DNA of 64,000 bases from Leucobacter chromiireducens. Its GTDB lineage: Bacteria > Actinomycetota > Actinomycetes > Actinomycetales > Microbacteriaceae. Made by a program: the position numbers and the translations under genes. Of this stretch, positions 1 through 64,000 are shown one piece after another (positions within the stretch are counted from its first letter, which is position 1; every line of letters begins with the position of its first letter). The notes beneath the pieces are model-generated. The model saw only the letters and a list, made by a program, of their open reading frames with translations. It searched no databases and was not told the origin of the DNA. The stretch is taken from positions 62,001 through 126,000 of the forward strand of contig NZ_RPDI01000006.1 in NCBI RefSeq assembly GCF_003917135.1, in the 5' to 3' direction.

Positions 1-19
1 AGTACTCCCGGACGTCACG

Positions 20-1093
20 CTAGACGTTGAAGCGCCACTCGCAGACGTCGCCGTCCTGCATCACGTACTCCTTGCCCTCCATGCGTGCTTTGCCCTTGGC
101 ACGGGCCTCGGCGACCGACCCCGCCTCGACGAGGTCGTCGAAGGAGATGATCTCGCCCTTGATGAAGCCCTTCTCGAAGTCGCCGTGGATCACGCCGGCG
201 GCCTGGGGCGCGGTGGCGCCCTTGCGGACGGTCCACGCGCGGGCTTCCTTGGGGCCTGCCGTGAGGTAGGTCTGCAGGCCGAGGGTGTCGAAGCCGACGC
301 GCGCGAGCTGGTCGAGGCCGCTCTCCTCCTGGCCGATCGACGCGAGCAGCTCAGCGGCGTCCTCGTCGCTCAGCTCGATGAGCTCGCTCTCCAGCTTCGC
401 GTCGAGGAAGATCGCCTTCGCCGGGGCGACCAGTGCGGCGAGCTCGTCGAGCTTCGCCTGGTCCTGCAGCACGCCCTCATCGACGTTGAACACGTACAGG
501 AATGGCTTCGCAGTGAGCATGCCCAGCTCACGGATGGGCTCGAGGTCGATCCCGCTCAGCGAGAGCAGCGTGCCGGCGTTGAGCGCCTCAGCGGCGGCCT
601 TCGCCGTCGCCACCACGGCCGGATCGATCTTCTTGGACTTGAGCTCCTTCTCGTAGCGCGGCAGCGCCTTCTCGATGGTCTGCAGGTCGGCGAGGATCAG
701 CTCGGTGTTGATCGTCTCCATGTCGCTCGCGGGGTTCACGTCGCCGTCGACGTGGATCACATCGGGATCGGAGAAGCCGCGCACCACCTGCGCGATGGCG
801 TCGGCCTCGCGGATGTTCGCGAGGAACTGGTTGCCGAGTCCTTCGCCCTCGCTCGCCCCGCGCACGATTCCAGCGATGTCGACGAACGACACCGGGGCGG
901 GGAGGATCCGCTCGGAGCCGAAGATCTCGGCCAGCGTGTTGAGCCGCGGGTCGGGCAGGTTCACCACGCCAACGTTGGGTTCGATCGTTGCGAACGGGTA
1001 GTTCGCGGCGAGCGCGTCATTCTGAGTCAGCGCGTTGAACAGGGTCGACTTGCCGACGTTGGGGAGACCGACGATTCCGATAGTAAGAGCCAC
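20..1093 (-). CDS. ychF: Redox-regulated ATPase/GTPase YchF (Obg family)
   Basis: YchF is a conserved cytosolic P-loop NTPase of the Obg family that prefers ATP and associates with ribosomes. The start is a GTG giving [16 protein letters not shown], so the Walker A/G1 motif GLPNVGKS falls at residues 9-16, as in the family. The G3-like motif (SFVDIAGIV) and G4-like motif (FNVDEG, about residue 205) follow, and the TGS-type C-terminal domain runs from about residue 280 to the end. At 357 residues it is full length. The same frame stays open far upstream, but that extension has no homology and would run antisense through the next gene, so the GTG is preferred. It is divergent from the exonuclease gene. 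Confidence 0.95.
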
Positions 1094-1144
1094 GAGAGTC
1101 CAGTCTACCCGGCCGGTGTCAGAGGGGTATGCAAAGCTGAGTAG

Positions 1145-1729
1145 GTGCCCGTAGATTTCACCGCGATCGATTTTGAGACCGCCAACAGCCATCCGTCTTC
1201 GGCGTGCTCCGTTGGGCTGGTGCGCGTGCGGGGTGGCGTGGTCGTTGACCGCGCCGAGTGGCTCATCAAGCCGCCCCCTGGGCACGCGCAGTTTCTCCCG
1301 TTCAACATCAAGATCCATGGCATCACTCCGGCCATGGTGGCCGGCGCGCGCGACTGGGCCGAGCAGTTGACCGAGCTGCGCGACTTCATCGGGAGCGACA
1401 TCGCGGTCGCGCACAATGCGAGCTTCGACATGGGCGTCATCCGGGCCGCGTGCGCGGAGACCGTGACGCCGACCCCGAAGCTGCGGTACCTGTGCAGCGT
1501 GCAGGTATCGCGGAAGACCTACGAGATCGCCTCGCACCGGCTGCCGCTGTCGGCCGCCGCCGCCGGCTTCGTCGATTTCGCGCACCACAACGCGCTCGCC
1601 GACGCCGAAGCGTGCGCCGCCATCATCACCGACGCGGCGCGGCGGCACGGCGCGAGCGACCTCACCCAGTTGGCGAAGACCGCCGGGCTCCGGATCCAGC
1701 AGCTCAAGGCCATCCCGCTCAAACTGTAG
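1145..1729 (+). CDS. DnaQ-like 3'-5' exonuclease (DEDDh family)
   Basis: This 194-residue protein is a single DEDDh exonuclease domain. Exo I is seen as AIDFETA (Asp9, Glu11), Exo II as HNASFDMG (Asp95), and Exo III as HHNALADAEA (His148, Asp153), so all four acidic residues and the catalytic histidine are present. It resembles the epsilon-like/RNase T-type exonucleases that many actinobacteria carry in addition to DNA polymerase proofreading subunits, and it has no BRCT or UvrC-like extension. It probably trims single-stranded DNA or RNA 3' ends in the cytoplasm. The start is GTG, 51 bp from the divergent ychF start. The exact substrate cannot be told from sequence. Confidence 0.85.
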   Translation: MPVDFTAIDFETANSHPSSACSVGLVRVRGGVVVDRAEWLIKPPPGHAQFLPFNIKIHGITPAMVAGARDWAEQLTELRDFIGSDIAVAHNASFDMGVIRAACAETVTPTPKLRYLCSVQVSRKTYEIASHRLPLSAAAAGFVDFAHHNALADAEACAAIITDAARRHGASDLTQLAKTAGLRIQQLKAIPLKL

Positions 1730-1898
1730 CCTCGGCCTGCGCGCTGGGCTTCCGCCGGACCCGCGTGCCACCCCCAACTTTCGGATGAATTTCTTTCCGC
1801 TTTCGGGATCTGGGCTTCCTCGTGCGCCGGCGGATTTTCCGCGTGATTCCGCGGTTTTCGGAGCCCTGAATGTCAGTGGTCCCTGCTTTACTGGCGGC

Positions 1899-3659
1899 AT
1901 GCCTTCCACCCCAGACCCTCCCCACTTCGCCCCGCAGAGCGAGCGCCGCGGCGGCGCTCCTCGCTCGGGATCTCGCGTGCGTTTCGCCCCCGCGTGGCCG
2001 CCTGACCCGCCGCCGGACACGGGACCCCAGCTCGCAGCGGGCGCACCGGACGCACCGAGCGCACCGGGCGCACCGGGGAGCGCCGACCTGCCCGACGATC
2101 CCGACCCCGATGGGCGGCTCGCGGGGGCCGTGCGCGGCGTGCTCGCGGCGCACCGTGGGAGCCGCGCGGCGATTGCGCGCCTCCTCCCCGGCGCAGACAC
2201 CGATGTCGTGCCCCCGGCCGTCGGGCTCAGCATTGTCGACGAGGTGGTCAGCGCACTGGAGGCCTTCGAGGTCCTCCAGAACACGATCGCCGCGGCCCGC
2301 TTTCACGCGCTCTCGGCCGCGCATGACGCCGCCGTGCGTCGCGTCGAACACGGCACGGGGGATTTCCCGCACCGCTCGTTGCGCGCCGAGATCGCCACCG
2401 CCCTGCACCAGAGCGAGCAACGCGTCGACCAGGAGATCTCCCTCGCGAGCGCACTCACCGCCCAGTTCTCTGCGACGCTCGCAGTGCTGCTTCGCGGCGA
2501 GATTTCGGCGGCGCACGCGAGAGCGATCGTGGAGTGCGCCTCGCCACTCGGGCACGCGACGGACGCGCGCGCCGCCCAGCTTCGCGCGCGCTACGAAAGC
2601 GAGACGCTCGCGCGGGCTCGCACTCACACGCCGCACGGCCTGCGCCCCATCGCGCGGCGAATCGCGCAGCAACTCGCTGCGACACTCCCACCGCCGGATG
2701 CGCCTGACCCGTCTAACACCCCGGACGGCGAGGGGAGCCCCGATGCTCCCACCCTGCCGGAAGTGAAGCTGGGCGATGATCGGCGGGTGCGCGTGTGCGA
2801 TCTCGACAACGGGATGTCCGAGCTCATCGCGTTCATGCCAACGATCGAGGCGCACGCGATCACCGACCGCCTGGCGCAGCTCGCCAAGTCTGCCGCGGTC
2901 ACCGAGCCCCAGCCCGCGGCATCACGGCCCGCCGGCGAGCCCGGCGTGCGCGACGCGCGCAGCGGTCTCCCGCGGAGGAGCTCCGACCAGATCCGGTCGG
3001 ACGTGCTGCGAGATCTGCTCCTGGCCGGCACGCCCACGCGATTGATCGCGGGATCGCCAGAAGAAGCCGTGCGAGCTCGCGTGCAGGTCATCGTGACCGC
3101 GAGCGACCCAGCCGACTCGCCGAGCGTGACGACACGCCCTGCAGCGACCCGAGCGGCGCCGGCGGAGGCACGGTTCGAGGTCGCGGAGCTGGTCGGCGCG
3201 GGCGTCCTCCCGCCGGAGGCCGTGCGCGGCTACGCGAGGCACACGGACACCTGGGAGCGCGTCACGGTCTCGCCGGAGAGCGGCGCGGTGCTGCGCGTGG
3301 ACACGTATCGCCCCAGCGCCGCCATGCGGCGGTATCTCGGGGCGAGGGATCTGCACTGCAGGTTCCCGGGCTGCCGGGTGCCGGTGCACCGCTGCGACAT
3401 CGACCACACCGTCCCAGCGGCAGTCGGCGGGGACACCGCGACGAACAACCTCGCGCACCTGTGCCGAGCCCACCACACGATGAAGCACAACTCGGACTGG
3501 GAGATGCGGCAGTTGGCTGACGGGACGATCAGCTGGCGCGCTCCAACCGGGCGGCTGCACACGACCGAACCGCCCAGCCGGACACGGTTCGTCCGATCCG
3601 ATACGCCGACGCCTGCACACCGCCTCGCCGTCGAGCACCCAGACGGCATCCCGTTCTAG
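1899..3659 (+). CDS. DUF222 / HNH endonuclease signature protein
   Basis: The protein has 586 residues from the ATG at 1899. A proline-rich N-terminus is followed by the helical DUF222 region (roughly 85-400) and a C-terminal HNH domain at about 487-535 with paired cysteines (CRFPGC), the core CDIDHTVP and the downstream LCRAHHTMKH. This two-domain family is multicopy and actinobacterial (13E12-repeat-like) and its biological role is not established; HNH implies a nuclease fold. An in-frame ATG exists at 1785, but the 114 bp between the two ATGs is T-rich and lacks the strong third-position GC bias of this genome, so it is more likely the promoter/leader. Confidence 0.85.
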   Translation: MPSTPDPPHFAPQSERRGGAPRSGSRVRFAPAWPPDPPPDTGPQLAAGAPDAPSAPGAPGSADLPDDPDPDGRLAGAVRGVLAAHRGSRAAIARLLPGADTDVVPPAVGLSIVDEVVSALEAFEVLQNTIAAARFHALSAAHDAAVRRVEHGTGDFPHRSLRAEIATALHQSEQRVDQEISLASALTAQFSATLAVLLRGEISAAHARAIVECASPLGHATDARAAQLRARYESETLARARTHTPHGLRPIARRIAQQLAATLPPPDAPDPSNTPDGEGSPDAPTLPEVKLGDDRRVRVCDLDNGMSELIAFMPTIEAHAITDRLAQLAKSAAVTEPQPAASRPAGEPGVRDARSGLPRRSSDQIRSDVLRDLLLAGTPTRLIAGSPEEAVRARVQVIVTASDPADSPSVTTRPAATRAAPAEARFEVAELVGAGVLPPEAVRGYARHTDTWERVTVSPESGAVLRVDTYRPSAAMRRYLGARDLHCRFPGCRVPVHRCDIDHTVPAAVGGDTATNNLAHLCRAHHTMKHNSDWEMRQLADGTISWRAPTGRLHTTEPPSRTRFVRSDTPTPAHRLAVEHPDGIPF

Positions 3660-3663
3660 CGCA

Positions 3664-3692
3664 GTGAGCCTCACGGTCGCTGCGAGGCTCAC
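3664..3692 (+). terminator. Hairpin after the HNH gene
   Basis: A perfect 9-bp inverted repeat (GTGAGCCTC and GAGGCTCAC, 11-nt loop) starts 5 bp after the HNH gene stop. There is no T tract, so it is either a non-canonical terminator, common in high-GC actinobacteria, or an mRNA 3'-end stabiliser. Confidence 0.5.
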
Positions 3693-3761
3693 AGCCCCCG
3701 CCGACATGCCGAACGCACCCCGACACCCACCAATGTCCGAGGTCCCTGCCATCCTGAACCC

Positions 3762-5111
3762 ATGACTCCCCTGACCCTCACCCTTCTCATCGTGCTCGTC
3801 GCGCTGCTCGCCGCCGCGGTGGGCGCCGGAGCGGGCGTCGCGGTTCGCGGCCGTGCCGCCCAGCGAGATCTTGCGCGCGTCACCGCGGAGCACGCCGCAG
3901 ACGCACAGCGCGAGGTCTCGCTCGCCACGCAGCACGCGCGGCTGGACGCGGAAGCGGGCGCCAGGATCCTGCGCGAGGAACTCGCGGCGGCAGAAACACG
4001 AGCGGAAGGCCTCGAAGCTCGCCTCCGCGACGCGCACGCGAACGCGCAGCAGCGCTCCGAGCTGGATCGCGAGGAGCAGCGGGTGCTGCAACAGCTCGCG
4101 CCGCTGCGCGAGAGCCTCGGCAAGCTCGAAACCACCGTCGCGACCATGGAGCAGCAGCGCGCCGCGCAACACGGCGAGCTCACCCAGCAGCTCAAGCAGG
4201 CCGCCCTCGCGGAGGACAAGCTGCGCGGCACCGCGGAGAGCCTGGCCGCGGCGCTGCGTTCGAACAACACGCGCGGCATCTGGGGGGAAACGCAGCTCCG
4301 GCGCATCATCGAGGCCGCAGGCATGCTCGAACGGGTCGACTTCGACGTGCAACCGCAGTTCACCACCGAGAACGGTACGCTCCGCCCCGACGTGGTCGTG
4401 CGCCTCCCCGGAGGCAAGTCCATCGCTATCGACGCGAAGGTGCCCTTCGCCGCCTACCTCGAAGCGCAAAACCTCACCAGCACGGATGCGAGCGTCGACG
4501 CGCGCCGCACCGAGCTCCTCGCCCAGCACGCGCGAGCGCTCCGCGACCACATCATCGCGCTCAGCAAGCGCGACTACGCGTCGGCGCTCGCCGACTCCCC
4601 CGAGTTCGTCATCGCGTTCCTGCCCAGCGAGTCGCTCCTCTCCAGCGCGCTCGACACCGACCCCCTGCTGCTGGAATACGCCTTCGAACGCCGCGTCGCG
4701 CTCGCCTCACCCGTGAGCCTGTGGGCCATCCTCAAATCCATCGCGCACAGCTGGCGGCAAGACTCACTCACCGCGGAGGCACGCACACTCTTCGACCTCA
4801 GCCGCGAGCTCCACGTTCGCATCGGTCGCAGCGCGAACCACCTCGACAAACTCGGCCGCACGCTCGCGCGCGGAGTCCAGGACTACAACGCCTACGTAGG
4901 CTCGTTCGAGCGCCAAGTGCTTCCCACCGCGCGCAAGATCAGCGCGCTCAACGGGGAGCAGATCGCACCGGAGCCGACGCAGCTCGACATCGCGGTCCGC
5001 CCGCTCATGGCCCCCGAGCTTCGCGCGAACGACACGGACGACAGGGATGAGGCGGACGACACGGACGAGACGGACGACACTGACGATCCCCGGGGAACCG
5101 CCCAGCCGTGA
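3762..5111 (+). CDS. rmuC: DNA recombination protein RmuC
   Basis: RmuC-family proteins limit inversion and short-repeat recombination and carry a predicted restriction-endonuclease-like core. This 449-residue protein has an N-terminal membrane segment (about 5-27), a long Ala/Glu/Arg-rich coiled coil (about 35-160), and the RmuC domain from about 165 to 400 with the family landmarks NNTRGIWGE, RPDVVVRLPGG and IDAKVPFAAY. The C-terminus is an acidic Asp/Thr/Glu-rich tail (about 425-442) built on short tandem DNA repeats. The ATG at 3762 follows the HNH gene hairpin, so it is probably transcribed on its own. It converges on the lipoprotein gene with 10 bp between stops. Confidence 0.93.
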   Translation: MTPLTLTLLIVLVALLAAAVGAGAGVAVRGRAAQRDLARVTAEHAADAQREVSLATQHARLDAEAGARILREELAAAETRAEGLEARLRDAHANAQQRSELDREEQRVLQQLAPLRESLGKLETTVATMEQQRAAQHGELTQQLKQAALAEDKLRGTAESLAAALRSNNTRGIWGETQLRRIIEAAGMLERVDFDVQPQFTTENGTLRPDVVVRLPGGKSIAIDAKVPFAAYLEAQNLTSTDASVDARRTELLAQHARALRDHIIALSKRDYASALADSPEFVIAFLPSESLLSSALDTDPLLLEYAFERRVALASPVSLWAILKSIAHSWRQDSLTAEARTLFDLSRELHVRIGRSANHLDKLGRTLARGVQDYNAYVGSFERQVLPTARKISALNGEQIAPEPTQLDIAVRPLMAPELRANDTDDRDEADDTDETDDTDDPRGTAQP

Positions 5112-5121
5112 GCGCGGGGCG

Positions 5122-5598
5122 CTACCCGCCCTCGCCGGGAAGCGCCATCATCTCCAACGGGGTCCCGTTAGCCGTGCACTTCGAACGGATCTCCTCGGCC
5201 ACCGCGGAGAGCGTGTCGGGATCGTTCGCGGCAGCCGCCTTCTGCGCCTTCACGAGGAGATCCGACACCTCCGATTCCTGCGGCGCGATCGACCGCCACA
5301 GATCGTTCAGCATCTGCTGCTGGGCGGCAGCAACGTCGGGGTCCCCCTCAGCGTTCCAGAAATTGCTCGTGAGGCGCAGTTCAAAGAAACTGAGGATACT
5401 GACCTGGCCGCACTCGTAGTCCGTGTCGGTGCTTCGGGATGGCACGTCGACCACAGGGTTCTCGGACGGGGTGCTCTCCGGCGCCACCTCGTGTGAGCGG
5501 GCCTCCGCTTCCACCTCGGGGGCGGAACCGCACGCGGAAAGCGCCAGGAGCGCGGCCCCCGCAATCACCATCACTGTCGCCTGAGCGCTTCGCATCAT
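5122..5598 (-). CDS. Putative lipoprotein, unknown function
   Basis: This 158-residue product starts with two consecutive ATG codons and a type II signal peptide ending in the lipobox LSAC (Cys23), so it should be anchored to the outer face of the membrane. The mature part begins with a Glu/Pro/Ser-rich linker and then a small alpha-helical region with two cysteines (YECGQ and SKCTA) that could form a disulfide. I recognise no family. The start is preceded by a purine-rich GAGGCAGG. It converges with rmuC and its neighbours give no functional clue. Confidence 0.7.
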   Translation of the reverse strand: MMRSAQATVMVIAGAALLALSACGSAPEVEAEARSHEVAPESTPSENPVVDVPSRSTDTDYECGQVSILSFFELRLTSNFWNAEGDPDVAAAQQQMLNDLWRSIAPQESEVSDLLVKAQKAAAANDPDTLSAVAEEIRSKCTANGTPLEMMALPGEGG

Positions 5599-5749
5599 TG
5601 ACCTGCCTCACGTGAGTGCGCCGAGCCGCGCTCAATCACGGGCCACGGCCTGCAAATAGTGCTTTTGAATAGCCTACTCACAGGTTCCGCGAAGTGCAGG
5701 TCTCAGCGCCCGCCGCGCCAGGTGGGCGTCCGACGCACTGCAGCAGGGA

Positions 5750-6733
5750 TTAGTCCCAGCGGCTGGGATCCATGTCGCTGATGACGTGGCGGATGGTGCC
5801 CGAGTGCGAGCGCATCACGATGCTCTCCGCGCGCACGAACGGCCCGCGGCGCTGCACGCCGTCGATGAACTCGGCGTCGGTGATCCCAGTCGCCACGAAG
5901 TAGCAGTTATCGCTCGACACGAGGTCGTTGGCCTCAAGTACCCGGTTCAGGTCGTGCCCGGCGTCGATCGCGCGCTGGCGCTCCTCGTCGTCCTTCGGCC
6001 ACAGACGCCCCTGGATCACGCCACCGAGCGCCTTCACGGCGCACGCGGTGATGATGCCCTCGGGGGTGCCACCGATGCCAACGCACATGTCAATGCGCGA
6101 GTCCCAGCGGGCTGCGTTCACGCCGCCCGCGACGTCGCCGTCCATGAGGAGGCGAGTGCCGGCGCCCGCCTCGCGGATCTCGCGGATGAGGTCGTCGTGA
6201 CGGGGACGGTCGAGCACCGCGACGCGGATGTCGGACACGTCCACCTGCTTCGCGCGGGCGAGCGCGCGGATGTTCTCGCCGATCGGACGGGTGATGTCGA
6301 CCACCCCGACGCCCTCCGGGCCGCACACCAGCTTGTCCATGTAGAACACGGCCGACGGGTCGTACATGCTGCCGCGATCCGCGACCGCGATCACCGAGAG
6401 CGCGCCGGGACGCCCCTCAGCGGTGAGGCGGGTTCCGTCAATCGGATCGACCGCGACGTCGCACTCGGCGCCCTCGCCATTGCCGACCACCTCGCCGTTG
6501 TACAGCCAGGGCGCGTCGTCCTTCTCGCCCTCGCCGATCACGACGGTGCCCTTCATGTTGACCGTCGAGAGAAACCGACGCATGGCATCAACCGCGGCAC
6601 CGTCGGCGGCGTTCTTGTCGCCACGGCCGATCCACGGGGTCGCACGCATGGCCGCAGCCTCGGTCGCGCGGACGAGCTCCATCGCGAGGTTGCGGTCGGG
6701 CTGCCATTCGCCAAGCGAAACAGGTTCAGTCAT
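5750..6733 (-). CDS. glpX: Class II fructose-1,6-bisphosphatase GlpX
   Basis: GlpX hydrolyses fructose-1,6-bisphosphate to fructose-6-phosphate in gluconeogenesis. The 327-residue length is typical. Visible signatures are the metal-binding segment VIGEGEKDD (about 65-73), DPIDGT (96-101), the GRPGALSV segment after it, and the late GIGGTPEG motif. It is divergent from fbaA, the preceding step in the gluconeogenic direction, with 178 bp between the starts. That placement suggests coordinated control of the FBP branch point. In many actinobacteria GlpX is the only FBPase; whether that holds here cannot be told from the window. Confidence 0.95.
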   Translation of the reverse strand: MTEPVSLGEWQPDRNLAMELVRATEAAAMRATPWIGRGDKNAADGAAVDAMRRFLSTVNMKGTVVIGEGEKDDAPWLYNGEVVGNGEGAECDVAVDPIDGTRLTAEGRPGALSVIAVADRGSMYDPSAVFYMDKLVCGPEGVGVVDITRPIGENIRALARAKQVDVSDIRVAVLDRPRHDDLIREIREAGAGTRLLMDGDVAGGVNAARWDSRIDMCVGIGGTPEGIITACAVKALGGVIQGRLWPKDDEERQRAIDAGHDLNRVLEANDLVSSDNCYFVATGITDAEFIDGVQRRGPFVRAESIVMRSHSGTIRHVISDMDPSRWD

Positions 6734-6911
6734 GCCAGCTAGCCTATCGCTTCCACCTGCCGTTCACGGCCCGAACACGTAGACTGGAACCGCGAATCGG
6801 TGCGCACCGGGTTTCGCCACAGACGTCCGGCGCGCCACGCGAGCGGACGGAACCGTCACCGCAGGCGCAGCCACACCAGCACCACCACACCACACAACAC
6901 GAGGAGCACAC

Positions 6912-7939
<1,028 letters not shown>

Positions 7940-7940
<1 letters not shown>

Positions 7941-8764
7941 TGTCTGACCCGCAGGCGCAGCAGCCCGAGGCGCAGCAGCCGGACGCGCAGCAGCCGGACG
8001 CGCAGCACGCACCGGCGCCGCACGCACAGGCGCGCCCGGCGCAGCCCGCGTACGGCGAGTACGCCCCGGAGGGGTGGGAGTGGAAGCCCGAGGGCGCTGA
8101 CACCGCCCCGCAGCCGGACGCCCCGCGGACGCTCGGCGTGCCGCACAACCTCGGCGCGCCGGCGGCCTCCGCCACGCCAGGCGCCGCGGCACCCGGGACC
8201 GGCTCGGCCTCGCAGGCGCCCACCGCGCCGAGCAACGTGGGAGCGCCCGGAGCGCAGCAGCCGGGCGAGCAGCAGCCTGGAAACCCGCAGGCCTACCGCG
8301 CCGCCGCTCCCCAGCCGGGCCCCGTGTACGGGATGCCCGGCCCCGATCGACCGCGCACGGGCGACCGCGTCATCACGATCATCCTGCTCGTGTTCGGCGC
8401 GTTCGGCGCGCTCAGCGTTGCGCGCTCGTTCTTCGGGCTCGAGACGCAGATCAGCCTGATGGGAACGCTGATCGGGATCGAGGAGCCACGGGTCGCCAGC
8501 TGGGTCGGCACCCTTGGCACGGTCAGCGCGCTCGTCGTGCTGCTCGTGTGGGCACTCAACCTGCTGTTCTCGATTCAGCGGATGCGCGCCAGGAAGCTCG
8601 CCTTCTGGGTGCCGCTCGTCGCGGCGGTCATCGCGTTCGTGATCGTGATGGTCGTACCCATGGTGGCGATGGGCGGCGCGCCCGAGATCATGCAGCAGAT
8701 CGAGGCGGACCCCAACGGCTCGCTCTCGAAGATGCTCGAGTCCCTGCAGGAACTGCAGCCGTAG
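7940..8764 (+). CDS. DUF6264-like membrane protein
   Basis: The GTG start shares its first base with the fbaA stop codon. The first ~135 of 274 residues are low-complexity (Gln/Pro/Ala rich with AQQPD repeats). The C-terminal half has three predicted membrane helices at about 142-163, 188-208 and 222-245. The architecture matches DUF6264 proteins of the Microbacteriaceae, which have no known function. Coupling to fbaA is probably only transcriptional. The disordered cytoplasmic arm resembles those of proteins that scaffold at the membrane, but that is only a guess. Confidence 0.75.
7955..7999 (+). repeat. 15-bp tandem repeat x3 in the DUF6264 gene
   Basis: Three tandem copies of GCGCAGCAGCCSGAS (first copy two mismatches), followed by a partial fourth, encode the AQQPE/AQQPD repeats near the N-terminus. 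The unit is a multiple of three, so copy number can change without breaking the frame. Confidence 0.85.
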
Positions 8765-8834
8765 GCTGCGGACCTACCCCGCTGAACGCAGCACGCGCTC
8801 CGCGCGCGTCCACACGACCAGCGCCGTCGCACGC

Positions 8835-9455
8835 TCACTCCGGGCGGGCGGCGGCGCTGTCGTATGGGGCCGGGCACGCCCCATCGGCGTCAATGGTGGC
8901 GAGCTCGAAGTGCCAGTTCTCGTTGGCGTAGATCTGGCACAGCCCAAACTGCGCGCCGTACTGCCCCAGCCACAGCGCCTCCTCGAGCCCGCCGATGTCC
9001 ACGGCATCGCCCCGCACGTGCGCCGAGCGCTCCGGGGTGTCCACCCAGTGGCTGGCCTCCTCCTCGCTGCCGTACTCGGCGATCGCGTCGGCGCGCAGCT
9101 CCGCCTGATAGGCGGGGCTGCGCCAGCCGGAGTTGAGCCGCAGCTCCAGCCCGTCCGCTCGCGCACCCGCTGCCGCAGCCTGGACGGCCTCCCGCAGCTC
9201 GGGATCCAGGCCGCGCACCCCCGGGTGGTCGGCGTCGACCGCGATCCCGCTCGGATCGTCGACGGCGCCGTTGCCCCCGAACTGGGCTTCGGAGGCCAGC
9301 GCACCGGGGCCCAGCGCTCCGGGGCTCTGTGCCGCGCGAGCCCCCTCGCCCGTCTGCAGGAGCAGGAATCCCCCGACGAGCGTGGCGACGGCGAGCGTGG
9401 CGACAATTGCGGCGATCGCGGCGTTGGCCGCGCGTGAGCGATACGACATGAACAT
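8835..9455 (-). CDS. M15 (VanY-type) D-alanyl-D-alanine carboxypeptidase family protein
   Basis: This 206-residue protein has one N-terminal membrane anchor or uncleaved signal (about 10-33) and an extracytoplasmic M15B peptidase domain. Zinc-site motifs are present: SAHVRGDAVDIGG (His and Asp ligands, about 142-154) and the late NENWHFE, equivalent to the ExxWH motif. NSGWRSP is the usual substrate-binding segment. It should trim stem peptides in the cell wall. No vanRS/vanHAX genes are nearby, so a housekeeping role is more likely than glycopeptide resistance. Two start codons, two codons apart, are possible. Confidence 0.88.
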   Translation of the reverse strand: MFMSYRSRAANAAIAAIVATLAVATLVGGFLLLQTGEGARAAQSPGALGPGALASEAQFGGNGAVDDPSGIAVDADHPGVRGLDPELREAVQAAAAGARADGLELRLNSGWRSPAYQAELRADAIAEYGSEEEASHWVDTPERSAHVRGDAVDIGGLEEALWLGQYGAQFGLCQIYANENWHFELATIDADGACPAPYDSAAARPE

Positions 9456-9559
9456 GCGTCCAGTCCACCAAGACCGGTGTTGCCACGTCGTATGCGCTGC
9501 AGCATACGCTCACGATATGCCTGCGCGAGAACGTTCGGCGGGCAGATCGCGGCGGAAAT

Positions 9560-10654
9560 CTAGCGGACGCGGCCGCCCAGCGCGCGCTCGTCGCGCTTGC
9601 CGCTGGCGTCCTGGCGGAGCTCCTTCGGCAGCGAGAACACGAGATCCTCCTCGGCGGTAACGGTCGCCTCGACGTCCGCGTAGCCGGCGTCGGCGAGGTC
9701 GTCGAGCAGCTCCTGCACGAGCACCTCGGGCACCGACGCGCCGCTCGTCACGCCGATGGTGCGCGCACCGTCGAGCCACTCCTGCTGCACCTCGCTCGCG
9801 AAGTCGACGCGATACGCGGCCTTCGCGCCGTATTCGAGCGCGACCTCCTTCAGCCGCACCGAGTTCGACGAGTTCGACGAGCCGACCACGAGCACCACGT
9901 CGGCCTGCGGGGCAATCTTCTTGATCGCCACCTGCCGGTTCTGTGTTGCGTAGCAAATGTCGTCGCTCGGCGGATCCTGCAGATTCGGGAAGCGCTCGCG
10001 TAGGCGGCGCACCGTCTCCATGGTCTCGTCGACCGAGAGCGTCGTCTGCGAGAGCCACACGAGCTTGTCCGGGTTCTTCACCTCGAGCGTGTCGACGTCC
10101 TCCGGCGAGTTCACGATCGTGATGTGATCCGGCGCCTCACCGGCCGTGCCCTCGACCTCTTCGTGCCCGGTGTGGCCGATGAGGAGAATCTCGAGATCCT
10201 GCTTCGCGAAGCGCACGGCCTCGCGGTGCACCTTCGTGACGAGCGGGCAGGTCGCGTCAATGGCGTGCAGGCCGCGATCGTCGGCCGCCTGCACGACCGC
10301 AGGCGAGACCCCGTGCGCCGAGAACACGACGTTCGCCCCCTCGGGCACCTCGTCGACCTCCTCGACGAAGATGGCGCCCATCTTCTCGAGCGTGTTCACC
10401 ACGTGCACGTTGTGCACGATCTGCTTGCGCACGTACACGGGGGCACCGAATCGATCCAGCGCCTTCTCGACCGCAACGACCGCGCGGTCCACCCCGGCGC
10501 AGTAGCCGCGAGGAGCCGCGAGCAGCACCTTCTTCGCCCCCTCAACGGGAACGTCTTTGAGCCGGCCGACCTCGCGCCGCATGCGCGGCATCGCGAGGCT
10601 CACAACGGGGGCGCCGATGGTGCGCTGATCGGGCTGTTGCACGGTCGTAGTCAT
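9560..10654 (-). CDS. ispH: 4-hydroxy-3-methylbut-2-enyl diphosphate reductase (IspH/LytB)
   Basis: IspH catalyses the last MEP-pathway step, reducing HMBPP to IPP and DMAPP at a [4Fe-4S] cluster. The three cluster cysteines are Cys52 (PRGYCAGV), Cys136 (DATCPLV) and Cys234 (DDICYAT). The active-site segment [11 protein letters not shown] (160-170) and the SSNSSNS loop are intact. At 364 residues it has an N-terminal extension of about 40 residues common in actinobacteria. It is divergent from xseA with 78 bp between starts, an arrangement seen in related genomes. Confidence 0.96.
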
Positions 10655-10732
10655 GCGGAAGATTCTACCCGGCCTTCCTCAACGCTCGCGGGGACGGCGG
10701 CAAACCAGGATCCCGATCAGTAGGGTGGTCGC

Positions 10733-11950
10733 ATGGCCGAATCAGGAACCGCCCCAGCGACCCGGGACACCCCCTGGCCCGTTGCGCTCATGAGCGAGAA
10801 GATCGCCGCCTGGATCGAGCGGCTCGGCCAGGTGTGGGTCGAGGGCGAGATCACGCAGTGGCAGGTGCGCGGCGGGCACGTGTACGGCAAGCTCAAGGAC
10901 CTCGGACAGGACGCCACCGTGAGCTTCACCGTGTGGCGCTCCGTCGCGCAGCGACTCACCAGCGACTTCGCGCAGGGCGACCGGGTGATCGCGCTCGTGA
11001 AGCCCAACTTCTGGGTGAAGGGCGGCTCGCTCACCGTGCAGGTGTTCGAGCTCTCGCACGTCGGCCTCGGCGAACTCCTCGAACGGCTCGAACGACTCCG
11101 CCGCCAGCTGCAGGCCGAGGGGCTCTTCGACGCCGCACGGAAGCGAGCACTCCCCTTCCTGCCCGGGCGGATCGGGCTCATCACCGGGCGCGACTCCGAC
11201 GCCGAAAAGGACGTGGTGCGCAACGCGACCCTGCGCTGGCCAGGCGTGCAGTTCCGCGTGCACTACGCGGCGGTGCAGGGCGATCGGGCGGCCGGCGAGG
11301 TGGCGGCCGGCATCGAGGCGCTCGATCGGGATCCCGACGTCGACGTGATCATCGTCGCCCGCGGCGGCGGCGACTTCCAGAACCTGCTCCCGTTCAGCGA
11401 CGAGCTCGTGCTACGCGCTGCGGCAAGCGCGACAACGCCGATCGTGTCGGCCATCGGGCACGAGGCTGACCGGCCCCTCCTCGACGAGGTCGCCGACCTC
11501 CGCGCCTCCACCCCGACCGATGCCGCGAAGCGCGTGGTACCCGACGTCGGCGAGGAGCTCGCGGGCATCGACCAGGCGCGGGCGCGGATGTCGTCACGCC
11601 TCAGCCAGCTGCTCGCGCACGAGACCGACCGCATCGCACAGCTGCGCGGCCGCCCCGTCCTGAGCGCCCCGGAGCGGCTCGTCGACGAGCGCGCAGAGGA
11701 GCTCGTGCGCTGGATCGCGCGCGGCACCGAGCTCACCGACCGCGCCGTCGAGGATCGCCGCAGGGAGCTCGCCGATCTGCGCGCGCGGGTCACGGCACTG
11801 TCGCCGCGCGCCACGATGGAGCGCGGCTACGGCATCGTCCAGCTCGCCGATGGCTCGGTGCTCCGCGGCACCGCAGGCGCGCCGGAGGGCACGGAGTTGA
11901 CGATCGCGCTCGCCGACGGGCGGATTGGCGCGGTCTCACGGGGGGCGTAG
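10733..11950 (+). CDS. xseA: Exodeoxyribonuclease VII large subunit
   Basis: XseA is the catalytic subunit of the ATP-independent nuclease that degrades single-stranded DNA to oligonucleotides. The 405-residue protein has an N-terminal OB fold (about 10-110) and the catalytic domain with the family motifs GRIGLITGRDSDAEKD, VARGGGDFQNLLPFSDE and SAIGHEADRPLLDEVADLRASTPT (the catalytic segment). A coiled-coil segment follows before the C-terminal RGYGIVQ block. In related genomes xseB follows directly. Here the partner gene lies 5.8 kb away at 17729, beyond a block of transport and regulatory genes. Confidence 0.95.
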   Translation: MAESGTAPATRDTPWPVALMSEKIAAWIERLGQVWVEGEITQWQVRGGHVYGKLKDLGQDATVSFTVWRSVAQRLTSDFAQGDRVIALVKPNFWVKGGSLTVQVFELSHVGLGELLERLERLRRQLQAEGLFDAARKRALPFLPGRIGLITGRDSDAEKDVVRNATLRWPGVQFRVHYAAVQGDRAAGEVAAGIEALDRDPDVDVIIVARGGGDFQNLLPFSDELVLRAAASATTPIVSAIGHEADRPLLDEVADLRASTPTDAAKRVVPDVGEELAGIDQARARMSSRLSQLLAHETDRIAQLRGRPVLSAPERLVDERAEELVRWIARGTELTDRAVEDRRRELADLRARVTALSPRATMERGYGIVQLADGSVLRGTAGAPEGTELTIALADGRIGAVSRGA

Positions 11951-11960
11951 CTGGCGCGGC

Positions 11961-12020
11961 GCGGGGGTGCAGCTCCCACGGCGGGGCCGCAGCTCGCCGG
12001 GCGGGGCCGCAGCTCGCCGG
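11961..12020 (+). repeat. 20-bp tandem repeat downstream of xseA
   Basis: Two perfect copies of GCGGGGCCGCAGCTCGCCGG (11981-12000 and 12001-12020) are preceded by a degenerate copy at 11961-11980. The array sits between the xseA stop and the Lrp-type gene and occupies most of that gene's upstream region. Confidence 0.85.
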
Positions 12021-12092
12021 GCGGAGGCCTCCGCTGACCGGCGCGCCGCCGCACTCCGCTGGGGCGCGGCTCCCCCGTGCCATACTGCACGA

Positions 12093-12617
12093 ATGGCTAA
12101 GTCACGCAGCGAAGCGACGGACCCCCGTCCCCCGCGCACCGAGGGAACCGAGGAACCGCCGCCGCTGTTGGACCGCGTCGACGAGCAGCTCATCGGCCTG
12201 CTCGAGGAGGACGGCCGCATGAGCTACGCCGACCTCGGCGCCGCCGTTGGGCTGACGCCGGGCGGGGCGCGAGCGCGCGTGAAGCGCCTCCAGGAGCGCG
12301 GCGTGATCCGTGTCATCGGGGTGACGAGTCCGCACGCGGTGGGCCTCCGGAGCATCGCGTCCCTGCACATCGAGGTGAGTCACGACATCGACCGCGTCGC
12401 GAACGAGATTTCCGCGATCGACGGCGTCCGCTACGTGGTGCTCGGTTCAGGCAGCTTCAGCCTCCTGGTTGAGGTGTACGCACCGGCGCCGTCGGATCTC
12501 TTCTCGCTCATCAACCGCCAGGTCAGGGAGGTCGATGGGGTCTCGCGCATCGAGACGTTCATGTACGACTCCGTGCACACGCACCGCCCGGTCTTCCCGA
12601 CGACCAACGGGCGATAG
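12093..12617 (+). CDS. Lrp/AsnC family transcriptional regulator
   Basis: The 174-residue protein has a short charged N-terminal arm, a winged HTH at about 27-72 (DEQLIGLLEEDGRMSYADLG, then the recognition-helix region GGARARVKRLQERG), and a RAM/AsnC effector domain at about 80-155. Such regulators form dimers to octamers and bind amino acids or related small ligands. It converges on the deacetylase gene with 21 bp between the two stops. By position it is the natural candidate regulator of the deacetylase/ABC block, but no experiment or operator proves this. The ATG at 12093 gives the family-typical length. Confidence 0.88.
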   Translation: MAKSRSEATDPRPPRTEGTEEPPPLLDRVDEQLIGLLEEDGRMSYADLGAAVGLTPGGARARVKRLQERGVIRVIGVTSPHAVGLRSIASLHIEVSHDIDRVANEISAIDGVRYVVLGSGSFSLLVEVYAPAPSDLFSLINRQVREVDGVSRIETFMYDSVHTHRPVFPTTNGR

Positions 12618-12638
12618 CCGCGCTGCCCGAGCCGTGCG

Positions 12639-13787
12639 TTACGGCGTGGCCGCGCCGCCCGCTCCATCCTCGACGATCATGCCGAGCGCACGCGCGAGCT
12701 CCGCGGACTGCGTGATCACGTCGGCCTGCCAGGCTGTGAGCGGCTTGGTCGGCGATGCGCCGATGGACACCTCGAACGGGTCCACCACGTCGGTGGTGAT
12801 CCCGCTCATGGCCTCGAGCACCGCGATGCCGCAGAAGGGCACGTGCACCGAGGAGTAGCCGCCCTCGTGAGAGAACACGACGCGCCCCTCGCAGGCCTCG
12901 TCCGCGATGTCGAGCAGGCGCTCCGCGATCCCACGGAAGCCGTGCGATGTCACGCTCATGCGGCCCAGCGGGTCGAACGCCGACGGGTCGAAGCCGCTCG
13001 ACACGATCAGCAGGTCAGGGGCGAACGCGCGGATCGCGGGACCGGCGACGCGCTCAACCACGGACCAGTACGCACCGTCACCGGAGCCTGCCGGCAGCGG
13101 GACGTTGATGTTCGTCCCAGCGCCGGCACCCCCGCCCTGCTCATGCACCTGCCCGGTGTCGACAGGGAAGAGCCCATCCTGGTGGACAGAGATCGTCAGC
13201 ACATCGGGATCATCCCAGTAGATCTTCTGCGCCCCGTTGCCGTGGTGCACGTCGTAGTCGAAGATCGCGACACGCTGCACGAGCCCCTCAGCGCGCAGTG
13301 CCTCGATCGCAATCGGAACGTTCGCGAACAGGCAGTAGCCGCGCCCCTGATCGGGTTCCGCGTGGTGCCCAGGGGGGCGCACGAGCGCGTACGCGTTGCG
13401 CACCTCCCCGCTGAGCACGGCGCGCGCGGCGGCGAGTGTGCCACCGGCGGCGAGCTTCGCAAGCTCAAACGCCCCACGCCCGAACGGGGAGAACCCGTCC
13501 CCCGCGTCGCCGCCCTCGGCTTCGGACTGCGTGCGAATGCGCGCGACGTGCGCCTCGGTGTGCACGCGGAGGAGATCCTCGTCGGAGACCTCGCGCGCCG
13601 GGACCCTCGTGAGTGATTCCAACAGGCCGGACACTTCGACCAGGCCAGCAAACCGAGCCTTTGAATCCGGACTCTCAAAGTTCCGGTAGGGCTGCACGTA
13701 GCCGCCTGAGGGCACGAGCCCAGCGTGCGTGCCTGTGTCGTGCCACGCGTACTTCTCGTGCCACACGTACCCCGTCTTGCGCGTCAT
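12639..13787 (-). CDS. Class II histone deacetylase-like amidohydrolase
   Basis: This 382-residue arginase/deacetylase-fold hydrolase matches bacterial class II HDAC homologues (HDAH/acetylpolyamine amidohydrolase group). Catalytic His pair: RPPGHHAE (His141/His142). Zinc ligands: DYDVHHGNG (Asp179, His181) and SSGFDPSA (Asp267). The transition-state Tyr is in SHEGGYSS (Tyr311). All are intact, so it should remove acyl groups from a lysine-like or polyamine amine. There is no signal peptide. It is transcribed divergently from the ribose-type ABC operon across a 259-bp AT-rich gap, suggesting that the transporter feeds it an acetylated substrate. The true substrate is unknown. Confidence 0.9.
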   Translation of the reverse strand: MTRKTGYVWHEKYAWHDTGTHAGLVPSGGYVQPYRNFESPDSKARFAGLVEVSGLLESLTRVPAREVSDEDLLRVHTEAHVARIRTQSEAEGGDAGDGFSPFGRGAFELAKLAAGGTLAAARAVLSGEVRNAYALVRPPGHHAEPDQGRGYCLFANVPIAIEALRAEGLVQRVAIFDYDVHHGNGAQKIYWDDPDVLTISVHQDGLFPVDTGQVHEQGGGAGAGTNINVPLPAGSGDGAYWSVVERVAGPAIRAFAPDLLIVSSGFDPSAFDPLGRMSVTSHGFRGIAERLLDIADEACEGRVVFSHEGGYSSVHVPFCGIAVLEAMSGITTDVVDPFEVSIGASPTKPLTAWQADVITQSAELARALGMIVEDGAGGAATP

Positions 13788-13860
13788 TGCGGTGTCCTTT
13801 CGGGTTGCCCAGAATGCCGGCGCGCATCGTCGCCCTTGCCGGCGCGATCAACCATAGGGA

Positions 13861-13975
13861 TTGAATTCATAATTCGCAATCGAAAACGCGTTTTGAGTGA
13901 CGAAACAGAAACAAACAAAATTCATGATTGACTATCCAATCCATCTCGTGGTCATATTGTTCACGCCGCGGGTCA
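13861..13975. promoter_or_regulatory. AT-rich divergent promoter region with a 12-bp palindrome
   Basis: This strip between the deacetylase gene and the ABC operon is strikingly AT-rich against its surroundings. It contains the perfect palindrome AAAACGCGTTTT (13883-13894), shaped like a LacI/GalR-type operator with a central CG, and two ATTCAT direct repeats on either side. Both divergent genes probably start from promoters here. The binding protein is unknown; the nearby regulator is Lrp-type, not LacI-type. Confidence 0.5.
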
Positions 13976-14046
13976 AGGAATCGCCCCGCGGAACCGCTGT
14001 TCCCGCGTTCCGCGTGGAGCCGCGTCATCGACAAAGGAGTCAAGAC

Positions 14047-15045
14047 ATGAAACGTATGCGCCGAACCCTCGCCGTCGCCGCGGCCACCGCCATCACCGCG
14101 CTCGCGCTCAGCAGCTGCAGCACCGGCGGGGGCGCCGGCGCGCAGCCCGGTGGCGACGCCGGCGGCGCGGGCGCCGAGGGCGCTGTCGCGATGAGCTTCG
14201 CCGGCCTCGACATCCAGATCTGGAACGACATGTTGCCGTTCATGGAGGCGAAGGTCACCGAGGCTGGCTACGAGTTCGTCACCGACGATCCCAAGTGGAA
14301 CGCGCAGACGCAGGTGCAGGACTGGGAGTCCTGGATCGTCCGCGGCGACATCAAGGCCATCATGGGCTACCCCGTACAGTCGGACGCAGTGGTCGCCGTG
14401 ACGAGTCAGGCGAGCGATGCCGGCATTCCAGTGCTTGGGTACGGCAGCACCTGGGACGGCGTCAGCGGCGCGGTCGTGCTGGATCACGAGGCCGACGGCC
14501 GCGACGCCGGCACGCGCGCCGCCGAGTGGATCGCGGAGAACTACGGGTCAGAGCAGGTGGACGTGGCATTCCTCGGCTGGCCCGACACCGATCTCGGGCG
14601 CCTGCGCGGCAAGGGGATGCTGGACGCCCTGAACGAGGCTGACCTGAACCTCAACATCACAGAGCACAAGGTCCTGAGCCTCGATGACGGCTACGCCGCA
14701 GTGCAGAACCAGCTGAACGCGGTACCCAATACGAAGGTCTGGCTGGCGATCGCGAATGATCCGGCGCTCGGCGCCTACCAGGCGCTCACGGACTCGGGAG
14801 TCTCGCCGACCGACGACAGCATGCTGCTGCTCAACCTCGACGCGACGGACGCCGAGCTCGAGATCATCGCGGAGCCCAAGTCGTTCTGGCGCTACGCGTT
14901 CATCGCGCCGGCGCGGGAGCTCGCGGAAGCGAACGCCGACATGCTGATCGACGCGGCGCAGGGCAAGAGCGTCACTGATCAGACCGTCCCCACGACGGAG
15001 ATCACGGCGGCAAACGCAGAAGACTTCCTCCTCGCCAACCAGTAG
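14047..15045 (+). CDS. Ribose-type ABC transporter substrate-binding lipoprotein
   Basis: This 332-residue lipoprotein (lipobox LSSC, Cys24) carries a periplasmic-binding-protein type 1 domain of the RbsB/sugar-binding group (Peripla_BP_4). The ATG at 14047 has an AAGGAG eight bases upstream. The open frame extends further 5', but through the AT-rich promoter strip. After the lipobox there is a Gly/Ala-rich linker to about residue 45. It heads an operon with the double-domain ATPase and one permease. The ligand cannot be read from sequence; the neighbouring deacetylase suggests an N-acetylated sugar or amine. Confidence 0.88.
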   Translation: MKRMRRTLAVAAATAITALALSSCSTGGGAGAQPGGDAGGAGAEGAVAMSFAGLDIQIWNDMLPFMEAKVTEAGYEFVTDDPKWNAQTQVQDWESWIVRGDIKAIMGYPVQSDAVVAVTSQASDAGIPVLGYGSTWDGVSGAVVLDHEADGRDAGTRAAEWIAENYGSEQVDVAFLGWPDTDLGRLRGKGMLDALNEADLNLNITEHKVLSLDDGYAAVQNQLNAVPNTKVWLAIANDPALGAYQALTDSGVSPTDDSMLLLNLDATDAELEIIAEPKSFWRYAFIAPARELAEANADMLIDAAQGKSVTDQTVPTTEITAANAEDFLLANQ

Positions 15046-15070
15046 TCGGATCGCCCCGAAAAGGACACAC

Positions 15071-16642
15071 ATGCACGCGCACACAGCACCCAGCAGTGCA
15101 GCTCCGCGGCTCGCGTACTCGGGCGTCACCGTCGAGTTCGGCGCCACCCGGGCGCTCGACGAGGTGAGCTTCGCGGCCGCCCCTGGCGAGATCATCGGTC
15201 TCCTCGGCCACAACGGCGCAGGGAAGAGCACCCTCTGCAATGTGACCACCGGCGTGATCCAGGCGAGCTCCGGCGAGTTCAGCATCGACGGGGTACCCGT
15301 CTCTCGCAAGCTGACCCCGCGGGATGCATCGCAGCTCGGCATCACCGTGATCCACCAGGAGCCGGCGCTGGCCCCCAACATGACGGTCCTGGAGAATCTC
15401 TTCCTCGCCAGGAAGGCGCCGCACCGGCACGAACGGCGTCGGCTGGCGTCCGAGGCACTCGCCACCGTTGGCGCGGATATCGCGCTCGACATGCCGGTCG
15501 AGACCCTCGGGCTCGGCGAGCGGCAGCTCGTCGACCTCGCCCGCGGACTCCTCGCCGGGGAGATGAAGGTGCTGCTCCTCGACGAGCCGACGGCCGCGCT
15601 CGGGAAGGCGGAGACGGAAGCGCTGCACGCGCTGATCCGATCCTTCGCTGCCCGCGGTGTCACGGTGCTCTATGTGTCACACCGCCTCCCCGACATCCTC
15701 GAGGTGTGCACGAGGATCGTGGCGCTCCGCGGCGGCCGCCAGGTCGTCGACGGCCCCACCGCCGACTTCACGCCAGCCAAGCTCGCGGCCGCGCTCGTCC
15801 CCAACCTCCGCTCGCTCGATCTCACCCACACGGCCCCGGGCCGGCCACTCGTTGAACTCACGCGTGCGGGGAAGGGCGGGGCGGTCGGAACGCTGGGCTC
15901 GGCGGCTGAGCCGCTGGGCGGAGGTGCTCAAGCCCAGCAGCTCGATCACGCCGAAGCCGAGCTCGTCGTTCGCGCGGGCGAGGTGGTCGGCCTCTTCGGG
16001 ATGGCTGGCGGAGGCCAGTTCGCGCTCGCGGCCCGCCTCGGGGGCGCGGCGGAGCCGCTCCCGTTCCGGCTCGACGGGGCGGCCGTCAGATTCACGTCTC
16101 CGGCGCGCGCGATCGCGCACGGCGTGTTCTTCGTTCCTCCGGACCGCGACACGGAGGGGCTGATCAGCTCGGAAACCGCCCTCGACAACGTCATGCTCCC
16201 CTGGTACGGGCGCTTCGGCGCCGGCGGGTGGTGGGTCACCTCGCGCTCGGGCGCCTCGGTGTACGAGCGTGCGCGCGCTGGCCTCGACATTCACGGCCCC
16301 GCCGCCGACGCGGAGGTCTCGCAGTTCTCGGGAGGCAATCGCCAGAAGCACCTCCTCGCACGCTGGTTGTACCCGGTCACCCCGCGCGTGCTGATTCTCG
16401 CGCAGCCCACACAGGGCGTCGACGTCGGCGCACGGCTCGACATCGTCGAGGCCGTGCGCGCGGCCGCGGCCGACGGCGCGGCGGTCATTGTTGCCTCGAG
16501 CGAATCCGACGAGATCGCCAGCATGTGCGACCGCGCCGTCACCGTGCTCGGCGACGAGCTGCGCGCGGTCCCCCGCTCACCCCAGTTCAACGAGGATCTC
16601 CTCGCGTCACTCCTGACCCCGGCCGCAGCCGTCCGGGCCTGA
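15071..16642 (+). CDS. Ribose-type ABC transporter ATPase (two nucleotide-binding domains)
   Basis: This RbsA/MglA-like fusion has 523 residues. The N-terminal domain has Walker A GHNGAGKST, a signature in the form LGLGERQLVDLARG, and Walker B VLLLDEPTAAL. The C-terminal domain is degenerate: the Walker A position reads GMAGGGQ, the signature FSGGNRQKH is kept, and the Walker B/catalytic Glu position reads LILAQPTQG instead of the usual DEPT. One functional hydrolysis site is normal for this class, but loss of both the Asp and Glu is more than the usual decay. A long Gly/Ala linker joins the halves. It sits 25 bp after the binding protein gene. Confidence 0.9.
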   Translation: MHAHTAPSSAAPRLAYSGVTVEFGATRALDEVSFAAAPGEIIGLLGHNGAGKSTLCNVTTGVIQASSGEFSIDGVPVSRKLTPRDASQLGITVIHQEPALAPNMTVLENLFLARKAPHRHERRRLASEALATVGADIALDMPVETLGLGERQLVDLARGLLAGEMKVLLLDEPTAALGKAETEALHALIRSFAARGVTVLYVSHRLPDILEVCTRIVALRGGRQVVDGPTADFTPAKLAAALVPNLRSLDLTHTAPGRPLVELTRAGKGGAVGTLGSAAEPLGGGAQAQQLDHAEAELVVRAGEVVGLFGMAGGGQFALAARLGGAAEPLPFRLDGAAVRFTSPARAIAHGVFFVPPDRDTEGLISSETALDNVMLPWYGRFGAGGWWVTSRSGASVYERARAGLDIHGPAADAEVSQFSGGNRQKHLLARWLYPVTPRVLILAQPTQGVDVGARLDIVEAVRAAAADGAAVIVASSESDEIASMCDRAVTVLGDELRAVPRSPQFNEDLLASLLTPAAAVRA

Positions 16643-16655
16643 TCGAAAGCTTGCC

Positions 16656-17705
16656 ATGAACTCTGAACGTCTGAAGATCTTCGCTGCGAAAAACGGCATC
16701 TTCCTCGCCCTGATCGTCCTCATCGCCGTGTTCTCGATCATGCGGCCCAACTTCTTCTCCTTCGCGAACGGTCAGAGCATTCTGCTGCAGGCCGCCGAAC
16801 TCGGTCTCATTGCGATCCCCGCGGCGTTCCTCATCATGTCGGGGAGCATCGACCTCTCTGTTGGCTCGGTGGCGTCGGCGGCGGCCATCACCGGCGGGCT
16901 CACCATGAGCAGCACGGGCTCCACCCTCCTCGGATTCCTCGCGGCGATCGTGACCGGGATCATCGCCGGCGCACTGAACGGTTTCCTGATCTCCTACCTC
17001 GGGCTGAACTCCTTCGTGGTGACGCTCGGCGCACTCTCCGTGTGGGGCGGCCTCGCTTTGCTCCTGTCGGACGGGCGGACCATCCCGCGCGCGGAGCTAC
17101 CCGACGCGTTCCGAGCCATCGGCACGCTGAAGATCGGCCCGGTGCCGGTCCAGATCGTCGCGCTCATTCTCGTGATCGCCCTCGGGTGGTACGTCCTGAA
17201 CCACACGAAGTTCGGCAAGGAGGTGAAGGCGATCGGCGGCAACGAGCGCGCCGCGCGCCTGATGGGCATCAACGTGAAGCGTTCGCGCTTCCTGCTCTTC
17301 ATCGCCACCAGCGCGTTCGCCGCGATTGCCGGGCTGTTCCTGTCGGCGAAGGTGCAGTCGGCGAACCCCAACATCGGCTCCGGGATCGAGCTCGAGGTGC
17401 TCACCGTCGTACTGCTCGGCGGCGTGGCCTTCGAGGGCGGTGTCGGCCGGATCAGCGGCGTCGTCGCTGGCCTCCTCTTCTTCCGCGTGCTGCGCGCCGG
17501 GCTCGTCTTCATGCAGGCCTCCCCGTTCCTGCAGACGATCCTCGTCGGCGCAACCCTCATCGTCGCCGTCGCGCTCGACAGCTCGGTGCAGCGCATCATC
17601 CGCTCCTCGTGGGCCAAGCTCGGCCGCACCGCCGCGTCGGACGACGATGCCTCGCCCGATCGGCCGGGCACGCCTGCGCAGCAGGAGACACGCAGCCCGA
17701 GCTGA
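16656..17705 (+). CDS. Ribose-type ABC transporter permease
   Basis: This is a 349-residue RbsC-family (BPD_transp_2) permease with about nine to ten membrane helices. Family landmarks include the SGSIDLSVGS segment near residue 62, the conserved GLNSFVVTLG segment, the cytoplasmic coupling segment AIGGNERAARLMGINV, and GGVAFEGGVG. A hydrophilic tail of about 30 residues (Asp/Ser/Pro rich) ends the protein. It is 13 bp from the ATPase gene. Only one permease gene is present, so it should work as a homodimer. Confidence 0.9.
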   Translation: MNSERLKIFAAKNGIFLALIVLIAVFSIMRPNFFSFANGQSILLQAAELGLIAIPAAFLIMSGSIDLSVGSVASAAAITGGLTMSSTGSTLLGFLAAIVTGIIAGALNGFLISYLGLNSFVVTLGALSVWGGLALLLSDGRTIPRAELPDAFRAIGTLKIGPVPVQIVALILVIALGWYVLNHTKFGKEVKAIGGNERAARLMGINVKRSRFLLFIATSAFAAIAGLFLSAKVQSANPNIGSGIELEVLTVVLLGGVAFEGGVGRISGVVAGLLFFRVLRAGLVFMQASPFLQTILVGATLIVAVALDSSVQRIIRSSWAKLGRTAASDDDASPDRPGTPAQQETRSPS

Positions 17706-17728
17706 GCCGCGGCGGCTAGACTGGGCGC

Positions 17729-18016
17729 ATGTCTGTTTCCGAGACCCGGGATCCCGCCGAACTCAGCTATGAGGACGCGCGCGACGAACTGATTCAGGTG
17801 GTCCAGCGGCTGGAGCAGGGTGGCAGCACCCTCGAGGAGTCGTTGACGCTGTGGGAGCGCGGCGAAGTGCTCGCCGCGCGCTGCGAGGAGTGGCTGCTCG
17901 GAGCCAGGCAGCGCCTGGAATCGGCGCGCCAGCAGGCCGGGGCTCAGCAGGCCGGAGCTCAGCAGGCCGGGACCCCAGACGCCACTGAGGCCGAGACGCT
18001 GGAGGGCCGCGCGTAG
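17729..18016 (+). CDS. xseB: Exodeoxyribonuclease VII small subunit
   Basis: XseB is the small helical subunit that bundles around the XseA coiled coil. The conserved core is present ([20 protein letters not shown], then [20 protein letters not shown]). At 95 residues it is slightly longer than usual because of a QQAGA-repeat tail encoded by a 15-bp tandem repeat. It follows the ABC permease by 23 bp and precedes the DUF4245 gene by 2 bp. It therefore now lies directly downstream of the transporter operon instead of xseA. Confidence 0.93.
17930..17974 (+). repeat. 15-bp tandem repeat x3 in xseB
   Basis: Three tandem copies of CAGCAGGCCGGRGCT (last copy ending GGACC) encode the C-terminal QQAGA repeats of XseB. 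The repeat lies outside the conserved helical core, so copy-number change should be tolerated. Confidence 0.85.
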
Positions 18017-18018
18017 AG

Positions 18019-18714
18019 ATGGCGAAGAAGAACAAGCCGCCCGTCGTCGTCGCGGAGCTCGGCCGGCCCGAGACGCCGTCCGAGACCGCGGCGCGCAAAG
18101 CCCGTGACAGCCGCCTCTACCGGCAGCGCAAGACCGTCAACAACCTGGTCTTCTCGCTGCTCGTGACGCTCGGTCTCGTGATCGTGATGGTGCTCATCGT
18201 GCCACGCGGCACGGGCGGCTACGAGGACCACACGGTCAACGTGTCCGAGCTCGCCTCCGAGGCGTCCCCGAGCGCCGGGCGCACGCTCGCCGCCCCCGCG
18301 GTCGACGATGGGTGGAAGGCCAAGCAGGCGCTCCTGCGCTCCGGCAGCGGCGTGACCTCGTGGCAGATCAACTACACGACCGCGAACGAGGCGTACGCTG
18401 CGGTGACGCAGGGCTTCACCGCGTCGGGCGATCCGGTGCCCGAGCTGTGGGTGTCGCAGCAGCTCGAGCAGCAGGCTCCAACCGGCACCGAGCAGATCGG
18501 CGGCATCGACTGGATCGTGTACGACCACCCCGACCGCAAGGCCGACGAGTCGAACATGATCTTCGGCCTGCAGGGCACCTGGGGCACCGACACGATCCTC
18601 GTGTACGGGACCGACTCCCCCGCCACCATCCGTGTGCTCGCGGCGCAGGTCGCCGAGTCGCTCGGCACGCCGGACGGCGAGGCCGATCCCACCGCATCGA
18701 AGGAGACCGAATGA
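18019..18714 (+). CDS. DUF4245 membrane-anchored protein
   Basis: This 231-residue protein has a basic cytoplasmic N-terminus, one membrane helix (about 44-65, LVFSLLVTLGLVIVMVLIV) and an extracytoplasmic domain of about 155 residues typical of DUF4245. The family is actinobacterial, of unknown function, and is commonly found between xseB and fumarase genes, as here. Its stop overlaps the carbonic anhydrase start (ATGA), so the two are translationally coupled. Confidence 0.85.
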   Translation: MAKKNKPPVVVAELGRPETPSETAARKARDSRLYRQRKTVNNLVFSLLVTLGLVIVMVLIVPRGTGGYEDHTVNVSELASEASPSAGRTLAAPAVDDGWKAKQALLRSGSGVTSWQINYTTANEAYAAVTQGFTASGDPVPELWVSQQLEQQAPTGTEQIGGIDWIVYDHPDRKADESNMIFGLQGTWGTDTILVYGTDSPATIRVLAAQVAESLGTPDGEADPTASKETE

Positions 18715-19385
18715 CCGCGCCACGCGTGACCCCGCAGCAGGCATGGGACGCGTTCGCCGCCGGCAATGAGCGCTTCGTCAGCGGCGTGTCCGCGCACCCG
18801 AACCAGGACGTGGAGCGCCGCTCCGAGCTCGTGAACTCGCAGGCGCCCGACGTCGCCCTCTTCGGCTGCTCCGACTCGCGGCTCGCGGCCGAGATCATTT
18901 TCGACTGCGGGCTCGGCGACCTGTTCATCGCACGCAACATGGGGCACGTCGTGGCCGAGTCGATCACCGCGTCCATGGAGTACGCGGTCACCGCGCTCGG
19001 CTCCGCGCTCATCGTGGTGCTCGCGCACGACTCGTGCGGCGCGGTCGCCGCCGCGATCGACCAGACGAGCCGCACCCCGGGCGAGACGACCGCTTCGGTA
19101 CGCCACACGCTGGCGCCGATCCAGCCCGCAGTGCAGCAGCTCTGGCTGCAGGGCCGCACCGACACCCCGTACGTCGACGCCTCGCAGATCGACGCGAACG
19201 CCGTCGGCCGCGCCCACCTCGCCGCAACCGTCAACGAGCTGCTGCGCACCTCGCGGGCGATCAGCGACGCGGTGGATGCCGGGCGCCTCGCCATTGTCGG
19301 GTGCCAGTACCGGCTCACCGAGGGGCGCGCCGTCCCGTACACCGTGGTCGGCCCCGTCGAGCTCGAGCTCGCGCCGCTCGACTAG
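18711..19385 (+). CDS. Beta-class carbonic anhydrase
   Basis: Zinc enzyme interconverting CO2 and bicarbonate. The 224-residue protein has the zinc ligands Cys53 (FGCSDSR), His106 and Cys109 (AHDSCGA) and the Asp55/Arg57 dyad, so the catalytic site is complete. It has no signal peptide or SulP-type transporter domain and is therefore cytosolic. It is coupled by an ATGA overlap to DUF4245 and lies 56 bp upstream of fumC. Confidence 0.94.
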
Positions 19386-19441
19386 TTTTCGTTCCGTATC
19401 CCTCAGACGTTTCCCACCCACCCCTCAGACAAAGGACAGCT

Positions 19442-20848
19442 GTGACCGAAGAGATCGAGTACCGCATCGAGCACGACACGATGGGCGAAGTCCGCGTTCC
19501 GAAGAACGCGCTCTACGCGGCGCAGACGCAGCGCGCCGTCGAGAACTTCCCCATCTCCGGCACCGGCCTGGAGCCCGCGCAGATCGTCGCCCTCGCCCGC
19601 ATCAAGCGCGCCGCGGCCATCGCGAACAAGGCGCTCGGGATCCTCGAGGCCCCCATCGCCGACGCGATCGTCGCGGCCGCCGACGAGGTCATCGCTGGCG
19701 CGCACCACGATCAGTTCCCCGTCGACACGTACCAGACCGGCTCGGGCACCTCGTCGAACATGAACACCAACGAGGTGCTCGCCACGCTCGCCACGAAGCA
19801 CCTCGGCGCTCCCGTGCACCCGAACGACCACGTCAACGCGTCGCAGTCGTCGAACGACGTGTTCCCGACCTCCGTGCACATCGCCGTCACCGGCGCGCTC
19901 ATCGAGCAGCTGAAACCCGCCCTCGCGCACCTCGCCGAGGCGTTCGAGGCGAAGGCCGAGCTGTGGAAGTCCGCCGTGAAGCCCGGGCGTACCCACCTCA
20001 TGGACGCCACCCCCGTCACGCTCGGCCAGGAGTTCGGCGGCTACGCCGCGCAGATCCGCTACGGCATTGAGCGCATCGACGCGGCCCTCCCCCGCGTGGC
20101 CGAGGTGCCGCAGGGCGGCACCGCCGTCGGCACCGGAATCAACACCCCGCTCGGCTTCCCCGAGAAGGTCATCGCCGAGATCGCGCAGTCGAGCGGCCTG
20201 CCCATCACGGAGGCGCGCAACCACTTCGAGGCTCAGGCGAACCGCGACGGTCTCGTCGAGGCGTCGGGCGCGCTGCGCACGATCGCGGTCTCGCTGACCA
20301 AGATCAACAACGACATCCGCTGGATGGGTTCGGGCCCCAACACGGGCCTCGCCGAGCTGCACATCCCCGACCTGCAGCCGGGCTCCTCGATCATGCCGGG
20401 CAAGGTCAACCCCGTCGTCCCCGAGGCCGTGCTCATGGTCTGCGCGCGCGTGATCGGCAACGACGCGACCATCGCGTGGGCCGGCGCGTCGGGCGCCTTC
20501 GAGCTCAACGTGCAGATCCCCGTCATGGGCACCGCACTGCTCGAGTCGATCCGCCTCCTCGCGAACGCGTCGATCGTGCTCGCGGACAAGACCGTCGCCG
20601 GTCTTGAGGCGAACCTCGACCGCGCTGCGGCGCTCGCGGGCATGAGCCCCTCGACCGTCACCCCCCTCAACCGCCTCATCGGCTACGAGGCTGCGGCGAA
20701 GATCGCCAAGCACTCGGTCGCCAAGGGCATCACGGTGCGCGAGGCAGTGGTGGATCTCGGCTACGTGGAGCGCGGCGACGTCACCGAGGCCGACCTCGAC
20801 AAGGCGCTCGATCTGCTCTCGATGACCCACCCGGGCGTCGCGAAGTAA
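19442..20848 (+). CDS. fumC: Class II fumarate hydratase
   Basis: Fumarase of the TCA cycle, 468 residues from a GTG start with AAGGA seven to eight bases upstream. Family motifs are intact: [13 protein letters not shown] (about 99-111), [14 protein letters not shown] (131-144), [10 protein letters not shown], and the mobile-loop signature [11 protein letters not shown] (about 314-324). Its frame is open upstream into the carbonic anhydrase gene but that part is not homologous. The operon ends after this gene at a strong hairpin. Confidence 0.96.
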
Positions 20849-20864
20849 CGCGAGCCGCGAGTTC

Positions 20865-20908
20865 GCGCGGGGTGGGACGGCTTCGGCTGTCCCACCCCGC
20901 GCTGCGTT
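20865..20908 (+). terminator. Terminator after fumC
   Basis: A perfect 14-bp GC-rich stem (20865-20878 with 20889-20902) and a 10-nt loop containing CTTCGG are followed by TGCGTTTCT. It ends the xseB-DUF4245-carbonic anhydrase-fumC transcription unit. Confidence 0.8.
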
Positions 20909-20964
20909 TCTGGGGGAGGCTGCCTCAGCTCGCTGGCCCCACTGGCCCGGCTAGGCTGAGTCCC

Positions 20965-21477
20965 ATGACTGAAGCCGCCGAACACCCTGATCCGGATCGC
21001 GCGTGGCAGGAACGCGTCGACGCGGTGTGGGCTGACGCCGCGCTCGGCGACGCCGTGCGGCTTGAGCGCATCACCGCCCTCGTCGCCGAGCTCGACCCCG
21101 CCGACCCGCGCGGGCCGTTCGAGATCGGCGGCGCGCACGACTCGGCGGGCAACGAGGCCGCGGCTGCCGCGCACTACGAGCGGGCCATCGAGCTCGGGCT
21201 CGCCGGCCGGGCCAGGGCCGAGCTCACGGTGCAGTACGCCTCAACGCTCCGCAATCTCGGCCGCGCCGACGAGGCGGTCGCCCTGCTCGCGGCGCACGTG
21301 TCGAGCGCCGACCGCGACACGACGCTCGGCGCGGCACCCGAGGCGTTCCTCGCCCTCGCGCTCCACTCGGCCGGCCGCGAGACGGAGGCCCTCGCGGTGG
21401 CACTCGACGCACTCATCCCGATGGTGCCGCAGTACCAGCGCTCGCTGCGGGGGTACGCGCGTGAGCTGCGCGGCTAG
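20965..21477 (+). CDS. Tetratricopeptide-repeat protein
   Basis: This 170-residue soluble protein consists mainly of TPR-like helix pairs, e.g. GNEAAAAAHYERAIELGL and TLRNLGRADEAVALLAAHV. The best start is the ATG at 20965, after the fumC terminator. It resembles the small TPR_5-type proteins of actinobacteria with no assigned role, presumably protein-binding. Its TAG overlaps the stop codon of the convergent MFS gene by three bases. Confidence 0.8.
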   Translation: MTEAAEHPDPDRAWQERVDAVWADAALGDAVRLERITALVAELDPADPRGPFEIGGAHDSAGNEAAAAAHYERAIELGLAGRARAELTVQYASTLRNLGRADEAVALLAAHVSSADRDTTLGAAPEAFLALALHSAGRETEALAVALDALIPMVPQYQRSLRGYARELRG

Positions 21478-22694
21478 CGCCCGCGGCGCTTGATCACCCT
21501 CGTGAGCAGGATCCCGATCGCGCCCTGCGCGATCACCGCAACCACGAGCGCACCCAGCACGCCGTCCCAGCCGCCCGTGAGCTGCCGCAGTGCGCCGGCG
21601 CCGAGCGGGCCGAGCGTCGCGAGCGAGTAGCCGAGGGACTGCACCACGCCGGACACCCGCGCCGACTCCCCGGCGTTCGCGCCGAAGCCGGCGATCAGGG
21701 CGAGCACGAGCGGGAACGCGCACATCCCCACCCCGACGAGCGCGGCCCACAGCTCCGGCAGCGCCGCCGGGGCGAACAGGAGCCCCGTGAGCGCCACCAC
21801 GCTCGCGAGCGCGACGAGCACAAAGCCGACGCGCATGCCGCGGATGCTGCGCGCGAGCGGCACGACGATCACCGTGGCGGGCACCCCGACCGCCATCGTG
21901 ATCCCGAGCAGCATGCCGGCGCGCGGCGCGGAGATCCCGGCGTCGATCGCGATCGACGGGAGCCACCCCATCGCGACGTAGCTGAGGAGCGCCTGCAGCG
22001 CGAAGTACGCGGCGAGCAGCCCGGTGCCGGCGGGGAGGGGGGTGCGGACGCGCGGCGCCTGCGGTGATTGCGGGGCCTGCTGCAGTGACTCCCGGGCCTG
22101 CGGCAGTGACGCAGGAACCTCCTGCAGTGGACCGCGCGGCATCACCATCGCCCACACGAGCGTGGCGAGCAGCGCAGGGGCCGCCCACAGCGCGAGCCCG
22201 ACGGTCGGCGAGCCGACCGCCGTCGCGAGCGGCACCGCGACGGCCGCGGCGGTCGCGGCCCCCAGCGACATCACCGTCGAGTATGCCGTCGTGACCGGCC
22301 CGATCCGCTGCCCGAAGTGCGCGCGCACCACCGCGGGGAGCAGGATGTTCACCACGGCGAGCCCGCCGGTGGCGACGACCGTGCCAAGGATCACCACCCA
22401 CGGCTGCGGGATCGCGCGCACCGCGAGGCCTGCGGTGAGCCCGATCATGCCGAACAGCACCATCCGCTCGGCGCCGAGCCGGGCGGCGAGCCGCGCGGTT
22501 CCGAGGCCGGCGAGCGCGAACACGGCGGTGGGAATCGCGGGCACCAGCACGGCGCTCGCCGGGGTCAGCGCGCCGGACTCGGTGAGCGCCGTGAGGAGCG
22601 CACTCGCGCTCGTCACGCCGAGCCGGAGATTCAGCGCGACGAGCAGGAGCGCCACCAGAATCGACACCGCGCGCGCCGAGAACCGCCGAGACAT
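21474..22694 (-). CDS. MFS transporter, CynX/NimT family
   Basis: This 406-residue protein has twelve predicted membrane helices in two six-helix halves. It resembles the CynX/NimT (YeaN) group, whose known members are linked to cyanate or nitroimidazole phenotypes, though the substrate here is unknown. The central cytoplasmic loop contains an unusual Gln/Pro-rich heptad-like repeat encoded by 18-21 bp imperfect DNA repeats at 22057-22130. It is divergent from a FadR-type regulator, which is likely to control it, and convergent with the TPR gene with overlapping stops. Confidence 0.85.
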   Translation of the reverse strand: MSRRFSARAVSILVALLLVALNLRLGVTSASALLTALTESGALTPASAVLVPAIPTAVFALAGLGTARLAARLGAERMVLFGMIGLTAGLAVRAIPQPWVVILGTVVATGGLAVVNILLPAVVRAHFGQRIGPVTTAYSTVMSLGAATAAAVAVPLATAVGSPTVGLALWAAPALLATLVWAMVMPRGPLQEVPASLPQARESLQQAPQSPQAPRVRTPLPAGTGLLAAYFALQALLSYVAMGWLPSIAIDAGISAPRAGMLLGITMAVGVPATVIVVPLARSIRGMRVGFVLVALASVVALTGLLFAPAALPELWAALVGVGMCAFPLVLALIAGFGANAGESARVSGVVQSLGYSLATLGPLGAGALRQLTGGWDGVLGALVVAVIAQGAIGILLTRVIKRRGR

Positions 22695-22849
22695 CACACC
22701 ATCCAAACCGCGCGGCGCCGGACGCCGCGCCCACCACACGTACCGAGGTTGCGGGATTCGATGGGTTATCCGCGCTGAACCCCGCACCCGCGACCAGGAC
22801 AGCCAAACATCCAACGTCTGATCATCGGGCGTGGACTATCATTGCACAC

Positions 22850-23524
22850 ATGGCACTCGATCCGGTACAGCAGCGCTCGCTGAGCGATCAGGTCGTCGAG
22901 CGGCTTCGGGCCGAGATCGTCGAGGGGCGGTGGGCCGTCGGCGAGCGGATCCCGCCCGAGCCGCAGCTCATGGCCGACCTCGGGGTGGCGCGCGGCACGC
23001 TCCGCGAAGCCCTCCGGGCGCTGCAGTACACGGGGATGCTCGAGATTCGCCGCGGCGACGGCACCTTCGTCCGCGCGATGAGCGAGGTGCCTGGCGCGCT
23101 CGCCAGGTCGGGCGGCACGCTCAGCGACGTCCTCGAAGCCCGCACCGCGCTCGAGCCCGTGCTCGCGCGGCTCGCCGCGGAGCGCGCGCAGGACCCCGAC
23201 ACGGAGCTCATCGCCGCAGCGCTCCGGGACCGGGCCGCCGCCCAGGATGCAGACTGGGTCGCCGCCGACGTCGCAGTCCACGAGGCGATCGCGCGCGCCG
23301 CGCACAGCCCGATCCTGTTCGAGGTCTACACGGCGCTCCTGCCGCTGCTGCACGAGTCGATGCGCGCCGCGCAAACGCACGATGGCTTCTGCCGCGACGA
23401 GCGCCGCGGCCACGACGACGTGCTCGCGGCGATCCACGCGCGCGACCCCGAGGCGGCTGCGGCGAGCGCCGCGGCGAACCTCGCGGCCACCGAGGAATGG
23501 CACGCGGGGCTGCCGCGGGCGTAG
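22850..23524 (+). CDS. FadR-type GntR family transcriptional regulator
   Basis: The 224-residue protein has a GntR winged HTH at about 13-75 (recognition region VARGTLREALRALQYTGML) and an all-helical FCD effector domain at about 95-215. FCD domains usually bind a carboxylate, often with a metal. The ATG lies 155 bp from the divergent MFS start. That gap contains TGATCA within a loose inverted repeat (around 22809-22828) that could be its operator. Local control of the MFS gene is inferred from position only. Confidence 0.88.
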   Translation: MALDPVQQRSLSDQVVERLRAEIVEGRWAVGERIPPEPQLMADLGVARGTLREALRALQYTGMLEIRRGDGTFVRAMSEVPGALARSGGTLSDVLEARTALEPVLARLAAERAQDPDTELIAAALRDRAAAQDADWVAADVAVHEAIARAAHSPILFEVYTALLPLLHESMRAAQTHDGFCRDERRGHDDVLAAIHARDPEAAAASAAANLAATEEWHAGLPRA

Positions 23525-23931
23525 CGCTACAGCGATCTTGTTACTCCTCGTGCGTCACAGGGTCGCTCACTCCCCCGCCGCGATGAGCGAGTGTTGAGCG
23601 GCAAGGATCGTCTCCTCCGAGCCGGTCGCGCGGAGCGACGCGCTGAACGACCGGCTCGGCGACGACGAATAGGTTGAGGTCAGGACCGATAGTGACGGAA
23701 AGGGGCGTCGCGGCCCAGGTGAACATCTCGTGCCGTGACTACGCATAGTTGGGCCTGGGCCTCGTGCGCGGAGGCAGCACGCCGCCCCGCTCTGGGGTGA
23801 AGAGTTCACACTGAGTACGCGGCGCTGAGCAGTGCGAGTGCGTGCGGTGCGGGCGCGGGATGTGCTTCTGAGCTCAGCGCACAGCACGGCGGCGCCCCGG
23901 CTCAGCCGGGACGCCGCTGCCTGCCGCCTGG
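23525..23931. other. 407-bp stretch without a convincing gene
   Basis: Between the FadR-type gene and phoH I see no frame with normal codon bias. A 61-codon minus-strand frame (23541-23726) contains a hydrophobic stretch (SVTIGPDLNLFVVAEPVV) that looks gene-like, but it has no homologue I recognise and lacks the usual GC3 bias. It may be the remnant of an eroded gene. The right end carries the phoH terminator hairpin. Confidence 0.5.
23889..23917 (-). terminator. Hairpin after phoH
   Basis: A stem of GCGGCG/CGCCGC continuing as CCCGG/CCGGG with a short loop lies 15 bp beyond the phoH stop. No T tract follows on the minus strand. Confidence 0.55.
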
Positions 23932-25335
23932 CTAGTCGCCCAGCAGCTCCGTCACGAGCGCCGCGATGTCGCTGCGCTCGGAGCGCGTCAGCGTCACGTG
24001 CCCGAAGAGCGCGTGCCCGGTGAGCTTCTCGATCACCGCGGCGATGCCGTCGTAGCGGCCGACGCGGAGGTTGTCGCGCTGCGCGACATCGTGCGTGAGC
24101 ACCACGCGCGAGTTCTGCCCGATCCGGCTCAGCATCGTGAGCAGCACGCCGCGCTCAAGCGACTGCGCCTCGTCGACGATCACGAACGCGTCGTGCAGCG
24201 AGCGGCCGCGAATGTGCGTGAGCGGCAGCACCTCGATGAGGTTCCGCGCGACCACCTCGTCGAGCACGTTCTCCGACACGATCGAGCCGAGCGTGTCGAA
24301 CACGGCCTGCGCCCACGGGCCCATCTTCTCCTGGTGGTCGCCCGGCAGGTAGCCAAGTTCCTGGCCGCCGACGGCGTACAGGGGCCGGAACACCATGATC
24401 TTGCGATGCTGGCGGCGCTCCAGCACCGCCTCGAGGCCGGCCGCGAGCGCGAGCGCCGACTTCCCGGTGCCGGCCGAGCCGCCGAGCGAGACGATCCCCA
24501 CCTGCGGATCGAGCAGCAGGTCGATAGCGAGCCGCTGTTCGGCGCTGCGCCCGCTCACCCCGAACACCTCGCGGTCGCCGCGCACGAGGTGCAGCCCGCC
24601 CGGTCCGTCGATGCGGCCGAGCGCCGAGCCGCGCGGGGAGTGCAGCACCACCCCGGTGCCACGCGGCAGCTCCTCCGCCGCCGCGACGCCGTCGAGTCGC
24701 TCGCTCTCCCACAGCGCGGCCATCTCCGCCTCGTCGATCGACAGCGTCACCATGCCGGTGTAGGTGTCGTCGGCGGCGAGTTCGGCCCGGTACTCCTCAG
24801 CCCCGAGCCCGAGCGCCGCGGCCTTCAACCGCATCGGCAGGTCTTTGGAGACGACCGTCACCTCGCAGCCGTCGTTCGCGAGGTTCTGCGCCACCGCGAG
24901 GATCCGCGTGTCGTTGTTGCCGAGCCGCATCCCGGAGGGCAGCCCATCCGTGCTCGTGTGGTTGAGCTCGACGCGCAGCGTCCCCCCGGCGTCGCCGACG
25001 GGCACCGGGAAGTCGAGCCGCAGGTGCGTGGCGCGCAACTCGTCGAGGAACCGCAGCGCACGCCGGGCGAAGTAGCCGAGCTCGGGATCGTGGCGCTTGT
25101 GCTCGAGCTCCATCAGCACCACGATCGGCAGGACGACCGAGTGCTCGGCGAAGCGGAAGAGCGCGCGCGGATCGCTGAGCAGCACGGAGGTGTCGAGCAC
25201 GTAGGTGCGGAGCTGCTCGCTGCTCCCCGCGATGCGTTCCTGCTCGGGCGGTGTCGCGAGCGCGGCGTCGGGCGTGGTTTCGCCCGAGTGAGCGGCTGCT
25301 GCGGGGTGAAATGCGGGGTGATTCATCTCGGCCAC
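23932..25335 (-). CDS. PIN-PhoH family ATPase (PhoH-like/PhoH2 type)
   Basis: The 467-residue protein fuses an N-terminal PIN nuclease domain ([13 protein letters not shown], Asp48; VVLMELEHK, Glu76) to a C-terminal PhoH P-loop domain (Walker [10 protein letters not shown] near 283-291, Walker [10 protein letters not shown]). Mycobacterial PhoH2 proteins of this layout act as RNase/RNA helicases. A GTG at 25335 is chosen over the ATG three codons later because GAGGAG lies five bases before it. No PhoAT-like antitoxin frame is visible upstream; instead there is a fold-rich leader at 25391-25435. It is divergent from mtnA. Confidence 0.88.
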
Positions 25336-25390
25336 GATGGCTCCTCTGCCCCGAGGCGCGAGCCCCGGATCAGCGAGACGACCATCACTC

Positions 25391-25435
25391 CCATCGAGGT
25401 GGTTGGCCGCCTCGACCGGGCACCCTGCCCGATGG
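25391..25435 (-). other. Candidate structured RNA leader upstream of phoH
   Basis: Outer arms CCATCG/CGATGG enclose two stem-loops, CGAGG/CCTCG (25395-25414) and CGGGCA/TGCCCG (25417-25431), giving a near three-way-junction fold 56 bp upstream of the phoH GTG. It matches no riboswitch consensus I can recall. It could equally be transcribed in the mtnA direction. Confidence 0.3.
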
Positions 25436-25631
25436 CACATACGGTACGCCGCCTTTCGCGCCGCCCGTGCGCAGACACGCGCTCGGTCGTGTGAACGTTG
25501 CGTGACCGTTTCGTATCCCAGCGGCACCGAGGCCCGCTGCTGTGGTCCGACAAGATTCGGGTATTCTTGCTGTGCGATACCACGCACGGGGGATGACAGG
25601 CCTCCCTTGGTTGCTGCAGAAGGAGCCCTAC

Positions 25632-26675
<1,044 letters not shown>

Positions 26676-26762
26676 GCTGGAGCTACTTCCCCCGGTCACC
26701 CTCGTCACCGGCGGGCACACGCTGTACCCCTCCCTCACACCACCTCCGAAAGGAACACAACA

Positions 26763-27818
26763 ATGTTCTTCACCAAGCGCCGCGCCCGTGCGGCACTCGT
26801 CGCCGGCGCGGCAACGGCCGCCCTGCTGCTCACCTCCTGCGCTGGCGGTGGCGGCTCGGCCGACTCGGGTTCGTCCGCAGAGGGCCCCAGCTTCATCTAC
26901 ATCACCAGTGACCCGATCGGGCAGAACGAGTTCCTGAAGTCGGGCAAGGTCGGCATCGACGCCGTCGCGAAGACCTTCGAGGGCTCGGCCACCACGTACG
27001 AGTCGAAGGACGAGGCGCAGCGCCGCACCAACCTCGAGGCAGCGATCGCGAAGGCCCCCGAGGTCGTCGTGATGCTCGGCTTCCAGTTCGGCGACATCGC
27101 CAAGGAGCTCGCCGAGCAGAACCCCGACCAGAAGTTCCTCCTCATCGACACCGCCGTTGACGGTGCTCCGGAGAACCTCTACCAGGCGACCTTCCGCGAG
27201 CAGGAGCCCTCCTACCTGCTCGGCGTCGAGGCCGGTCTCCTCACCGAGGCCGACAAGGTCGGCTCCGTGATCTCCGTGGACAACCCGCTCCTCAAGAAGT
27301 ACTCCGAGGGCTTCGCCGAGGGCGCGAAGAGCGTCAACGCGGACGTCGACACCGTCGCACCCCAGGTGATCGGTGGCGACAACCCCTTCGCTGACACCGC
27401 TCGTGCCAAGGAGCAGGCGCTCGCCTACGCCGGCACCGGCGTTGACCAGATGTTCGCGGTTGGTGCGGCATCGAACGGCGGCATCATGGAGGCCGCTGCG
27501 GCGAAGGGCTTCTCGGCGTACGGCGTCGACGCGAACCAGTGCGGCATGGCACCCGGTTCGGTCGTTGACGGCACGATCAAGGCCGTGAACAAGGTCGTCG
27601 AGACCGTCGTCGGCGAGATCATGGACGGCAAGAGCTCGGCCGAGGCGACCACCTCGTTCGGCCTCAAGGAGGAGGGCATGACCATCGTCAGCCTCACCGA
27701 CGAGGCAGCCGACTCGCAGTGCACCGTCATGGAGAACGCTGACGTGCTCAAGCAGGTCACCCAGGTCCGCGACGACATCGTCGCAGGCAAGATCACGGTC
27801 ACCGACCCGCTGGCCTAG
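26763..27818 (+). CDS. BMP-family (nucleoside-type) ABC transporter binding lipoprotein
   Basis: This is a 351-residue lipoprotein (lipobox LTSC, Cys26) of the Bmp/PnrA family. Its characterised members bind purine nucleosides or related compounds. Features include FIYITSDPIGQNEF, the FREQEPSYLLGVEAG segment typical of the family, and GVDANQ near the C-terminus. A strong GAAAGGA RBS precedes the ATG. A stable hairpin immediately downstream separates it from the ATPase gene, which should give excess binding protein. Position next to mtnA suggests methylthioadenosine or a nucleoside as ligand. Confidence 0.9.
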   Translation: MFFTKRRARAALVAGAATAALLLTSCAGGGGSADSGSSAEGPSFIYITSDPIGQNEFLKSGKVGIDAVAKTFEGSATTYESKDEAQRRTNLEAAIAKAPEVVVMLGFQFGDIAKELAEQNPDQKFLLIDTAVDGAPENLYQATFREQEPSYLLGVEAGLLTEADKVGSVISVDNPLLKKYSEGFAEGAKSVNADVDTVAPQVIGGDNPFADTARAKEQALAYAGTGVDQMFAVGAASNGGIMEAAAAKGFSAYGVDANQCGMAPGSVVDGTIKAVNKVVETVVGEIMDGKSSAEATTSFGLKEEGMTIVSLTDEAADSQCTVMENADVLKQVTQVRDDIVAGKITVTDPLA

Positions 27819-27829
27819 GCAATACACTC

Positions 27830-27869
27830 GTGGCCGGGAGGTTCCGCGCGTGCGGTGCCTCCCGGCCAC
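27830..27869 (+). terminator. Intra-operon hairpin (attenuator) after the BMP lipoprotein gene
   Basis: A perfect 12-bp stem (GTGGCCGGGAGG / CCTCCCGGCCAC) with a 16-nt loop starts 11 bp after the lipoprotein stop, and no T tract follows. It probably reduces read-through to the ATPase/permease genes or protects the 3' end of a lipoprotein transcript. Confidence 0.7.
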
Positions 27870-27943
27870 AGCTGCTTCCCCTGCGACGGCCACGTAGCCA
27901 CACGCTCCCCCGTCACCCACCCGCCTATTGAATGGAGCCAACG

Positions 27944-29530
27944 ATGACCGCTGAGGTTTCGATGCGCGGCATCACCAAGCGCTTCCCCGGTGTGCTCGCC
28001 GACGACAATGTCGACCTCGAGGTCGCGACCGGCGAGATCCACGCGCTCATGGGCGAGAACGGTGCGGGGAAGTCGATTCTGATGTCGATGCTCGCCGGCG
28101 TGATGCAGCCCGACGAGGGCGAGATCTTCATTCGCGGGGAGCGCGTCAGCTTCTCGTCCCCGCTCGACGCCATCGATGCCGGTATCGGCATGGTGTTCCA
28201 GTCGTTCAAGCTCTTCCCGTCGCTCACCATCGCGGAGAACGTCGTGTTCCGCAGCGAGCCGACGAAGCGCGGCCTCATCGACCGCCAGGCCGCCAACCGC
28301 CGCGTCGCGGAGATCGCGGACAAGTACGGCCTGCAGCTCGACCCGACGGCGCGCGTCGACGCGGTGCCCGTGGGCGTGCTGCAGCGCGTCGAGATCGTGA
28401 AGGCGCTGTACCGCGAGGCCAAGGTCCTCATCCTCGACGAGCCCACCGCAGTGCTCACCCCGCAGGAGACCGAGCGCCTCTTCGACGTGCTCCGCGCGCT
28501 CAAGGCCGACGGCCGCACGATCATCCTCATCACGCACAAGCTGAACGAGGTCATGGCGATCTCGGATCGCGTCACCGTGCTGCGCGATGGGCGAAATGTC
28601 GCCGAGCTCGTCACCGCCGACAGCTCCCCCGCCGAGATCACCCGCCACATGACCGGCCGCGACGTCGACCTCACCACCCCGCCGCCCGCGCAGGAGCCCG
28701 GCGCCACCGTGCTCGACGTGCGCGAGCTCACCGTCCCCGGCTCCGGCGGCCGCCCGGCCGTCGACACCGCGAGCCTCGCCGTGCGCGCGGGCGAGGTGGT
28801 CGGCATCGCCGGCGTCGCCGGCAACGGCCAGGTGGAACTCGCGGAGGCCATCATCGGGATGCGGCGCGCGAGCGCCGGCGCGGTGCACGTCTCCGGCGCC
28901 GACCTCAGCCGGGCAACGATCGCGCAGCGCCGCGCCGGTGGCGTCGCCTATGTCCCCGAGGATCGCCACGCCGTCGGCAGCGCCGGCTCGGCGAGCGCGG
29001 TCGACAACCTCGCGCTCGGCCACCACCGCGCCGCGCCGATCCTGCAGCGCGGGCTGCTCTCGCGCGGCGCCATGGTGGAGCACGCGAAGCGCCTCATCTC
29101 CCGCTTCGGCGTGAAGATCGCCGGCCCGGCGACCCCGGTCGGCACGCTCTCGGGCGGCAACCTGCAGAAGATCGTTGTCGCGCGCGAGCTCGACTACAAC
29201 TCCCCCGTGCTCATCGCCGAGCAGCCGACGCGCGGCGTCGACATCGGTGCGATCGAGTCGATCCACCGCGAGCTGTGCCAGTACCGGGACGGCGGCGGCG
29301 CGCTGCTGCTCATCTCCGCTGAGCTCAGCGAGATCATGTCGCTGTCCTCGCGCATCCTCGTGATGTTCGAGGGCCGCATCGTCGCCGAGGTGCCGAAGGC
29401 CGACGCGACCGAAGCTCTCCTCGGCCTGTACATGGCCGGACACACTCCGGAGGCGCAGCACCGACCCAGTGCGCCGCTCACCACCCAGGCGGCGCAGGCT
29501 GCCGCCACGCAGAAGGAGACCGCACGGTGA
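27944..29530 (+). CDS. Nucleoside-type ABC transporter ATPase (two domains)
   Basis: This fused double NBD (528 residues) is of the kind that partners Bmp/PnrA lipoproteins (YufO/NupA-like). First domain: Walker A GENGAGKSI, Q-loop FQSF, signature region VPVGVLQRVEIVKAL, Walker B LILDEPTAVL. Second domain: degenerate P-loop GVAGNGQ, signature LSGGNLQK, and AEQPTRGVD at the Walker B position, the usual pattern for the class. The ATG at 27944 is preferred to one at 27932 because GGAG is six bases upstream of it. Its stop overlaps the permease start (GTGA). Confidence 0.92.
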   Translation: MTAEVSMRGITKRFPGVLADDNVDLEVATGEIHALMGENGAGKSILMSMLAGVMQPDEGEIFIRGERVSFSSPLDAIDAGIGMVFQSFKLFPSLTIAENVVFRSEPTKRGLIDRQAANRRVAEIADKYGLQLDPTARVDAVPVGVLQRVEIVKALYREAKVLILDEPTAVLTPQETERLFDVLRALKADGRTIILITHKLNEVMAISDRVTVLRDGRNVAELVTADSSPAEITRHMTGRDVDLTTPPPAQEPGATVLDVRELTVPGSGGRPAVDTASLAVRAGEVVGIAGVAGNGQVELAEAIIGMRRASAGAVHVSGADLSRATIAQRRAGGVAYVPEDRHAVGSAGSASAVDNLALGHHRAAPILQRGLLSRGAMVEHAKRLISRFGVKIAGPATPVGTLSGGNLQKIVVARELDYNSPVLIAEQPTRGVDIGAIESIHRELCQYRDGGGALLLISAELSEIMSLSSRILVMFEGRIVAEVPKADATEALLGLYMAGHTPEAQHRPSAPLTTQAAQAAATQKETAR

Positions 29531-30666
29531 AACCCCTGCAGAGTTTCGGCCGCTGGCTCGCCAGCCCGATCCCCGTTTCGGTGGTGCTCGCACTCCTGAT
29601 CGGCGCGTGCTTCATGCTGATCGCCGGGGTCGACCCCGTGAGCGGCTACATCGCGATGGTGAACGGTTCGTTCGGCAGCGGCCCCGGGCTCGCCAACACG
29701 CTGCAGCGCGCGGTGCCGATCATCGGCATCGGGATCGCGATCGCCGTCGCCTTCCGCGCCGGCGTGCTGAACCTCGGCACCGAGGGCCAGGCCGGCCTCG
29801 GCGCCCTCGCCGGCGGGATCGTGGCCATCTACGTGCCCGGCCCCGCCGCACTCATCGTGCCGCTCGCGTTCCTCACGGCGATCGCGGTCGGCGCGGCGTG
29901 GGGGCTTATCACCGCGCTGCTGCAGAACCTGCTCGGCGTGCCGATCCTGCTCTCCACGCTGCTGCTCAACTACCCGGCGCGCTACTTCTCCTCGTGGCTG
30001 ATCCGCTACCGGCTCGATGAGCCGAGCTCGGACCTCGTCGCGAGTGAGCAGGTGCGCCCCGAGGTGCAGCTGTCCATGCTCGTGCCGCGCGACTCGGCGT
30101 TCGCTGAGTCGCTGCGGAACACGCTCGGCGCAACGCACCCCGTGACCGCGATCCTCACCGGCGTGAACTGGTCGATCATCGTGCTCATCGTCGTGGTGCT
30201 CGGCGCGATCTTCGTGAACCGCCGCACCCGCTACGGCTTCGAGTCGGGCCTCGCCGGGCAGAACGCCGAGTTCGTGCGCTACAGCGGCGTACAGCCCGGC
30301 CCGCTCGTCACCCGCACGATGGCGCTCTCGGGCGGCCTCGCCGGCCTCTTCGGCCTGATGCTCATCATCGGCGCCCCGAGCACCCGTCTCATCGAGGGCT
30401 ACTTCGTGCAGACCAACTTCGCATGGACCGCGCTCCTCGTCACGCTGCTCGCGCTCTACCGCCCGGTCGGGATCGTGATCGCCGGACTGTTCTTCGCCGC
30501 CATCATGGTCGGCTCCGACGCCATGGGCCGCGAGCTCGGGCTCTCCCCGCAGATCGCGGCGGTGATCCAGGCGCTCGTCATCATCCTCCTGGCGTTCCGC
30601 GTCGCGCTCCCCAGGTTCCGCAAGCGAACAGCCACCAGCACCGCAGCAAAGGAGGACGAGCGATGA
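29527..30666 (+). CDS. Nucleoside-type ABC transporter permease 1
   Basis: The 379-residue permease (BPD_transp_2 family, NupB/YufP-like) has about ten membrane helices. The FRAGVLNLGTEGQ segment near residue 78 is the hallmark of the nucleoside-type branch. A larger extracytoplasmic segment lies around 155-205. The GTG start overlaps the ATPase stop by four bases, and the stop overlaps the second permease start. Confidence 0.92.
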   Translation: MKPLQSFGRWLASPIPVSVVLALLIGACFMLIAGVDPVSGYIAMVNGSFGSGPGLANTLQRAVPIIGIGIAIAVAFRAGVLNLGTEGQAGLGALAGGIVAIYVPGPAALIVPLAFLTAIAVGAAWGLITALLQNLLGVPILLSTLLLNYPARYFSSWLIRYRLDEPSSDLVASEQVRPEVQLSMLVPRDSAFAESLRNTLGATHPVTAILTGVNWSIIVLIVVVLGAIFVNRRTRYGFESGLAGQNAEFVRYSGVQPGPLVTRTMALSGGLAGLFGLMLIIGAPSTRLIEGYFVQTNFAWTALLVTLLALYRPVGIVIAGLFFAAIMVGSDAMGRELGLSPQIAAVIQALVIILLAFRVALPRFRKRTATSTAAKEDER

Positions 30667-31577
30667 ACTTCCTCGACCTGTTCACCGAGGACCTGATCTC
30701 CTCCGTGCTGCGCGCACTCATCCCGGTCCTGCTCGCCGCCCTCGGCGGCATGCTCGCGGAGCGCGTCGGCATCTTCAACATCGGCCTCGAGGGCATGCTG
30801 CTCATCGGCGCCTTCGCCGGCGTCGCCGGCTCGTTCTTCACGCACAACTGGATCGTCGGCGTCATCGTCGCGATGGTCTCCGGTGCGCTCTTCTCGCTGA
30901 TCCTCGGCTACGGCGCGGTGTACCGCAAGGGCGACCCGATCGTGCTCGCCATCGCCATGAACATCCTCGCGGTCGGCATGACGAGCTTCCTGATCGTCGC
31001 GATCTTCGACGTGCAGGGCGTGTTCCAGGATCCCGGCATCGACGGCATCCCCGTGTGGCGGATCCCGATCCTCGCGGACATCCCCTGGATTGGTGCGCTC
31101 TTCGCGCTCACCCCGCTCGGCTACCTCGCGCTGCTCCTCGTGCCAGCGCTCTGGATCATGCTGTTCCGCACCCCGCTCGGCCTGCGCATGCGCGGCGTCG
31201 GCGAGCGCCCGCTCGCCGCGGCAACGATGGGCGTCAACCCGCAGCGCTACCAGCTCGGCGCGGTCATCGCCTCTGGCGCGCTCGCCGGCCTCGGCGGCGC
31301 GCAGCTCGCCCTCGGCAACGTGGTGCAGTTCACGGAGAACATGTCGGCGGGCCGCGGCTGGATCGCCGTCGTCGCGGTGATGCTCGCACGCGCGCACCCC
31401 GTCGGCGTGCTCGGCGCCGCGCTCCTCTTCGGCTTCGCCGACGCGCTCGGCTTCCGCCTGCAGTCGTTCGGCCTGCCGCAGCAGCTCACCGACGCCGGCC
31501 CGTACGTGCTGACGCTGCTCGCGCTGATCCTCATGAGCCGGCGCTTCCGCAAGACGCGTGAGGCGGCCGTCGCGTGA
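30663..31577 (+). CDS. Nucleoside-type ABC transporter permease 2
   Basis: The 304-residue permease is the second half of the heterodimeric channel (NupC/YufQ-like). The branch hallmark GGMLAERVGIFNIGLEGM occurs at about residues 29-46, followed by further helices and the GVGERPLAAATMGVN coupling segment. The ATG overlaps the previous stop (ATGA), and its own stop overlaps the GTG of the DUF985 gene. All four transport genes plus the cupin therefore form one tight unit. Confidence 0.92.
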   Translation: MNFLDLFTEDLISSVLRALIPVLLAALGGMLAERVGIFNIGLEGMLLIGAFAGVAGSFFTHNWIVGVIVAMVSGALFSLILGYGAVYRKGDPIVLAIAMNILAVGMTSFLIVAIFDVQGVFQDPGIDGIPVWRIPILADIPWIGALFALTPLGYLALLLVPALWIMLFRTPLGLRMRGVGERPLAAATMGVNPQRYQLGAVIASGALAGLGGAQLALGNVVQFTENMSAGRGWIAVVAVMLARAHPVGVLGAALLFGFADALGFRLQSFGLPQQLTDAGPYVLTLLALILMSRRFRKTREAAVA

Positions 31578-32050
31578 CCGGAGGCGTGCTCCCCGAGGAG
31601 GCGGCGCGCTGGGTCGAGCGGCTCGACCTCGAGCCGCTCGAGCACGAGGGCGGGCTCTTCCGCCAGATGCACCTCGACGAGCACTCGAGCGCCATCATGT
31701 ACCTGCTCGCTGACCCCGACTTCTCGGCGTTGCACTCGCTCGCGTCCGTCGAGGTGTACCACTGGTACGCCGGCGCGCCGCTGCGCATGCTGCTGCTGCA
31801 CCCCGACGGGCGCGCGGAGGAGCGTTTCCTCGGCCCGGATCCCGATTCCGCGGAGTTCCCGGGCCAGCTCCCGCAGCTCGCGGTGCCGGCTGGCGTGATG
31901 CAGGGTTCCTCGTCCGCCGGCGAGTGGACGCTCATCGGGACGACGATGGCCCCGCCGTTCGAGTGGGACGGCTTCGCCCTCGGCGAGCGCGCCGCGCTGC
32001 AGGAGCGCTACCCGGCAGCGGCCGAGCGGATCGCCGCGCTCACGCGGTAG
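31574..32050 (+). CDS. DUF985 (cupin_5) family protein
   Basis: This 158-residue single-domain cupin starts at a GTG overlapping the permease stop. Visible elements are the LEPLEHEGGLFRQMH opening, a YHWYAGAPLRMLLLHPDG strand and the late TTMAPPFEWDGF block typical of DUF985. Some cupins act as isomerases or dioxygenases in sugar or thio-compound salvage, and others are regulators; the role of this family is not settled. Tight coupling to a nucleoside-type importer and mtnA hints at a step in (methylthio)ribose use. It overlaps the convergent CPBP gene by 11 bp. Confidence 0.82.
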   Translation: MTGGVLPEEAARWVERLDLEPLEHEGGLFRQMHLDEHSSAIMYLLADPDFSALHSLASVEVYHWYAGAPLRMLLLHPDGRAEERFLGPDPDSAEFPGQLPQLAVPAGVMQGSSSAGEWTLIGTTMAPPFEWDGFALGERAALQERYPAAAERIAALTR

Positions 32051-33104
32051 GCGGCGGAGTGCCCCCAGCTTGCTGAGTGCCCCCAGCTGGCTGAGTACTC
32101 GCGGCCTGCGCACCGCCGCGAGCCTTCCGCGGGGCGAGCTCCGGTTGCCTGGCCGGGGAGAACTGCCCGGTCGCAACCAGGATCACCAGCGCCACCGCGA
32201 TCACGATCCAGCCGCACACGCCGAGCGGCAGCACGAGCGCCGGATCGACGTCCGCCCCCACCGCGACCACAAGGCCGAGCAGGCCAGCCGAGGCGTTCAG
32301 TGAGGCGTGGCCGATCACGGCGGGCCACACGGAGCCCGAGCGCAGCCGCGTCCACCCGAGCAGCGCGCCCCAGAACACGCAGCCGACCGTCATGAGCGCG
32401 ACGCCGCGCCAATCGGTGAGGCCGAAATTGTAGCCGAGCAGGATCAGCGGCGAGTGCCAGAGCCCCCAGATGACACCCGAGAGCGCGAGCGCCGGCCAGG
32501 TACCGAGCGGGCGGAGGGCCGGGAGCAGCCAGCCGCGCCAGCCGATCTCCTCCCCAAACGCGGCGAACGCATTGATCACCACGCCGAGCGGCAGGCTCAG
32601 CAGCTGGGCGAGGACGAGCAGCTGCACGGGCGGCAGCGGCACGTCGACACCGGCGGGGACGCTCGCTGCGATGGCCGCGGCGAAACCCGAGAACTCGACG
32701 AGGTCGAGCTCCGCCCACCCGAACGCGGCGGCCACCGCGACGCTCGCAGCCACGAGCAGCGTCGGCGCGAACACGGCCGCGACGATGAACCACACGACGC
32801 GTTTCGCCGGGCGCAGGGGCCACACCCCGAGGAAGCGCAGCCGCTCCCCCGCCGGGACCCGCGCGAGGAACACCACGGCGAGGGTGGCGAGCGCCGGGGT
32901 CCACATCATCACGGGGGCAAGCACGCCGAGCAGCGTGGCGAAGCCGGGGCTCTCGGCACCGCGCAACCACAGCGGCAGCGCCACGAGCCAGGCCAGGCCA
33001 CCGGCGAGCACGATGAAGAGCGCGACGGCGCCCCACGGCACCCCGGCGAGGCGCGGCGCGGCGGCGCCGTGGGTCTGGGGCGCTTGGGCGTTCGGCGTGG
33101 TCAT
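32040..33104 (-). CDS. CPBP family intramembrane metalloprotease
   Basis: The 354-residue protein has about eight membrane helices and the Abi/CPBP catalytic motifs: EExxxR (Glu185, Glu186, Arg190 in FGEEIGWRGWL), WHSPL (His217) and GHASLN (His266, Asn270). CPBP proteases resemble CAAX-prenyl proteases, and some bacterial members confer bacteriocin immunity. The start overlaps the stop of the DUF1648 gene by four bases, so it is the last gene of a GntR-DUF1648-CPBP operon. The C-terminus carries a small PAGGT/QAGGT repeat from an 18-bp DNA duplication. Confidence 0.88.
   Translation of the reverse strand: MTTPNAQAPQTHGAAAPRLAGVPWGAVALFIVLAGGLAWLVALPLWLRGAESPGFATLLGVLAPVMMWTPALATLAVVFLARVPAGERLRFLGVWPLRPAKRVVWFIVAAVFAPTLLVAASVAVAAAFGWAELDLVEFSGFAAAIAASVPAGVDVPLPPVQLLVLAQLLSLPLGVVINAFAAFGEEIGWRGWLLPALRPLGTWPALALSGVIWGLWHSPLILLGYNFGLTDWRGVALMTVGCVFWGALLGWTRLRSGSVWPAVIGHASLNASAGLLGLVVAVGADVDPALVLPLGVCGWIVIAVALVILVATGQFSPARQPELAPRKARGGAQAASTQPAGGTQQAGGTPPPTA
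32057..32092 (-). repeat. 18-bp tandem repeat at the 3' end of the CPBP gene
   Basis: Two tandem copies of GAGTGCCCCCAGCTKGCT differ at one base and encode the repeated QPAGGT/QQAGGT tail residues. The unit is a multiple of three and lies close to the stop codon. Confidence 0.85.
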
Positions 33105-34135
33105 GCAGTACCTCCGTGTGTCGAGTCGGCCCCATCCACGCGGGCGGCGAGCCCGGTCAGCAGCGCGGCCGCGGTGTCCGCGTCGTCAACGGTCACCGCG
33201 AAGATGCGGCCATCGTGCCGGGTGACCACGATACCGCTGCCGGCGCGCAGCACCACCCCGGTGCGGCCGGGTGCCCAGCGGATCCCCCAGCCGCCAAAGT
33301 CAGCGAGCGGCTGAATCGACTCGGCCGAGGCGTGCCCCACCTCGGCGAGCGGCACGCGAAGCACCGGCCAGCCGAGCGCGGAGCGCGCCGTGAGCCCCGC
33401 GGCGTCCACGCGCACCCGAAACACCGTCGTCGCGGGAATCAGCACGGCGATGAGCGCGCCGACGCCGAGCAGGATCCAGGCCTCGGGCCGTCCGTCGCTG
33501 AGCAGCCAGATCCCGCCACCCCAGAGGCACGCGGTCGCGCCGAGCAGCACCCCGACGAACGCCGCGGAGCTGCGGGCCGTACGGTACCACACCGCGCGCT
33601 CCGAGATCCCGAGCTCCATCGCACGCGCCGGTTGCGTGTCGCGCTCGTCGACCGTGACCGCCGGCTGCACGGCCCAGGCGAGGGCGCCGCCAAGCGGCAG
33701 GAGCGCGATCCCGAGCAGGCCCGCCCAGCCGAGCGGCGGGGCGAGCCGCGCGTCGGCGACGTCGAGCTGGATCACCGCCCCGGCGACGAGGAAGAACTGC
33801 AGCATCACGGTGGTGCCTGCGCTCAGCGCGGCGAGCAGGCGGTTGAAGCCCGACCAGCGCGGGAGCCTGCGTTTCCGCCCGGAGGCCGAGCCGACGCTCG
33901 CGAACCAGAGCAGGAGCACCAGCGGCACGCCGATGCCCGCGCTGAGCGCGGCGAACGTCCACGGCGGCCCGAAGCCGTCCGGGCCGTGCATGCCCGACCA
34001 GTGCGTTGCCGCGGGATCCGGCAGGCGCGGGAGCCACACGAGCAGGAGCGCAGCCGCGAGCGCCGTGATCCCGAGCGGGACGATGAGCGCCACCCACCTC
34101 GCGGCGGACCGGGCACGGCGCAGTTCGGCGTTCAC
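33101..34135 (-). CDS. DUF1648 domain membrane protein
   Basis: The 344-residue protein has about six membrane helices. Its first segment (LVWLPRLPDPAATHWSGMHGPDG) matches DUF1648, a domain also found in SdpI-type immunity proteins. A cytosolic PH-like beta-rich segment of about 85 residues ends the protein (TVFRVRVDAAGLTARSALGWPVLRVPLAEV). The start overlaps the GntR stop and the stop overlaps the CPBP start, so translation of the three genes is coupled. Together with a CPBP protease this suggests an envelope-stress or antimicrobial-resistance module; that is an inference. Confidence 0.82.
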   Translation of the reverse strand: MNAELRRARSAARWVALIVPLGITALAAALLLVWLPRLPDPAATHWSGMHGPDGFGPPWTFAALSAGIGVPLVLLLWFASVGSASGRKRRLPRWSGFNRLLAALSAGTTVMLQFFLVAGAVIQLDVADARLAPPLGWAGLLGIALLPLGGALAWAVQPAVTVDERDTQPARAMELGISERAVWYRTARSSAAFVGVLLGATACLWGGGIWLLSDGRPEAWILLGVGALIAVLIPATTVFRVRVDAAGLTARSALGWPVLRVPLAEVGHASAESIQPLADFGGWGIRWAPGRTGVVLRAGSGIVVTRHDGRIFAVTVDDADTAAALLTGLAARVDGADSTHGGTA

Positions 34136-34527
34136 GCTGGCACGCTCCGCTCGGCCGGGCCCTCGCCCGCGGCGGGGCCGGGGATCGCGTTCGAGACGAG
34201 CGCGGCGAGCGCGGCCCCGGAGAGCCCCAGCTGCACGGCGCGCTCGACGAGTGCGGCGACCTCCGTGCGCAGCTCGGCCATGGCCCCGGCTGCCGGTGTG
34301 ACGACCGCTCCGCGCCGCCGCTTCAGTTCGATCAGCCCCTCATCGCGCAGCAGCTGGTACGCCCGGAGCACCGTATGCACGTTCAGTTCCAGGCCGGCGG
34401 CCACCTCTCTGGCCGGTGGCAGCGCCTGCCCGGCGACGAGGCGCCCCGCGGCGATGTCCGTCCGCACGGAGTGCGCGATCTGCGCGTACAGCGGCAGCTC
34501 ACTGTCCTCGGAAATGCGAATCATCAT
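34132..34527 (-). CDS. YtrA-type GntR transcriptional regulator
   Basis: The 131-residue protein has the GntR winged HTH (LPLYAQIAHSVRTDIAAGRLVAGQALPPAREVAAGLELNVHTVLRAYQLL, split over residues 11-61) and the short C-terminal dimerisation tail of the YtrA subgroup. YtrA-type regulators usually repress their own operon of membrane or ABC proteins, often induced by cell-wall antibiotics. AGGAGG lies eight bases before tandem ATGs. A 19-bp inverted repeat 15 bp upstream of the start is a strong autoregulatory operator candidate. Confidence 0.88.
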   Translation of the reverse strand: MMIRISEDSELPLYAQIAHSVRTDIAAGRLVAGQALPPAREVAAGLELNVHTVLRAYQLLRDEGLIELKRRRGAVVTPAAGAMAELRTEVAALVERAVQLGLSGAALAALVSNAIPGPAAGEGPAERSVPA

Positions 34528-34541
34528 GGCGGCGTCCTCCT

Positions 34542-34560
34542 CGGGTAATAATTCTACCCG
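34542..34560 (-). promoter_or_regulatory. Inverted-repeat operator upstream of the YtrA-type gntR gene
   Basis: CGGGTA and TACCCG arms flank an AT-rich 7-bp spacer. On the minus strand the spacer region contains TAGAAT, a good -10 hexamer, so binding would cover the promoter. It lies 15-33 bp upstream of the regulator ATG and 8 bp from the sortase stop. Confidence 0.65.
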
Positions 34561-34568
34561 AAGTCGAA

Positions 34569-35501
34569 CTATTCGTGGGGGTCGCCGGGCGCGGCCGCTG
34601 CGGCGGCGGCGTGAGACCCGGTGCGCGGCCGCGACGGGAAGCCAGCCCGCCAGTACCACACGGCAGTGCCGACGAGACCGGCACCGGAGATGACCGCCCA
34701 CCACGGGAAGCCTGGCACCTCGGGGCGTTTCCCCGCCACGTCGAGGTCCGCCTGGGGCGTTGGATCAATGCGCTCCCCTGTGACGAGGATCCGATGCGTG
34801 TTGACGCCGAGTGGGGTGCAGGTGATCAGCGTCATGAGGTCGCGGCCGGGCACCGCGCGAATCTCCTCCGTCGCGTCAGGGGCCACCACCTGAATATCAA
34901 ACACCCGATAGCTGAACACGCGACCCAGCACCTCGACGCTGAACGTGTCGCCGTTCGACACTCGATCGAGATTCGTGAACATCGTGGCATTCGCGAGCCC
35001 GCGGTGCCCAGTCAGCACCGAGCGCGTCCCGTCCCCGCCCACCGGCAACGATGTTCCTTGCAGGTGCCCTACACCTGCGAGGAGGGTCGCGTCGCTTGTA
35101 CCGTGATAGACCGGGAGGTCGAGATCGATCGCCGGCACACGCAATCGCGCCAATGAACCAGTGGGATCCGCGTCAAGCAGCCCCCAGTAGTCGAGACGGG
35201 TCTCCGCGGATCCCGTGCCGGCTCCGGCGGCGATGTTTGCCCCCGACGCGAGAATCGCACCGGCCTCAAGGAGCTCGTTATACTCAGTCGCTTCTGCGAT
35301 CGCGGCGGCGATCTCAGACTCGGCTTTCACGCTATTCGCCCGGGTCTGATCAAACACAATGTTGGATTGATTGCGCTGAGACACCCACGATGCGGCGGTG
35401 GGATAGACCAAGAGTGACATCCCGCCCAGCAGCGCAATCGCGATGACAAGATTGACCCATTCGAAGCGCCAGCGGCGGCGCTGCGTGGTCACTGCAGCCA
35501 T
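34569..35501 (-). CDS. Class C (pilus-polymerising) sortase
   Basis: The 310-residue protein has an N-terminal membrane segment (about 14-36), a catalytic sortase domain and a second C-terminal membrane segment (about 266-286), the layout of class C sortases. Catalytic residues are His166 (LTGHRGL), Cys228 (LITCTPLG) and Arg237 (THRILVTG). The DYWGLLDADPTG segment near 104-115 is in the position of the class C lid. It lies downstream of the LPXTG pilin gene on the same strand and should link pilin subunits. AGGAAGGG precedes the ATG. Confidence 0.92.
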   Translation of the reverse strand: MAAVTTQRRRWRFEWVNLVIAIALLGGMSLLVYPTAASWVSQRNQSNIVFDQTRANSVKAESEIAAAIAEATEYNELLEAGAILASGANIAAGAGTGSAETRLDYWGLLDADPTGSLARLRVPAIDLDLPVYHGTSDATLLAGVGHLQGTSLPVGGDGTRSVLTGHRGLANATMFTNLDRVSNGDTFSVEVLGRVFSYRVFDIQVVAPDATEEIRAVPGRDLMTLITCTPLGVNTHRILVTGERIDPTPQADLDVAGKRPEVPGFPWWAVISGAGLVGTAVWYWRAGFPSRPRTGSHAAAAAAAPGDPHE

Positions 35502-35558
35502 CGAATACCCTTCCTGAAGATGCACGAACCCTGTACCAAGCCGGTCCGCTCATGGGAT

Positions 35559-35593
35559 GAGGGGCGGGGCCCCAATTTGGCACCCCACCCCTC
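35559..35593 (-). terminator. Hairpin between major pilin and sortase genes
   Basis: A GC-rich stem (GAGGGGYGGGG pairing with CCCCRCCCCTC plus two further G-C pairs beyond a small bulge) encloses AATTT, 16 bp after the pilin stop. It probably attenuates transcription into the sortase gene. Confidence 0.55.
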
Positions 35594-35608
35594 AAGCACA
35601 CCAGGGCG

Positions 35609-37084
35609 CTACTCCTGGAGCTGGTTCCGCTTCCGCCGTGCGTTCAGCAGCACACCAGCCACTGCGAGGAGCGCCACACCACCGATGCCGAGCAGCACGG
35701 TCCCCGCAGCACCGGTAATCGGCAGGTTCGGCAGGTCGCCTGGGTCGGAGCCGATCTGGGTGTTCACCACCACGAGCTCGGCGTCCTCCCCGGTGACCTC
35801 AAACAGCTGCCCGCCGACAAGCCCCTTGTAGCCCGCAGGAACCGAGGTCTCGTACACACAGTACTTCCCCTCAGCCAGAACCGCGTTCGGAGTCTTGCCA
35901 TCGGTACCCGAGACGTCGCCGTCAACCACCTTCGTCGCGGTGGGCGCCGGTGTTGCAGGACAGTTGGTCGCGCCAGCTGACGCGGTATAGACGTCAAACG
36001 TCGCCCCCGCGAGGGGGACGTTCGAGGCCGCCCCCTTATTCGCTGCCTCCTTCATGATGTGTGCGCCTCCGAAGAAGTCATCGGGGTCGACCACCGAGGG
36101 GCCGGTGCCTGGGTCTGTACTCGTGCCGTTGATCGTAATCTGGGCCTCGTTGGCAGTGGAGCCGCTGCCGGTTGCCGTCGCAGTAATCGTGAGGATCAGT
36201 TTGCCGCCCACGTTCGCGTCGAGCTTCGCAAGTCCCGGAGCGAGCATGGTGAGCACGACCTCGTCTCCGCCTGCCCCGCTCGGTGTCGTGAGCGTGTAAT
36301 CGGTGCCCGCCACGAGCGGAACGTCGGTACCGCTCGGATTCTGCAGTACGACAGTGCCCCCGGTGTACGTCAGGAACGCGGCGAGCTGGTCATTGATGCG
36401 CACCTCATCGTATGTGCCGTCATCAGCGAGCGGCGGGATCGGCACAGTCACGTCAAAACTCACCTGGTCGCCCACCACAGTGCCATCCTTCGTGGCTCCC
36501 CCGCCGACCAGTGAATTCTTGGGGTAGATGTGTGGATTGTAGTTCCATACGGGATCACCTGCTGCCCCAGTTCCTGGGTACGGGATCGTGATCACCGTCG
36601 GCGTCGCTGCGGGAATCGCGTTCTCTGCCGGCGTGCTCTCATAGACCACATATGCGTGGTCGGCCGGCAGCGAAAACTCGGTGGCGCCATCGGCAGCGGC
36701 GGTCGTCTGCTCGGGGAGGCACGTGAGCGTGAGCGTTTCGCCGCCCTCTTCTGCGACCGGGTTCCCCCCGCCGTCGATGGTGACCGTCACACCAGCGAGG
36801 CGCTCCCAATCGGCCGGGATCGTGAGATCAATCTCCTCGATGGTGCACGCGGTGAAGCCCGCAACAAGTGGGGTGGCGCCGCCCGTATCGATCTGAGATC
36901 CGTCATTGGGTCCCAGGTTGCCGGATTCGGGCTGCTCAAGCTTGTGGACGGTGAGCGTGCCGGTGCCGCCATCACCCGGAGCCGCCAGCGCTGGCCCGGC
37001 GATCATCGTGACGGTGCCGACCGCGATCGCGGTGACACTCAGGAGGGATAACGCCGTGGTACGGCGAGTACGCGAACTATTCAC
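35609..37084 (-). CDS. Major pilin (SpaA-type, LPITG-anchored)
   Basis: The 491-residue precursor starts at GTG with AAGGAA six bases upstream. It has a signal peptide with likely cleavage after ALA (about residue 34), the strand TLTVHKLEQP (a lysine at the usual isopeptide position), the pilin motif YPKN (187-190) whose Lys is the polymerisation site, E-box-like YVVYEST and YCVYETSVPAGY (about 415-426), and the sorting signal LPITG (454-458) with a hydrophobic segment and basic tail. These are the full set for a shaft pilin cross-linked by the adjacent class C sortase. Confidence 0.92.
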   Translation of the reverse strand: MNSSRTRRTTALSLLSVTAIAVGTVTMIAGPALAAPGDGGTGTLTVHKLEQPESGNLGPNDGSQIDTGGATPLVAGFTACTIEEIDLTIPADWERLAGVTVTIDGGGNPVAEEGGETLTLTCLPEQTTAAADGATEFSLPADHAYVVYESTPAENAIPAATPTVITIPYPGTGAAGDPVWNYNPHIYPKNSLVGGGATKDGTVVGDQVSFDVTVPIPPLADDGTYDEVRINDQLAAFLTYTGGTVVLQNPSGTDVPLVAGTDYTLTTPSGAGGDEVVLTMLAPGLAKLDANVGGKLILTITATATGSGSTANEAQITINGTSTDPGTGPSVVDPDDFFGGAHIMKEAANKGAASNVPLAGATFDVYTASAGATNCPATPAPTATKVVDGDVSGTDGKTPNAVLAEGKYCVYETSVPAGYKGLVGGQLFEVTGEDAELVVVNTQIGSDPGDLPNLPITGAAGTVLLGIGGVALLAVAGVLLNARRKRNQLQE

Positions 37085-37197
37085 AACAGTTCCTTTCGTT
37101 GGGCACTGCGTTGTACAAAGTTGGTGGGAAAGCACTCCGGCACTAGCGGGAGACGGCGGCTTGCGGGCCAGCGTGCGCGCGCGAACGGTCATCGCTC

Positions 37198-40062
37198 TCA
37201 CGGCGCACCACCAGGAACGACTGAGTCACCTCTCGCGAGGTTCCACCGACGCCAGCCGTAGCCCCCTGCGGCGATGAGCAGTCCGACGCCGCCACCGAGC
37301 GTGAATACCCACGCCCCAAGCCCGCCAGTGATCGGGAGCTTCGGCAGGTCCGTTGGAGCTGCGGCAACGATGCGGATGACCTGGTGTGTGCCCTGCGGCA
37401 CATCGGCGATTCCTCCCGGGAGTGCGACCCAACAATCCGCTGGCGCGGCAGCCACGTTCTGGATGGTTGCGACGCACTCGTCACGGCCGAGATCAAGAGC
37501 TTCGTACCCGATGATCGACAGCCCGTCAGGGGCGGTACCGGAGAACTCGTACTCCCCCGGTCGCGCTGGGATCTGCGGCATCCCGTCAGTGAGTTCCACA
37601 TGAAAATCGGCGACGTCCGTGCTGCCGGAGAGCGACCAGCCGTCAGTCGGTGCTGCGGTCTGGCCACCGAGCCGATGCGACACGAAGCTGAGGTGCGCGG
37701 TCTGGTTCCTGATGGTGCAACTCAGAGGTTCAGCGAGGTCGGCATCAGCTGGGACCGTGATCGTCGCGGCGGCCGGCTCAAACACCTCGGTCGGGAGCGC
37801 GACACCGTCCGCGTCGACGCACTCAACTGCACCGAGTGGAAGATACTTCCCGGCGTCAGCGTCAGGACTTGGGTCGGTACGGAGTCGCTCACCAACGGTG
37901 TACGTCACCTCCCGTTGAAGTTCCGCTACTGCACCGCCACTCATCACCACGGTCTCGGCACCGTCGGATACCGTGATCTCCCAGTTTTCGGGAGCGACGT
38001 CCGCGATCCCCGGCGCCGGCTCTGAGACCGGCTCGACAATCTTCAGGCCGGTCATCTTCAGAGGAATCAAGACGAGCAGCTCGCAGGGCGGCGCGCTCAC
38101 CTCGGAGACGTTCCCCGCACGGTCGGTCTGTGTCACGGTAAACGTGTATGTTCCGTTTCCGAGGGCGGGGTCGACAGTGTAGGTCCAGTTCGTTCCGGAG
38201 ACGATCCCCTCACCCACACGTTCGTCGGATTCGAAGACCTGCACCGTCGCTTCGGCTTCCACGCCGCTCCCAGAGAACGTCGGTGTCGTGTTCTCCGTCG
38301 GGCTCACTGGGCAGAGCATCGTCAGCGGCGCGGGCGCGACCGTATCGACGGTGAAAGTGACCCCCCACGTGGTCGGGTTCTCGGGGTCATCCGGGTTCGA
38401 CGGATGACTCGAGAGATTGAAGTTCCCAGGCACCTGATCTGTTTGAATCGCGACCACCGTATACTCCCCGTCCGTGAGCACCGGCGAGGGTCGATACGTA
38501 AAGCTCCAGTTCCCGGACGCGTCAACGACGACATCGCCAGCTTCGACACCCTCGTGCTCGCCATCGACGAGCTGCACGAGGCTCGGGTCATTGAAGTCGG
38601 TGATCGAGGTGCCTGCGGCAAGCTTGAGCGAGATCGTGTGACCGGGGGTACCCGTCCCGGAGATCGTGATCTCGTCATTCGCGTTCGTGTGTGAGCCCTC
38701 TGGCGGCGTCGTAATGACCGGCGCATCAGGGAGCGGGATGTCATAGCCGTAGTACACCGTCGCGGTTTCCCAGCCTTCAAGCGCACCACGCTCGGTCATC
38801 TGGCCGGACGCGTCGAATAGCTCAGCCGCGGTGTAGGAGATCACCGGGGACCCATAGGACGAGTTTGGCGTGAGCGGGTCACGCGCCTCCGGCCAGGCGA
38901 CGAGCTTGTAATACCCGGTACCCCCGGCGTCACGAAAGTCAATCGCACCGTCGACTGCGACGTTCTCAGTGAGCCCCTGTGCGCCTTGCTCGGCCGTCCA
39001 TCCCATTGCGGGAGCATCAGGCCGCGCAGACTGCGCGAGGTTCTTGATGATGTACCGCTCGGCCGAAGAACGACTGTCGCGGGAGAGGTTGCCGGACAAG
39101 CGGATTGGACCGGTGTTGATCGACTCCACGAGCGAGTTGTCCTCGTTGACCCAGGCGTACCACATGCTTTCGGTGATCGTTCCGGTGGGCCCCGCCTCGG
39201 GAGCCGCGTTTCGGGTCGCGTTGTTGACGAGGTCCAGCCCGACTGAGTTGGGCGGCAGCACGCCGGCGGGCTGACCATTCAGACCGTAGTCGAGTACGGC
39301 GCCCCAGTTCGCTTGCCCACCGCTCCAGAGCCCTTGGATGTTGTCCCACGGGATGCGATACTGCGGCCCGGTGATCGCGGTCGAGACTCTGCCGCCGTAG
39401 TACCAGTAGAACGTCATGGGCTCCACCGTAAGCGCAGAAGCAATCCATGACGTGGACGTCGTCGGGGCCCCCGTCGCGTAGCTGAAGTAGTAGTTCAGCG
39501 TCGACTCAAGTCCCCCTGGGATATTCGTTGCCGCAGGCGTGTTCGCGATATCGATGTCCCCCTCGACTGACATCACGAGAAAGTCGTAGCCACCGGAGAC
39601 GATCACCTTGTGGATCGTAAAGTACTCGTCGCGGTTCTGCGCCCACGCTGTTGCACCGGCTTGCCCGCCGCCCAGCGTGTTGATGTAGCGGTGGCTCTTG
39701 AGCGCCGAACTGGTGTTGTAGTCATGCCCCACCCGGAGCTGCTGTCCATTCACCGACTGCAGGTTCCCTGTGACGGGATCGACGTACCCGTGCGGCACGC
39801 GAATCACGACATCGCCGCGCAGCTCGTCGACATCGCCATCGATGCGGTCCCAAAACGCCTGGACCTTGTACACGACGGGCGCGTCGGGGTCGGCCGCAGC
39901 AGCCGGCTCTGCACCAGCACCCACATGGGCACTCGCAAGCCCGAACACCGCAATGCACAGCGTGAGGATTGCGCTCACGACTCGCCGAGCGCGCGAGCGC
40001 GGTGCTCGCCCCTGGACTGGCGCGGGCGCACAGGTTCCCCAAGTTTTCTTCAGTTTTACCAC
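37198..40062 (-). CDS. Large LPITG-anchored surface protein, probable pilus tip adhesin
   Basis: From the GTG at 40062 the protein has about 954 residues: a basic N-terminus and signal peptide (about 28-58), a large N-terminal region of about 380 residues rich in aromatic residues with no domain I recognise, at least two bacterial Ig-like domains (PVITTPPEGSHTNANDEITI; PTENTTPTFSGSG), a DUF5979/Cna-like stretch, and LPITG (909-913) with hydrophobic segment and basic tail. Being first in the operon and lacking YPKN, it fits a tip or minor pilin. The start is uncertain because no good RBS is seen; the frame is open to 40143. Confidence 0.82.
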   Translation of the reverse strand: MVKLKKTWGTCAPAPVQGRAPRSRARRVVSAILTLCIAVFGLASAHVGAGAEPAAAADPDAPVVYKVQAFWDRIDGDVDELRGDVVIRVPHGYVDPVTGNLQSVNGQQLRVGHDYNTSSALKSHRYINTLGGGQAGATAWAQNRDEYFTIHKVIVSGGYDFLVMSVEGDIDIANTPAATNIPGGLESTLNYYFSYATGAPTTSTSWIASALTVEPMTFYWYYGGRVSTAITGPQYRIPWDNIQGLWSGGQANWGAVLDYGLNGQPAGVLPPNSVGLDLVNNATRNAAPEAGPTGTITESMWYAWVNEDNSLVESINTGPIRLSGNLSRDSRSSAERYIIKNLAQSARPDAPAMGWTAEQGAQGLTENVAVDGAIDFRDAGGTGYYKLVAWPEARDPLTPNSSYGSPVISYTAAELFDASGQMTERGALEGWETATVYYGYDIPLPDAPVITTPPEGSHTNANDEITISGTGTPGHTISLKLAAGTSITDFNDPSLVQLVDGEHEGVEAGDVVVDASGNWSFTYRPSPVLTDGEYTVVAIQTDQVPGNFNLSSHPSNPDDPENPTTWGVTFTVDTVAPAPLTMLCPVSPTENTTPTFSGSGVEAEATVQVFESDERVGEGIVSGTNWTYTVDPALGNGTYTFTVTQTDRAGNVSEVSAPPCELLVLIPLKMTGLKIVEPVSEPAPGIADVAPENWEITVSDGAETVVMSGGAVAELQREVTYTVGERLRTDPSPDADAGKYLPLGAVECVDADGVALPTEVFEPAAATITVPADADLAEPLSCTIRNQTAHLSFVSHRLGGQTAAPTDGWSLSGSTDVADFHVELTDGMPQIPARPGEYEFSGTAPDGLSIIGYEALDLGRDECVATIQNVAAAPADCWVALPGGIADVPQGTHQVIRIVAAAPTDLPKLPITGGLGAWVFTLGGGVGLLIAAGGYGWRRWNLARGDSVVPGGAP

Positions 40063-40148
40063 CCCCCGGTGTTGTGCACAGCCTAGACATACACACCTGC
40101 AAATGTCTATGCCCGGTACATGAAGAGACCATGATTTGCACACAGAAA

Positions 40149-40185
40149 CCCCACGAGCACCAGGAAAAGCCTGTTGCTCGTGGGG
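40149..40185 (-). terminator. Terminator between the pilus island and gcdH
   Basis: An 11-bp stem (CCCCACGAGCA / TGCTCGTGGGG) extends inwards with CAGG/CCTG around AAAAG. On the minus strand it is followed by TTTCTGTG. It ends the CoA-transferase/acyl-CoA dehydrogenase operon 40 bp after the stop and insulates the pilus genes. Confidence 0.8.
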
Positions 40186-40224
40186 CTCAGAATGAAGGGC
40201 TTCCGGGAGGGGAAGCGACGCCGA

Positions 40225-41388
40225 CTAGAACGCGGCGATGCCGGTCAGCTCGCGCCCGATCACGAGCTGGTGCACCTCGTCGGTGCCCTCGTACGTGCGC
40301 ACCGACTCCAGGTTCGCCATGTGGCGCATCACGGGGAAATCGTTCGTGATGCCGTCGCCACCGAGGATCGAGCGGCAGTTGCCCGCGATCTTGATGGCCT
40401 CGCGCACGTTATTCAGCTTGCCGACCGAAATCTGACCGTAGGTGAGATTGCCGGCGTCCTTCAGGCGGCCGAGGTGCAGCGCGAGGAGGAGGCCCTTCTC
40501 GTACTCGACGAACATGTCGGCGAGCTGCGCCTGGATGATCTGCTTCGAGCCGATCGGCGCACCGAACACCTCGCGGGTCTGCGAGCGCTCGACGGCCACC
40601 TCGAGGCAGGCGCGTGCCGCACCCATGACGCCCCAGGCGATGCCGTAGCGCGCCTCGTTGAGGCACTTGAACGGCGCCGAGAGGCCCTTCGCCTCGGGCA
40701 GGATCGCGTCGAGCGGCAGGCGCACATCGGTGAGCTCGATCTCGGTCTGCAGCGAGGCGCGCATCGAGAGCTTGTTCTCGATCGCGGTCGCCTGGAAGCC
40801 CGGCGTATCGGTCGGCACCACGAAGCCGCGGACGATGCCCTCCTCGTCCTTCGCCCAGATTACGCCCACCTTGGCGATCGTGGCGAGGCCGATCCAGCGC
40901 TTCTTGCCGTTGAGCACCCACTGATCGCCATCGCGGCGCGCGGTGGTAAGCATGGTGTTGGGGTCGGAGCCGCCCTGCGGCTCGGTGAGCCCGAAGAAGC
41001 CAACAGCCTCGCCGCGGCCCATGGCCGGCAGCCACTGCTGCTTCTGCTCCTCAGAGCCGAACTTGTAGATCGCGCCCATGGCGAGCGAGCCCTGCACGGA
41101 GAGCGCGGTGCGGAAGCCCGAGTCGACCGCCTCGAACTCCATCGCGACGAGGCCGTACGCCACCGAGGAGGCGCCCTTCAGCCCGTAGCCGTTCATGTAC
41201 ATGCCGAACGCGCCGAACTCGCCCACCTCGGGGAGCAGCTCGACGGGCAGGCGGCGATCCTCGAACGCCTGGTCGATGATGGGCTTGATGCGGGTCTGCG
41301 CGAACTCGCGCGCCTTCATCTGCCACTCGCGCTCCTCTTCGGTGACGAAGTCGGAAACGTTGAACAGCTGGTCGATCGTCGTGGTCAT
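40225..41388 (-). CDS. gcdH: Acyl-CoA dehydrogenase, probable glutaryl-CoA dehydrogenase
   Basis: FAD enzyme of 387 residues. Family signatures include FGLTEPQGGSDPNTM and the C-terminal RTYEGTDEVHQLVIGRELTG, with the catalytic base at Glu367. The EGT(D/N)-type motif and overall pattern (GKKRWIG, ENKLSMRASLQTEI) match glutaryl-CoA dehydrogenases, which oxidise and decarboxylate glutaryl-CoA to crotonyl-CoA in lysine/tryptophan breakdown. It follows the class III CoA-transferase gene by 67 bp, and such an enzyme can make glutaryl-CoA. I am confident of the ACAD family and moderately confident of the substrate. Confidence 0.88.
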   Translation of the reverse strand: MTTTIDQLFNVSDFVTEEEREWQMKAREFAQTRIKPIIDQAFEDRRLPVELLPEVGEFGAFGMYMNGYGLKGASSVAYGLVAMEFEAVDSGFRTALSVQGSLAMGAIYKFGSEEQKQQWLPAMGRGEAVGFFGLTEPQGGSDPNTMLTTARRDGDQWVLNGKKRWIGLATIAKVGVIWAKDEEGIVRGFVVPTDTPGFQATAIENKLSMRASLQTEIELTDVRLPLDAILPEAKGLSAPFKCLNEARYGIAWGVMGAARACLEVAVERSQTREVFGAPIGSKQIIQAQLADMFVEYEKGLLLALHLGRLKDAGNLTYGQISVGKLNNVREAIKIAGNCRSILGGDGITNDFPVMRHMANLESVRTYEGTDEVHQLVIGRELTGIAAF

Positions 41389-41455
41389 GATGCTCCTTTG
41401 TCGGGATCTCGGAAAACGTGCGGGGTTCGGGGCTGGCGGCCGCGGAGCGCTGGGC

Positions 41456-42643
41456 TCAGGCGTCGCGCCAGGTGGCGTCCTGGTGCTCGCCGACGCCGGG
41501 CGGCGGCGCGGAGTAGCGCGCCGGCGTCGCCGAGAGCGAGATCGGCAGCGCCACGGAGCGCAGGGTGTGCGCGGAACCGTCCGGTGCGACCGCCGGGGTG
41601 TGCGCGACGGGGCTCAGGTCGAGCGTCTCGGCCAGTTCGAGCGCCTGCGCGATCGTGTTCACACGGCCGGCCGGGATGTTCGCGCGGGTGAACTCGGTGA
41701 TCCACTCCTCCGCGGTGCGGGTGGCGAGCGGCCGCTCGAGCGCCGCGCGCAGCGCAACGCGGTGCGCCACGCGCTGCGGGTTGTTCGCGAAGCGCTCGTC
41801 CGCGGCCAGCTCGGGCACGCCGAGCACCTCGCACAGCCGGGCGAACTGCCCATCCGTGCCGACGGCGAGCGCGATGGCCTGGTCGGCCGCGTCGAGGGTC
41901 TCGTACGGCGAGATCGAGGGGTGGGCGTTGCCCATCCTGCCGGGCGAGACGCCGGTCTCGAGCGTGGACGAGGCCTGGTTAGCGAGCGCCGAGAGCAGCG
42001 AACCGAGCAGCGTCACCTTCACGTGCTGGCCCTGGCCGGCGGTGGGCGATCCCGCGGTGTCGCGTGCGCGAAGCGCAGCCTGGATCCCGATCACCGAGTT
42101 CAGTCCCGTCAGGATGTCGACGAGCGCGACGCCCACCTTCGTGGCCTCGCCGTCCTCCTGGCCGGTGATGCTCATGAGGCCGCCGACCGCCTGCACGAGC
42201 AGGTCGTAGCCGGGGAGGTCGCGGCCCTCGGTGTCGCCGAAGCCGGAGATCGAGCAGTAGACCACGCCGGGGTTCGCCGCGGCGACGGCCTCGTAGCCGA
42301 GGCCGAACTTCGCCATGGTGCCCGGCTTGAAATTCTCGATCACCACGTCGGCGGTGCGGGCGAGCTCGCTCGCACGTGCCAGCCCATCGGGATCGCGGAG
42401 GTCGCACACCACGGAGCGCTTGCCGCGGTTCACCCCGGCGAAGTAGGTGCTCTGACCGACGGCGTTCGTCGGCGGGCTCCACTGGCGCGTGCCGTCGCCT
42501 TCCGGGCTCTCGATCTTGATGACGTCGGCCCCGAGATCCGCGAGGATCATCGTGGCGTGCGGGCCCGCGAGCACCCGGGAGAAGTCTGCGACCCGAATCC
42601 CGGCAAGTGCGCCGGCCGCGGCCTGCTCCGTATGGTCGTTCAC
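41456..42643 (-). CDS. Class III CoA-transferase (CaiB/BaiF family)
   Basis: The 395-residue protein shows the family core: RVADFSRVLAGPHATMILADLGADVIKIE near the N-terminus, catalytic Asp147 in LPGYDLLVQAVGGLM, and the NPGVVYCSISGFG strand before it. The best start is a GTG at 42643 with a purine-rich GGACGGGGA upstream. Paired with gcdH on the same strand, it is a good candidate for a succinyl-CoA:glutarate CoA-transferase, completing a short glutarate degradation route. Other dicarboxylic acids remain possible. It is divergent from a PucR-type regulator. Confidence 0.88.
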   Translation of the reverse strand: MNDHTEQAAAGALAGIRVADFSRVLAGPHATMILADLGADVIKIESPEGDGTRQWSPPTNAVGQSTYFAGVNRGKRSVVCDLRDPDGLARASELARTADVVIENFKPGTMAKFGLGYEAVAAANPGVVYCSISGFGDTEGRDLPGYDLLVQAVGGLMSITGQEDGEATKVGVALVDILTGLNSVIGIQAALRARDTAGSPTAGQGQHVKVTLLGSLLSALANQASSTLETGVSPGRMGNAHPSISPYETLDAADQAIALAVGTDGQFARLCEVLGVPELAADERFANNPQRVAHRVALRAALERPLATRTAEEWITEFTRANIPAGRVNTIAQALELAETLDLSPVAHTPAVAPDGSAHTLRSVALPISLSATPARYSAPPPGVGEHQDATWRDA

Positions 42644-42739
42644 CGTGAATCCCCGTCCGTTCGTGTCATCGCGGGCGGCGTCGTCGCCTCGCCTTGTGTG
42701 GCCAGTGTACGGCGCCCCTACCAGCAACCAACCCGCGCG

Positions 42740-42772
42740 CTTGCATAGGCCATCGCGCATCACCTGTGCAAG
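42740..42772. promoter_or_regulatory. Inverted repeat before the PucR-type gene
   Basis: CTTGCA and TGCAAG arms (6 bp, 21 bp apart) end 9 bp before the regulator ATG, within the divergent intergenic region. It could be an autoregulatory operator or chance; the TTGCAT also resembles a -35 box. Confidence 0.35.
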
Positions 42773-42781
42773 AATCTCACC

Positions 42782-44308
42782 ATGGCCTCACTCTCCGACC
42801 TGCTCGCGCTTCCCGAACTGGGGCTCACTCTCGTGCAGTCCGGCCCGGGCGACCCCGAGGTGTCCTGGCTCTCCACCACCGAGCTCCTCGACCTCGGCGA
42901 CCACCTCGAGGGCGGCGAGATCATCCTCACTACCGGGCTCTCGCTCGGCGCTGGGGACCCCAGGTGGCGCGACTTCGTCGCCGGCCTGAGCCGCGCGCGC
43001 GTCGCCGCCATCGGCTTCGGCATCGGTGTGAACCACGACCGCATCCCCGCCGCACTTGTGAGCGCGGCCAGCATGTATCGCGTCGCGCTCTTCGAGGTGC
43101 CACTGCCCACCCCGTTCATCGCGGTGAGTAAGGCCGTCGCCGGCCTCATCCGCGCCGACGAGCTGCGCGCGGCGCGCGGCGCGCTCCAAGCCCAGCAGCG
43201 ACTCCTCGATGGCGCGCGCGGTACGCAGGATCCCGCTGAAGTACTCGCGAGCATCGCGCAGGCCACCGGGAAGCAGCTCGCCCTCCTCACCTCGGACGGA
43301 GCGGTACTCGCGAGCACCCAAGGCTTCGCCGCTTTGGCGACCGCCGGGGCGCCCCCGGAGACCATCCGTCTCGACCGGGAGGGTTCACTCAGTCTCGCCG
43401 TGGCCGGCGCGACCCCGCTCACCCCCGAGGGGCACGCGGTCATCGCCGCCGGCTCGATCGTGCTCTGGCTCGGGCTCCGCGGCGCGGACGCGGAGGAGAG
43501 CCGCGAGCGCGCGCGGTGGGAGCGCTTCACGTGGGCGGTGCTCACCGGCGCGGCACCGCCCGCGACGATCGAGATCCTCTCCACGCGCGTGCGGCTCCCG
43601 GAGCGCGTGCGCGCGGTCGCTGTACAGGGCTCACCCGAGGACGTATTGGACTGGCGACGCCGGCCACGCAGCGGCCACGACCGCTTCATCACCCCGGGGG
43701 GACTGCCGGCGCAGGCCCCCGGGCTCGCCCTCGCTTGGCAGCTCTGCGCCGACACTGAGGAGGCCACCGGGCACCTGCTCACGGTCGCGGCCGAGCACGG
43801 GCTCGACGCGGTGCTCGGCCGCCCCACCACGCCAGCCGATGCCGCGCTCAGCCTCCGCTCGGCGAACGCGCGCCTGAGCGCGCTCTCCGCGACCGCGCCG
43901 CTGTACGCGGCCCCGCGCGTGCCCACCGTGGTGTGGGCGGACCGCGACACCCCGTTCCTCGAGGCGCTCGTCGCGCTCTCCGACGCGCCGGCAGACATGG
44001 CGGCGGGCCACGCCGCGCTCACCCCGCACGACACCGCGCCCCTCAGCGCCCGCGTCCTCGGGCCGCTCTCGCGTCACGCGAGCGAGCTGCCTGGCGAGGA
44101 GGCCGAGCTGCTCCGCGCGACGCTGCGCGCCGTCTACGCCGCCGACGGGCAGCGGGGCCCGGCGTCCTCGGCGCTCGGCATTCACCGCAATACGCTGCGG
44201 GATCGCATCACCCGCATCGAGCGGTTGACGGGGCGCGCCCTCGCCGACGCCGACGATCGCGCGGAGCTGTGGCTGGCGCTGCGCGTCGAGGAGCTGACGG
44301 GACGCTAG
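42782..44308 (+). CDS. PucR-family transcriptional regulator
   Basis: The 508-residue protein has an N-terminal PucR sensory domain (about 5-120; LSDLLALPELGLTLVQSG), a middle region with GGDEF-like fold character, and a C-terminal PucR HTH (SSALGIHRNTLRDRITRIERLTGR, about 465-488). These regulators usually activate catabolic genes for purines, amines or organic acids. It is transcribed away from the CoA-transferase/gcdH operon and shares its 138-bp intergenic region, so it is the likely activator. Its stop overlaps the stop of the convergent LysR gene. Confidence 0.9.
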   Translation: MASLSDLLALPELGLTLVQSGPGDPEVSWLSTTELLDLGDHLEGGEIILTTGLSLGAGDPRWRDFVAGLSRARVAAIGFGIGVNHDRIPAALVSAASMYRVALFEVPLPTPFIAVSKAVAGLIRADELRAARGALQAQQRLLDGARGTQDPAEVLASIAQATGKQLALLTSDGAVLASTQGFAALATAGAPPETIRLDREGSLSLAVAGATPLTPEGHAVIAAGSIVLWLGLRGADAEESRERARWERFTWAVLTGAAPPATIEILSTRVRLPERVRAVAVQGSPEDVLDWRRRPRSGHDRFITPGGLPAQAPGLALAWQLCADTEEATGHLLTVAAEHGLDAVLGRPTTPADAALSLRSANARLSALSATAPLYAAPRVPTVVWADRDTPFLEALVALSDAPADMAAGHAALTPHDTAPLSARVLGPLSRHASELPGEEAELLRATLRAVYAADGQRGPASSALGIHRNTLRDRITRIERLTGRALADADDRAELWLALRVEELTGR

Positions 44309-45282
44309 GCGTTCTCACCAGCGCCGGGCCGCTCACCCAGCTCGACCGGATCGAGCACCCGCGCCGCCGCGCGCTCCAGCGCCGCGACCACGTCGTGCAC
44401 CTCCTGGCGCAGCTCGCCCCTCGCGTGCAGGATGAGCAGCTGCCGCCCATCCCCCTCGCGGATCCCGAACGCGCGCACGCCGGGGTGCCGGTAGCTGAGC
44501 AGACTCAGCCGCGGCACCACCGACACGCTCATGTCGCGCGCGACGAGCTCCTGGACCACCATGTAGTCGTCGGTCGCGTGGCGGATATCGGGCACAAAGC
44601 CCTCCCGCTCAGCGATGCGCAGGAAGTGCTGCCGGCACGCCGGGCACCCCGTCACCCAGCGATCGCGCGCGTGCTCCGCGAGCTGCCGCCGCTTCGCCCC
44701 GGCCGAGCCGCGCCGCTTCGACACAATGAGCTGCAGCGGATCCCAGCCGATCGGGATCTCGACGACCTCGGCCCCGAAGTCCGGCGAGGCCTCCCCCTCG
44801 TAGCGGAAGACGAGCGCAACGTCGGCGCTGCCGCGGCGCAGCAGTTCGGGCACCGCGAACGGCTCCTGCTGCTCCAGCTCGATCGCGACGCCCGGCTCGC
44901 CGCGCCCGCCGCCCGCGGAGCCGCGCGCGAGCAGCTCGGACATGGCGGGGGCGACGATGCTCGTGCACGCCGACGGGAACGCGACCACGCGCACCGTGCG
45001 TTGCCCCTCGTCGACGATGCCGGCGACCTCGCGCGCCGCGCGCTCGAGGTGACCGTCGATGATCTCGGCGTGGTGCAGCAGCCGCCTGCCCGGCTCGGTG
45101 AGCTGCACCCCCTTCACGGTGCGCGTCACGAGCGTGACGCCGAGGCTCTCCTCGAGCCGGCGCACCTGGCTGCTGAGCGCCGGCTGGGTCCAGCCGAGCT
45201 CGCGCGCCGCCGCAGCGAACGAACCGTGCTCGGCCACCGCACGGAACGACATCAGCGCGCGAGGATCGATCCCATCAGCCAT
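44305..45282 (-). CDS. LysR-family transcriptional regulator
   Basis: The 325-residue protein has a typical LysR winged HTH at about residues 9-67 (LMSFRAVAEHGSFAAAARELGWTQPALSSQVRRLEESLG) and an effector domain with a CPACRQHFL segment, a Cys-x2-Cys pair unusual for the family. AAGGGGGAG lies just upstream of the ATG. It is 83 bp downstream of the MalY/PatB-like aminotransferase gene on the same strand, so the two may be cotranscribed. The target is not evident. Confidence 0.88.
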   Translation of the reverse strand: MADGIDPRALMSFRAVAEHGSFAAAARELGWTQPALSSQVRRLEESLGVTLVTRTVKGVQLTEPGRRLLHHAEIIDGHLERAAREVAGIVDEGQRTVRVVAFPSACTSIVAPAMSELLARGSAGGGRGEPGVAIELEQQEPFAVPELLRRGSADVALVFRYEGEASPDFGAEVVEIPIGWDPLQLIVSKRRGSAGAKRRQLAEHARDRWVTGCPACRQHFLRIAEREGFVPDIRHATDDYMVVQELVARDMSVSVVPRLSLLSYRHPGVRAFGIREGDGRQLLILHARGELRQEVHDVVAALERAAARVLDPVELGERPGAGENA

Positions 45283-45365
45283 CTCTCCCCCTTCGCACCG
45301 GGTGCTCGCGCGACCCGAGGACCGCGCTACCCGTTTCCTGCTCGGCGTGCTCCCTGCGCGGCCTG

Positions 45366-46550
45366 CTACGCCGCGCGCTTCGCTGCGGTGGCGGCAGCGA
45401 CGAGGCGCCGCACCGCCTCCATCGTATCCGCGTGCGAGAGCGCCGCGTTGAAGCGCACACTCCCGGCGCCCGCCGCGCCGCAGGATGAGCCGTCGGTCAC
45501 GACGATCTGCGCGGCCTCGCGCACCGCCTCGGCAGCGCTCTGCCCCGCCCGGATCAGGCCGGTATCGCTGAGGTCGAGCCAGAGCAGGTAGGTCGCGTCC
45601 GGCGCGATCACCCGGATCCCGGTATCGGTAGCGGTGGCGTGCAGCAGCGCGATGGCCTCGCGCACCGTGTCCCCCAACTCGGCGATGGTGCCGCGCAGCC
45701 ACTCGCGCCCCTCCGTGTACGCCGCGGTCGTCGCGACGACGCCGAGCACGGCGGTCTGGTGCTCGTGCCAGTGCCCCACCCGGCGCCACGCGGCGAGCTG
45801 CTCCGGGTTCGTGAAGATGAGCTGTCCGCACTTCGCCCCGGGAATGTTGAACGCCTTGGTGGCGGAGGTTGCGGTGATCGTGTGCGCCGCGGCACGCGCG
45901 GTGCGGGCGGCGTAGACGATGTGCTCGCCCGCACCGAGCACGAGCGGCGCGTGGATCTCATCGGCGAACACGATCCCGTCGAACTCGGCGACGAGCTCCT
46001 CGATCGCGGCGAGCTCCACCTCTGTTGCGACCTTGCCGATGGGGTTGTGCGGGTTGCACAGCACGATCAGCCTGGCGCCGGCCTCGAACGCGGCACGCAG
46101 CGCAGGCAGGTCGTAACGCCAGCCGGCGGTGCCGTCACGGAGCATGGGCACCTCGATGACCGGGTGTCCGATCTGCTGCGGCACCGACAGGAACGGCATG
46201 TAGCCGGGCGTCGGCACGATGATCGGCTGCCCGGCTGGCAGCAGGTGGGTGAGCACCGCCCGGAAGCCGGCGACCAGGTCGGCCACGGGGCGGATCGCGT
46301 CGGGGCTCGGCTCCCAGCCGTAGCGTTCGCGCAGCCAGTCGGCGACGACGCGCTGCAGGCGGGCGACATCGTCCTGTGCGAGGTAGCGGAGCGCGTCGGT
46401 CGCCACCGCGTCGGTCAGCGCGCGTGTGACCGCTGGCGCGCAGCCGCGCTCCATCTCGGCGAGCGGTCGGCCGAGTGGCTGCCGTGCTGCTGCTCCGGCG
46501 GTCGCTGCTCCGGCGGTTTCTGGCCCGGCGACCCCTGCTGCGATCTGCAC
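45366..46550 (-). CDS. PLP-dependent aminotransferase, MalY/PatB type
   Basis: This fold-type I PLP enzyme has 394 residues from a GTG with AAGGAG five bases upstream. Landmarks: CNPHNPIGK (Asn166), FADEIHAPL (Asp197), and SATKAFNIPG with the Schiff-base Lys232. These match the MalY/PatB cystathionine beta-lyase-like group. The N-terminus is odd: the usual PLxVADMD entry is reduced to LAEMERGCAPAV after an Ala/Gly-rich leader, and the KW-type substrate segment is absent, so either the start is misread or the enzyme has altered specificity. It is divergent from the peptide ABC operon. Confidence 0.85.
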   Translation of the reverse strand: MQIAAGVAGPETAGAATAGAAARQPLGRPLAEMERGCAPAVTRALTDAVATDALRYLAQDDVARLQRVVADWLRERYGWEPSPDAIRPVADLVAGFRAVLTHLLPAGQPIIVPTPGYMPFLSVPQQIGHPVIEVPMLRDGTAGWRYDLPALRAAFEAGARLIVLCNPHNPIGKVATEVELAAIEELVAEFDGIVFADEIHAPLVLGAGEHIVYAARTARAAAHTITATSATKAFNIPGAKCGQLIFTNPEQLAAWRRVGHWHEHQTAVLGVVATTAAYTEGREWLRGTIAELGDTVREAIALLHATATDTGIRVIAPDATYLLWLDLSDTGLIRAGQSAAEAVREAAQIVVTDGSSCGAAGAGSVRFNAALSHADTMEAVRRLVAAATAAKRAA

Positions 46551-46926
46551 CCCTGCTCCTTCGTGCTTGGCGCACCGGGTGGCGCGCACTGTTCATGCTA
46601 GGTCTGGGCGCCGGCCCGCAGCTCTTCGTTTCGGCTGGGGTGCTCTCTGTTTTCCTTGGGTCTCACGCTCCATCAAACTTGAGAAGTGGCAAACCGACGC
46701 TTCCGCCGCGCGAAGGGTGGGTTTGCCACTTCTCGATCCCGATCGAGGCGCACGTTACCTCGCAAGTCCGCGCGACTCACGCCTGAAATCACGCTCGGAT
46801 ACGCTTTCCCCGCGGGCGCCTTCACGCCCGCTGGGGCCGTCGGCCGCCAGTACACTCGATCCAGCACCCACCGCGACCGTGCGGGGGCGGGGCCAACCGG
46901 CCCCGGGCACGCAAAGGAGCGACACG
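46551..46926. other. Divergent intergenic region (376 bp)
   Basis: It separates the aminotransferase gene from the peptide-type ABC operon. No gene is seen. It holds promoters for both sides and, at 46681-46734, one copy of a 54-bp palindromic element. The rest is less GC-rich than the flanking genes around 46620-46690. Confidence 0.7.
46681..46734. repeat. 54-bp palindromic element, copy 1
   Basis: Two 23-bp arms (46681-46703 and 46712-46734), matching at 21 of 23 positions, flank an 8-bp loop. The arms contain the core GTGGCAAACCGAC. The same 23-8-23 element recurs at 53254-53307, on the other side of the ABC/C39 operon. It sits in a divergent promoter region, 192 bp before the binding protein ATG, so it is not placed as a terminator. 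Confidence 0.9.
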
Positions 46927-48555
46927 ATGCACACACCACTCACCCGAGCAGGCCGCCGCGGCCGCGTCCGTCTCGTCGCGGCCGCCGCCATCGCCGCCTC
47001 CCTCGCACTGGTCGGCTGCGCCGGCGGCGGCGGGGCCGCCGAGCAGGCGCCCGTCGAGCTCGTCGACACCGGCGCGGAACTCGACCAGGTCACCGTTGCG
47101 TTCCCCGGCTCGCTGGCGAACCTCTATATCGGCCAGGAAAGCGGCATCCTGAACTACAACCTCGCCGCCACCGTGCAGGAGGGCCTCGTCACCCAGGACG
47201 CGAGCGGCGCGGTCGTGCCGGCGCTCGCCGAGTCGTGGGAGACCCCGGACGACACCACCTACGTGTTCACGCTGCGCGAGGACGCGAAGTTCCAGAACGG
47301 CGACCCGGTCACCCCTGAGGACGTGGTGTTCAGCCTGCAGCGCGCCCAGGATCCCGAGCTCTCCCCCGGCATCTCCTACTACCTCGCGAACCTCGCCTCG
47401 GCCGAGAAGACCGGCGACCGCGAGGTCACGGTGAAGAGCTCCGCGCCCGACGCCACCTTCCTCGTCAACCTCTCCAACTCCGGCGCCCTCGTGGTGACCC
47501 AGCAGAAGTTCTGGGAGGAGCACGCCGGCAAGGTGGGCACGAGCTCGTCGCTGCTCATGGGCACCGGCCCGTACCAGGTGACCGAGTTCCAGCCGGACTC
47601 GCACGTGCTGCTCGAGCGCGTCGACACCTGGTGGGGTGGCGTACCGAAGGCGAAGACCATCCGCGTGAACTTCATCCCGGACGCCAACACCCGCCTCGCG
47701 GCGGCGCAGAAGGGCGACATCGACATCGCGTTCAACGTGCCGATCAACCAGGCGGCCGAGTGGCAGAAGATCAGCGACATGCGCGTCGAGTCGATGAACG
47801 ACCTCTCCTACGTCGGCCTGCTGTTCGACGAGCGCGTCGCCCCCTTCGACGATCCGAAGGTGCGCGAGGCCATCGCGCTGAGCATCGACCGCGCCGCGAT
47901 CGCGGAGAAGCTCCTCCGCGGCTACGGTGAGGCCGCCACCGCGATCATGACGCCCGAGTCGCTCGCGCAGGCCTTCGACGGCGACGCGGCACGCGCCGAG
48001 CTCGCGAAGATCCCGCAGCACGAGTTCGACCTCGACGCGGCGAAGCAGCTCATCGGCGAGACCGACGCCGCCGACCTCACGACCGAGCTCACCTACCCGA
48101 ACACGGGGCCGCAGCTCGGGATCGCGGCGCAGGCGATCGCCGAGAACCTCGACAAGATCGGGATCACGGTGAAGGTGCGCGAGGTGCCCATCGAGGAGTG
48201 GCTCGCAACCATCGGTGACGGCGAGCACGGCCTCGGCTTCATGTGGTACTTCTCGACGACCGGCGACCCCGCCGAGGTGAACGGCTACCTCCTGGGCGCC
48301 GGCAACCCGAACGGCTTCGAGAGCGAGGAGGCCGTCGCGCTCATCGCGGAGGCGAACGCGCTCACGGACCCCGAGGAGCGCGCCGCGAAGCTGATCGAGC
48401 TCGAGACGCTGAACGCGGAGAACGTGGTCAACGCCCCGATCTGGTGGGGCAAGTCGGTCACGGCATTCTCGAACGGCGTTGGGCTCGCCGACTACGGCCC
48501 TTACACCTTCACGGGGGCGTGGGGCGCGCAGATGTTCGCCGCCGAGGCGAAGTAG
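46927..48555 (+). CDS. Peptide-type ABC transporter substrate-binding lipoprotein (SBP family 5)
   Basis: The 542-residue lipoprotein (lipobox ALVGC, Cys31) belongs to the DppA/OppA/NikA family. Typical segments are VTVAFPGSLANLYIG, TYVFTLREDAKFQNGDPVTPEDVVFSLQR (about 110-140) and GTGPYQVTEF. An AAAGGAG RBS precedes the ATG at 46927. It heads a five-gene unit with two permeases, a fused ATPase and a C39-like enzyme. Ligand is likely an oligopeptide or similar; glutathione, nickel chelates or opines are possible in this family. Confidence 0.9.
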   Translation: MHTPLTRAGRRGRVRLVAAAAIAASLALVGCAGGGGAAEQAPVELVDTGAELDQVTVAFPGSLANLYIGQESGILNYNLAATVQEGLVTQDASGAVVPALAESWETPDDTTYVFTLREDAKFQNGDPVTPEDVVFSLQRAQDPELSPGISYYLANLASAEKTGDREVTVKSSAPDATFLVNLSNSGALVVTQQKFWEEHAGKVGTSSSLLMGTGPYQVTEFQPDSHVLLERVDTWWGGVPKAKTIRVNFIPDANTRLAAAQKGDIDIAFNVPINQAAEWQKISDMRVESMNDLSYVGLLFDERVAPFDDPKVREAIALSIDRAAIAEKLLRGYGEAATAIMTPESLAQAFDGDAARAELAKIPQHEFDLDAAKQLIGETDAADLTTELTYPNTGPQLGIAAQAIAENLDKIGITVKVREVPIEEWLATIGDGEHGLGFMWYFSTTGDPAEVNGYLLGAGNPNGFESEEAVALIAEANALTDPEERAAKLIELETLNAENVVNAPIWWGKSVTAFSNGVGLADYGPYTFTGAWGAQMFAAEAK

Positions 48556-48563
48556 TTCCCACC

Positions 48564-49553
48564 GTGTCCACCACCCGAGCAGGCGGCGCCCCGGGCGGGC
48601 GCCGCCTGGCCCGCACGCTGACGCTGCGCATCGGCGGGGTGCTCGTCATCCTGCTGGTGCTCTCGTTCCTCACCTTCACGCTGCTGTACCTCGCGCCGGG
48701 CGATCTCGTGAAGAACCTGCTCGGCAACCGGCCGAGCTCCCCCGAGGCCATCGCGGCGATCCGCGCGCAGTACCACCTCGACGACCCGTTCCTCGTGCGC
48801 TACGTCGACTGGCTGTGGAGCGCCGTGCGCGGCGACTTCGGGGAGTCGATCCGGCTGCAGCAGCCCGTCACCGCGGTCATCGGCTCGCGGCTCGGGATCA
48901 CGTCGCTGCTGATCGGCCTGTCGTTCGTGCTCGCGCTCATCACGGCGGTGCCGCTCGGCATCGTGAGCGCGGCGCGCGCCGGCACCCCCGTCGACCGCGT
49001 CGCGAGCGCCACGGCACTCTTCGGCCTCTCCGCGCCGAGCTTCGCCCTCGCGATCCTCGCCATCACGGTGTTCGCGATCGCGATCCCGATCTTCCCGGCT
49101 TACGGCGCCGGCGATGGTCCGCTCGATCAGCTCTGGCACCTCTTCCTGCCCGCGGCGGTGCTCGCGGCGGGCATCGGTGCGATCCTCATGCGCATGACCC
49201 GCGCGGCGGTGCTCCGCGAGCTCGAGAGCGACGCGATCACGTTCGCGCGTGCGCGCGGGATCCCCGAGCTGCGGGTGCGGCGCATCGCGCTGCGCGCGGC
49301 CCTGATCCCGATCGTCACGAGTGCCGGGCTGATTCTCACGTTCATTATCGGCGGCACGATCATCGTCGAGACGGTCTTCGCGCTGCCCGGGATCGGCCAG
49401 CTGCTGCAGGAGGCGGTGCTGTTCAAGGACCTGCCGGTGGTGCAGGCGATCACCCTCCTCGTCGCGGCCGCGATCGCGATCATCACCATCCTCGTGGACA
49501 TGAGCTACCTGCTGCTCGATCCGCGCGTCCGAGCACGGGAGCTGAGCGCATGA
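48564..49553 (+). CDS. Peptide-type ABC transporter permease (DppB-like)
   Basis: The 329-residue permease has six membrane helices and the DppB-type N-terminal FTLLYLAPGDLVKNLLG segment. The cytoplasmic EAA-like loop is ITFARARGIPELRVRRIALRAALIPI. It starts at a GTG 8 bp after the binding protein gene and overlaps the next permease by four bases (ATGA). Confidence 0.92.
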   Translation: MSTTRAGGAPGGRRLARTLTLRIGGVLVILLVLSFLTFTLLYLAPGDLVKNLLGNRPSSPEAIAAIRAQYHLDDPFLVRYVDWLWSAVRGDFGESIRLQQPVTAVIGSRLGITSLLIGLSFVLALITAVPLGIVSAARAGTPVDRVASATALFGLSAPSFALAILAITVFAIAIPIFPAYGAGDGPLDQLWHLFLPAAVLAAGIGAILMRMTRAAVLRELESDAITFARARGIPELRVRRIALRAALIPIVTSAGLILTFIIGGTIIVETVFALPGIGQLLQEAVLFKDLPVVQAITLLVAAAIAIITILVDMSYLLLDPRVRARELSA

Positions 49554-50416
49554 CCCCGCGTACCCGCCAAGTGTCCCTGCTCAACGACGTGCGCGTCGCG
49601 CCGGGCCGGCCCCGCGACTGGGTGGCCACCGTGGCCGCCGTGTTCCTCGGCCTCGTGGTGCTCGCCGCGATCGCTTCCCCGTTCCTCACCGAGCTCGCCA
49701 CGGAGCAGAGCATCCTCGACTCGCTGCTCCCCGCCGGCTCCCCCGGGCACCTGCTCGGCACCGACGAGCTCGGGCGCGACGTGCTGCTACTCACCCTCGC
49801 CGGCACGGGTTCCGCGGTCGCCGGCCCGCTCGTGATCGCGGCGGGATCCATGCTCCTCGCGATCCTCATCGGCACCGCGGCCGGCTACCTCCGCGGCCCC
49901 GTCGACTGGATCGTCGGCCGCATCGTCGACATTCTGCTGTCGCTGCCCGTGATGCTCGTCGCCCTCGTGGTCGCCGGTATCTTCGGGGCCGGCTACTGGG
50001 TGACCGTGATCATGCTCGTGCTGCTGTTTAGCCCGTCGGACATCCGGATCATTCGCGCCGGCGTGACCGAGCAGGCGCCGCGGCCCTACATCGAGGCCGC
50101 GCAGATGCTGTCGCTGTCGCCGGGGCGCATCATGTTCAAGCACATCGTGCCGAACGTGTGGCCACTCATCATGACGAACTTCATGCTCAACCTCGCGATC
50201 GCGCTCGTGACGCTGTCCTCGCTGTCGTTCCTCGGCATCGGCGTCGCGCCTGGCACCCCCGACTGGGGCCGACAGATCACCGACGGCCGCGGCATCCTCG
50301 GCGACAACCCGGCGATGATGGTGGTACCCGCGATCCTCATCGTGCTCGTCGCGATGGCCATCAACGTGCTCGGCGATCATCTCGGCGAGCGACTCCGCGA
50401 ACGGGGGATGCAGTGA
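49550..50416 (+). CDS. Peptide-type ABC transporter permease (DppC-like)
   Basis: The 288-residue permease has the DppC-type opening (HLLGTDELGRDVL, about 66-78) and EAA loop YIEAAQMLSLSPGRIMFKHIVPNVWPLI. It pairs with the DppB-like permease upstream. Its stop overlaps the ATPase GTG start. Confidence 0.92.
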   Translation: MTPRTRQVSLLNDVRVAPGRPRDWVATVAAVFLGLVVLAAIASPFLTELATEQSILDSLLPAGSPGHLLGTDELGRDVLLLTLAGTGSAVAGPLVIAAGSMLLAILIGTAAGYLRGPVDWIVGRIVDILLSLPVMLVALVVAGIFGAGYWVTVIMLVLLFSPSDIRIIRAGVTEQAPRPYIEAAQMLSLSPGRIMFKHIVPNVWPLIMTNFMLNLAIALVTLSSLSFLGIGVAPGTPDWGRQITDGRGILGDNPAMMVVPAILIVLVAMAINVLGDHLGERLRERGMQ

Positions 50417-52071
50417 TCACGTCTGCTGACACACAGCTCGACAGCCGGGGCACCGCGCCGGGGGTGTCGGTCTCGGGGCTCCGCGTCGTCGCGGGCGAGC
50501 GCACGCTCGTGGCTCCCGTCGACTTCTCGGTCGCGCCTGGCGAGCTGCTCGCCGTGATCGGCGAATCCGGATCGGGGAAGTCGATGACCGCGCGCGCCCT
50601 CACGGGCCTCCTCCCCCGCGGCGTCCACGCGACGGGCGATGCGCGCATCGACGACCACGCGTACGACCTGGCCTCCGGGCGCGACGCGGACTGGGCCGCC
50701 GTGCGCGGCCGGCGTGCCGTGTTGCTGCTGCAGGATCCGTTCACGAGTCTCAGCCCCGTGCTGCGCTGCGGCGCGCAGATCGCCGACACGATCGAGGCGC
50801 GCGCCGCGGCGACCGGGCAGCGGCTCGCGGCGACTGCCGTGCGCGCGGAGGTGCTGCGCCGCCTCGCCGAGGTGCGCCTGCCCGAGCGGGTGGCGCGGCA
50901 GTACCCCAGCGAGCTCTCCGGCGGCATGCGGCAGCGCGTCGCCATCGCCGCGGCGCTTGCCGCCGACCCGCGCCTCCTCATCGCCGACGAGCCGACCACC
51001 GCGCTCGACGCGAGCACGCAGGGCGAGGTGCTCGACCTGCTCCGCGAACTGCAGCTCGCGCACCAGATGAGCCTCATCCTGATCAGCCATGACCTCGGCG
51101 TCATCGAGGGGCGTGCCGACCGCGTGCTCGTGATGCGGCACGGCGAGGTCGTCGAGCGCGGCGACACCGCCGCGGTGCTGCGCGCCCCCGAGCACCCGTA
51201 CACGCGCCAGCTGATCGCGGCGAACCTGTCGGTCTCGGATGATCTGCGCGAGCCGAGCGAGCGGCCCGCGCCGCTGCTCGAGGCCGAGCACCTGTCCAAG
51301 CGCTTCGGCGCGACGACCGCGCTCGCCGACGCGACCGTGTCCGTCGCGGCGGGTGAGGTGCTCGCGATCGTCGGGGAATCCGGATCGGGGAAGACCACGC
51401 TTGCCCGCGCGATCGCCGGCCTCGAACGACCCGACACGGGCGAGGTGCGGCTTGCGGGGCGCACGCTGCCGCCCGGGCGCCGCGGGCGCACCCCCGGCGA
51501 GATCCAGGTCGTGTTCCAGGATCCGTACTCGACGCTGAACCCCGTGTTCACCATTCGCGAGTCGCTCGACGAGGCACTGCGGGCCGGCGGGCGGGGCGCT
51601 GGCCGGGCACAGGCTGGCGGGCAGGGCGCGCGCAGCGTCGACGAACTGCTGCGGCTCGTCGAGCTCGATCCCGCGCTCGCCGATCGCCGGCCGGCGCAGC
51701 TCTCGGGCGGGCAGCGGCAGCGCGTCGCGATCGCCCGCGCACTCGCCCCCAACCCGCAGGTGCTGATCTGCGACGAGAGCGTCTCGGCGCTCGACGTCTC
51801 CGTGCAGGCCCAGATCCTCGGGCTGCTCGCCCGCCTGCGCGATGAGCTGCAGCTCGCCATGCTCTTCATCACGCACGACCTCGGCGTCGTCGCGCGCATC
51901 GCCGACCGCATCACCGTGCTGCGGCTCGGTGAGATCGTCGAGCAGGGCGACACCGGCAGCGTGCTACGCGCACCACAGCACCCGTACACGCAGCTGCTCG
52001 TCGCGGCTGCGGAGCGCGACAGCATCGCGCGCGGGCACGACGAATCACTTCCACGAGAGGAGCGGGCATGA
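50413..52071 (+). CDS. Peptide-type ABC transporter ATPase (DppD-DppF fusion)
   Basis: The 552-residue protein contains two complete ABC domains: Walker A GESGSGKSM and GESGSGKTT, signatures LSGGMRQR and LSGGQRQR, Walker B LLIADEPTTALD and VLICDESVSALD (Ser replaces Pro after the catalytic Glu, common in this family). Both sites look functional. The fused form resembles GsiA/YejF-type ATPases. A Gly/Arg/Ala-rich insertion (GGRGAGRAQAGGQGARS) interrupts the second domain before its signature. Confidence 0.92.
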   Translation: MITSADTQLDSRGTAPGVSVSGLRVVAGERTLVAPVDFSVAPGELLAVIGESGSGKSMTARALTGLLPRGVHATGDARIDDHAYDLASGRDADWAAVRGRRAVLLLQDPFTSLSPVLRCGAQIADTIEARAAATGQRLAATAVRAEVLRRLAEVRLPERVARQYPSELSGGMRQRVAIAAALAADPRLLIADEPTTALDASTQGEVLDLLRELQLAHQMSLILISHDLGVIEGRADRVLVMRHGEVVERGDTAAVLRAPEHPYTRQLIAANLSVSDDLREPSERPAPLLEAEHLSKRFGATTALADATVSVAAGEVLAIVGESGSGKTTLARAIAGLERPDTGEVRLAGRTLPPGRRGRTPGEIQVVFQDPYSTLNPVFTIRESLDEALRAGGRGAGRAQAGGQGARSVDELLRLVELDPALADRRPAQLSGGQRQRVAIARALAPNPQVLICDESVSALDVSVQAQILGLLARLRDELQLAMLFITHDLGVVARIADRITVLRLGEIVEQGDTGSVLRAPQHPYTQLLVAAAERDSIARGHDESLPREERA

Positions 52072-53219
52072 CCGCCGCAACGCACGATTTCACCCTCGAC
52101 GCGCAGCCGGGGGCGCAGCTCCCCGACGAGCTTCGCGATTCTCTCCCGGCCGCGCGCGCGGCACTCTGGGACGTGGAGCGCGAGCTCTGGACTCCGCGCA
52201 CCGTCACCGCCCGCGATCGATCGGGATCGGTGCTCGGCGCCGCGCTCACCGCGGCCCGGCCCTTCTCCGCGTATCGCAAGATCGTGGATGTGGTCGCTGG
52301 GAGCGGTGAGGTGTGGGCTGCGCTCGTCGCCGCCGCGCGCGATGACCGTGCCGACGCGCCGGGCACCGAGGAGCATCCCGCGCCGATCGCCGTGCACTTC
52401 GAGGAGCACCTCACCGTCGCCCCGCTGACCGAGGCGCAGCGCTCAGCGCTCGGTCCCGCGGGCTTCGCCCGCGCGGCCACCCCGGTGCCGTCGGTGCCGA
52501 GCACCCGGCAGGATGACGAGCACGGCGTGGCCGCGTGGTCGTTCTGGCGTGTGCCAGCGCCCGCGCGCACCGCGCCGTACTACGGGCAGACCACCGACGT
52601 GACGTGCGGCGCGGTGGCGGCGCTCACCGCGCTCGAGCAGCGCGGCCTCGGCGAGTTCCGCGCCGACGATGGGGCAGAGAACCGGGCGGCGGAGATCGCG
52701 TTCTGGCGCCGCGCGACGAACCTCCCGGCGTGCGAGCCGATCGGGCTCGCGGTCGAAACCGCGAAGCTCGGCGCGGACTCGGGCACGCTCGCCGCCCGCC
52801 CCCGCGTCTTCCTGAGCACCCCCGACCCGGTGTTCATCGAGGAGTTCTCCGAGCAGCCCTGGGAGCAGGAACTCCGCATCGACCTGCAGCGCGAGTCGCT
52901 GCGGCAGGCTGAGGCCCTCGGCTTGCCGCTCGAGCGGCGCTGGCTCGAGGTCGAGGAGATCGTCGACGCGGTGCGCGGCGGCGCGCAGGTGCTGCTGCTC
53001 ATCGACCTCACCGAGCTCATCGCGGACCCGACGCCGCACTGGGTGCTCGCCACCGAGGTGGTGGGCGAGACGTTGCTCATCGCCGACCCGTGGGTGCAGG
53101 CGCCGAACGGCGAGACCTGGGTGGACACGTTCGCCCTCCCGCTGCCGTTCGCGACGATCGACCGCATCACGCGCTGGGGCACCCCGGCGTTCCGGGGCGC
53201 GATCATCCTCGAGCCCTAG
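52068..53219 (+). CDS. GNAT-like / peptidase C39-like fusion protein
   Basis: The 383-residue protein is coupled to the ATPase gene by an ATGA overlap with GAGAGGAG upstream. Residues 170-383 form a C39-like (DUF3335-type) cysteine peptidase domain: Gln174 and Cys180 in YYGQTTDVTCGAV, His324 in TPHWVLATE and Asp340 in LLIADPW make a complete papain-like site. The first 165 residues resemble a worn GNAT acyltransferase fold (for example LTEAQRSALGPAGF) without a clear acetyl-CoA loop. There is no signal peptide or membrane helix, so it acts in the cytoplasm, probably on the imported compound. Confidence 0.78.
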   Translation: MTAATHDFTLDAQPGAQLPDELRDSLPAARAALWDVERELWTPRTVTARDRSGSVLGAALTAARPFSAYRKIVDVVAGSGEVWAALVAAARDDRADAPGTEEHPAPIAVHFEEHLTVAPLTEAQRSALGPAGFARAATPVPSVPSTRQDDEHGVAAWSFWRVPAPARTAPYYGQTTDVTCGAVAALTALEQRGLGEFRADDGAENRAAEIAFWRRATNLPACEPIGLAVETAKLGADSGTLAARPRVFLSTPDPVFIEEFSEQPWEQELRIDLQRESLRQAEALGLPLERRWLEVEEIVDAVRGGAQVLLLIDLTELIADPTPHWVLATEVVGETLLIADPWVQAPNGETWVDTFALPLPFATIDRITRWGTPAFRGAIILEP

Positions 53220-53253
53220 CCCCGCGCACACGCGCCCCGCGCGGGCGGGAATC

Positions 53254-53307
53254 GAAACGTGGCAAACCGACCCTTCAGCAGCACGAAGGGTCGGTTTGCC
53301 GCTTCTC
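53254..53307. repeat. 54-bp palindromic element, copy 2
   Basis: Two 23-bp arms (53254-53276 and 53285-53307) match at 20 of 23 positions, the inner 16 perfectly, around an 8-bp loop. It shares its core with the copy at 46681. It lies between two convergent stops (53219 and 53334), where it could also serve as a bidirectional terminator. Confidence 0.9.
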
Positions 53308-53333
53308 AGATGAAGTGAGCAGGAAAGAGCAAG

Positions 53334-53966
53334 CTAGTAGAGGAGGAACTGGGCCGTGCCCGTGCCCTGCGCGCCCGCGGCGGACACCCGCAGGTGGTAG
53401 GACGCGCCGCCTGCGCCCACCGGGTCGCGCGTGATGTCGCAGGTCTCCGTGCTGGAGCGCGTGCGATCCCAGGTGATCGGCTCGGTCTCGAGCGGCTTGC
53501 CTGGCTCCAAGATCACCGCGAGCGACTCCGCGCCCGTCTGGCAGTCCGTGGAACGCCACACCTCGTCGTCGCCACTCGAAATCGCGAACTCCATGCCGGC
53601 GGTGCCGAGATCGGCCGTGCAGGCCTCCTCGCCCGTGTTCTCCGCGGACAGCGAGAGCGCGGGCAGCTCACCCGCCGGGTAGTCACCGCGATCCGTGACC
53701 GGCGTGATCTTCAGCTGGCCGGCGCGGCACGCCGCGGGACCGTCCGTCTCGTCGGCGGCGTCGCCGGCACCCTCGCTCGGGGTGGTGTCGATCCCCTCGG
53801 GCACCTCGACCTGTGCCACGTCCTTCGGCCCATCGCCGCTGCCCGGCTTCACGATCACGAGCACAATCACCGCGATCACCGCGAGCAGGCCGAGCAGCAC
53901 GAACAGTCGCCGCCGAATGTAGACCTTGCGGTCTTTCGGCCCGACCGGATCGCGAAGGGTGGACAT
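53334..53966 (-). CDS. Membrane-anchored extracytoplasmic protein, unknown function
   Basis: The 210-residue product has a short cytoplasmic head, one membrane helix (about 20-41, RLFVLLGLLAVIAVIVLVIV), an acidic Thr/Glu/Asp linker (about 55-78), and an outside beta-rich domain with cysteines in ACRAG, EEACTADLG, STDCQTG and ETCDITR, likely forming two disulfides. The pattern (a GxYPAGELPALSLSAENTG strand) resembles actinobacterial DUF4232-like or Ig-like sensor domains, but I cannot assign a family. It precedes the ArgA-like gene's end by 26 bp on the same strand. Confidence 0.7.
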   Translation of the reverse strand: MSTLRDPVGPKDRKVYIRRRLFVLLGLLAVIAVIVLVIVKPGSGDGPKDVAQVEVPEGIDTTPSEGAGDAADETDGPAACRAGQLKITPVTDRGDYPAGELPALSLSAENTGEEACTADLGTAGMEFAISSGDDEVWRSTDCQTGAESLAVILEPGKPLETEPITWDRTRSSTETCDITRDPVGAGGASYHLRVSAAGAQGTGTAQFLLY

Positions 53967-53992
53967 GGCGCCAGCGTAGCCCGGAAAGTGGG

Positions 53993-54511
53993 TTACAGCC
54001 GCTTCAACATGCGCGTGTTGCCGAGGGTGTTCGGCTTCACGCGCGCGAGGTCGAGGAACTCGGCGACGCCCTCGTCGTTCGAGCGCAGCAGCTCGGCATA
54101 CACGTCGGCGGCAACGAGCTCCGTGTTCTCGGCCATCTCCTCGAAGCCGTGCCGCCCGAAGAAGTCGGTCTCGAAGGTGAGGCAGAACAGCTGCGTGAGG
54201 CCGAGCTGCCGCGCGCGATCCTCCAGGGCGGTGATGAGCCGGTGGCCAACGCCGTGGCCGAGCCACTCCTCGGAGACACCGAGCGTGCGCACCTCCCCCA
54301 GCTGCTCCCACATCACGTGCACGGCGCCGTAGCCGACGAGGGTGCCGTGCTGATCCTCCGCGATGAGAAACTCGGGCACGGCAGCGTACAGGTCGACGAG
54401 ATCCTTCCCAAGCAGGATCCTTCGCGCCACCAGGGGCTCCATCAACTCGACCATGCGGAGCACGTCGCCCGTGCGCGCATTGCGGATGCGAATCTCAGCA
54501 GACACACTCAT
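53993..54511 (-). CDS. argA: Amino-acid N-acetyltransferase, short ArgA-type GNAT
   Basis: This is a 172-residue single GNAT domain. The acetyl-CoA binding segment is GVSEEWLGHGVGHRLITALED (about 78-98), followed by LFCLTFETDFFGRHGFEEM, which matches the stand-alone N-acetylglutamate synthases of actinobacteria (as in mycobacterial ArgA). It would supply N-acetylglutamate for arginine synthesis. The gene symbol is assigned by this similarity; other arg genes are not in the window. It lies just beyond the clpC terminator. Confidence 0.8.
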   Translation of the reverse strand: MSVSAEIRIRNARTGDVLRMVELMEPLVARRILLGKDLVDLYAAVPEFLIAEDQHGTLVGYGAVHVMWEQLGEVRTLGVSEEWLGHGVGHRLITALEDRARQLGLTQLFCLTFETDFFGRHGFEEMAENTELVAADVYAELLRSNDEGVAEFLDLARVKPNTLGNTRMLKRL

Positions 54512-54572
54512 GTGCCGAGTCTAGCCCCGCGCGCACGCCCGGCCGGCATCGCGCGACCCCGCGCGCACGCAA

Positions 54573-54602
54573 ACGGGCCCGCTGCCGAAGCAGCGGGCCC
54601 GT
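54573..54602 (-). terminator. Terminator after clpC
   Basis: A perfect 13-bp stem (ACGGGCCCGCTGC / GCAGCGGGCCCGT) with a CGAA tetraloop is followed on the minus strand by TTGCG. It lies 50 bp past the clpC stop. Confidence 0.85.
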
Positions 54603-54625
54603 GCGGCGGGGTCGAGGCGGAGTGC

Positions 54626-54651
54626 TTACTCCCCCGCGCTACTCCCCCGTG

Positions 54652-54664
<13 letters not shown>
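54626..54664 (-). repeat. 13-bp tandem repeat x3 spanning the clpC stop codon
   Basis: Three tandem units of YTACTCCCCCGYG (54626-54638, 54639-54651, 54652-54664). On the coding strand each unit ends in a TAA or TAG triplet; the innermost carries the clpC stop and the other two lie just downstream. Confidence 0.85.
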
Positions 54665-57180
<2,516 letters not shown>

Positions 57181-57263
57181 CTATAACCTCCCAGACAAAC
57201 TCGTCGGGGCGCGAGTTCGTCGATGTACCCAGCGTATGCGAGGCGGCGGCTCCGTGGGCGGTT

Positions 57264-57277
57264 GTTCGCCAGAGGCG
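57264..57277 (-). promoter_or_regulatory. ClgR-like box upstream of clpC
   Basis: GTTCGC-N5-GCG matches the published actinobacterial ClgR binding consensus and lies 84-97 bp upstream of the clpC ATG. Agreement with the consensus and its location support it; there is no direct proof. Confidence 0.5.
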
Positions 57278-57364
57278 TGCAAGGGCGGGATCCGGCGGCG
57301 GCGCGACGCCAGCGCGCCAGCTTCCCGTCACGTCGCGTTCACCCGCGCGCCGTACCGTGAACGC

Positions 57365-58237
57365 ATGCCAGCCCAGCCAGCGCGCACCCGCACCGCGGGG
57401 CAGCCCCCCGCTGCCGGATCGGCGCTCGCGCTGATCCGCGCCGTTGCGGGCGGCCTCGGGCAGAGCGAGGGCGCGGTCGCACGCGTGATCCTCGACCGGC
57501 CAGGCGAGATCCCCCAGTGGTCAACGCAGGAGCTCGCGGCTGAGGCGGGCACCTCGACCGCGACCGTGATCCGCGCCTGCCAGCGGCTCGGCTTCCGCGG
57601 CTTCCAGCACCTCAGGTTGGAGCTCGCGCGCGAGGGCGCCTCCCCCGCGCAGGAGGAGCCGATCGCGGGCGACGCCGTCGACGCCGTCTTCGCGCACGCG
57701 CGCACCGCGCTGCTCGTCGGGCAGCAGGCAGTGGACCGCGCTGCGGTCGCTGCGGCAGCGGCGCTCCTCACCGAGGCGACGCGCGTCGTGTGCTCGGCGA
57801 ACGGGTTCTCGGCGCCGCCGCTGCAGGACGCGGCCATGCGGCTCGCGACGCTCGGCCGCCCGGTCGAGGCACCGCTCGACATCCTCGCGCAGCAGTTCGC
57901 CGCGCACAGCATGGGCCCACGCGACGTCTGTCTCGCGCTCAGCCACTCCGGCGCGAACGCGCACACCCTCGCCACCGTGCGGGCGGCGCGCAAGCGCGGG
58001 GCGCGCATCGTCGCGCTGAGCAGCTACGCGCGCTCACCCCTCGGCGAGCTCGCGGACGTGACCCTCTCGACGGGGATGATCGGCGCGCAGCACACCGTCG
58101 ATCCTTTCTTCAGCAGGCTCGGCCACTCGGTACTGCTGCAGGTGCTCGTCGCCGAGGTCACGACACTCGCGGCGCCCAGCGAGGCGCTCGAGATGCGCGA
58201 GGTCGTCGCCGACGCGCTCGCTGACCCTGGCGCCTGA
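57365..58237 (+). CDS. RpiR-family (HTH-SIS) transcriptional regulator
   Basis: The 290-residue protein has an N-terminal RpiR HTH (about 20-95; STQELAAEAGTSTATVIRACQRLGFRGFQ) and a C-terminal SIS phosphosugar-binding domain (about 115-265; LALSHSGANAHTLATVRAARKRGARIVALS). Such proteins sense phosphorylated sugars or amino sugars. It is divergent from clpC and followed 168 bp later by the phosphatase/ABC operon, its likely target. Its stop codon lies within a 13-bp tandem duplication. Confidence 0.9.
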   Translation: MPAQPARTRTAGQPPAAGSALALIRAVAGGLGQSEGAVARVILDRPGEIPQWSTQELAAEAGTSTATVIRACQRLGFRGFQHLRLELAREGASPAQEEPIAGDAVDAVFAHARTALLVGQQAVDRAAVAAAAALLTEATRVVCSANGFSAPPLQDAAMRLATLGRPVEAPLDILAQQFAAHSMGPRDVCLALSHSGANAHTLATVRAARKRGARIVALSSYARSPLGELADVTLSTGMIGAQHTVDPFFSRLGHSVLLQVLVAEVTTLAAPSEALEMREVVADALADPGA

Positions 58238-58259
58238 CCCTGGCGCCTGAGCCGGGCGC
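58221..58259 (+). repeat. 13-bp tandem repeat spanning the rpiR-type stop codon
   Basis: Two perfect copies of CTGACCCTGGCGC (58221-58233, 58234-58246) are followed by a degenerate third (58247-58259). The TGA stop lies in the second copy. Confidence 0.85.
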
Positions 58260-58405
58260 AGCGCCGGCGTCGCATCCCCTTCCGCGAACGTCCACACGGC
58301 CGCCTCGCGGCGTTCACCGGGGCGACACCTCGGCTCGGGAAGCTGCTCATGTAATCGAATTTCACGCTCGATGTAACGGGCGGCAACCGGCAGGAGTTCT
58401 GAGCA

Positions 58406-59104
58406 GTGCACGTCATTCCACTCGAGGGCAGTTACAACGCGCGGAGCGTTGGCTCGGGCGAGACCCCCTGGCTCGTGCGCACGGCGTCGCTCGACGGGCT
58501 GAGCTCCGGCGGCGAGCGCGCCCTCCGCGCGCTCGGGGTCGACCTCGTGATCGACCTGCGCGAGCCCGCGGAGCACGGGCCGCGCAGCCATCGGATCCCG
58601 GTCCGCTCCGCTCCCCTGTACGGCGAGGCCCCACCCGCTGCGGGATCGCTCGAGGGCGTGTACGCGGGGCTCGTTCGGGATCGCGGATCCCGGATCGCCG
58701 CAGCGGTCGGCGCGATCGCCGAGCACCCCGGCGTGGTCGCGGTGCACTGCACGGCAGGGAAGGATCGCACCGGCCTCGTCGTGGCGCTCGCCCGCCTCGC
58801 CGCAGGAGACGCTCGCCCGGACGTCGTCGCCGACTACGCGCACTCCGGCCGCACGGTGCGCCCCGCGCGGCTCAGCATCGCGACCGCGCAGCTCGACGCG
58901 CTCGCGCTGCACGGGGAGGATCGCGCGGCGGCCGAGCGCCTCCACCTCGACAGCCCGGCTGAGGCGCTCGAGGGGGCGCTCGCGCTGATCGATGCGCAGG
59001 GCGGCCCGGCGGCCTACCTGCTCGCGCACGGCGCGACCGAGGCACAGCTCCTGGCCCTCCGCGCACGCGCGGGGCGGGCGCCCGTCGCGGAGCTGCGCGC
59101 ATGA
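58406..59104 (+). CDS. Tyrosine/dual-specificity-type protein phosphatase
   Basis: The 232-residue protein contains the P-loop signature HCTAGKDRTG (Cys115, Arg121), i.e. CX5R with the lysine seen in MptpB-like and phosphoinositide phosphatases, and an N-terminal region NARSVGSGE... WLVRTASLDGLS typical of the actinobacterial PtpB group. An Asp/Glu-rich general acid segment (VIDLREPAEHG) is present. Starts at GTG with AGGAG ten bases upstream and overlaps the next gene by ATGA. It could act on a phospholipid headgroup or small phosphoester rather than on protein, given its neighbours. Confidence 0.85.
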   Translation: MHVIPLEGSYNARSVGSGETPWLVRTASLDGLSSGGERALRALGVDLVIDLREPAEHGPRSHRIPVRSAPLYGEAPPAAGSLEGVYAGLVRDRGSRIAAAVGAIAEHPGVVAVHCTAGKDRTGLVVALARLAAGDARPDVVADYAHSGRTVRPARLSIATAQLDALALHGEDRAAAERLHLDSPAEALEGALALIDAQGGPAAYLLAHGATEAQLLALRARAGRAPVAELRA

Positions 59105-59916
59105 GCCGCGACACGGGACGCTTCACGGTGCTGCATCTGAGCGACGTGCACGCGACCGAGTCCGGCCTCCTCTACGGCGCGGTGGACGGTGCCGGCCGCA
59201 TCGAGCGGGTGGGCGACTACGCGCTGGCCGCCGGCATCACCCCCGAGGTGGTCCTCATCACCGGTGACCTCATCGAGCGCGGCAATCCCGGCGCGTACCC
59301 GGCGGTCGCCGCCGCGTGCCGCAGGCTTGAGGAGCGGCTCGGCGCTCCCGTACTCACCGTGCTCGGCAACCACGACGACCCGATCGCGGCCCGAACACTC
59401 CCGCACCACACGGCCGGCCACGTCGCGGCACACACCATCGACGGCGTCCGGGTGATCCGGCTGGACTCGCACCGCGGCGAACTGGATCCCGCGCAGCTGG
59501 AGTGGCTCGCCGCCGAGCTCGCGCGGCCGGCGGAGCGGGGCACCGTGATCGCGCTGCACCACGCGCCCCTCGCGTCGCCGCTGCCGACGCTGCGGCGACA
59601 GGGCCTCGCCAACGCCGACGCGCTGCTCGCAGTGCTGCGCGGCTCCGACGTCCTCGCGATTCTCGCCGGGCACTACCACCACAGCCTTGCGGCGTCCGTG
59701 CAGGGGATCCCCGTGTTCGTCGGCCCGTCGCTCGCCTACCACCAGGTCATGGACGCCGGCCCCGACGCGGTCGCCGGGCACGACGCCCCGATGTTCTCGC
59801 TCGTGCAGATCACGGGCGACGGAGTGAGCGCCTCGGCGATCGCGCTGCACTCCCCCGATCCTCTGTTCACCCAACCCATCACCAGACCAGCACAGAAAGC
59901 GACTCATGTCTCGTAA
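59101..59916 (+). CDS. Calcineurin-like metallophosphoesterase (CpdA/GpdQ type)
   Basis: The 271-residue enzyme has all five metallophosphoesterase blocks: DVH (Asp15, His17), GDL (Asp56), GNHD (Asn90, His91), LHHAPL and GHYHH. It fits class III cyclic nucleotide/glycerophosphodiester phosphodiesterases. No signal peptide. Its 3' end overlaps the binding protein gene by 11 bp, so the hydrolase is cotranslated with the importer and probably cleaves the imported phosphodiester. Confidence 0.88.
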   Translation: MSRDTGRFTVLHLSDVHATESGLLYGAVDGAGRIERVGDYALAAGITPEVVLITGDLIERGNPGAYPAVAAACRRLEERLGAPVLTVLGNHDDPIAARTLPHHTAGHVAAHTIDGVRVIRLDSHRGELDPAQLEWLAAELARPAERGTVIALHHAPLASPLPTLRRQGLANADALLAVLRGSDVLAILAGHYHHSLAASVQGIPVFVGPSLAYHQVMDAGPDAVAGHDAPMFSLVQITGDGVSASAIALHSPDPLFTQPITRPAQKATHVS

Positions 59917-60946
59917 CCGCACCACCGGCGTCATCGCCGCATTCGCCCTCGCCGCACTCACCCTCACCGGCTGCTCCGCCGCTGCGGACGCCGCGGGCGC
60001 GCAGCCCCCAGCCGAATCGGGTGCCGCGGCGGAGCCCTCGACCATCACGCTGTACACCTCGGAGCCGCAGGAGAAGATCGACGCGGTGATCGCCGCGTTC
60101 AACGTGCACCACCCCGAGGTCACGGTCGACGTGTTCCGGGCGGGAACCGGGGATCTCACGGCGCGCATCGCGACGGAGGAGAAGGCCGGCGACATCGGCG
60201 CCGACCTGCTGCTCGCCGCCGACGCCGGCACGTTCGAGGACTACGCCGAGCGCGAGCTGCTGCTCGAGTACGCCTCGCCCGAGGCGGAGGCGATCCGGCA
60301 GGATCTCATCGATCCCGAGCACTTCTACGTTGGCACCCGGCTGATCCCGACCGTGATCGCGGTCAACACGAACGCGATCACCGACGCACCCAGCTCGTGG
60401 GCGGACCTCACGGACCCGAAGTACGCCGGCAAGATCGCGATGCCGAACCCGGACGTCTCCGGCGCAGCCGCGTACAACGCGGCCGTCTGGCTCGACACCC
60501 CGGCGCTCGGGCAGAGCTGGCTTGAGGGCCTCGCCAAGAACACCCCACTGATCGCGGAGAGCAACGGCCCGGTCTCGCAGGCCGTGGCCGACGGCAGCAG
60601 CCCCGTCGGTATCGTCGTTGACTCGCTCGTGCGTGACCTCGCAGCCGCGGGCTCCCCGATCGCCGCGGTCTACCCGAGCGAGGGCGTGCCCTTCGTCTCC
60701 CAGCCGGTCGGCATCTTCGCCGACACCGAGCAGCCGGAGGCGGCGAAGCTCTTCGTCGACTTCCTGATCAGCGCTGAGGGGCAGGAGCTCGCGGCCGCGC
60801 AGTCGTACCTGCCGATCCGCGAGGACGTCGCGAGCCCGGCCGGCGCACCCGCGATCGCCGACATCGCGTTCCTCACCCCCGAGCTGGAGACGATCCGCGC
60901 CACCCAGGCGGACGCCGTGCAGACGTTCAATGGTCTCTTCCAGTAG
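59906..60946 (+). CDS. Ferric/phosphonate-type ABC transporter substrate-binding lipoprotein
   Basis: The 346-residue lipoprotein (lipobox LTGC, Cys23) belongs to the FbpA/PhnS-like group (SBP_bac_6/1 family): TLYTSEPQEKIDAVIAAF, then AGTGDLTARIATEEKAGDIGADLL, and VFVNTNAI-like AVNTNAI. The C-terminal tyrosine pair used for iron by FbpA is not obvious, which favours an organophosphate or aminoethylphosphonate ligand over Fe(III). The next gene overlaps by 17 bp. Confidence 0.82.
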   Translation: MSRNRTTGVIAAFALAALTLTGCSAAADAAGAQPPAESGAAAEPSTITLYTSEPQEKIDAVIAAFNVHHPEVTVDVFRAGTGDLTARIATEEKAGDIGADLLLAADAGTFEDYAERELLLEYASPEAEAIRQDLIDPEHFYVGTRLIPTVIAVNTNAITDAPSSWADLTDPKYAGKIAMPNPDVSGAAAYNAAVWLDTPALGQSWLEGLAKNTPLIAESNGPVSQAVADGSSPVGIVVDSLVRDLAAAGSPIAAVYPSEGVPFVSQPVGIFADTEQPEAAKLFVDFLISAEGQELAAAQSYLPIREDVASPAGAPAIADIAFLTPELETIRATQADAVQTFNGLFQ

Positions 60947-62648
60947 CACGCAGGTGCGCACCCCCGCTGGCCCGGTCCTCACCGACCGGGCCAGCGGGCC
61001 GCGCCAGGGACCCCGCGCGGCGCCGCCCCGCGCCGCCCGCCGCAGCATCGACGGTTTCACCGCGGTCCGCCTCGCCATGTGGTGCGCGGTCGCCGCGCTC
61101 GTGCTCGTGCCGATCGGCGCGATCGTGCTGCTCGCCGCGGGCGGCGGGGGCTGGTCGGCGCTCGGCGATCCCGATGTGCTCACTGCCGCGGCCAACTCGC
61201 TCGTCTCGGCCACCGTCTCCGGCGTGCTCGCGGTGGTCATCGGCACGCTGCTCGCGCTCCTGCTGGAACGCACCGACCTCCCCGGGCGGCGCGCGCTTCG
61301 GCTCCTCGCGCTGAGCCCCATGCTCATGCCACCGTTCGTCGGCGCGATCGCCTGGCTCAGCCTGCTCGGTCCCGCCGCTCCGCTCAACACCTTCTGGGCC
61401 GCGCGCTTCGGCGCCCCACTGTGGAATCTCTACGGCGGCGACGGCGTCATCTTCCTCCTCACGCTGCACAGCTTCCCGATCGCCATGATGATCGTCACCG
61501 CGGCGCTCCGCCGGATCCCCGCCGACCTCGAACAGGCCGCGCGCATCGCCGGATCCTCCGCGCCGCGCGCGCTCTGGGAGGTAACGACCCCGCTCCTGCG
61601 CCCCGCGATGCTCTCCGCGTTCACCCTCATCGCGGTCTCCAACCTCGCCGACTTCGGCATCCCCTCGATCATCGGGCTCCCCGAGCGCTACGTCACACTC
61701 TCCACGCTCGTGTACCGCTACCTGCAGTCCGGCACGGTCGAGGATCCCCTCGCCGTCGTCGCCGCGATCGGCTTCGTGCTGCTCATGATCGCGCTGCTCG
61801 GCGTCGTCGTCGACCTGCTGCGCTCCCGCACCAGGGTGGAGCTCGACGCCCAGGCCGGCGCCCCGGCGCTGCTCCCCCTCGGCCGGGCCCGCGGCCCGCT
61901 CGCGGTCGTCGCCACCGCCGTCGTGCTCGCGGTCACCGTGCTCCCGCTCATCACGCTCGCGATCCAGGCGCTGCTGCCCGCGCCCGGCGTGCCGCTCACC
62001 CCCGAGACCATCACGCTCGCGAGTTTCGAGCGCGCCCTCACCGCACCCGGCACCCTCCAGGGCATCAGCAACTCGCTCATGCTGGCAACGCTCGCCGCAC
62101 TCGGCTGCGGGGTGCTCGGGCTCGGGATCGGCGCGATCGTCACGCGCACCCGCGCACGCGGCAATGCCGCCCTGCTCGGACTCTCCCTGCTGCCGCAGGC
62201 GATCCCCGGGCTCGTCATCGCCGTCGCGTGGCTGCTCATCGCACCGCGGATCGGACTGTTCAACACCCCATGGCTGATCCTGTGCGCGTACCTCACCTCG
62301 TTCCTCGCGCTCGTCGTGCAGTCGGTGCACGCGCCGCTCTCCGGGATCCCAACGACCGCGGAGGAAGCCGCCCGACTCGCAGGCGCCTCACGCCTGCGCG
62401 CGCTGTGGGACATCTCCTGCCGGATGGCGGTGCCCGCCGCGATCTCCGGCGCCGTGCTCGTCGCGCTCACCGCCGTGCGCGAGCTGACCCTCTCGGTCCT
62501 GCTGCTCTCCCCGGGCTCGCAGACCCTCGGGGTCGTGATCTTCAACCTCCAGCAGGCCGGCGCGTACAACGCCTCGTCGGCGCTCTCACTCATCGTCGCC
62601 GTGGTCGGCCTCGTCGGCCTCGGCTTCACCGCCCGCACCCAGCGTTAG
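60930..62648 (+). CDS. Ferric/phosphonate-type ABC transporter permease (double)
   Basis: The 572-residue fused permease has two six-helix halves. Both EAA loops are visible: EQAARIAGSSAPRALWEVTT (about 195-215) and EEAARLAGASRLRALWDISC (about 480-500). The architecture is that of FbpB/PhnU-PhnV type importers. The ATG lies inside the binding protein gene. Confidence 0.9.
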   Translation: MVSSSSTQVRTPAGPVLTDRASGPRQGPRAAPPRAARRSIDGFTAVRLAMWCAVAALVLVPIGAIVLLAAGGGGWSALGDPDVLTAAANSLVSATVSGVLAVVIGTLLALLLERTDLPGRRALRLLALSPMLMPPFVGAIAWLSLLGPAAPLNTFWAARFGAPLWNLYGGDGVIFLLTLHSFPIAMMIVTAALRRIPADLEQAARIAGSSAPRALWEVTTPLLRPAMLSAFTLIAVSNLADFGIPSIIGLPERYVTLSTLVYRYLQSGTVEDPLAVVAAIGFVLLMIALLGVVVDLLRSRTRVELDAQAGAPALLPLGRARGPLAVVATAVVLAVTVLPLITLAIQALLPAPGVPLTPETITLASFERALTAPGTLQGISNSLMLATLAALGCGVLGLGIGAIVTRTRARGNAALLGLSLLPQAIPGLVIAVAWLLIAPRIGLFNTPWLILCAYLTSFLALVVQSVHAPLSGIPTTAEEAARLAGASRLRALWDISCRMAVPAAISGAVLVALTAVRELTLSVLLLSPGSQTLGVVIFNLQQAGAYNASSALSLIVAVVGLVGLGFTARTQR

Positions 62649-62656
62649 GACCGACC

Positions 62657-63780
<1,124 letters not shown>

Positions 63781-63784
<4 letters not shown>

Positions 63785-64000
63785 GCACCTCCCCTCACTC
63801 CGCAGCGTCCATCGTCGTCGTGCGCCACGGCGAGACGGACTGGAACATCGGCCGCCGCATCCAAGGCCGCACCGACATCCCGCTGAACGATCGCGGGCGT
63901 GCGCAGGCCGGCGAGATCGCCGACCTCCTCGCGGGGTCCGGCCGGTGGACCGGCGTCGTCGCGTCGCCGCTCAGCCGTGCCGTCACCACGGGTCAGATCA
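63781..64000 (+). CDS. Histidine phosphatase (phosphoglycerate mutase-like), partial
   Basis: Only the first 73 codons are inside the window. The catalytic motif VVVRHGETDWN (Arg15, His16) followed by GRIQGRTDIPLNDRGRAQA places it in the histidine phosphatase superfamily, cofactor-independent small-phosphatase branch. The ATG overlaps the ATPase stop. It is the third phosphatase of this operon, each with a different fold. Confidence 0.88.

Follow-up and report, generated by a model that had tools for sequence, protein, structure and literature searches.

In the REP systems that are best known, the repeats are linked to a Y1 transposase. In these REP/REPIN-RAYT systems, short extragenic palindromes occur in tens of copies that belong to several families per genome, and their spread is inferred to be non-autonomous; the same applies to the Leucobacter palindromes described here (families A, B and C). 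The Leucobacter elements also share features with bidirectional intrinsic or Rho-dependent terminators, in which a hairpin often lies 20-60 nt past stop codons, often between convergent genes, with C-rich sequence upstream on both strands, and with MITEs, which are likewise small, are built of inverted repeats and have an empty site. U-tract terminators are scarce in high-GC actinobacteria. A further group, the CGTC-tagged REPs, consists of dispersed palindromes apparently without a dedicated transposase, and the available part of the source lists Proteobacteria, Chlorobi, Bacteroidetes, Spirochaetes and Thermotogae as hosts (Di Nocera et al. 2013, PMC3733652); as far as that part describes them, both the dispersal and the apparent lack of a transposase are shared with the Leucobacter palindromes. 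Judged by titles and the beginnings of abstracts, none of the publications retrieved was on point for such palindromes in Leucobacter or Microbacteriaceae.

Two palindromes at a peptide-ABC/C39 operon

The window, a 64,000-nt stretch of Leucobacter contig NZ_RPDI01000006.1, contains a peptide-ABC/C39-like operon with a palindrome near each end. The features of this region, with genes called by a home-made caller, are as follows:

45366-46454, minus strand: class I/II aminotransferase (PF00155; open frame from 46589), left neighbour of copy 1
46681-46734, no strand: family A palindrome copy 1 (23-8-23), between the divergent aminotransferase and solute-binding protein genes
46927-48555, plus strand: peptide-type solute-binding protein (SBP_bac_5, PF00496), operon gene 1
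48564-49553, plus strand: ABC permease 1 (BPD_transp_1; PF00528, PF19300)
49550-50416, plus strand: ABC permease 2 (BPD_transp_1; PF00528)
50413-52071, plus strand: fused double ABC ATPase (PF00005 in two stretches, PF08352)
52068-53219, plus strand: C39-peptidase-like protein (PF11814, DUF3335), last operon gene
53254-53307, no strand: family A palindrome copy 2 (23-8-23), between the convergent C39-like gene and 53334-53966
53334-53966, minus strand: convergent neighbour of copy 2, no Pfam match

Both palindromes are 54 bp long, with arms at 46681-46703 and 46712-46734 in copy 1 and at 53254-53276 and 53285-53307 in copy 2, each pair enclosing an 8-nt loop. Copy 1 is 192 nt from the start of the first operon gene and copy 2 lies 34 nt beyond the end of the last. 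These positions, arms and loops are as described in the sequence-only reading that had first drawn attention to the pair. The pairing is imperfect, the 23-nt arms of copy 2 being 87% complementary and those of copy 1 also containing mismatched pairs; folded as DNA, the two palindromes have z-scores of -7.4 and -7.1. A half-site search that allowed up to 3 mismatches returned four matches in the window (shuffled mean 0.02), exactly the arms of copies 1 and 2, which bears out the earlier statement that the window holds no third copy. The same reading had held copy 1 to be something other than a simple terminator, and this agrees with the divergent genes around it and with a terminator scan that found no intrinsic terminator in 45000-54500. 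A promoter scan gave no match, and no known RNA family in Rfam matched the window at gathering scores.

Three palindrome families in one genome

Family A comprises 19 palindromes on 15 contigs, every one with an 8-nt loop and many near gene 3′ ends; 18 of the 19 are extragenic, and the other (L033) touches a called gene end. Of the 17 copies flanked by called genes on both sides, 9 are between convergent and 2 between divergent genes, a convergent share that is high both against the 11.7% of intergenic bases (p = 4e-5) and against the 18% of intergenic spaces (p = 0.001) of that kind. Half-sites with up to 3 mismatches number 43 in this genome, of which 38 pair and the 5 lone ones are 3-mismatch matches; with up to 2 mismatches there are 38, all paired. 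When the element was counted across relatives, as had been proposed, only this one of the 54 Leucobacter genomes stood out: half-sites (up to 3 mismatches) were matched in 53 of the 54, at 0-9 per genome outside this one, where a reversed control reached 11. The matches listed come from part of the genomes, so the absence of family A elsewhere in the genus rests on half-site counts, with the paired motif searched in 10 Leucobacter genomes. A scan of genome contigs for the perfect consensus A element gave no match, a weak result because near records may be missing from that set, and viral contigs gave no match to the exact family A and B patterns.

Copy 1 adds approximately 72 bp to a site that is otherwise conserved and is empty in three relatives (L054, L055 and L058), as measured against L. 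chromiireducens and strain PH1c. More generally, family A was missing at every relative site that could be tested, that is in 5/5 site-by-relative comparisons (4 sites; G007 and G029). From the sequence comparisons, the empty site of copy 1 and these absences suggest that family A has been gained at new sites. No target-site duplication was recognized by eye when the copy 1 junctions were compared with the relatives.

Two larger families, B and C, have approximately 37 and 44 copies, respectively (half-sites per strand: B 36/37, C 43/44). The genome therefore holds at least three palindrome families with several unrelated cores and roughly 100 copies, the numbers for B and C being estimated from half-site counts. 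When palindromes were clustered by shared 10-mers, the families merged (cluster sizes 51 in G000, 17 in G001), and this clustering was left out of the counts. All sampled copies of B (8) and C (7) lie between genes. Six of the 7 C copies are between convergent genes and 1 between divergent genes; for B the figures are 2/8 and 3/8, with no convergent enrichment. Some B and C copies occupy the same loci in sister species: B was found at orthologous loci in 8/9 comparisons and C in 18/18 testable ones between G000 and G029, both counts being biased because the regions were fetched for holding copies. Among G029 stretches not chosen for B, 0/4 hold B.

Conserved arms, variable loops and skewed flanks

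In orthologous pairs the arms are more alike than the loops or flanks (B, 7 pairs: 91%, 40% and 49% identity; C, 14 pairs: 83%, 48% and 36%), a comparison that left out pairs of unequal core length and in which the search for copies by arm patterns itself accounts for part of the arm conservation. Pairing was kept in both species at 5/8 doubly changed positions of B and at 8/23 of C, where most were not paired; one-sided changes were commoner (C 33, B 12). Agreement between the arms of C is weak (0.56 within vs 0.46 across copies; 0.49 vs 0.44 in G029). The core of family A is 98% paired, and three core pairs are changed on both sides. Covariation of the arms, which the sequence-only reading had proposed as a check, was found by one measure and not by the other: the covariation score exceeds that of shuffles (0.119 vs 0.072; 0/500), and the count of doubly changed pairs does not (6 vs 5.3; 219/500).

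Sampled copies of all three families have a C-rich left flank and a G-rich right flank, unlike other hairpins. The median C/G flank skew is 0.25 for 34 family copies (19 A, 8 B, 7 C) and 0.025 for 33 other palindromes (p = 1.5e-7), 'other' meaning that no family pattern matched; the outer 14-mer of 1/33 of these recurs in the sample. The excess of C over G lies within approximately 40 nt and is present on both strands. Motifs with four G runs occur 3′ of the hairpin in 28/68 family flanks, as opposed to 2/68 on the opposite strand and 1/66 at other palindromes; they are few in the family C flanks of G029 (3/68). In another genus (G380), palindrome clusters have weak flank skew and G-run motifs are absent. 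The T tract is weak, with a mean of 4.0 T in the 8 nt after the stem (19 A copies, both sides).

Proposed spread and possible role of the palindromes

A search with PF01797 for Y1 transposases of the RAYT type found none in 54 Leucobacter genomes, this one included (E <= 0.001; search controls matched in 5/14), and no transposase is encoded among the 30 proteins flanking A copies. Within 12 nt outside the stem on either strand, the letters GTAG occur at 1/19 A copies and CGTC at 0/19. The Leucobacter elements differ from REP/REPIN-RAYT systems in the lack of a detected Y1 transposase and, for family A, of a GTAG tag, from the REP doublet in being one long palindrome with C-rich and G-rich flanks, and from CGTC-tagged REPs, as described in the available part of that source, in the lack of the tag in family A and in having an actinobacterial host. 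The suggestion of a REP-like or mobile small palindrome stands in kind, as a dispersed hairpin family with an empty site in relatives; the linked RAYT-like transposase proposed with it was dropped.

We favour the reading, with a probability of about 0.6, that family A consists of REP-like interspersed extragenic palindromes without a RAYT, added in trans and kept as two-way 3′-end hairpins. A copy would be added to intergenic DNA by a putative trans-acting mobilizer, not recognizable as Y1/RAYT. After insertion the core would remain a hairpin whose arms are conserved, some changes being compensatory, and turnover would take place in the loop and flanks. Near gene ends, mainly between convergent genes, such a copy would most likely affect the transcripts arriving from either side, each of which would meet in turn a C-rich stretch (possible Rho loading), the hairpin (pause, 3′-end protection) and G-rich DNA. 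The hairpins may have been tolerated or co-opted at 3′ ends, with a putative role in termination. Against this reading are the missing mobilizer, the lack of a recognized target-site duplication and the lack of GTAG and CGTC tags; the missing intrinsic terminator, the weak T tract and the placement of sampled B copies weaken the case for termination.

A bolder version, which we put forward as tentative, is that these palindromes form a new class with a single plan, a 54-80-bp palindrome between a C-rich and a G-rich tract, common to several unrelated cores. They would spread by a non-HUH/Y1 route, after which the core would come under selection for pairing and hypervariable, internally repetitive flanks would grow G-quadruplex-prone DNA 3′ of the hairpin on both strands, so that a copy becomes a two-way terminator or a transcription-collision barrier.

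It is rather unlikely that the palindromes are ordinary bidirectional terminators that were never mobile and are alike through gene conversion or shared descent. The convergent placement of 9/17 A and 6/7 sampled C copies would fit, as would C copies whose loci are common to G000 and G029 (in regions partly chosen for C) and an unrelated strong hairpin that one relative carries at the site orthologous to that of an A copy (L081). Such terminators do not account for the extra DNA of copy 1 in an otherwise conserved site, for sampled copies between divergent genes (A 2, B 3, C 1) or for flanks not seen at the same genome's other hairpins; unlike them, the palindromes have a repeated conserved core and lack a strong T tract.

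Gyrase binds the BIMEs of E. coli, and sites for a chromosome-organizing or supercoiling protein, kept where convergent transcription accumulates supercoils, would be in keeping with the convergent enrichment and two-fold symmetry of A and with B and C cores conserved in place. We consider this improbable: compensatory changes favour strand pairing over a fixed double-stranded recognition sequence, one genome holds several unrelated cores, and we know of no such protein. Still less probable is a MITE of a classical DDE insertion sequence, with two terminal inverted repeats back to back. The elements are indeed short, dispersed and symmetric, and copy 1 has its empty site, but no lone A half-site (up to 2 mismatches) was found as the end of a full-length element, and fetched lone-looking B half-sites all proved to be paired. 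Of the C half-sites sampled, a single exact one is unpaired, and it sits in duplicated sequence next to an N, close to the end of a contig. Furthermore, unlike MITEs, the palindromes come with neither a recognized target-site duplication nor a parent insertion sequence seen with matching ends, nor with a transposase among the 30 flanking proteins.

The proposal in the sequence-only reading that the palindromes bound a movable peptide-ABC/C39 cassette is highly improbable and was dropped, even though both copies closely bracket the operon and the junction at copy 2 varies, two relatives having other DNA there (1.0 kb and 5.0 kb) and no palindrome. The operon, including its C39-peptidase-like protein, occurs at five named Leucobacter loci with no paired A half-sites in approximately 17 kb (up to 5 mismatches per half), which contradicts a cassette already at the level of these comparisons, made between species with one genome per species. 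The 17 further A copies lie elsewhere, 16 of them with scanned neighbours that include argH-, purL-, ruvC- and Iso_dh-type genes, and random placement of 19 copies gives so close a pair with a probability of 0.51. Family A is not specific to the peptide-ABC operon, and copies 1 and 2 are best read as independent family members rather than a pair. A binding site that insulates the operon may be a function.

Several REP-like families without a detectable Y1 transposase in one genus raise the question of how short palindromes spread. Leucobacter offers a relative time series for this, with A seen in one species and B and C common to sister species, and the order of C-rich stretch, hairpin and G-rich stretch yields a model, open to testing, of how transcripts from both sides may end in high-GC actinobacteria.

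Two palindromes around a peptide transporter operon

The operon at 46927-53219, which encodes a peptide-type ABC transporter and ends in a C39-like gene, lies between two family A palindromes:

46681-46734, family A palindrome copy 1, arms of 23 nt, loop of 8 nt
53254-53307, family A palindrome copy 2, arms of 23 nt, loop of 8 nt

A search of the window for half-sites (single palindrome arms) with up to three mismatches returned the arms of copies 1 and 2 and nothing else, four matches against 0.02 in shuffled sequence, which bears out the sequence-only reading that two copies surround the operon and none lies elsewhere in the window. Folding of both copies was much stronger than that of shuffles (z about -7). 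In the divergent promoter region by copy 1, three relatives show strong conservation of a block at 46599-46660 (around CTAGGTCTGGGCGCC and GCTCTTCGTTTCGGCTGGGGTGCTC), which is possibly promoter or operator sequence.

The same reading had suggested, as one possibility, that the palindromes are boundaries of a movable cassette; this proposal is not supported, because five relatives have the operon without family A palindromes and so close a pair is readily expected by chance. Random placement of 19 positions on 3.2 Mb gave one or more pairs with the spacing of copies 1 and 2, or closer, in 51% of trials. Relatives of the C39-like gene were found only in five Leucobacter genomes, and the five relatives' operon loci (about 17 kb each) contained no paired family A half-sites at up to five mismatches per half. 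The copy 1 site measures 14-17 nt in two L. chromiireducens subspecies and in strain PH1c versus 86-89 nt in the window, and the sequence on either side is conserved in them. At the copy 2 site, the alignment with locus L054 runs across with the palindrome missing, L. luti shows a gap of 22 nt, and other DNA occupies the site in PH1c (1.0 kb) and L. chromiireducens L-1 (5.0 kb). This extra DNA (loci L055 and L058) sits 3′ of the C39-like gene and before the operon's convergent neighbor. On the simplest reading of these alignments, the operon was there first and the palindromes were gained around it.

Distribution of family A and of two further families

The genome's draft assembly (93 contigs, 3.2 Mb) holds 43 family A half-sites (up to three mismatches), 38 of which pair to form 19 palindromes on 15 contigs, every loop being the same 8 nt; the remaining five are unpaired, with three mismatches each. 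Among 53 other Leucobacter genomes, half-site counts never stood out above a reversed-pattern control. The motif pair GTGGCAAA...TTTGCCAC was present in four of 398 genomes of the bacterial family (10 of the 398 being Leucobacter), with 15 copies in the genome studied here, five in G380 (another genus), two in the genome G054 and one in a further genome, G410; the cores differ in the latter three. G380 also has its own dispersed palindrome clusters (loci L159-L178), with cores like GTTGAGGGGCGGCGAACGCAGCC and ATCGAGTCGGGG and slight flank skew.

Nine of the 19 copies lie between convergent genes (one of them, at L033, touching the end of a called gene), six between tandem and two between divergent genes, and two have no called neighbor on one side. 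Since convergent space makes up 11.7% of intergenic bases (642 kb sampled), 9/17 is an excess (p=4e-5; p=0.001 by number of spaces). We scanned 30 of the 32 proteins beside the 17 copies outside the window, leaving out a low-scoring ORF at L043 and the one at L046; Pfam matched 28 of them, in several cases to housekeeping enzymes, and no transposase was among the 30. The protein at L034:6409-7758, adjoining a divergent copy, carries ricin-type beta-trefoil lectin domains.

A long-palindrome scan of the family A loci and a further 400 kb revealed at least two further repeated families, with GGGGTCACTnnGGCAGGGTGTCG as the basis of family B and CGGAGAAATCnnnnnTnTCGG as that of family C. With at most one mismatch, B half-sites on the two strands number 36/37 in this genome, 27/27 in L. 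chromiireducens L-1 and 1-7 in four others, and are absent from 48 of 54 Leucobacter genomes; C half-sites number 43/44 in this genome, 43/38 in the relative G029, 5/6 in L. chromiireducens L-1 and 1-2 in 13 others, and are absent from 38 of 54. The lone C half-site, at L242:1560-1800 (end of G000:C17), belongs to a stretch in which a C arm and its flank are repeated by an N close to where the contig ends; this duplication probably arose in assembly. Of 388 family genomes outside Leucobacter, four have a single B core pair each, with differing inner sequence. Two 20-kb stretches (L191 and L192) of the Leucobacter genome G001 contain at least five B-like palindromes of the GGATCCGGGTCGCTCCGGCAGGGTGCGCG type, and the genome G008 carries another B-like variant. 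G029 has another family, CGACTTTGATCCGGTAT with its mirrored arm, of which three copies were observed (L147:1-43, L154:7105-7149 and L155:150-192).

Sites were compared where the relative showed both flanks. Family A was missing in 2/2 comparisons with L. chromiireducens L-1 and 3/3 with G029, with no strong palindrome instead; in one further comparison, the L045 site in L-1, an unrelated strong hairpin occupies the position. B was present in 8/9 (L-1) and 0/4 (G029) and C in 18/18 (G029) and 2/3 (L-1); the high figures are overestimates, many of the regions having been chosen for the copies in them. Judged by site comparison, family A is the youngest of the three.

Proposed hairpin maintenance and flank composition

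At shared loci (7 B pairs and 14 C pairs), identity for B and C, respectively, is 91% and 83% in the arms, 40% and 48% in the loops, and 49% and 36% in the 40-nt flanks, which were compared ungapped. Where arm positions changed on both sides, pairing was kept in 5/8 (B) and 8/23 (C); the family A core has double-sided changes in three pairs, and 98% of its cells are paired. The two variable letters of B match across the arms of 14 out of 20 copies versus 3.4 expected, agreement being counted only for pairs with zero mismatches in both arms. We read this as a hairpin retained in place while its surroundings drift; alternatively, the same pattern would arise if one arm served as the template to correct its partner. 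One B palindrome common to this genome and L-1 (L036:8250-8850 and L119:18100-18800) has a single mismatch on opposite arms, as would result from inversion of the core.

Flanks of 19 A, 8 B and 7 C copies were compared with those of 33 other palindromes of the genome. All three families are C-rich to the left and G-rich to the right of the palindrome for some 40 nt, with a median skew of 0.25 versus 0.025 (p=1.5e-7). Four-G-run motifs 3′ of the hairpin occur in 28/68 family flanks versus 2/68 on the opposite strand and 1/66 for other palindromes; corresponding counts are 22/76 versus 4/76 when the C sample is widened to 38 copies and 3/68 versus 0/68 in G029 C copies. Repeated 6-mers within family flanks number 6.9 versus 2.7 shuffled (other palindromes, 1.3 versus 0.9). 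Because median skew is weakest in the youngest family, A (0.19 versus 0.375 for B and C), and small at copy 1 (left 0.17, right -0.07), these values hint that the tracts lengthen after insertion.

Relation to REP elements and possible function

The palindromes are dispersed, were gained relative to sister species, keep most cells paired and have symmetric flanks; a trans-acting mobilizer may have spread them. No linked RAYT-like transposase, as envisaged earlier, turned up: a search of 54 Leucobacter genomes found no Y1 transposases (RAYT/IS200 type). Bertels and Rainey 2011 (PMC3116915) link REPINs to RAYTs. For CGTC-tagged REPs, which are dispersed palindromes as well, Di Nocera et al. 2013 (PMC3733652) describe an apparent lack of a transposase of their own. 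The Leucobacter families work like REPs, but they are not filed as REP/RAYT members because family A lacks the GTAG/CGTC tag and no RAYT was found in the genome. A scan for intrinsic terminators was negative. RNA arriving from either side would meet a C-rich stretch and then the hairpin, a layout that would suit Rho-linked ending and 3′ protection.

What the first reader, a model, noticed from the sequence alone, without database searches (positions are those of the whole stretch)
46681..53307. A peptide-ABC/C39-like operon bracketed by two copies of a 54-bp palindrome
Seen: both copies have two 23-bp arms around an 8-bp loop with the same core (GTGGCAAACCGAC), one 192 bp before the first gene, the other 34 bp after the last gene. 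I saw no other copy in the window. Copy 1 lies in a divergent promoter region, so it is not a simple terminator. Inference: a REP-like or mobile small palindrome used as a boundary of a movable cassette, or a binding site insulating the operon.
Basis: partly seen in the sequence, partly recalled or inferred. Interest (0 to 1): 0.75.

Follow-up and report, generated by a model that had tools for sequence, protein, structure and literature searches.

The report
Palindromes linked to a nuclease gene
The two hairpin-shaped repeats around this transporter operon belong to a small scattered family of apparently mobile DNA repeats that landed beside an old operon, and repeats of this type repeatedly sit next to one kind of DNA-cutting-enzyme gene, which may be what spreads them.

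Summary
Both palindromes are real. They belong to a dispersed family (19 places in this Leucobacter genome) of near-perfect ~60-bp palindromes. They are not cassette edges here: three relatives carry the same operon in the same place without either palindrome, so two separate insertions is the most economical reading. Another pair, on contig C12, does bracket an 8.5-kb block whose site is empty in relatives. 15 of 17 classifiable copies lie within 112 bp of a stop codon.

No RAYT/Y1 transposase was found in this genome or 39 others. Instead, such palindromes lie beside DUF559 genes (Vsr-like nucleases): DUF559-like ORFs lie within 1 kb of the palindrome in 5 of 59 palindrome-chosen loci, plus one added because it hit, and nowhere in 1.05 Mb of comparison sequence. 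Conversely 25 of 63 DUF559 loci carry a long palindrome against 5 of 60 control slices; 6 of 58 carry two against 0 of 60. A prediction held: the palindrome flanking a second DUF559 gene here recurs at 19 places. I read this as a REP-like system with a nuclease in place of RAYT. The linkage is statistical; catalysis is inferred.

The parts
46678..46737 (.). Palindrome copy 1 of family A, 26-8-26, in the divergent intergenic region
   Evidence: absent at the orthologous site in G011, G012, G014
53251..53310 (.). Palindrome copy 2 of family A, between convergent gene ends
   Evidence: absent in G014 at the same site; other sequence there in G011 and G012
46927..48555 (+). Solute-binding protein family 5 (SBP_bac_5); ancestral operon, not part of the element
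   Evidence: PF00496 E 8e-84
48564..49553 (+). ABC permease 1 (BPD_transp_1)
49550..50416 (+). ABC permease 2 (BPD_transp_1); start read by eye, the gene finder gave 49571
50413..52071 (+). Fused double ABC ATPase with oligo_HPY
52068..53219 (+). C39-peptidase-like protein (PF11814, DUF3335)
   Evidence: E 5e-40
45366..46589 (-). Aminotransferase class I/II, divergent neighbour; syntenic in relatives (start uncertain: the gene finder gave 46454)
53334..53966 (-). Convergent neighbour, no Pfam family at E 0.001

Best explanation
The two palindromes are separate insertions of a REP-like, non-autonomous mobile palindrome (family A) into the two intergenic ends of an operon that was already there. 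Family A belongs to a wider actinobacterial superfamily of about 60-bp palindromes (fixed CAAA and CCCTTC blocks; variable blocks that covary between arms). Long palindromes of this kind, each family with its own sequence, lie beside genes for a protein with a DUF559 Vsr-like PD-(D/E)XK nuclease C-terminus and, in some members, a recognisable AbiEi-like winged-helix N-terminus, as REPs lie beside RAYT in 'REPtrons'. Proposed mechanism (inferred): the N-terminus recognises the palindrome and the nuclease cuts it, as hairpin, cruciform or duplex, or cuts the target, and repair copies the palindrome to new sites. Copies persist where they do least harm, just behind stop codons and between convergent genes, where the hairpin may also act as a bidirectional terminator or 3'-end stabiliser. 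Occasionally two copies mobilise or recombine around a gene block (contig C12). Shown: dispersal, sites without the element, 3' bias, arm covariation across species, DUF559 association, dispersal of a second DUF559-linked family. Inferred: that the nuclease does the moving, and how.
For: 19 places in the genome, every listed hit 61 bits or more. R1 matches in 6 of 60 genomes, own included. Copy 1 site: 14, 16 and 17 bp in G014, G012 and G011 where this genome has 86-89 bp. Both C1 copies lie in stretches that are syntenic in G012 but about 80 and 230 bp shorter there (not aligned base by base). 15 of 17 copies within 112 bp of a stop codon; 9 of 17 in convergent gaps versus 10 of 101 other gaps of 40 bp or more. 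Covariation on 27 chosen sequences: 111 double-change cells against 36.5 shuffled and at most 27 slid. Palindrome-chosen loci: DUF559-like ORFs within 1 kb of the palindrome in 5 of 59 loci fixed before the scan (own, G191, G018, G058, G270); own and G191 founded the hypothesis. A sixth, Cryobacterium zongtaii L243, was added because the scan hit it. None in the other 493 kb of those loci, nor in 554 kb of non-redundant other loci. DUF559-chosen loci: 15 of 30 (includes the founding cases), 7 of 28, 3 of 5 with a long palindrome against 5 of 60 control slices (Fisher 1.8e-5 and 0.04 for the first two); two palindromes in 6 of 58 against 0 of 60, p 0.012. The family flanking own C45 DUF559 recurs at 19 places with up to 3 mismatches, reversed control 0. 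Columns S185, E188, D222, D235, G236, D249, G260, R265 invariant in 14 DUF559 proteins; AbiEi_4 in L307, E 9e-8. No Y1 transposase found in own plus 39 genomes.
Against: No transposition or cleavage was observed. 38 of 63 DUF559 loci show no long palindrome by my criterion, and the independent set is only modestly enriched (7 of 28 versus 5 of 60, p 0.04 by locus; by rate p 0.0045). Set 1 contains the two founding loci. A few counted hairpins (L312, L314) look like GC-rich terminators or low-complexity sequence. Own third DUF559 gene (C21, L313) has no long palindrome. G266 has 6 A-like places but no PF04480 match at E 0.001. Own A-linked DUF559 (C34) has a palindrome on one side only. 54 of the 59 palindrome-chosen loci have no DUF559-like gene nearby, as expected for dispersed copies but also for chance neighbours. 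Within this genome alone the arms show no more covariation than shuffles. The AbiEi match passes Pfam's cut-off in only 1 of the 10 proteins. Copy ends and target duplications could not be fixed because the nearest genomes are only about 80-90% identical. G011 and G012 carry other sequence at the copy-2 site.
Confidence: 0.6

Rival explanations
1. Palindromes are dispersed by another, unlinked transposase (MITE-like); DUF559 genes merely sit near them, because both collect in accessory intergenic regions, or because the N-terminal domain uses the palindrome as its own operator.
For: Many DUF559 genes have low coding scores for their length in my gene finder, as foreign genes would; an AbiEi-like N-terminus suggests DNA-binding autoregulation; most DUF559 loci lack a long palindrome (38 of 63).
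Against: Two palindromes around the gene in 6 of 58 loci; the family beside a DUF559 gene is dispersed in the same genome in own A, own G and G191; all 20 exact core hits lie in palindromes, so no IS bearing these exact ends was seen in the contigs.
Confidence: 0.25
2. The palindromes are ordinary bidirectional intrinsic terminators of convergent genes that look alike by convergence.
For: 3'-end and convergent placement; very stable hairpins; one subtype has AAAAG...CTTTT ends.
Against: About 77% mean best pairwise identity over 60 bp across unrelated loci; no R1 match in 32 of 36 congeners; no T-tail terminator found in 46400-53450; the hairpin seen at one orthologous gene end in about a dozen congeners is of another kind, 15-19-bp arms and a short loop around GGGCCCGCTGC; copy 1 is in a divergent region.
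Confidence: 0.08
3. The palindromes mark the ends of a movable cassette that carries the peptide-ABC/C39 operon.
For: Bracketing in the window; on C12 an 8.5-kb ricin-lectin/RCC1 block is bracketed by the two most similar copies (97%) and its site is empty in relatives.
Against: The operon sits at the same place in G011, G012 and G014 without palindromes; the C1 pair flanks DNA that is syntenic in G012.
Confidence: 0.05

Closest known systems
REP / RAYT (TnpA-REP) REPtrons
   Same: Short extragenic palindromes, dispersed, close to 3' ends and in convergent gaps, with a linked DNA-processing enzyme gene flanked by cognate palindromes (passages of PMC3733652 and PMC8266576 seen)
   Different: Longer (60 bp against the 20-40 bp given in the PMC3733652 abstract); no GTAG or CGTC foot seen; no Y1/HUH (PF01797) transposase found in 40 genomes; linked gene is a Vsr-like DUF559 nuclease
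CGTC REPs
   Same: REPs that, per the abstract passage seen, apparently lack a dedicated transposase
   Different: No CGTC foot seen; a candidate enzyme is proposed here
MITEs
   Same: Small, inverted repeats, non-autonomous
   Different: No parent IS with the same exact ends found in the contigs; target duplication unresolved
Vsr / DUF559 endonucleases such as Caulobacter VsrA
   Same: PD-(D/E)XK superfamily, DUF559 domain (passages of PMC12907096)
   Different: VsrA is discussed there as a mismatch-repair nuclease tied functionally to a cytosine methylase; the term 'palindrom' does not occur in that main text

Membership tests
REP/RAYT system | Dispersed extragenic palindrome | tested here: met
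   19 places; 15 of 17 within 112 bp of a stop codon
REP/RAYT system | GTAG or CGTC tetranucleotide at the foot | tested here: not met
   No such conserved foot, read by eye, in 19 aligned copies with 30-bp flanks
REP/RAYT system | Y1/HUH transposase (PF01797) in the genome | tested here: not met
   0 of 1 own, 0 of 39 others at E 0.001; the same search is positive in 5 of 14 control genomes
REP/RAYT system | Enzyme gene flanked by cognate palindromes | tested here: not met
   No RAYT gene was found to be flanked. The analogous arrangement occurs with DUF559: L303, L306, L307, L325, L335, L350
MITE of an IS | Autonomous IS with the same terminal inverted repeats | tested here: not met
   All 20 exact 13-mer hits fall in palindromes; the draft has 93 contigs, so an IS collapsed at a contig end, or one with diverged ends, could be missed
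MITE of an IS | Target-site duplication | tested here: inconclusive
   GGGCCCGGGT on both sides of the C12 insertion and once in G011; GC-rich, may be chance
Intrinsic terminator | Stem followed by a T tract | tested here: not met
   0 terminator-like sites in 46400-53450
DUF559 Vsr-like nuclease (linked gene) | PF04480 match over its cut-off and PD-(D/E)XK-type residues | tested here: met
   Own C34 E 2.8e-10, own C45 3.3e-7, own C21 2.4e-6, all over cut-off; E188, D222, D235, G236 invariant in 14 proteins. Which of them are catalytic is recalled from the superfamily, not tested
DUF559 Vsr-like nuclease (linked gene) | Nicks or cuts DNA | not testable with these tools
   needs biochemistry
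Integron attC site | Recombination by an integron integrase between tandem cassettes | not tested
   No integrase family was searched

The most novel reading that the evidence does not exclude
Actinobacteria carry a second, RAYT-independent kind of REP system: lineage-specific ~60-bp palindromes dispersed by a linked winged-helix plus Vsr-like (DUF559) nuclease, with each nuclease paired to its own palindrome family.
Probability: 0.5. Interest if true: 0.87.

Novelty: new variant of a known kind. Interest (0 to 1): 0.76.

Why it matters
[quoted passage not shown] If a Vsr-like nuclease disperses palindromes, a large family annotated in Pfam only as 'unknown function' (PF04480, found in 49 of 89 genomes of this order at E 1e-5) gains a testable role, and PD-(D/E)XK nucleases gain a new kind of mobile-DNA job. 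It would also explain species-specific hairpin families at gene ends in these GC-rich Actinobacteria that can be mistaken for terminators or cassette borders.

Tried and rejected
Rfam: no match at E up to 1 in 46000-54000. RAYT: none found. Plasmid blastn of the copy-1 region: none. Cassette model for the window pair: rejected on synteny. C1 pair as cassette: rejected. Genome-wide clustering of A copies: three pairs within about 17 kb is close to random expectation for 19 copies in 3.2 Mb (my estimate, no call). I used 8 of the 113 for the alignment and 9 for the 60-locus count: those 8 plus L243, which I added after the scan hit it. The scan covered all 113, and L243 was the only one hit. Two more L. 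luti rows, L219 and L225, turned out to hold A-like palindromes and no DUF559-like ORF; with them the count is 6 of 62. The 629 kb of comparison loci was partly redundant; one search gives 554 kb. NCBIfam gave no name above cut-off for 10 DUF559 proteins; PDB hit 3hrl was weak, E 0.03. Viral-contig searches for DUF559 relatives gave one weak locus, not used. The element boundary in L073 was off by one and corrected. In one search the L296 row was read in the wrong frame and left out of the HMM. In one search the automatic ORF choice for L303 was wrong, so its missing blastp matches mean nothing. A possible link between DUF559 group and loop length did not hold cleanly (L307 has both 13 and 8). 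Literature: (open-licence PMC only); listings and abstract starts seen; passages seen in PMC3733652, PMC12907096, PMC8266576, no paper read whole; no listed title or abstract start linked DUF559 or Vsr to REP-like palindromes, which is not proof of absence.
Full report
OBSERVATION. Both fold far better than shuffles (-41.1 and -37.4 kcal/mol, z -7.3 and -6.7). The operon is SBP_bac_5, two BPD permeases, a fused ABC ATPase and a DUF3335/C39-like protein. No other copy was found in the window.

A DISPERSED FAMILY. The exact 13-mer core occurs 20 times in the 3.2-Mb genome, the reversed control 0 times. A covariance model of 13 copies finds 38 strand-wise hits at 19 places, all listed hits 61 bits or more. 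With flanks aligned, information falls towards background just outside a 60-62-bp element. Mean best pairwise identity of the 19 copies is 77%; this includes one row (L073) that was one base out of register. In some copies the pairing runs on through the loop (L016, L071, L075, L076).

THE OPERON CAME FIRST. G011, G012 and G014 (about 80-90% identical across the region) have aminotransferase and operon side by side with 14-17 bp where this genome has 86-89 bp containing copy 1. At the copy-2 site G014 runs operon end to convergent gene with no palindrome; G011 and G012 have about 1 kb and 5 kb of other DNA there. So two insertions, not a cassette; loss in three relatives is less economical. 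Both contig-C1 copies lie in a stretch that is syntenic in G012 and shorter there by about 80 and 230 bp; I did not align those sites base by base. The other 13 copies were not tested for empty sites.

A PAIR THAT DOES BRACKET A VARIABLE BLOCK. On C12 the two most similar copies (97%) bracket 8.5 kb with ricin-B lectin, RCC1 and Big_3_5 genes and a sub-threshold S26 match. In G011 and G012 the flanking genes are adjacent; in G018 the flanks are about 280 bp apart and the block lies about 30 kb away. GGGCCCGGGT occurs on both sides of the insertion and once at the G011 site, a possible duplication that could be chance. Recombination between palindromes or composite mobilisation would fit; the mechanism is not shown.

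PLACEMENT. Of 17 copies with both neighbours visible, 9 are in convergent gaps, 6 in codirectional and 2 in divergent gaps, against 10, 58 and 33 of 101 other gaps of at least 40 bp in the same loci; 15 of 17 lie within 112 bp of a stop codon (home-made gene finder). Two copies at contig ends (L073, L074) were left out of that count. Passages of PMC3733652 seen describe REPs close to 3' ends of convergent and unidirectional genes.

A WIDER SUPERFAMILY. Related palindromes exist in Leucobacter luti (G018, identified by matching contig lengths), other Leucobacter, Cryobacterium and beyond. Aligned (27 chosen sequences), CAAA and CCCTTC are nearly fixed while the blocks between covary: 111 double changes against 36.5 in shuffles and at most 27 in slid pairings. 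Some rows were found with a pattern that fixes those blocks. Template-switch repair of palindromes (recalled) could also produce such matching, so this is not by itself proof of selection. Within the 13 own copies there is no excess. Model R2 matches 18 of 218 genomes of the order and 14 of 76 genera, own included, several at multiple places.

THE LINKED GENE. No PF01797 gene was found in own plus 39 genomes. Scanning neighbours, a DUF559 gene turned up beside the C34 copy and another between two palindromes in G191. I then tested both directions. (i) An HMM of 19 DUF559 proteins was run on the ORFs of 90 or more codons in all loci then held. Among 59 loci fixed beforehand as palindrome-chosen, DUF559-like ORFs lie within 1 kb of the palindrome in five: own, G191, G018, G058 and G270; the first two founded the hypothesis. 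Cryobacterium zongtaii (L243, broken gene) was added because the scan hit it; two further L. luti loci (L219, L225) gave none, so 6 of 62 in all. There were none in the remaining 493 kb of those loci nor in 554 kb of non-redundant other loci. (ii) Among loci chosen only for DUF559, long palindromes (arm 20 or more, score 14 or more) occur in 15 of 30 (first set, which includes the founding cases; 30 of 31 matches had a locus), 7 of 28 (independent set; only best-scoring loci were returned, two already in the first set) and 3 of 5 named plasmid-collection loci (three Arthrobacter yes; Nonomuraea and Tsukamurella no). The control was 60 slices of 3.2 kb from 20 stretches I placed in 20 of these genomes: 5 of 60. 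Two palindromes occur in 6 of 58 loci and in 0 of 60 slices. (iii) Prediction: the palindrome on both sides of the C45 DUF559 should be dispersed. It is: 34 arm hits, up to 3 mismatches, at 19 places, reversed control 0.

THE PROTEIN. DUF559 proteins here have a DUF559/MTES_1575 C-terminus and, in some, an AbiEi-like N-terminus (PF13338 in L307, E 9e-8, the only one of 10 over Pfam's cut-off; weaker or absent in others). Eight columns are invariant in 14 proteins, among them E188, D222, D235 and G236. In Leucobacter they form two groups by blastp: own C34, L. luti C3, G014's L293 and L305, and G020's L315, L318 and L321; and own C45, own C21, G011, G012, L. luti C4, G014's L314 and G020's L306. 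Whether each group pairs with a palindrome type is unproven.

READING. The simplest account is a REP-like system whose enzyme is a Vsr-like nuclease. What is shown is dispersal, sites lacking the element, placement and linkage. Whether the nuclease moves the palindrome, is regulated by it, or simply travels with it needs bench work. The main results against: most DUF559 loci (38 of 63) have no long palindrome by my criterion, the independent set is only modestly enriched (p 0.04 by locus, 0.0045 by rate), own third DUF559 gene (L313) has none, and G266 has palindromes but no PF04480 match.

Noticed in passing
L012:6158-6226, L012:7505-7571, L073:3296-3367, L075:2341-2425: A second long-palindrome family in this genome (GATCGGGGTCACT..GGCAGGGTGTCGC and the like, loop 5-12), cognate gene unknown.
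   Followed up: no
L015:2999-3064, L018:3961-4022, L302:1370-1429: A third family (CGGAGAAATCTGG..ATCTCGGAG) seen twice here and also near the end of the G011 DUF559 gene.
   Followed up: partly
L307 (G000:C45) and 19 genome places: A fourth family (CGATTCGGCGTATCCAAG) flanks own C45 DUF559 on both sides and recurs at 19 places, those two included.
   Followed up: yes
L011:4993-13617 (G000:C12): 8.5-kb block with ricin-B lectin, RCC1 and Big_3_5 genes bracketed by two palindromes, absent at that site in G011 and G012 and elsewhere in G018.
   Followed up: partly
L134:5890-5975 and L310:764-839 (G018): The block in L. luti ends at an unrelated long palindrome that looks like the same family as the one upstream of an L. 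luti DUF559 gene.
   Followed up: no
L331, L330, L301, L348, L314: Some DUF559 genes are surrounded by other repeats, direct or inverted, on both sides; L331 has a repeated unit containing TTTCAACACGATTCCGTCCACCTCCCGG.
   Followed up: no
L365:7313-7378 and L402:2353-2418: One of the five control palindromes resembles the palindrome beside an Arthrobacter DUF559 gene, so the control itself may contain a dispersed copy.
   Followed up: no
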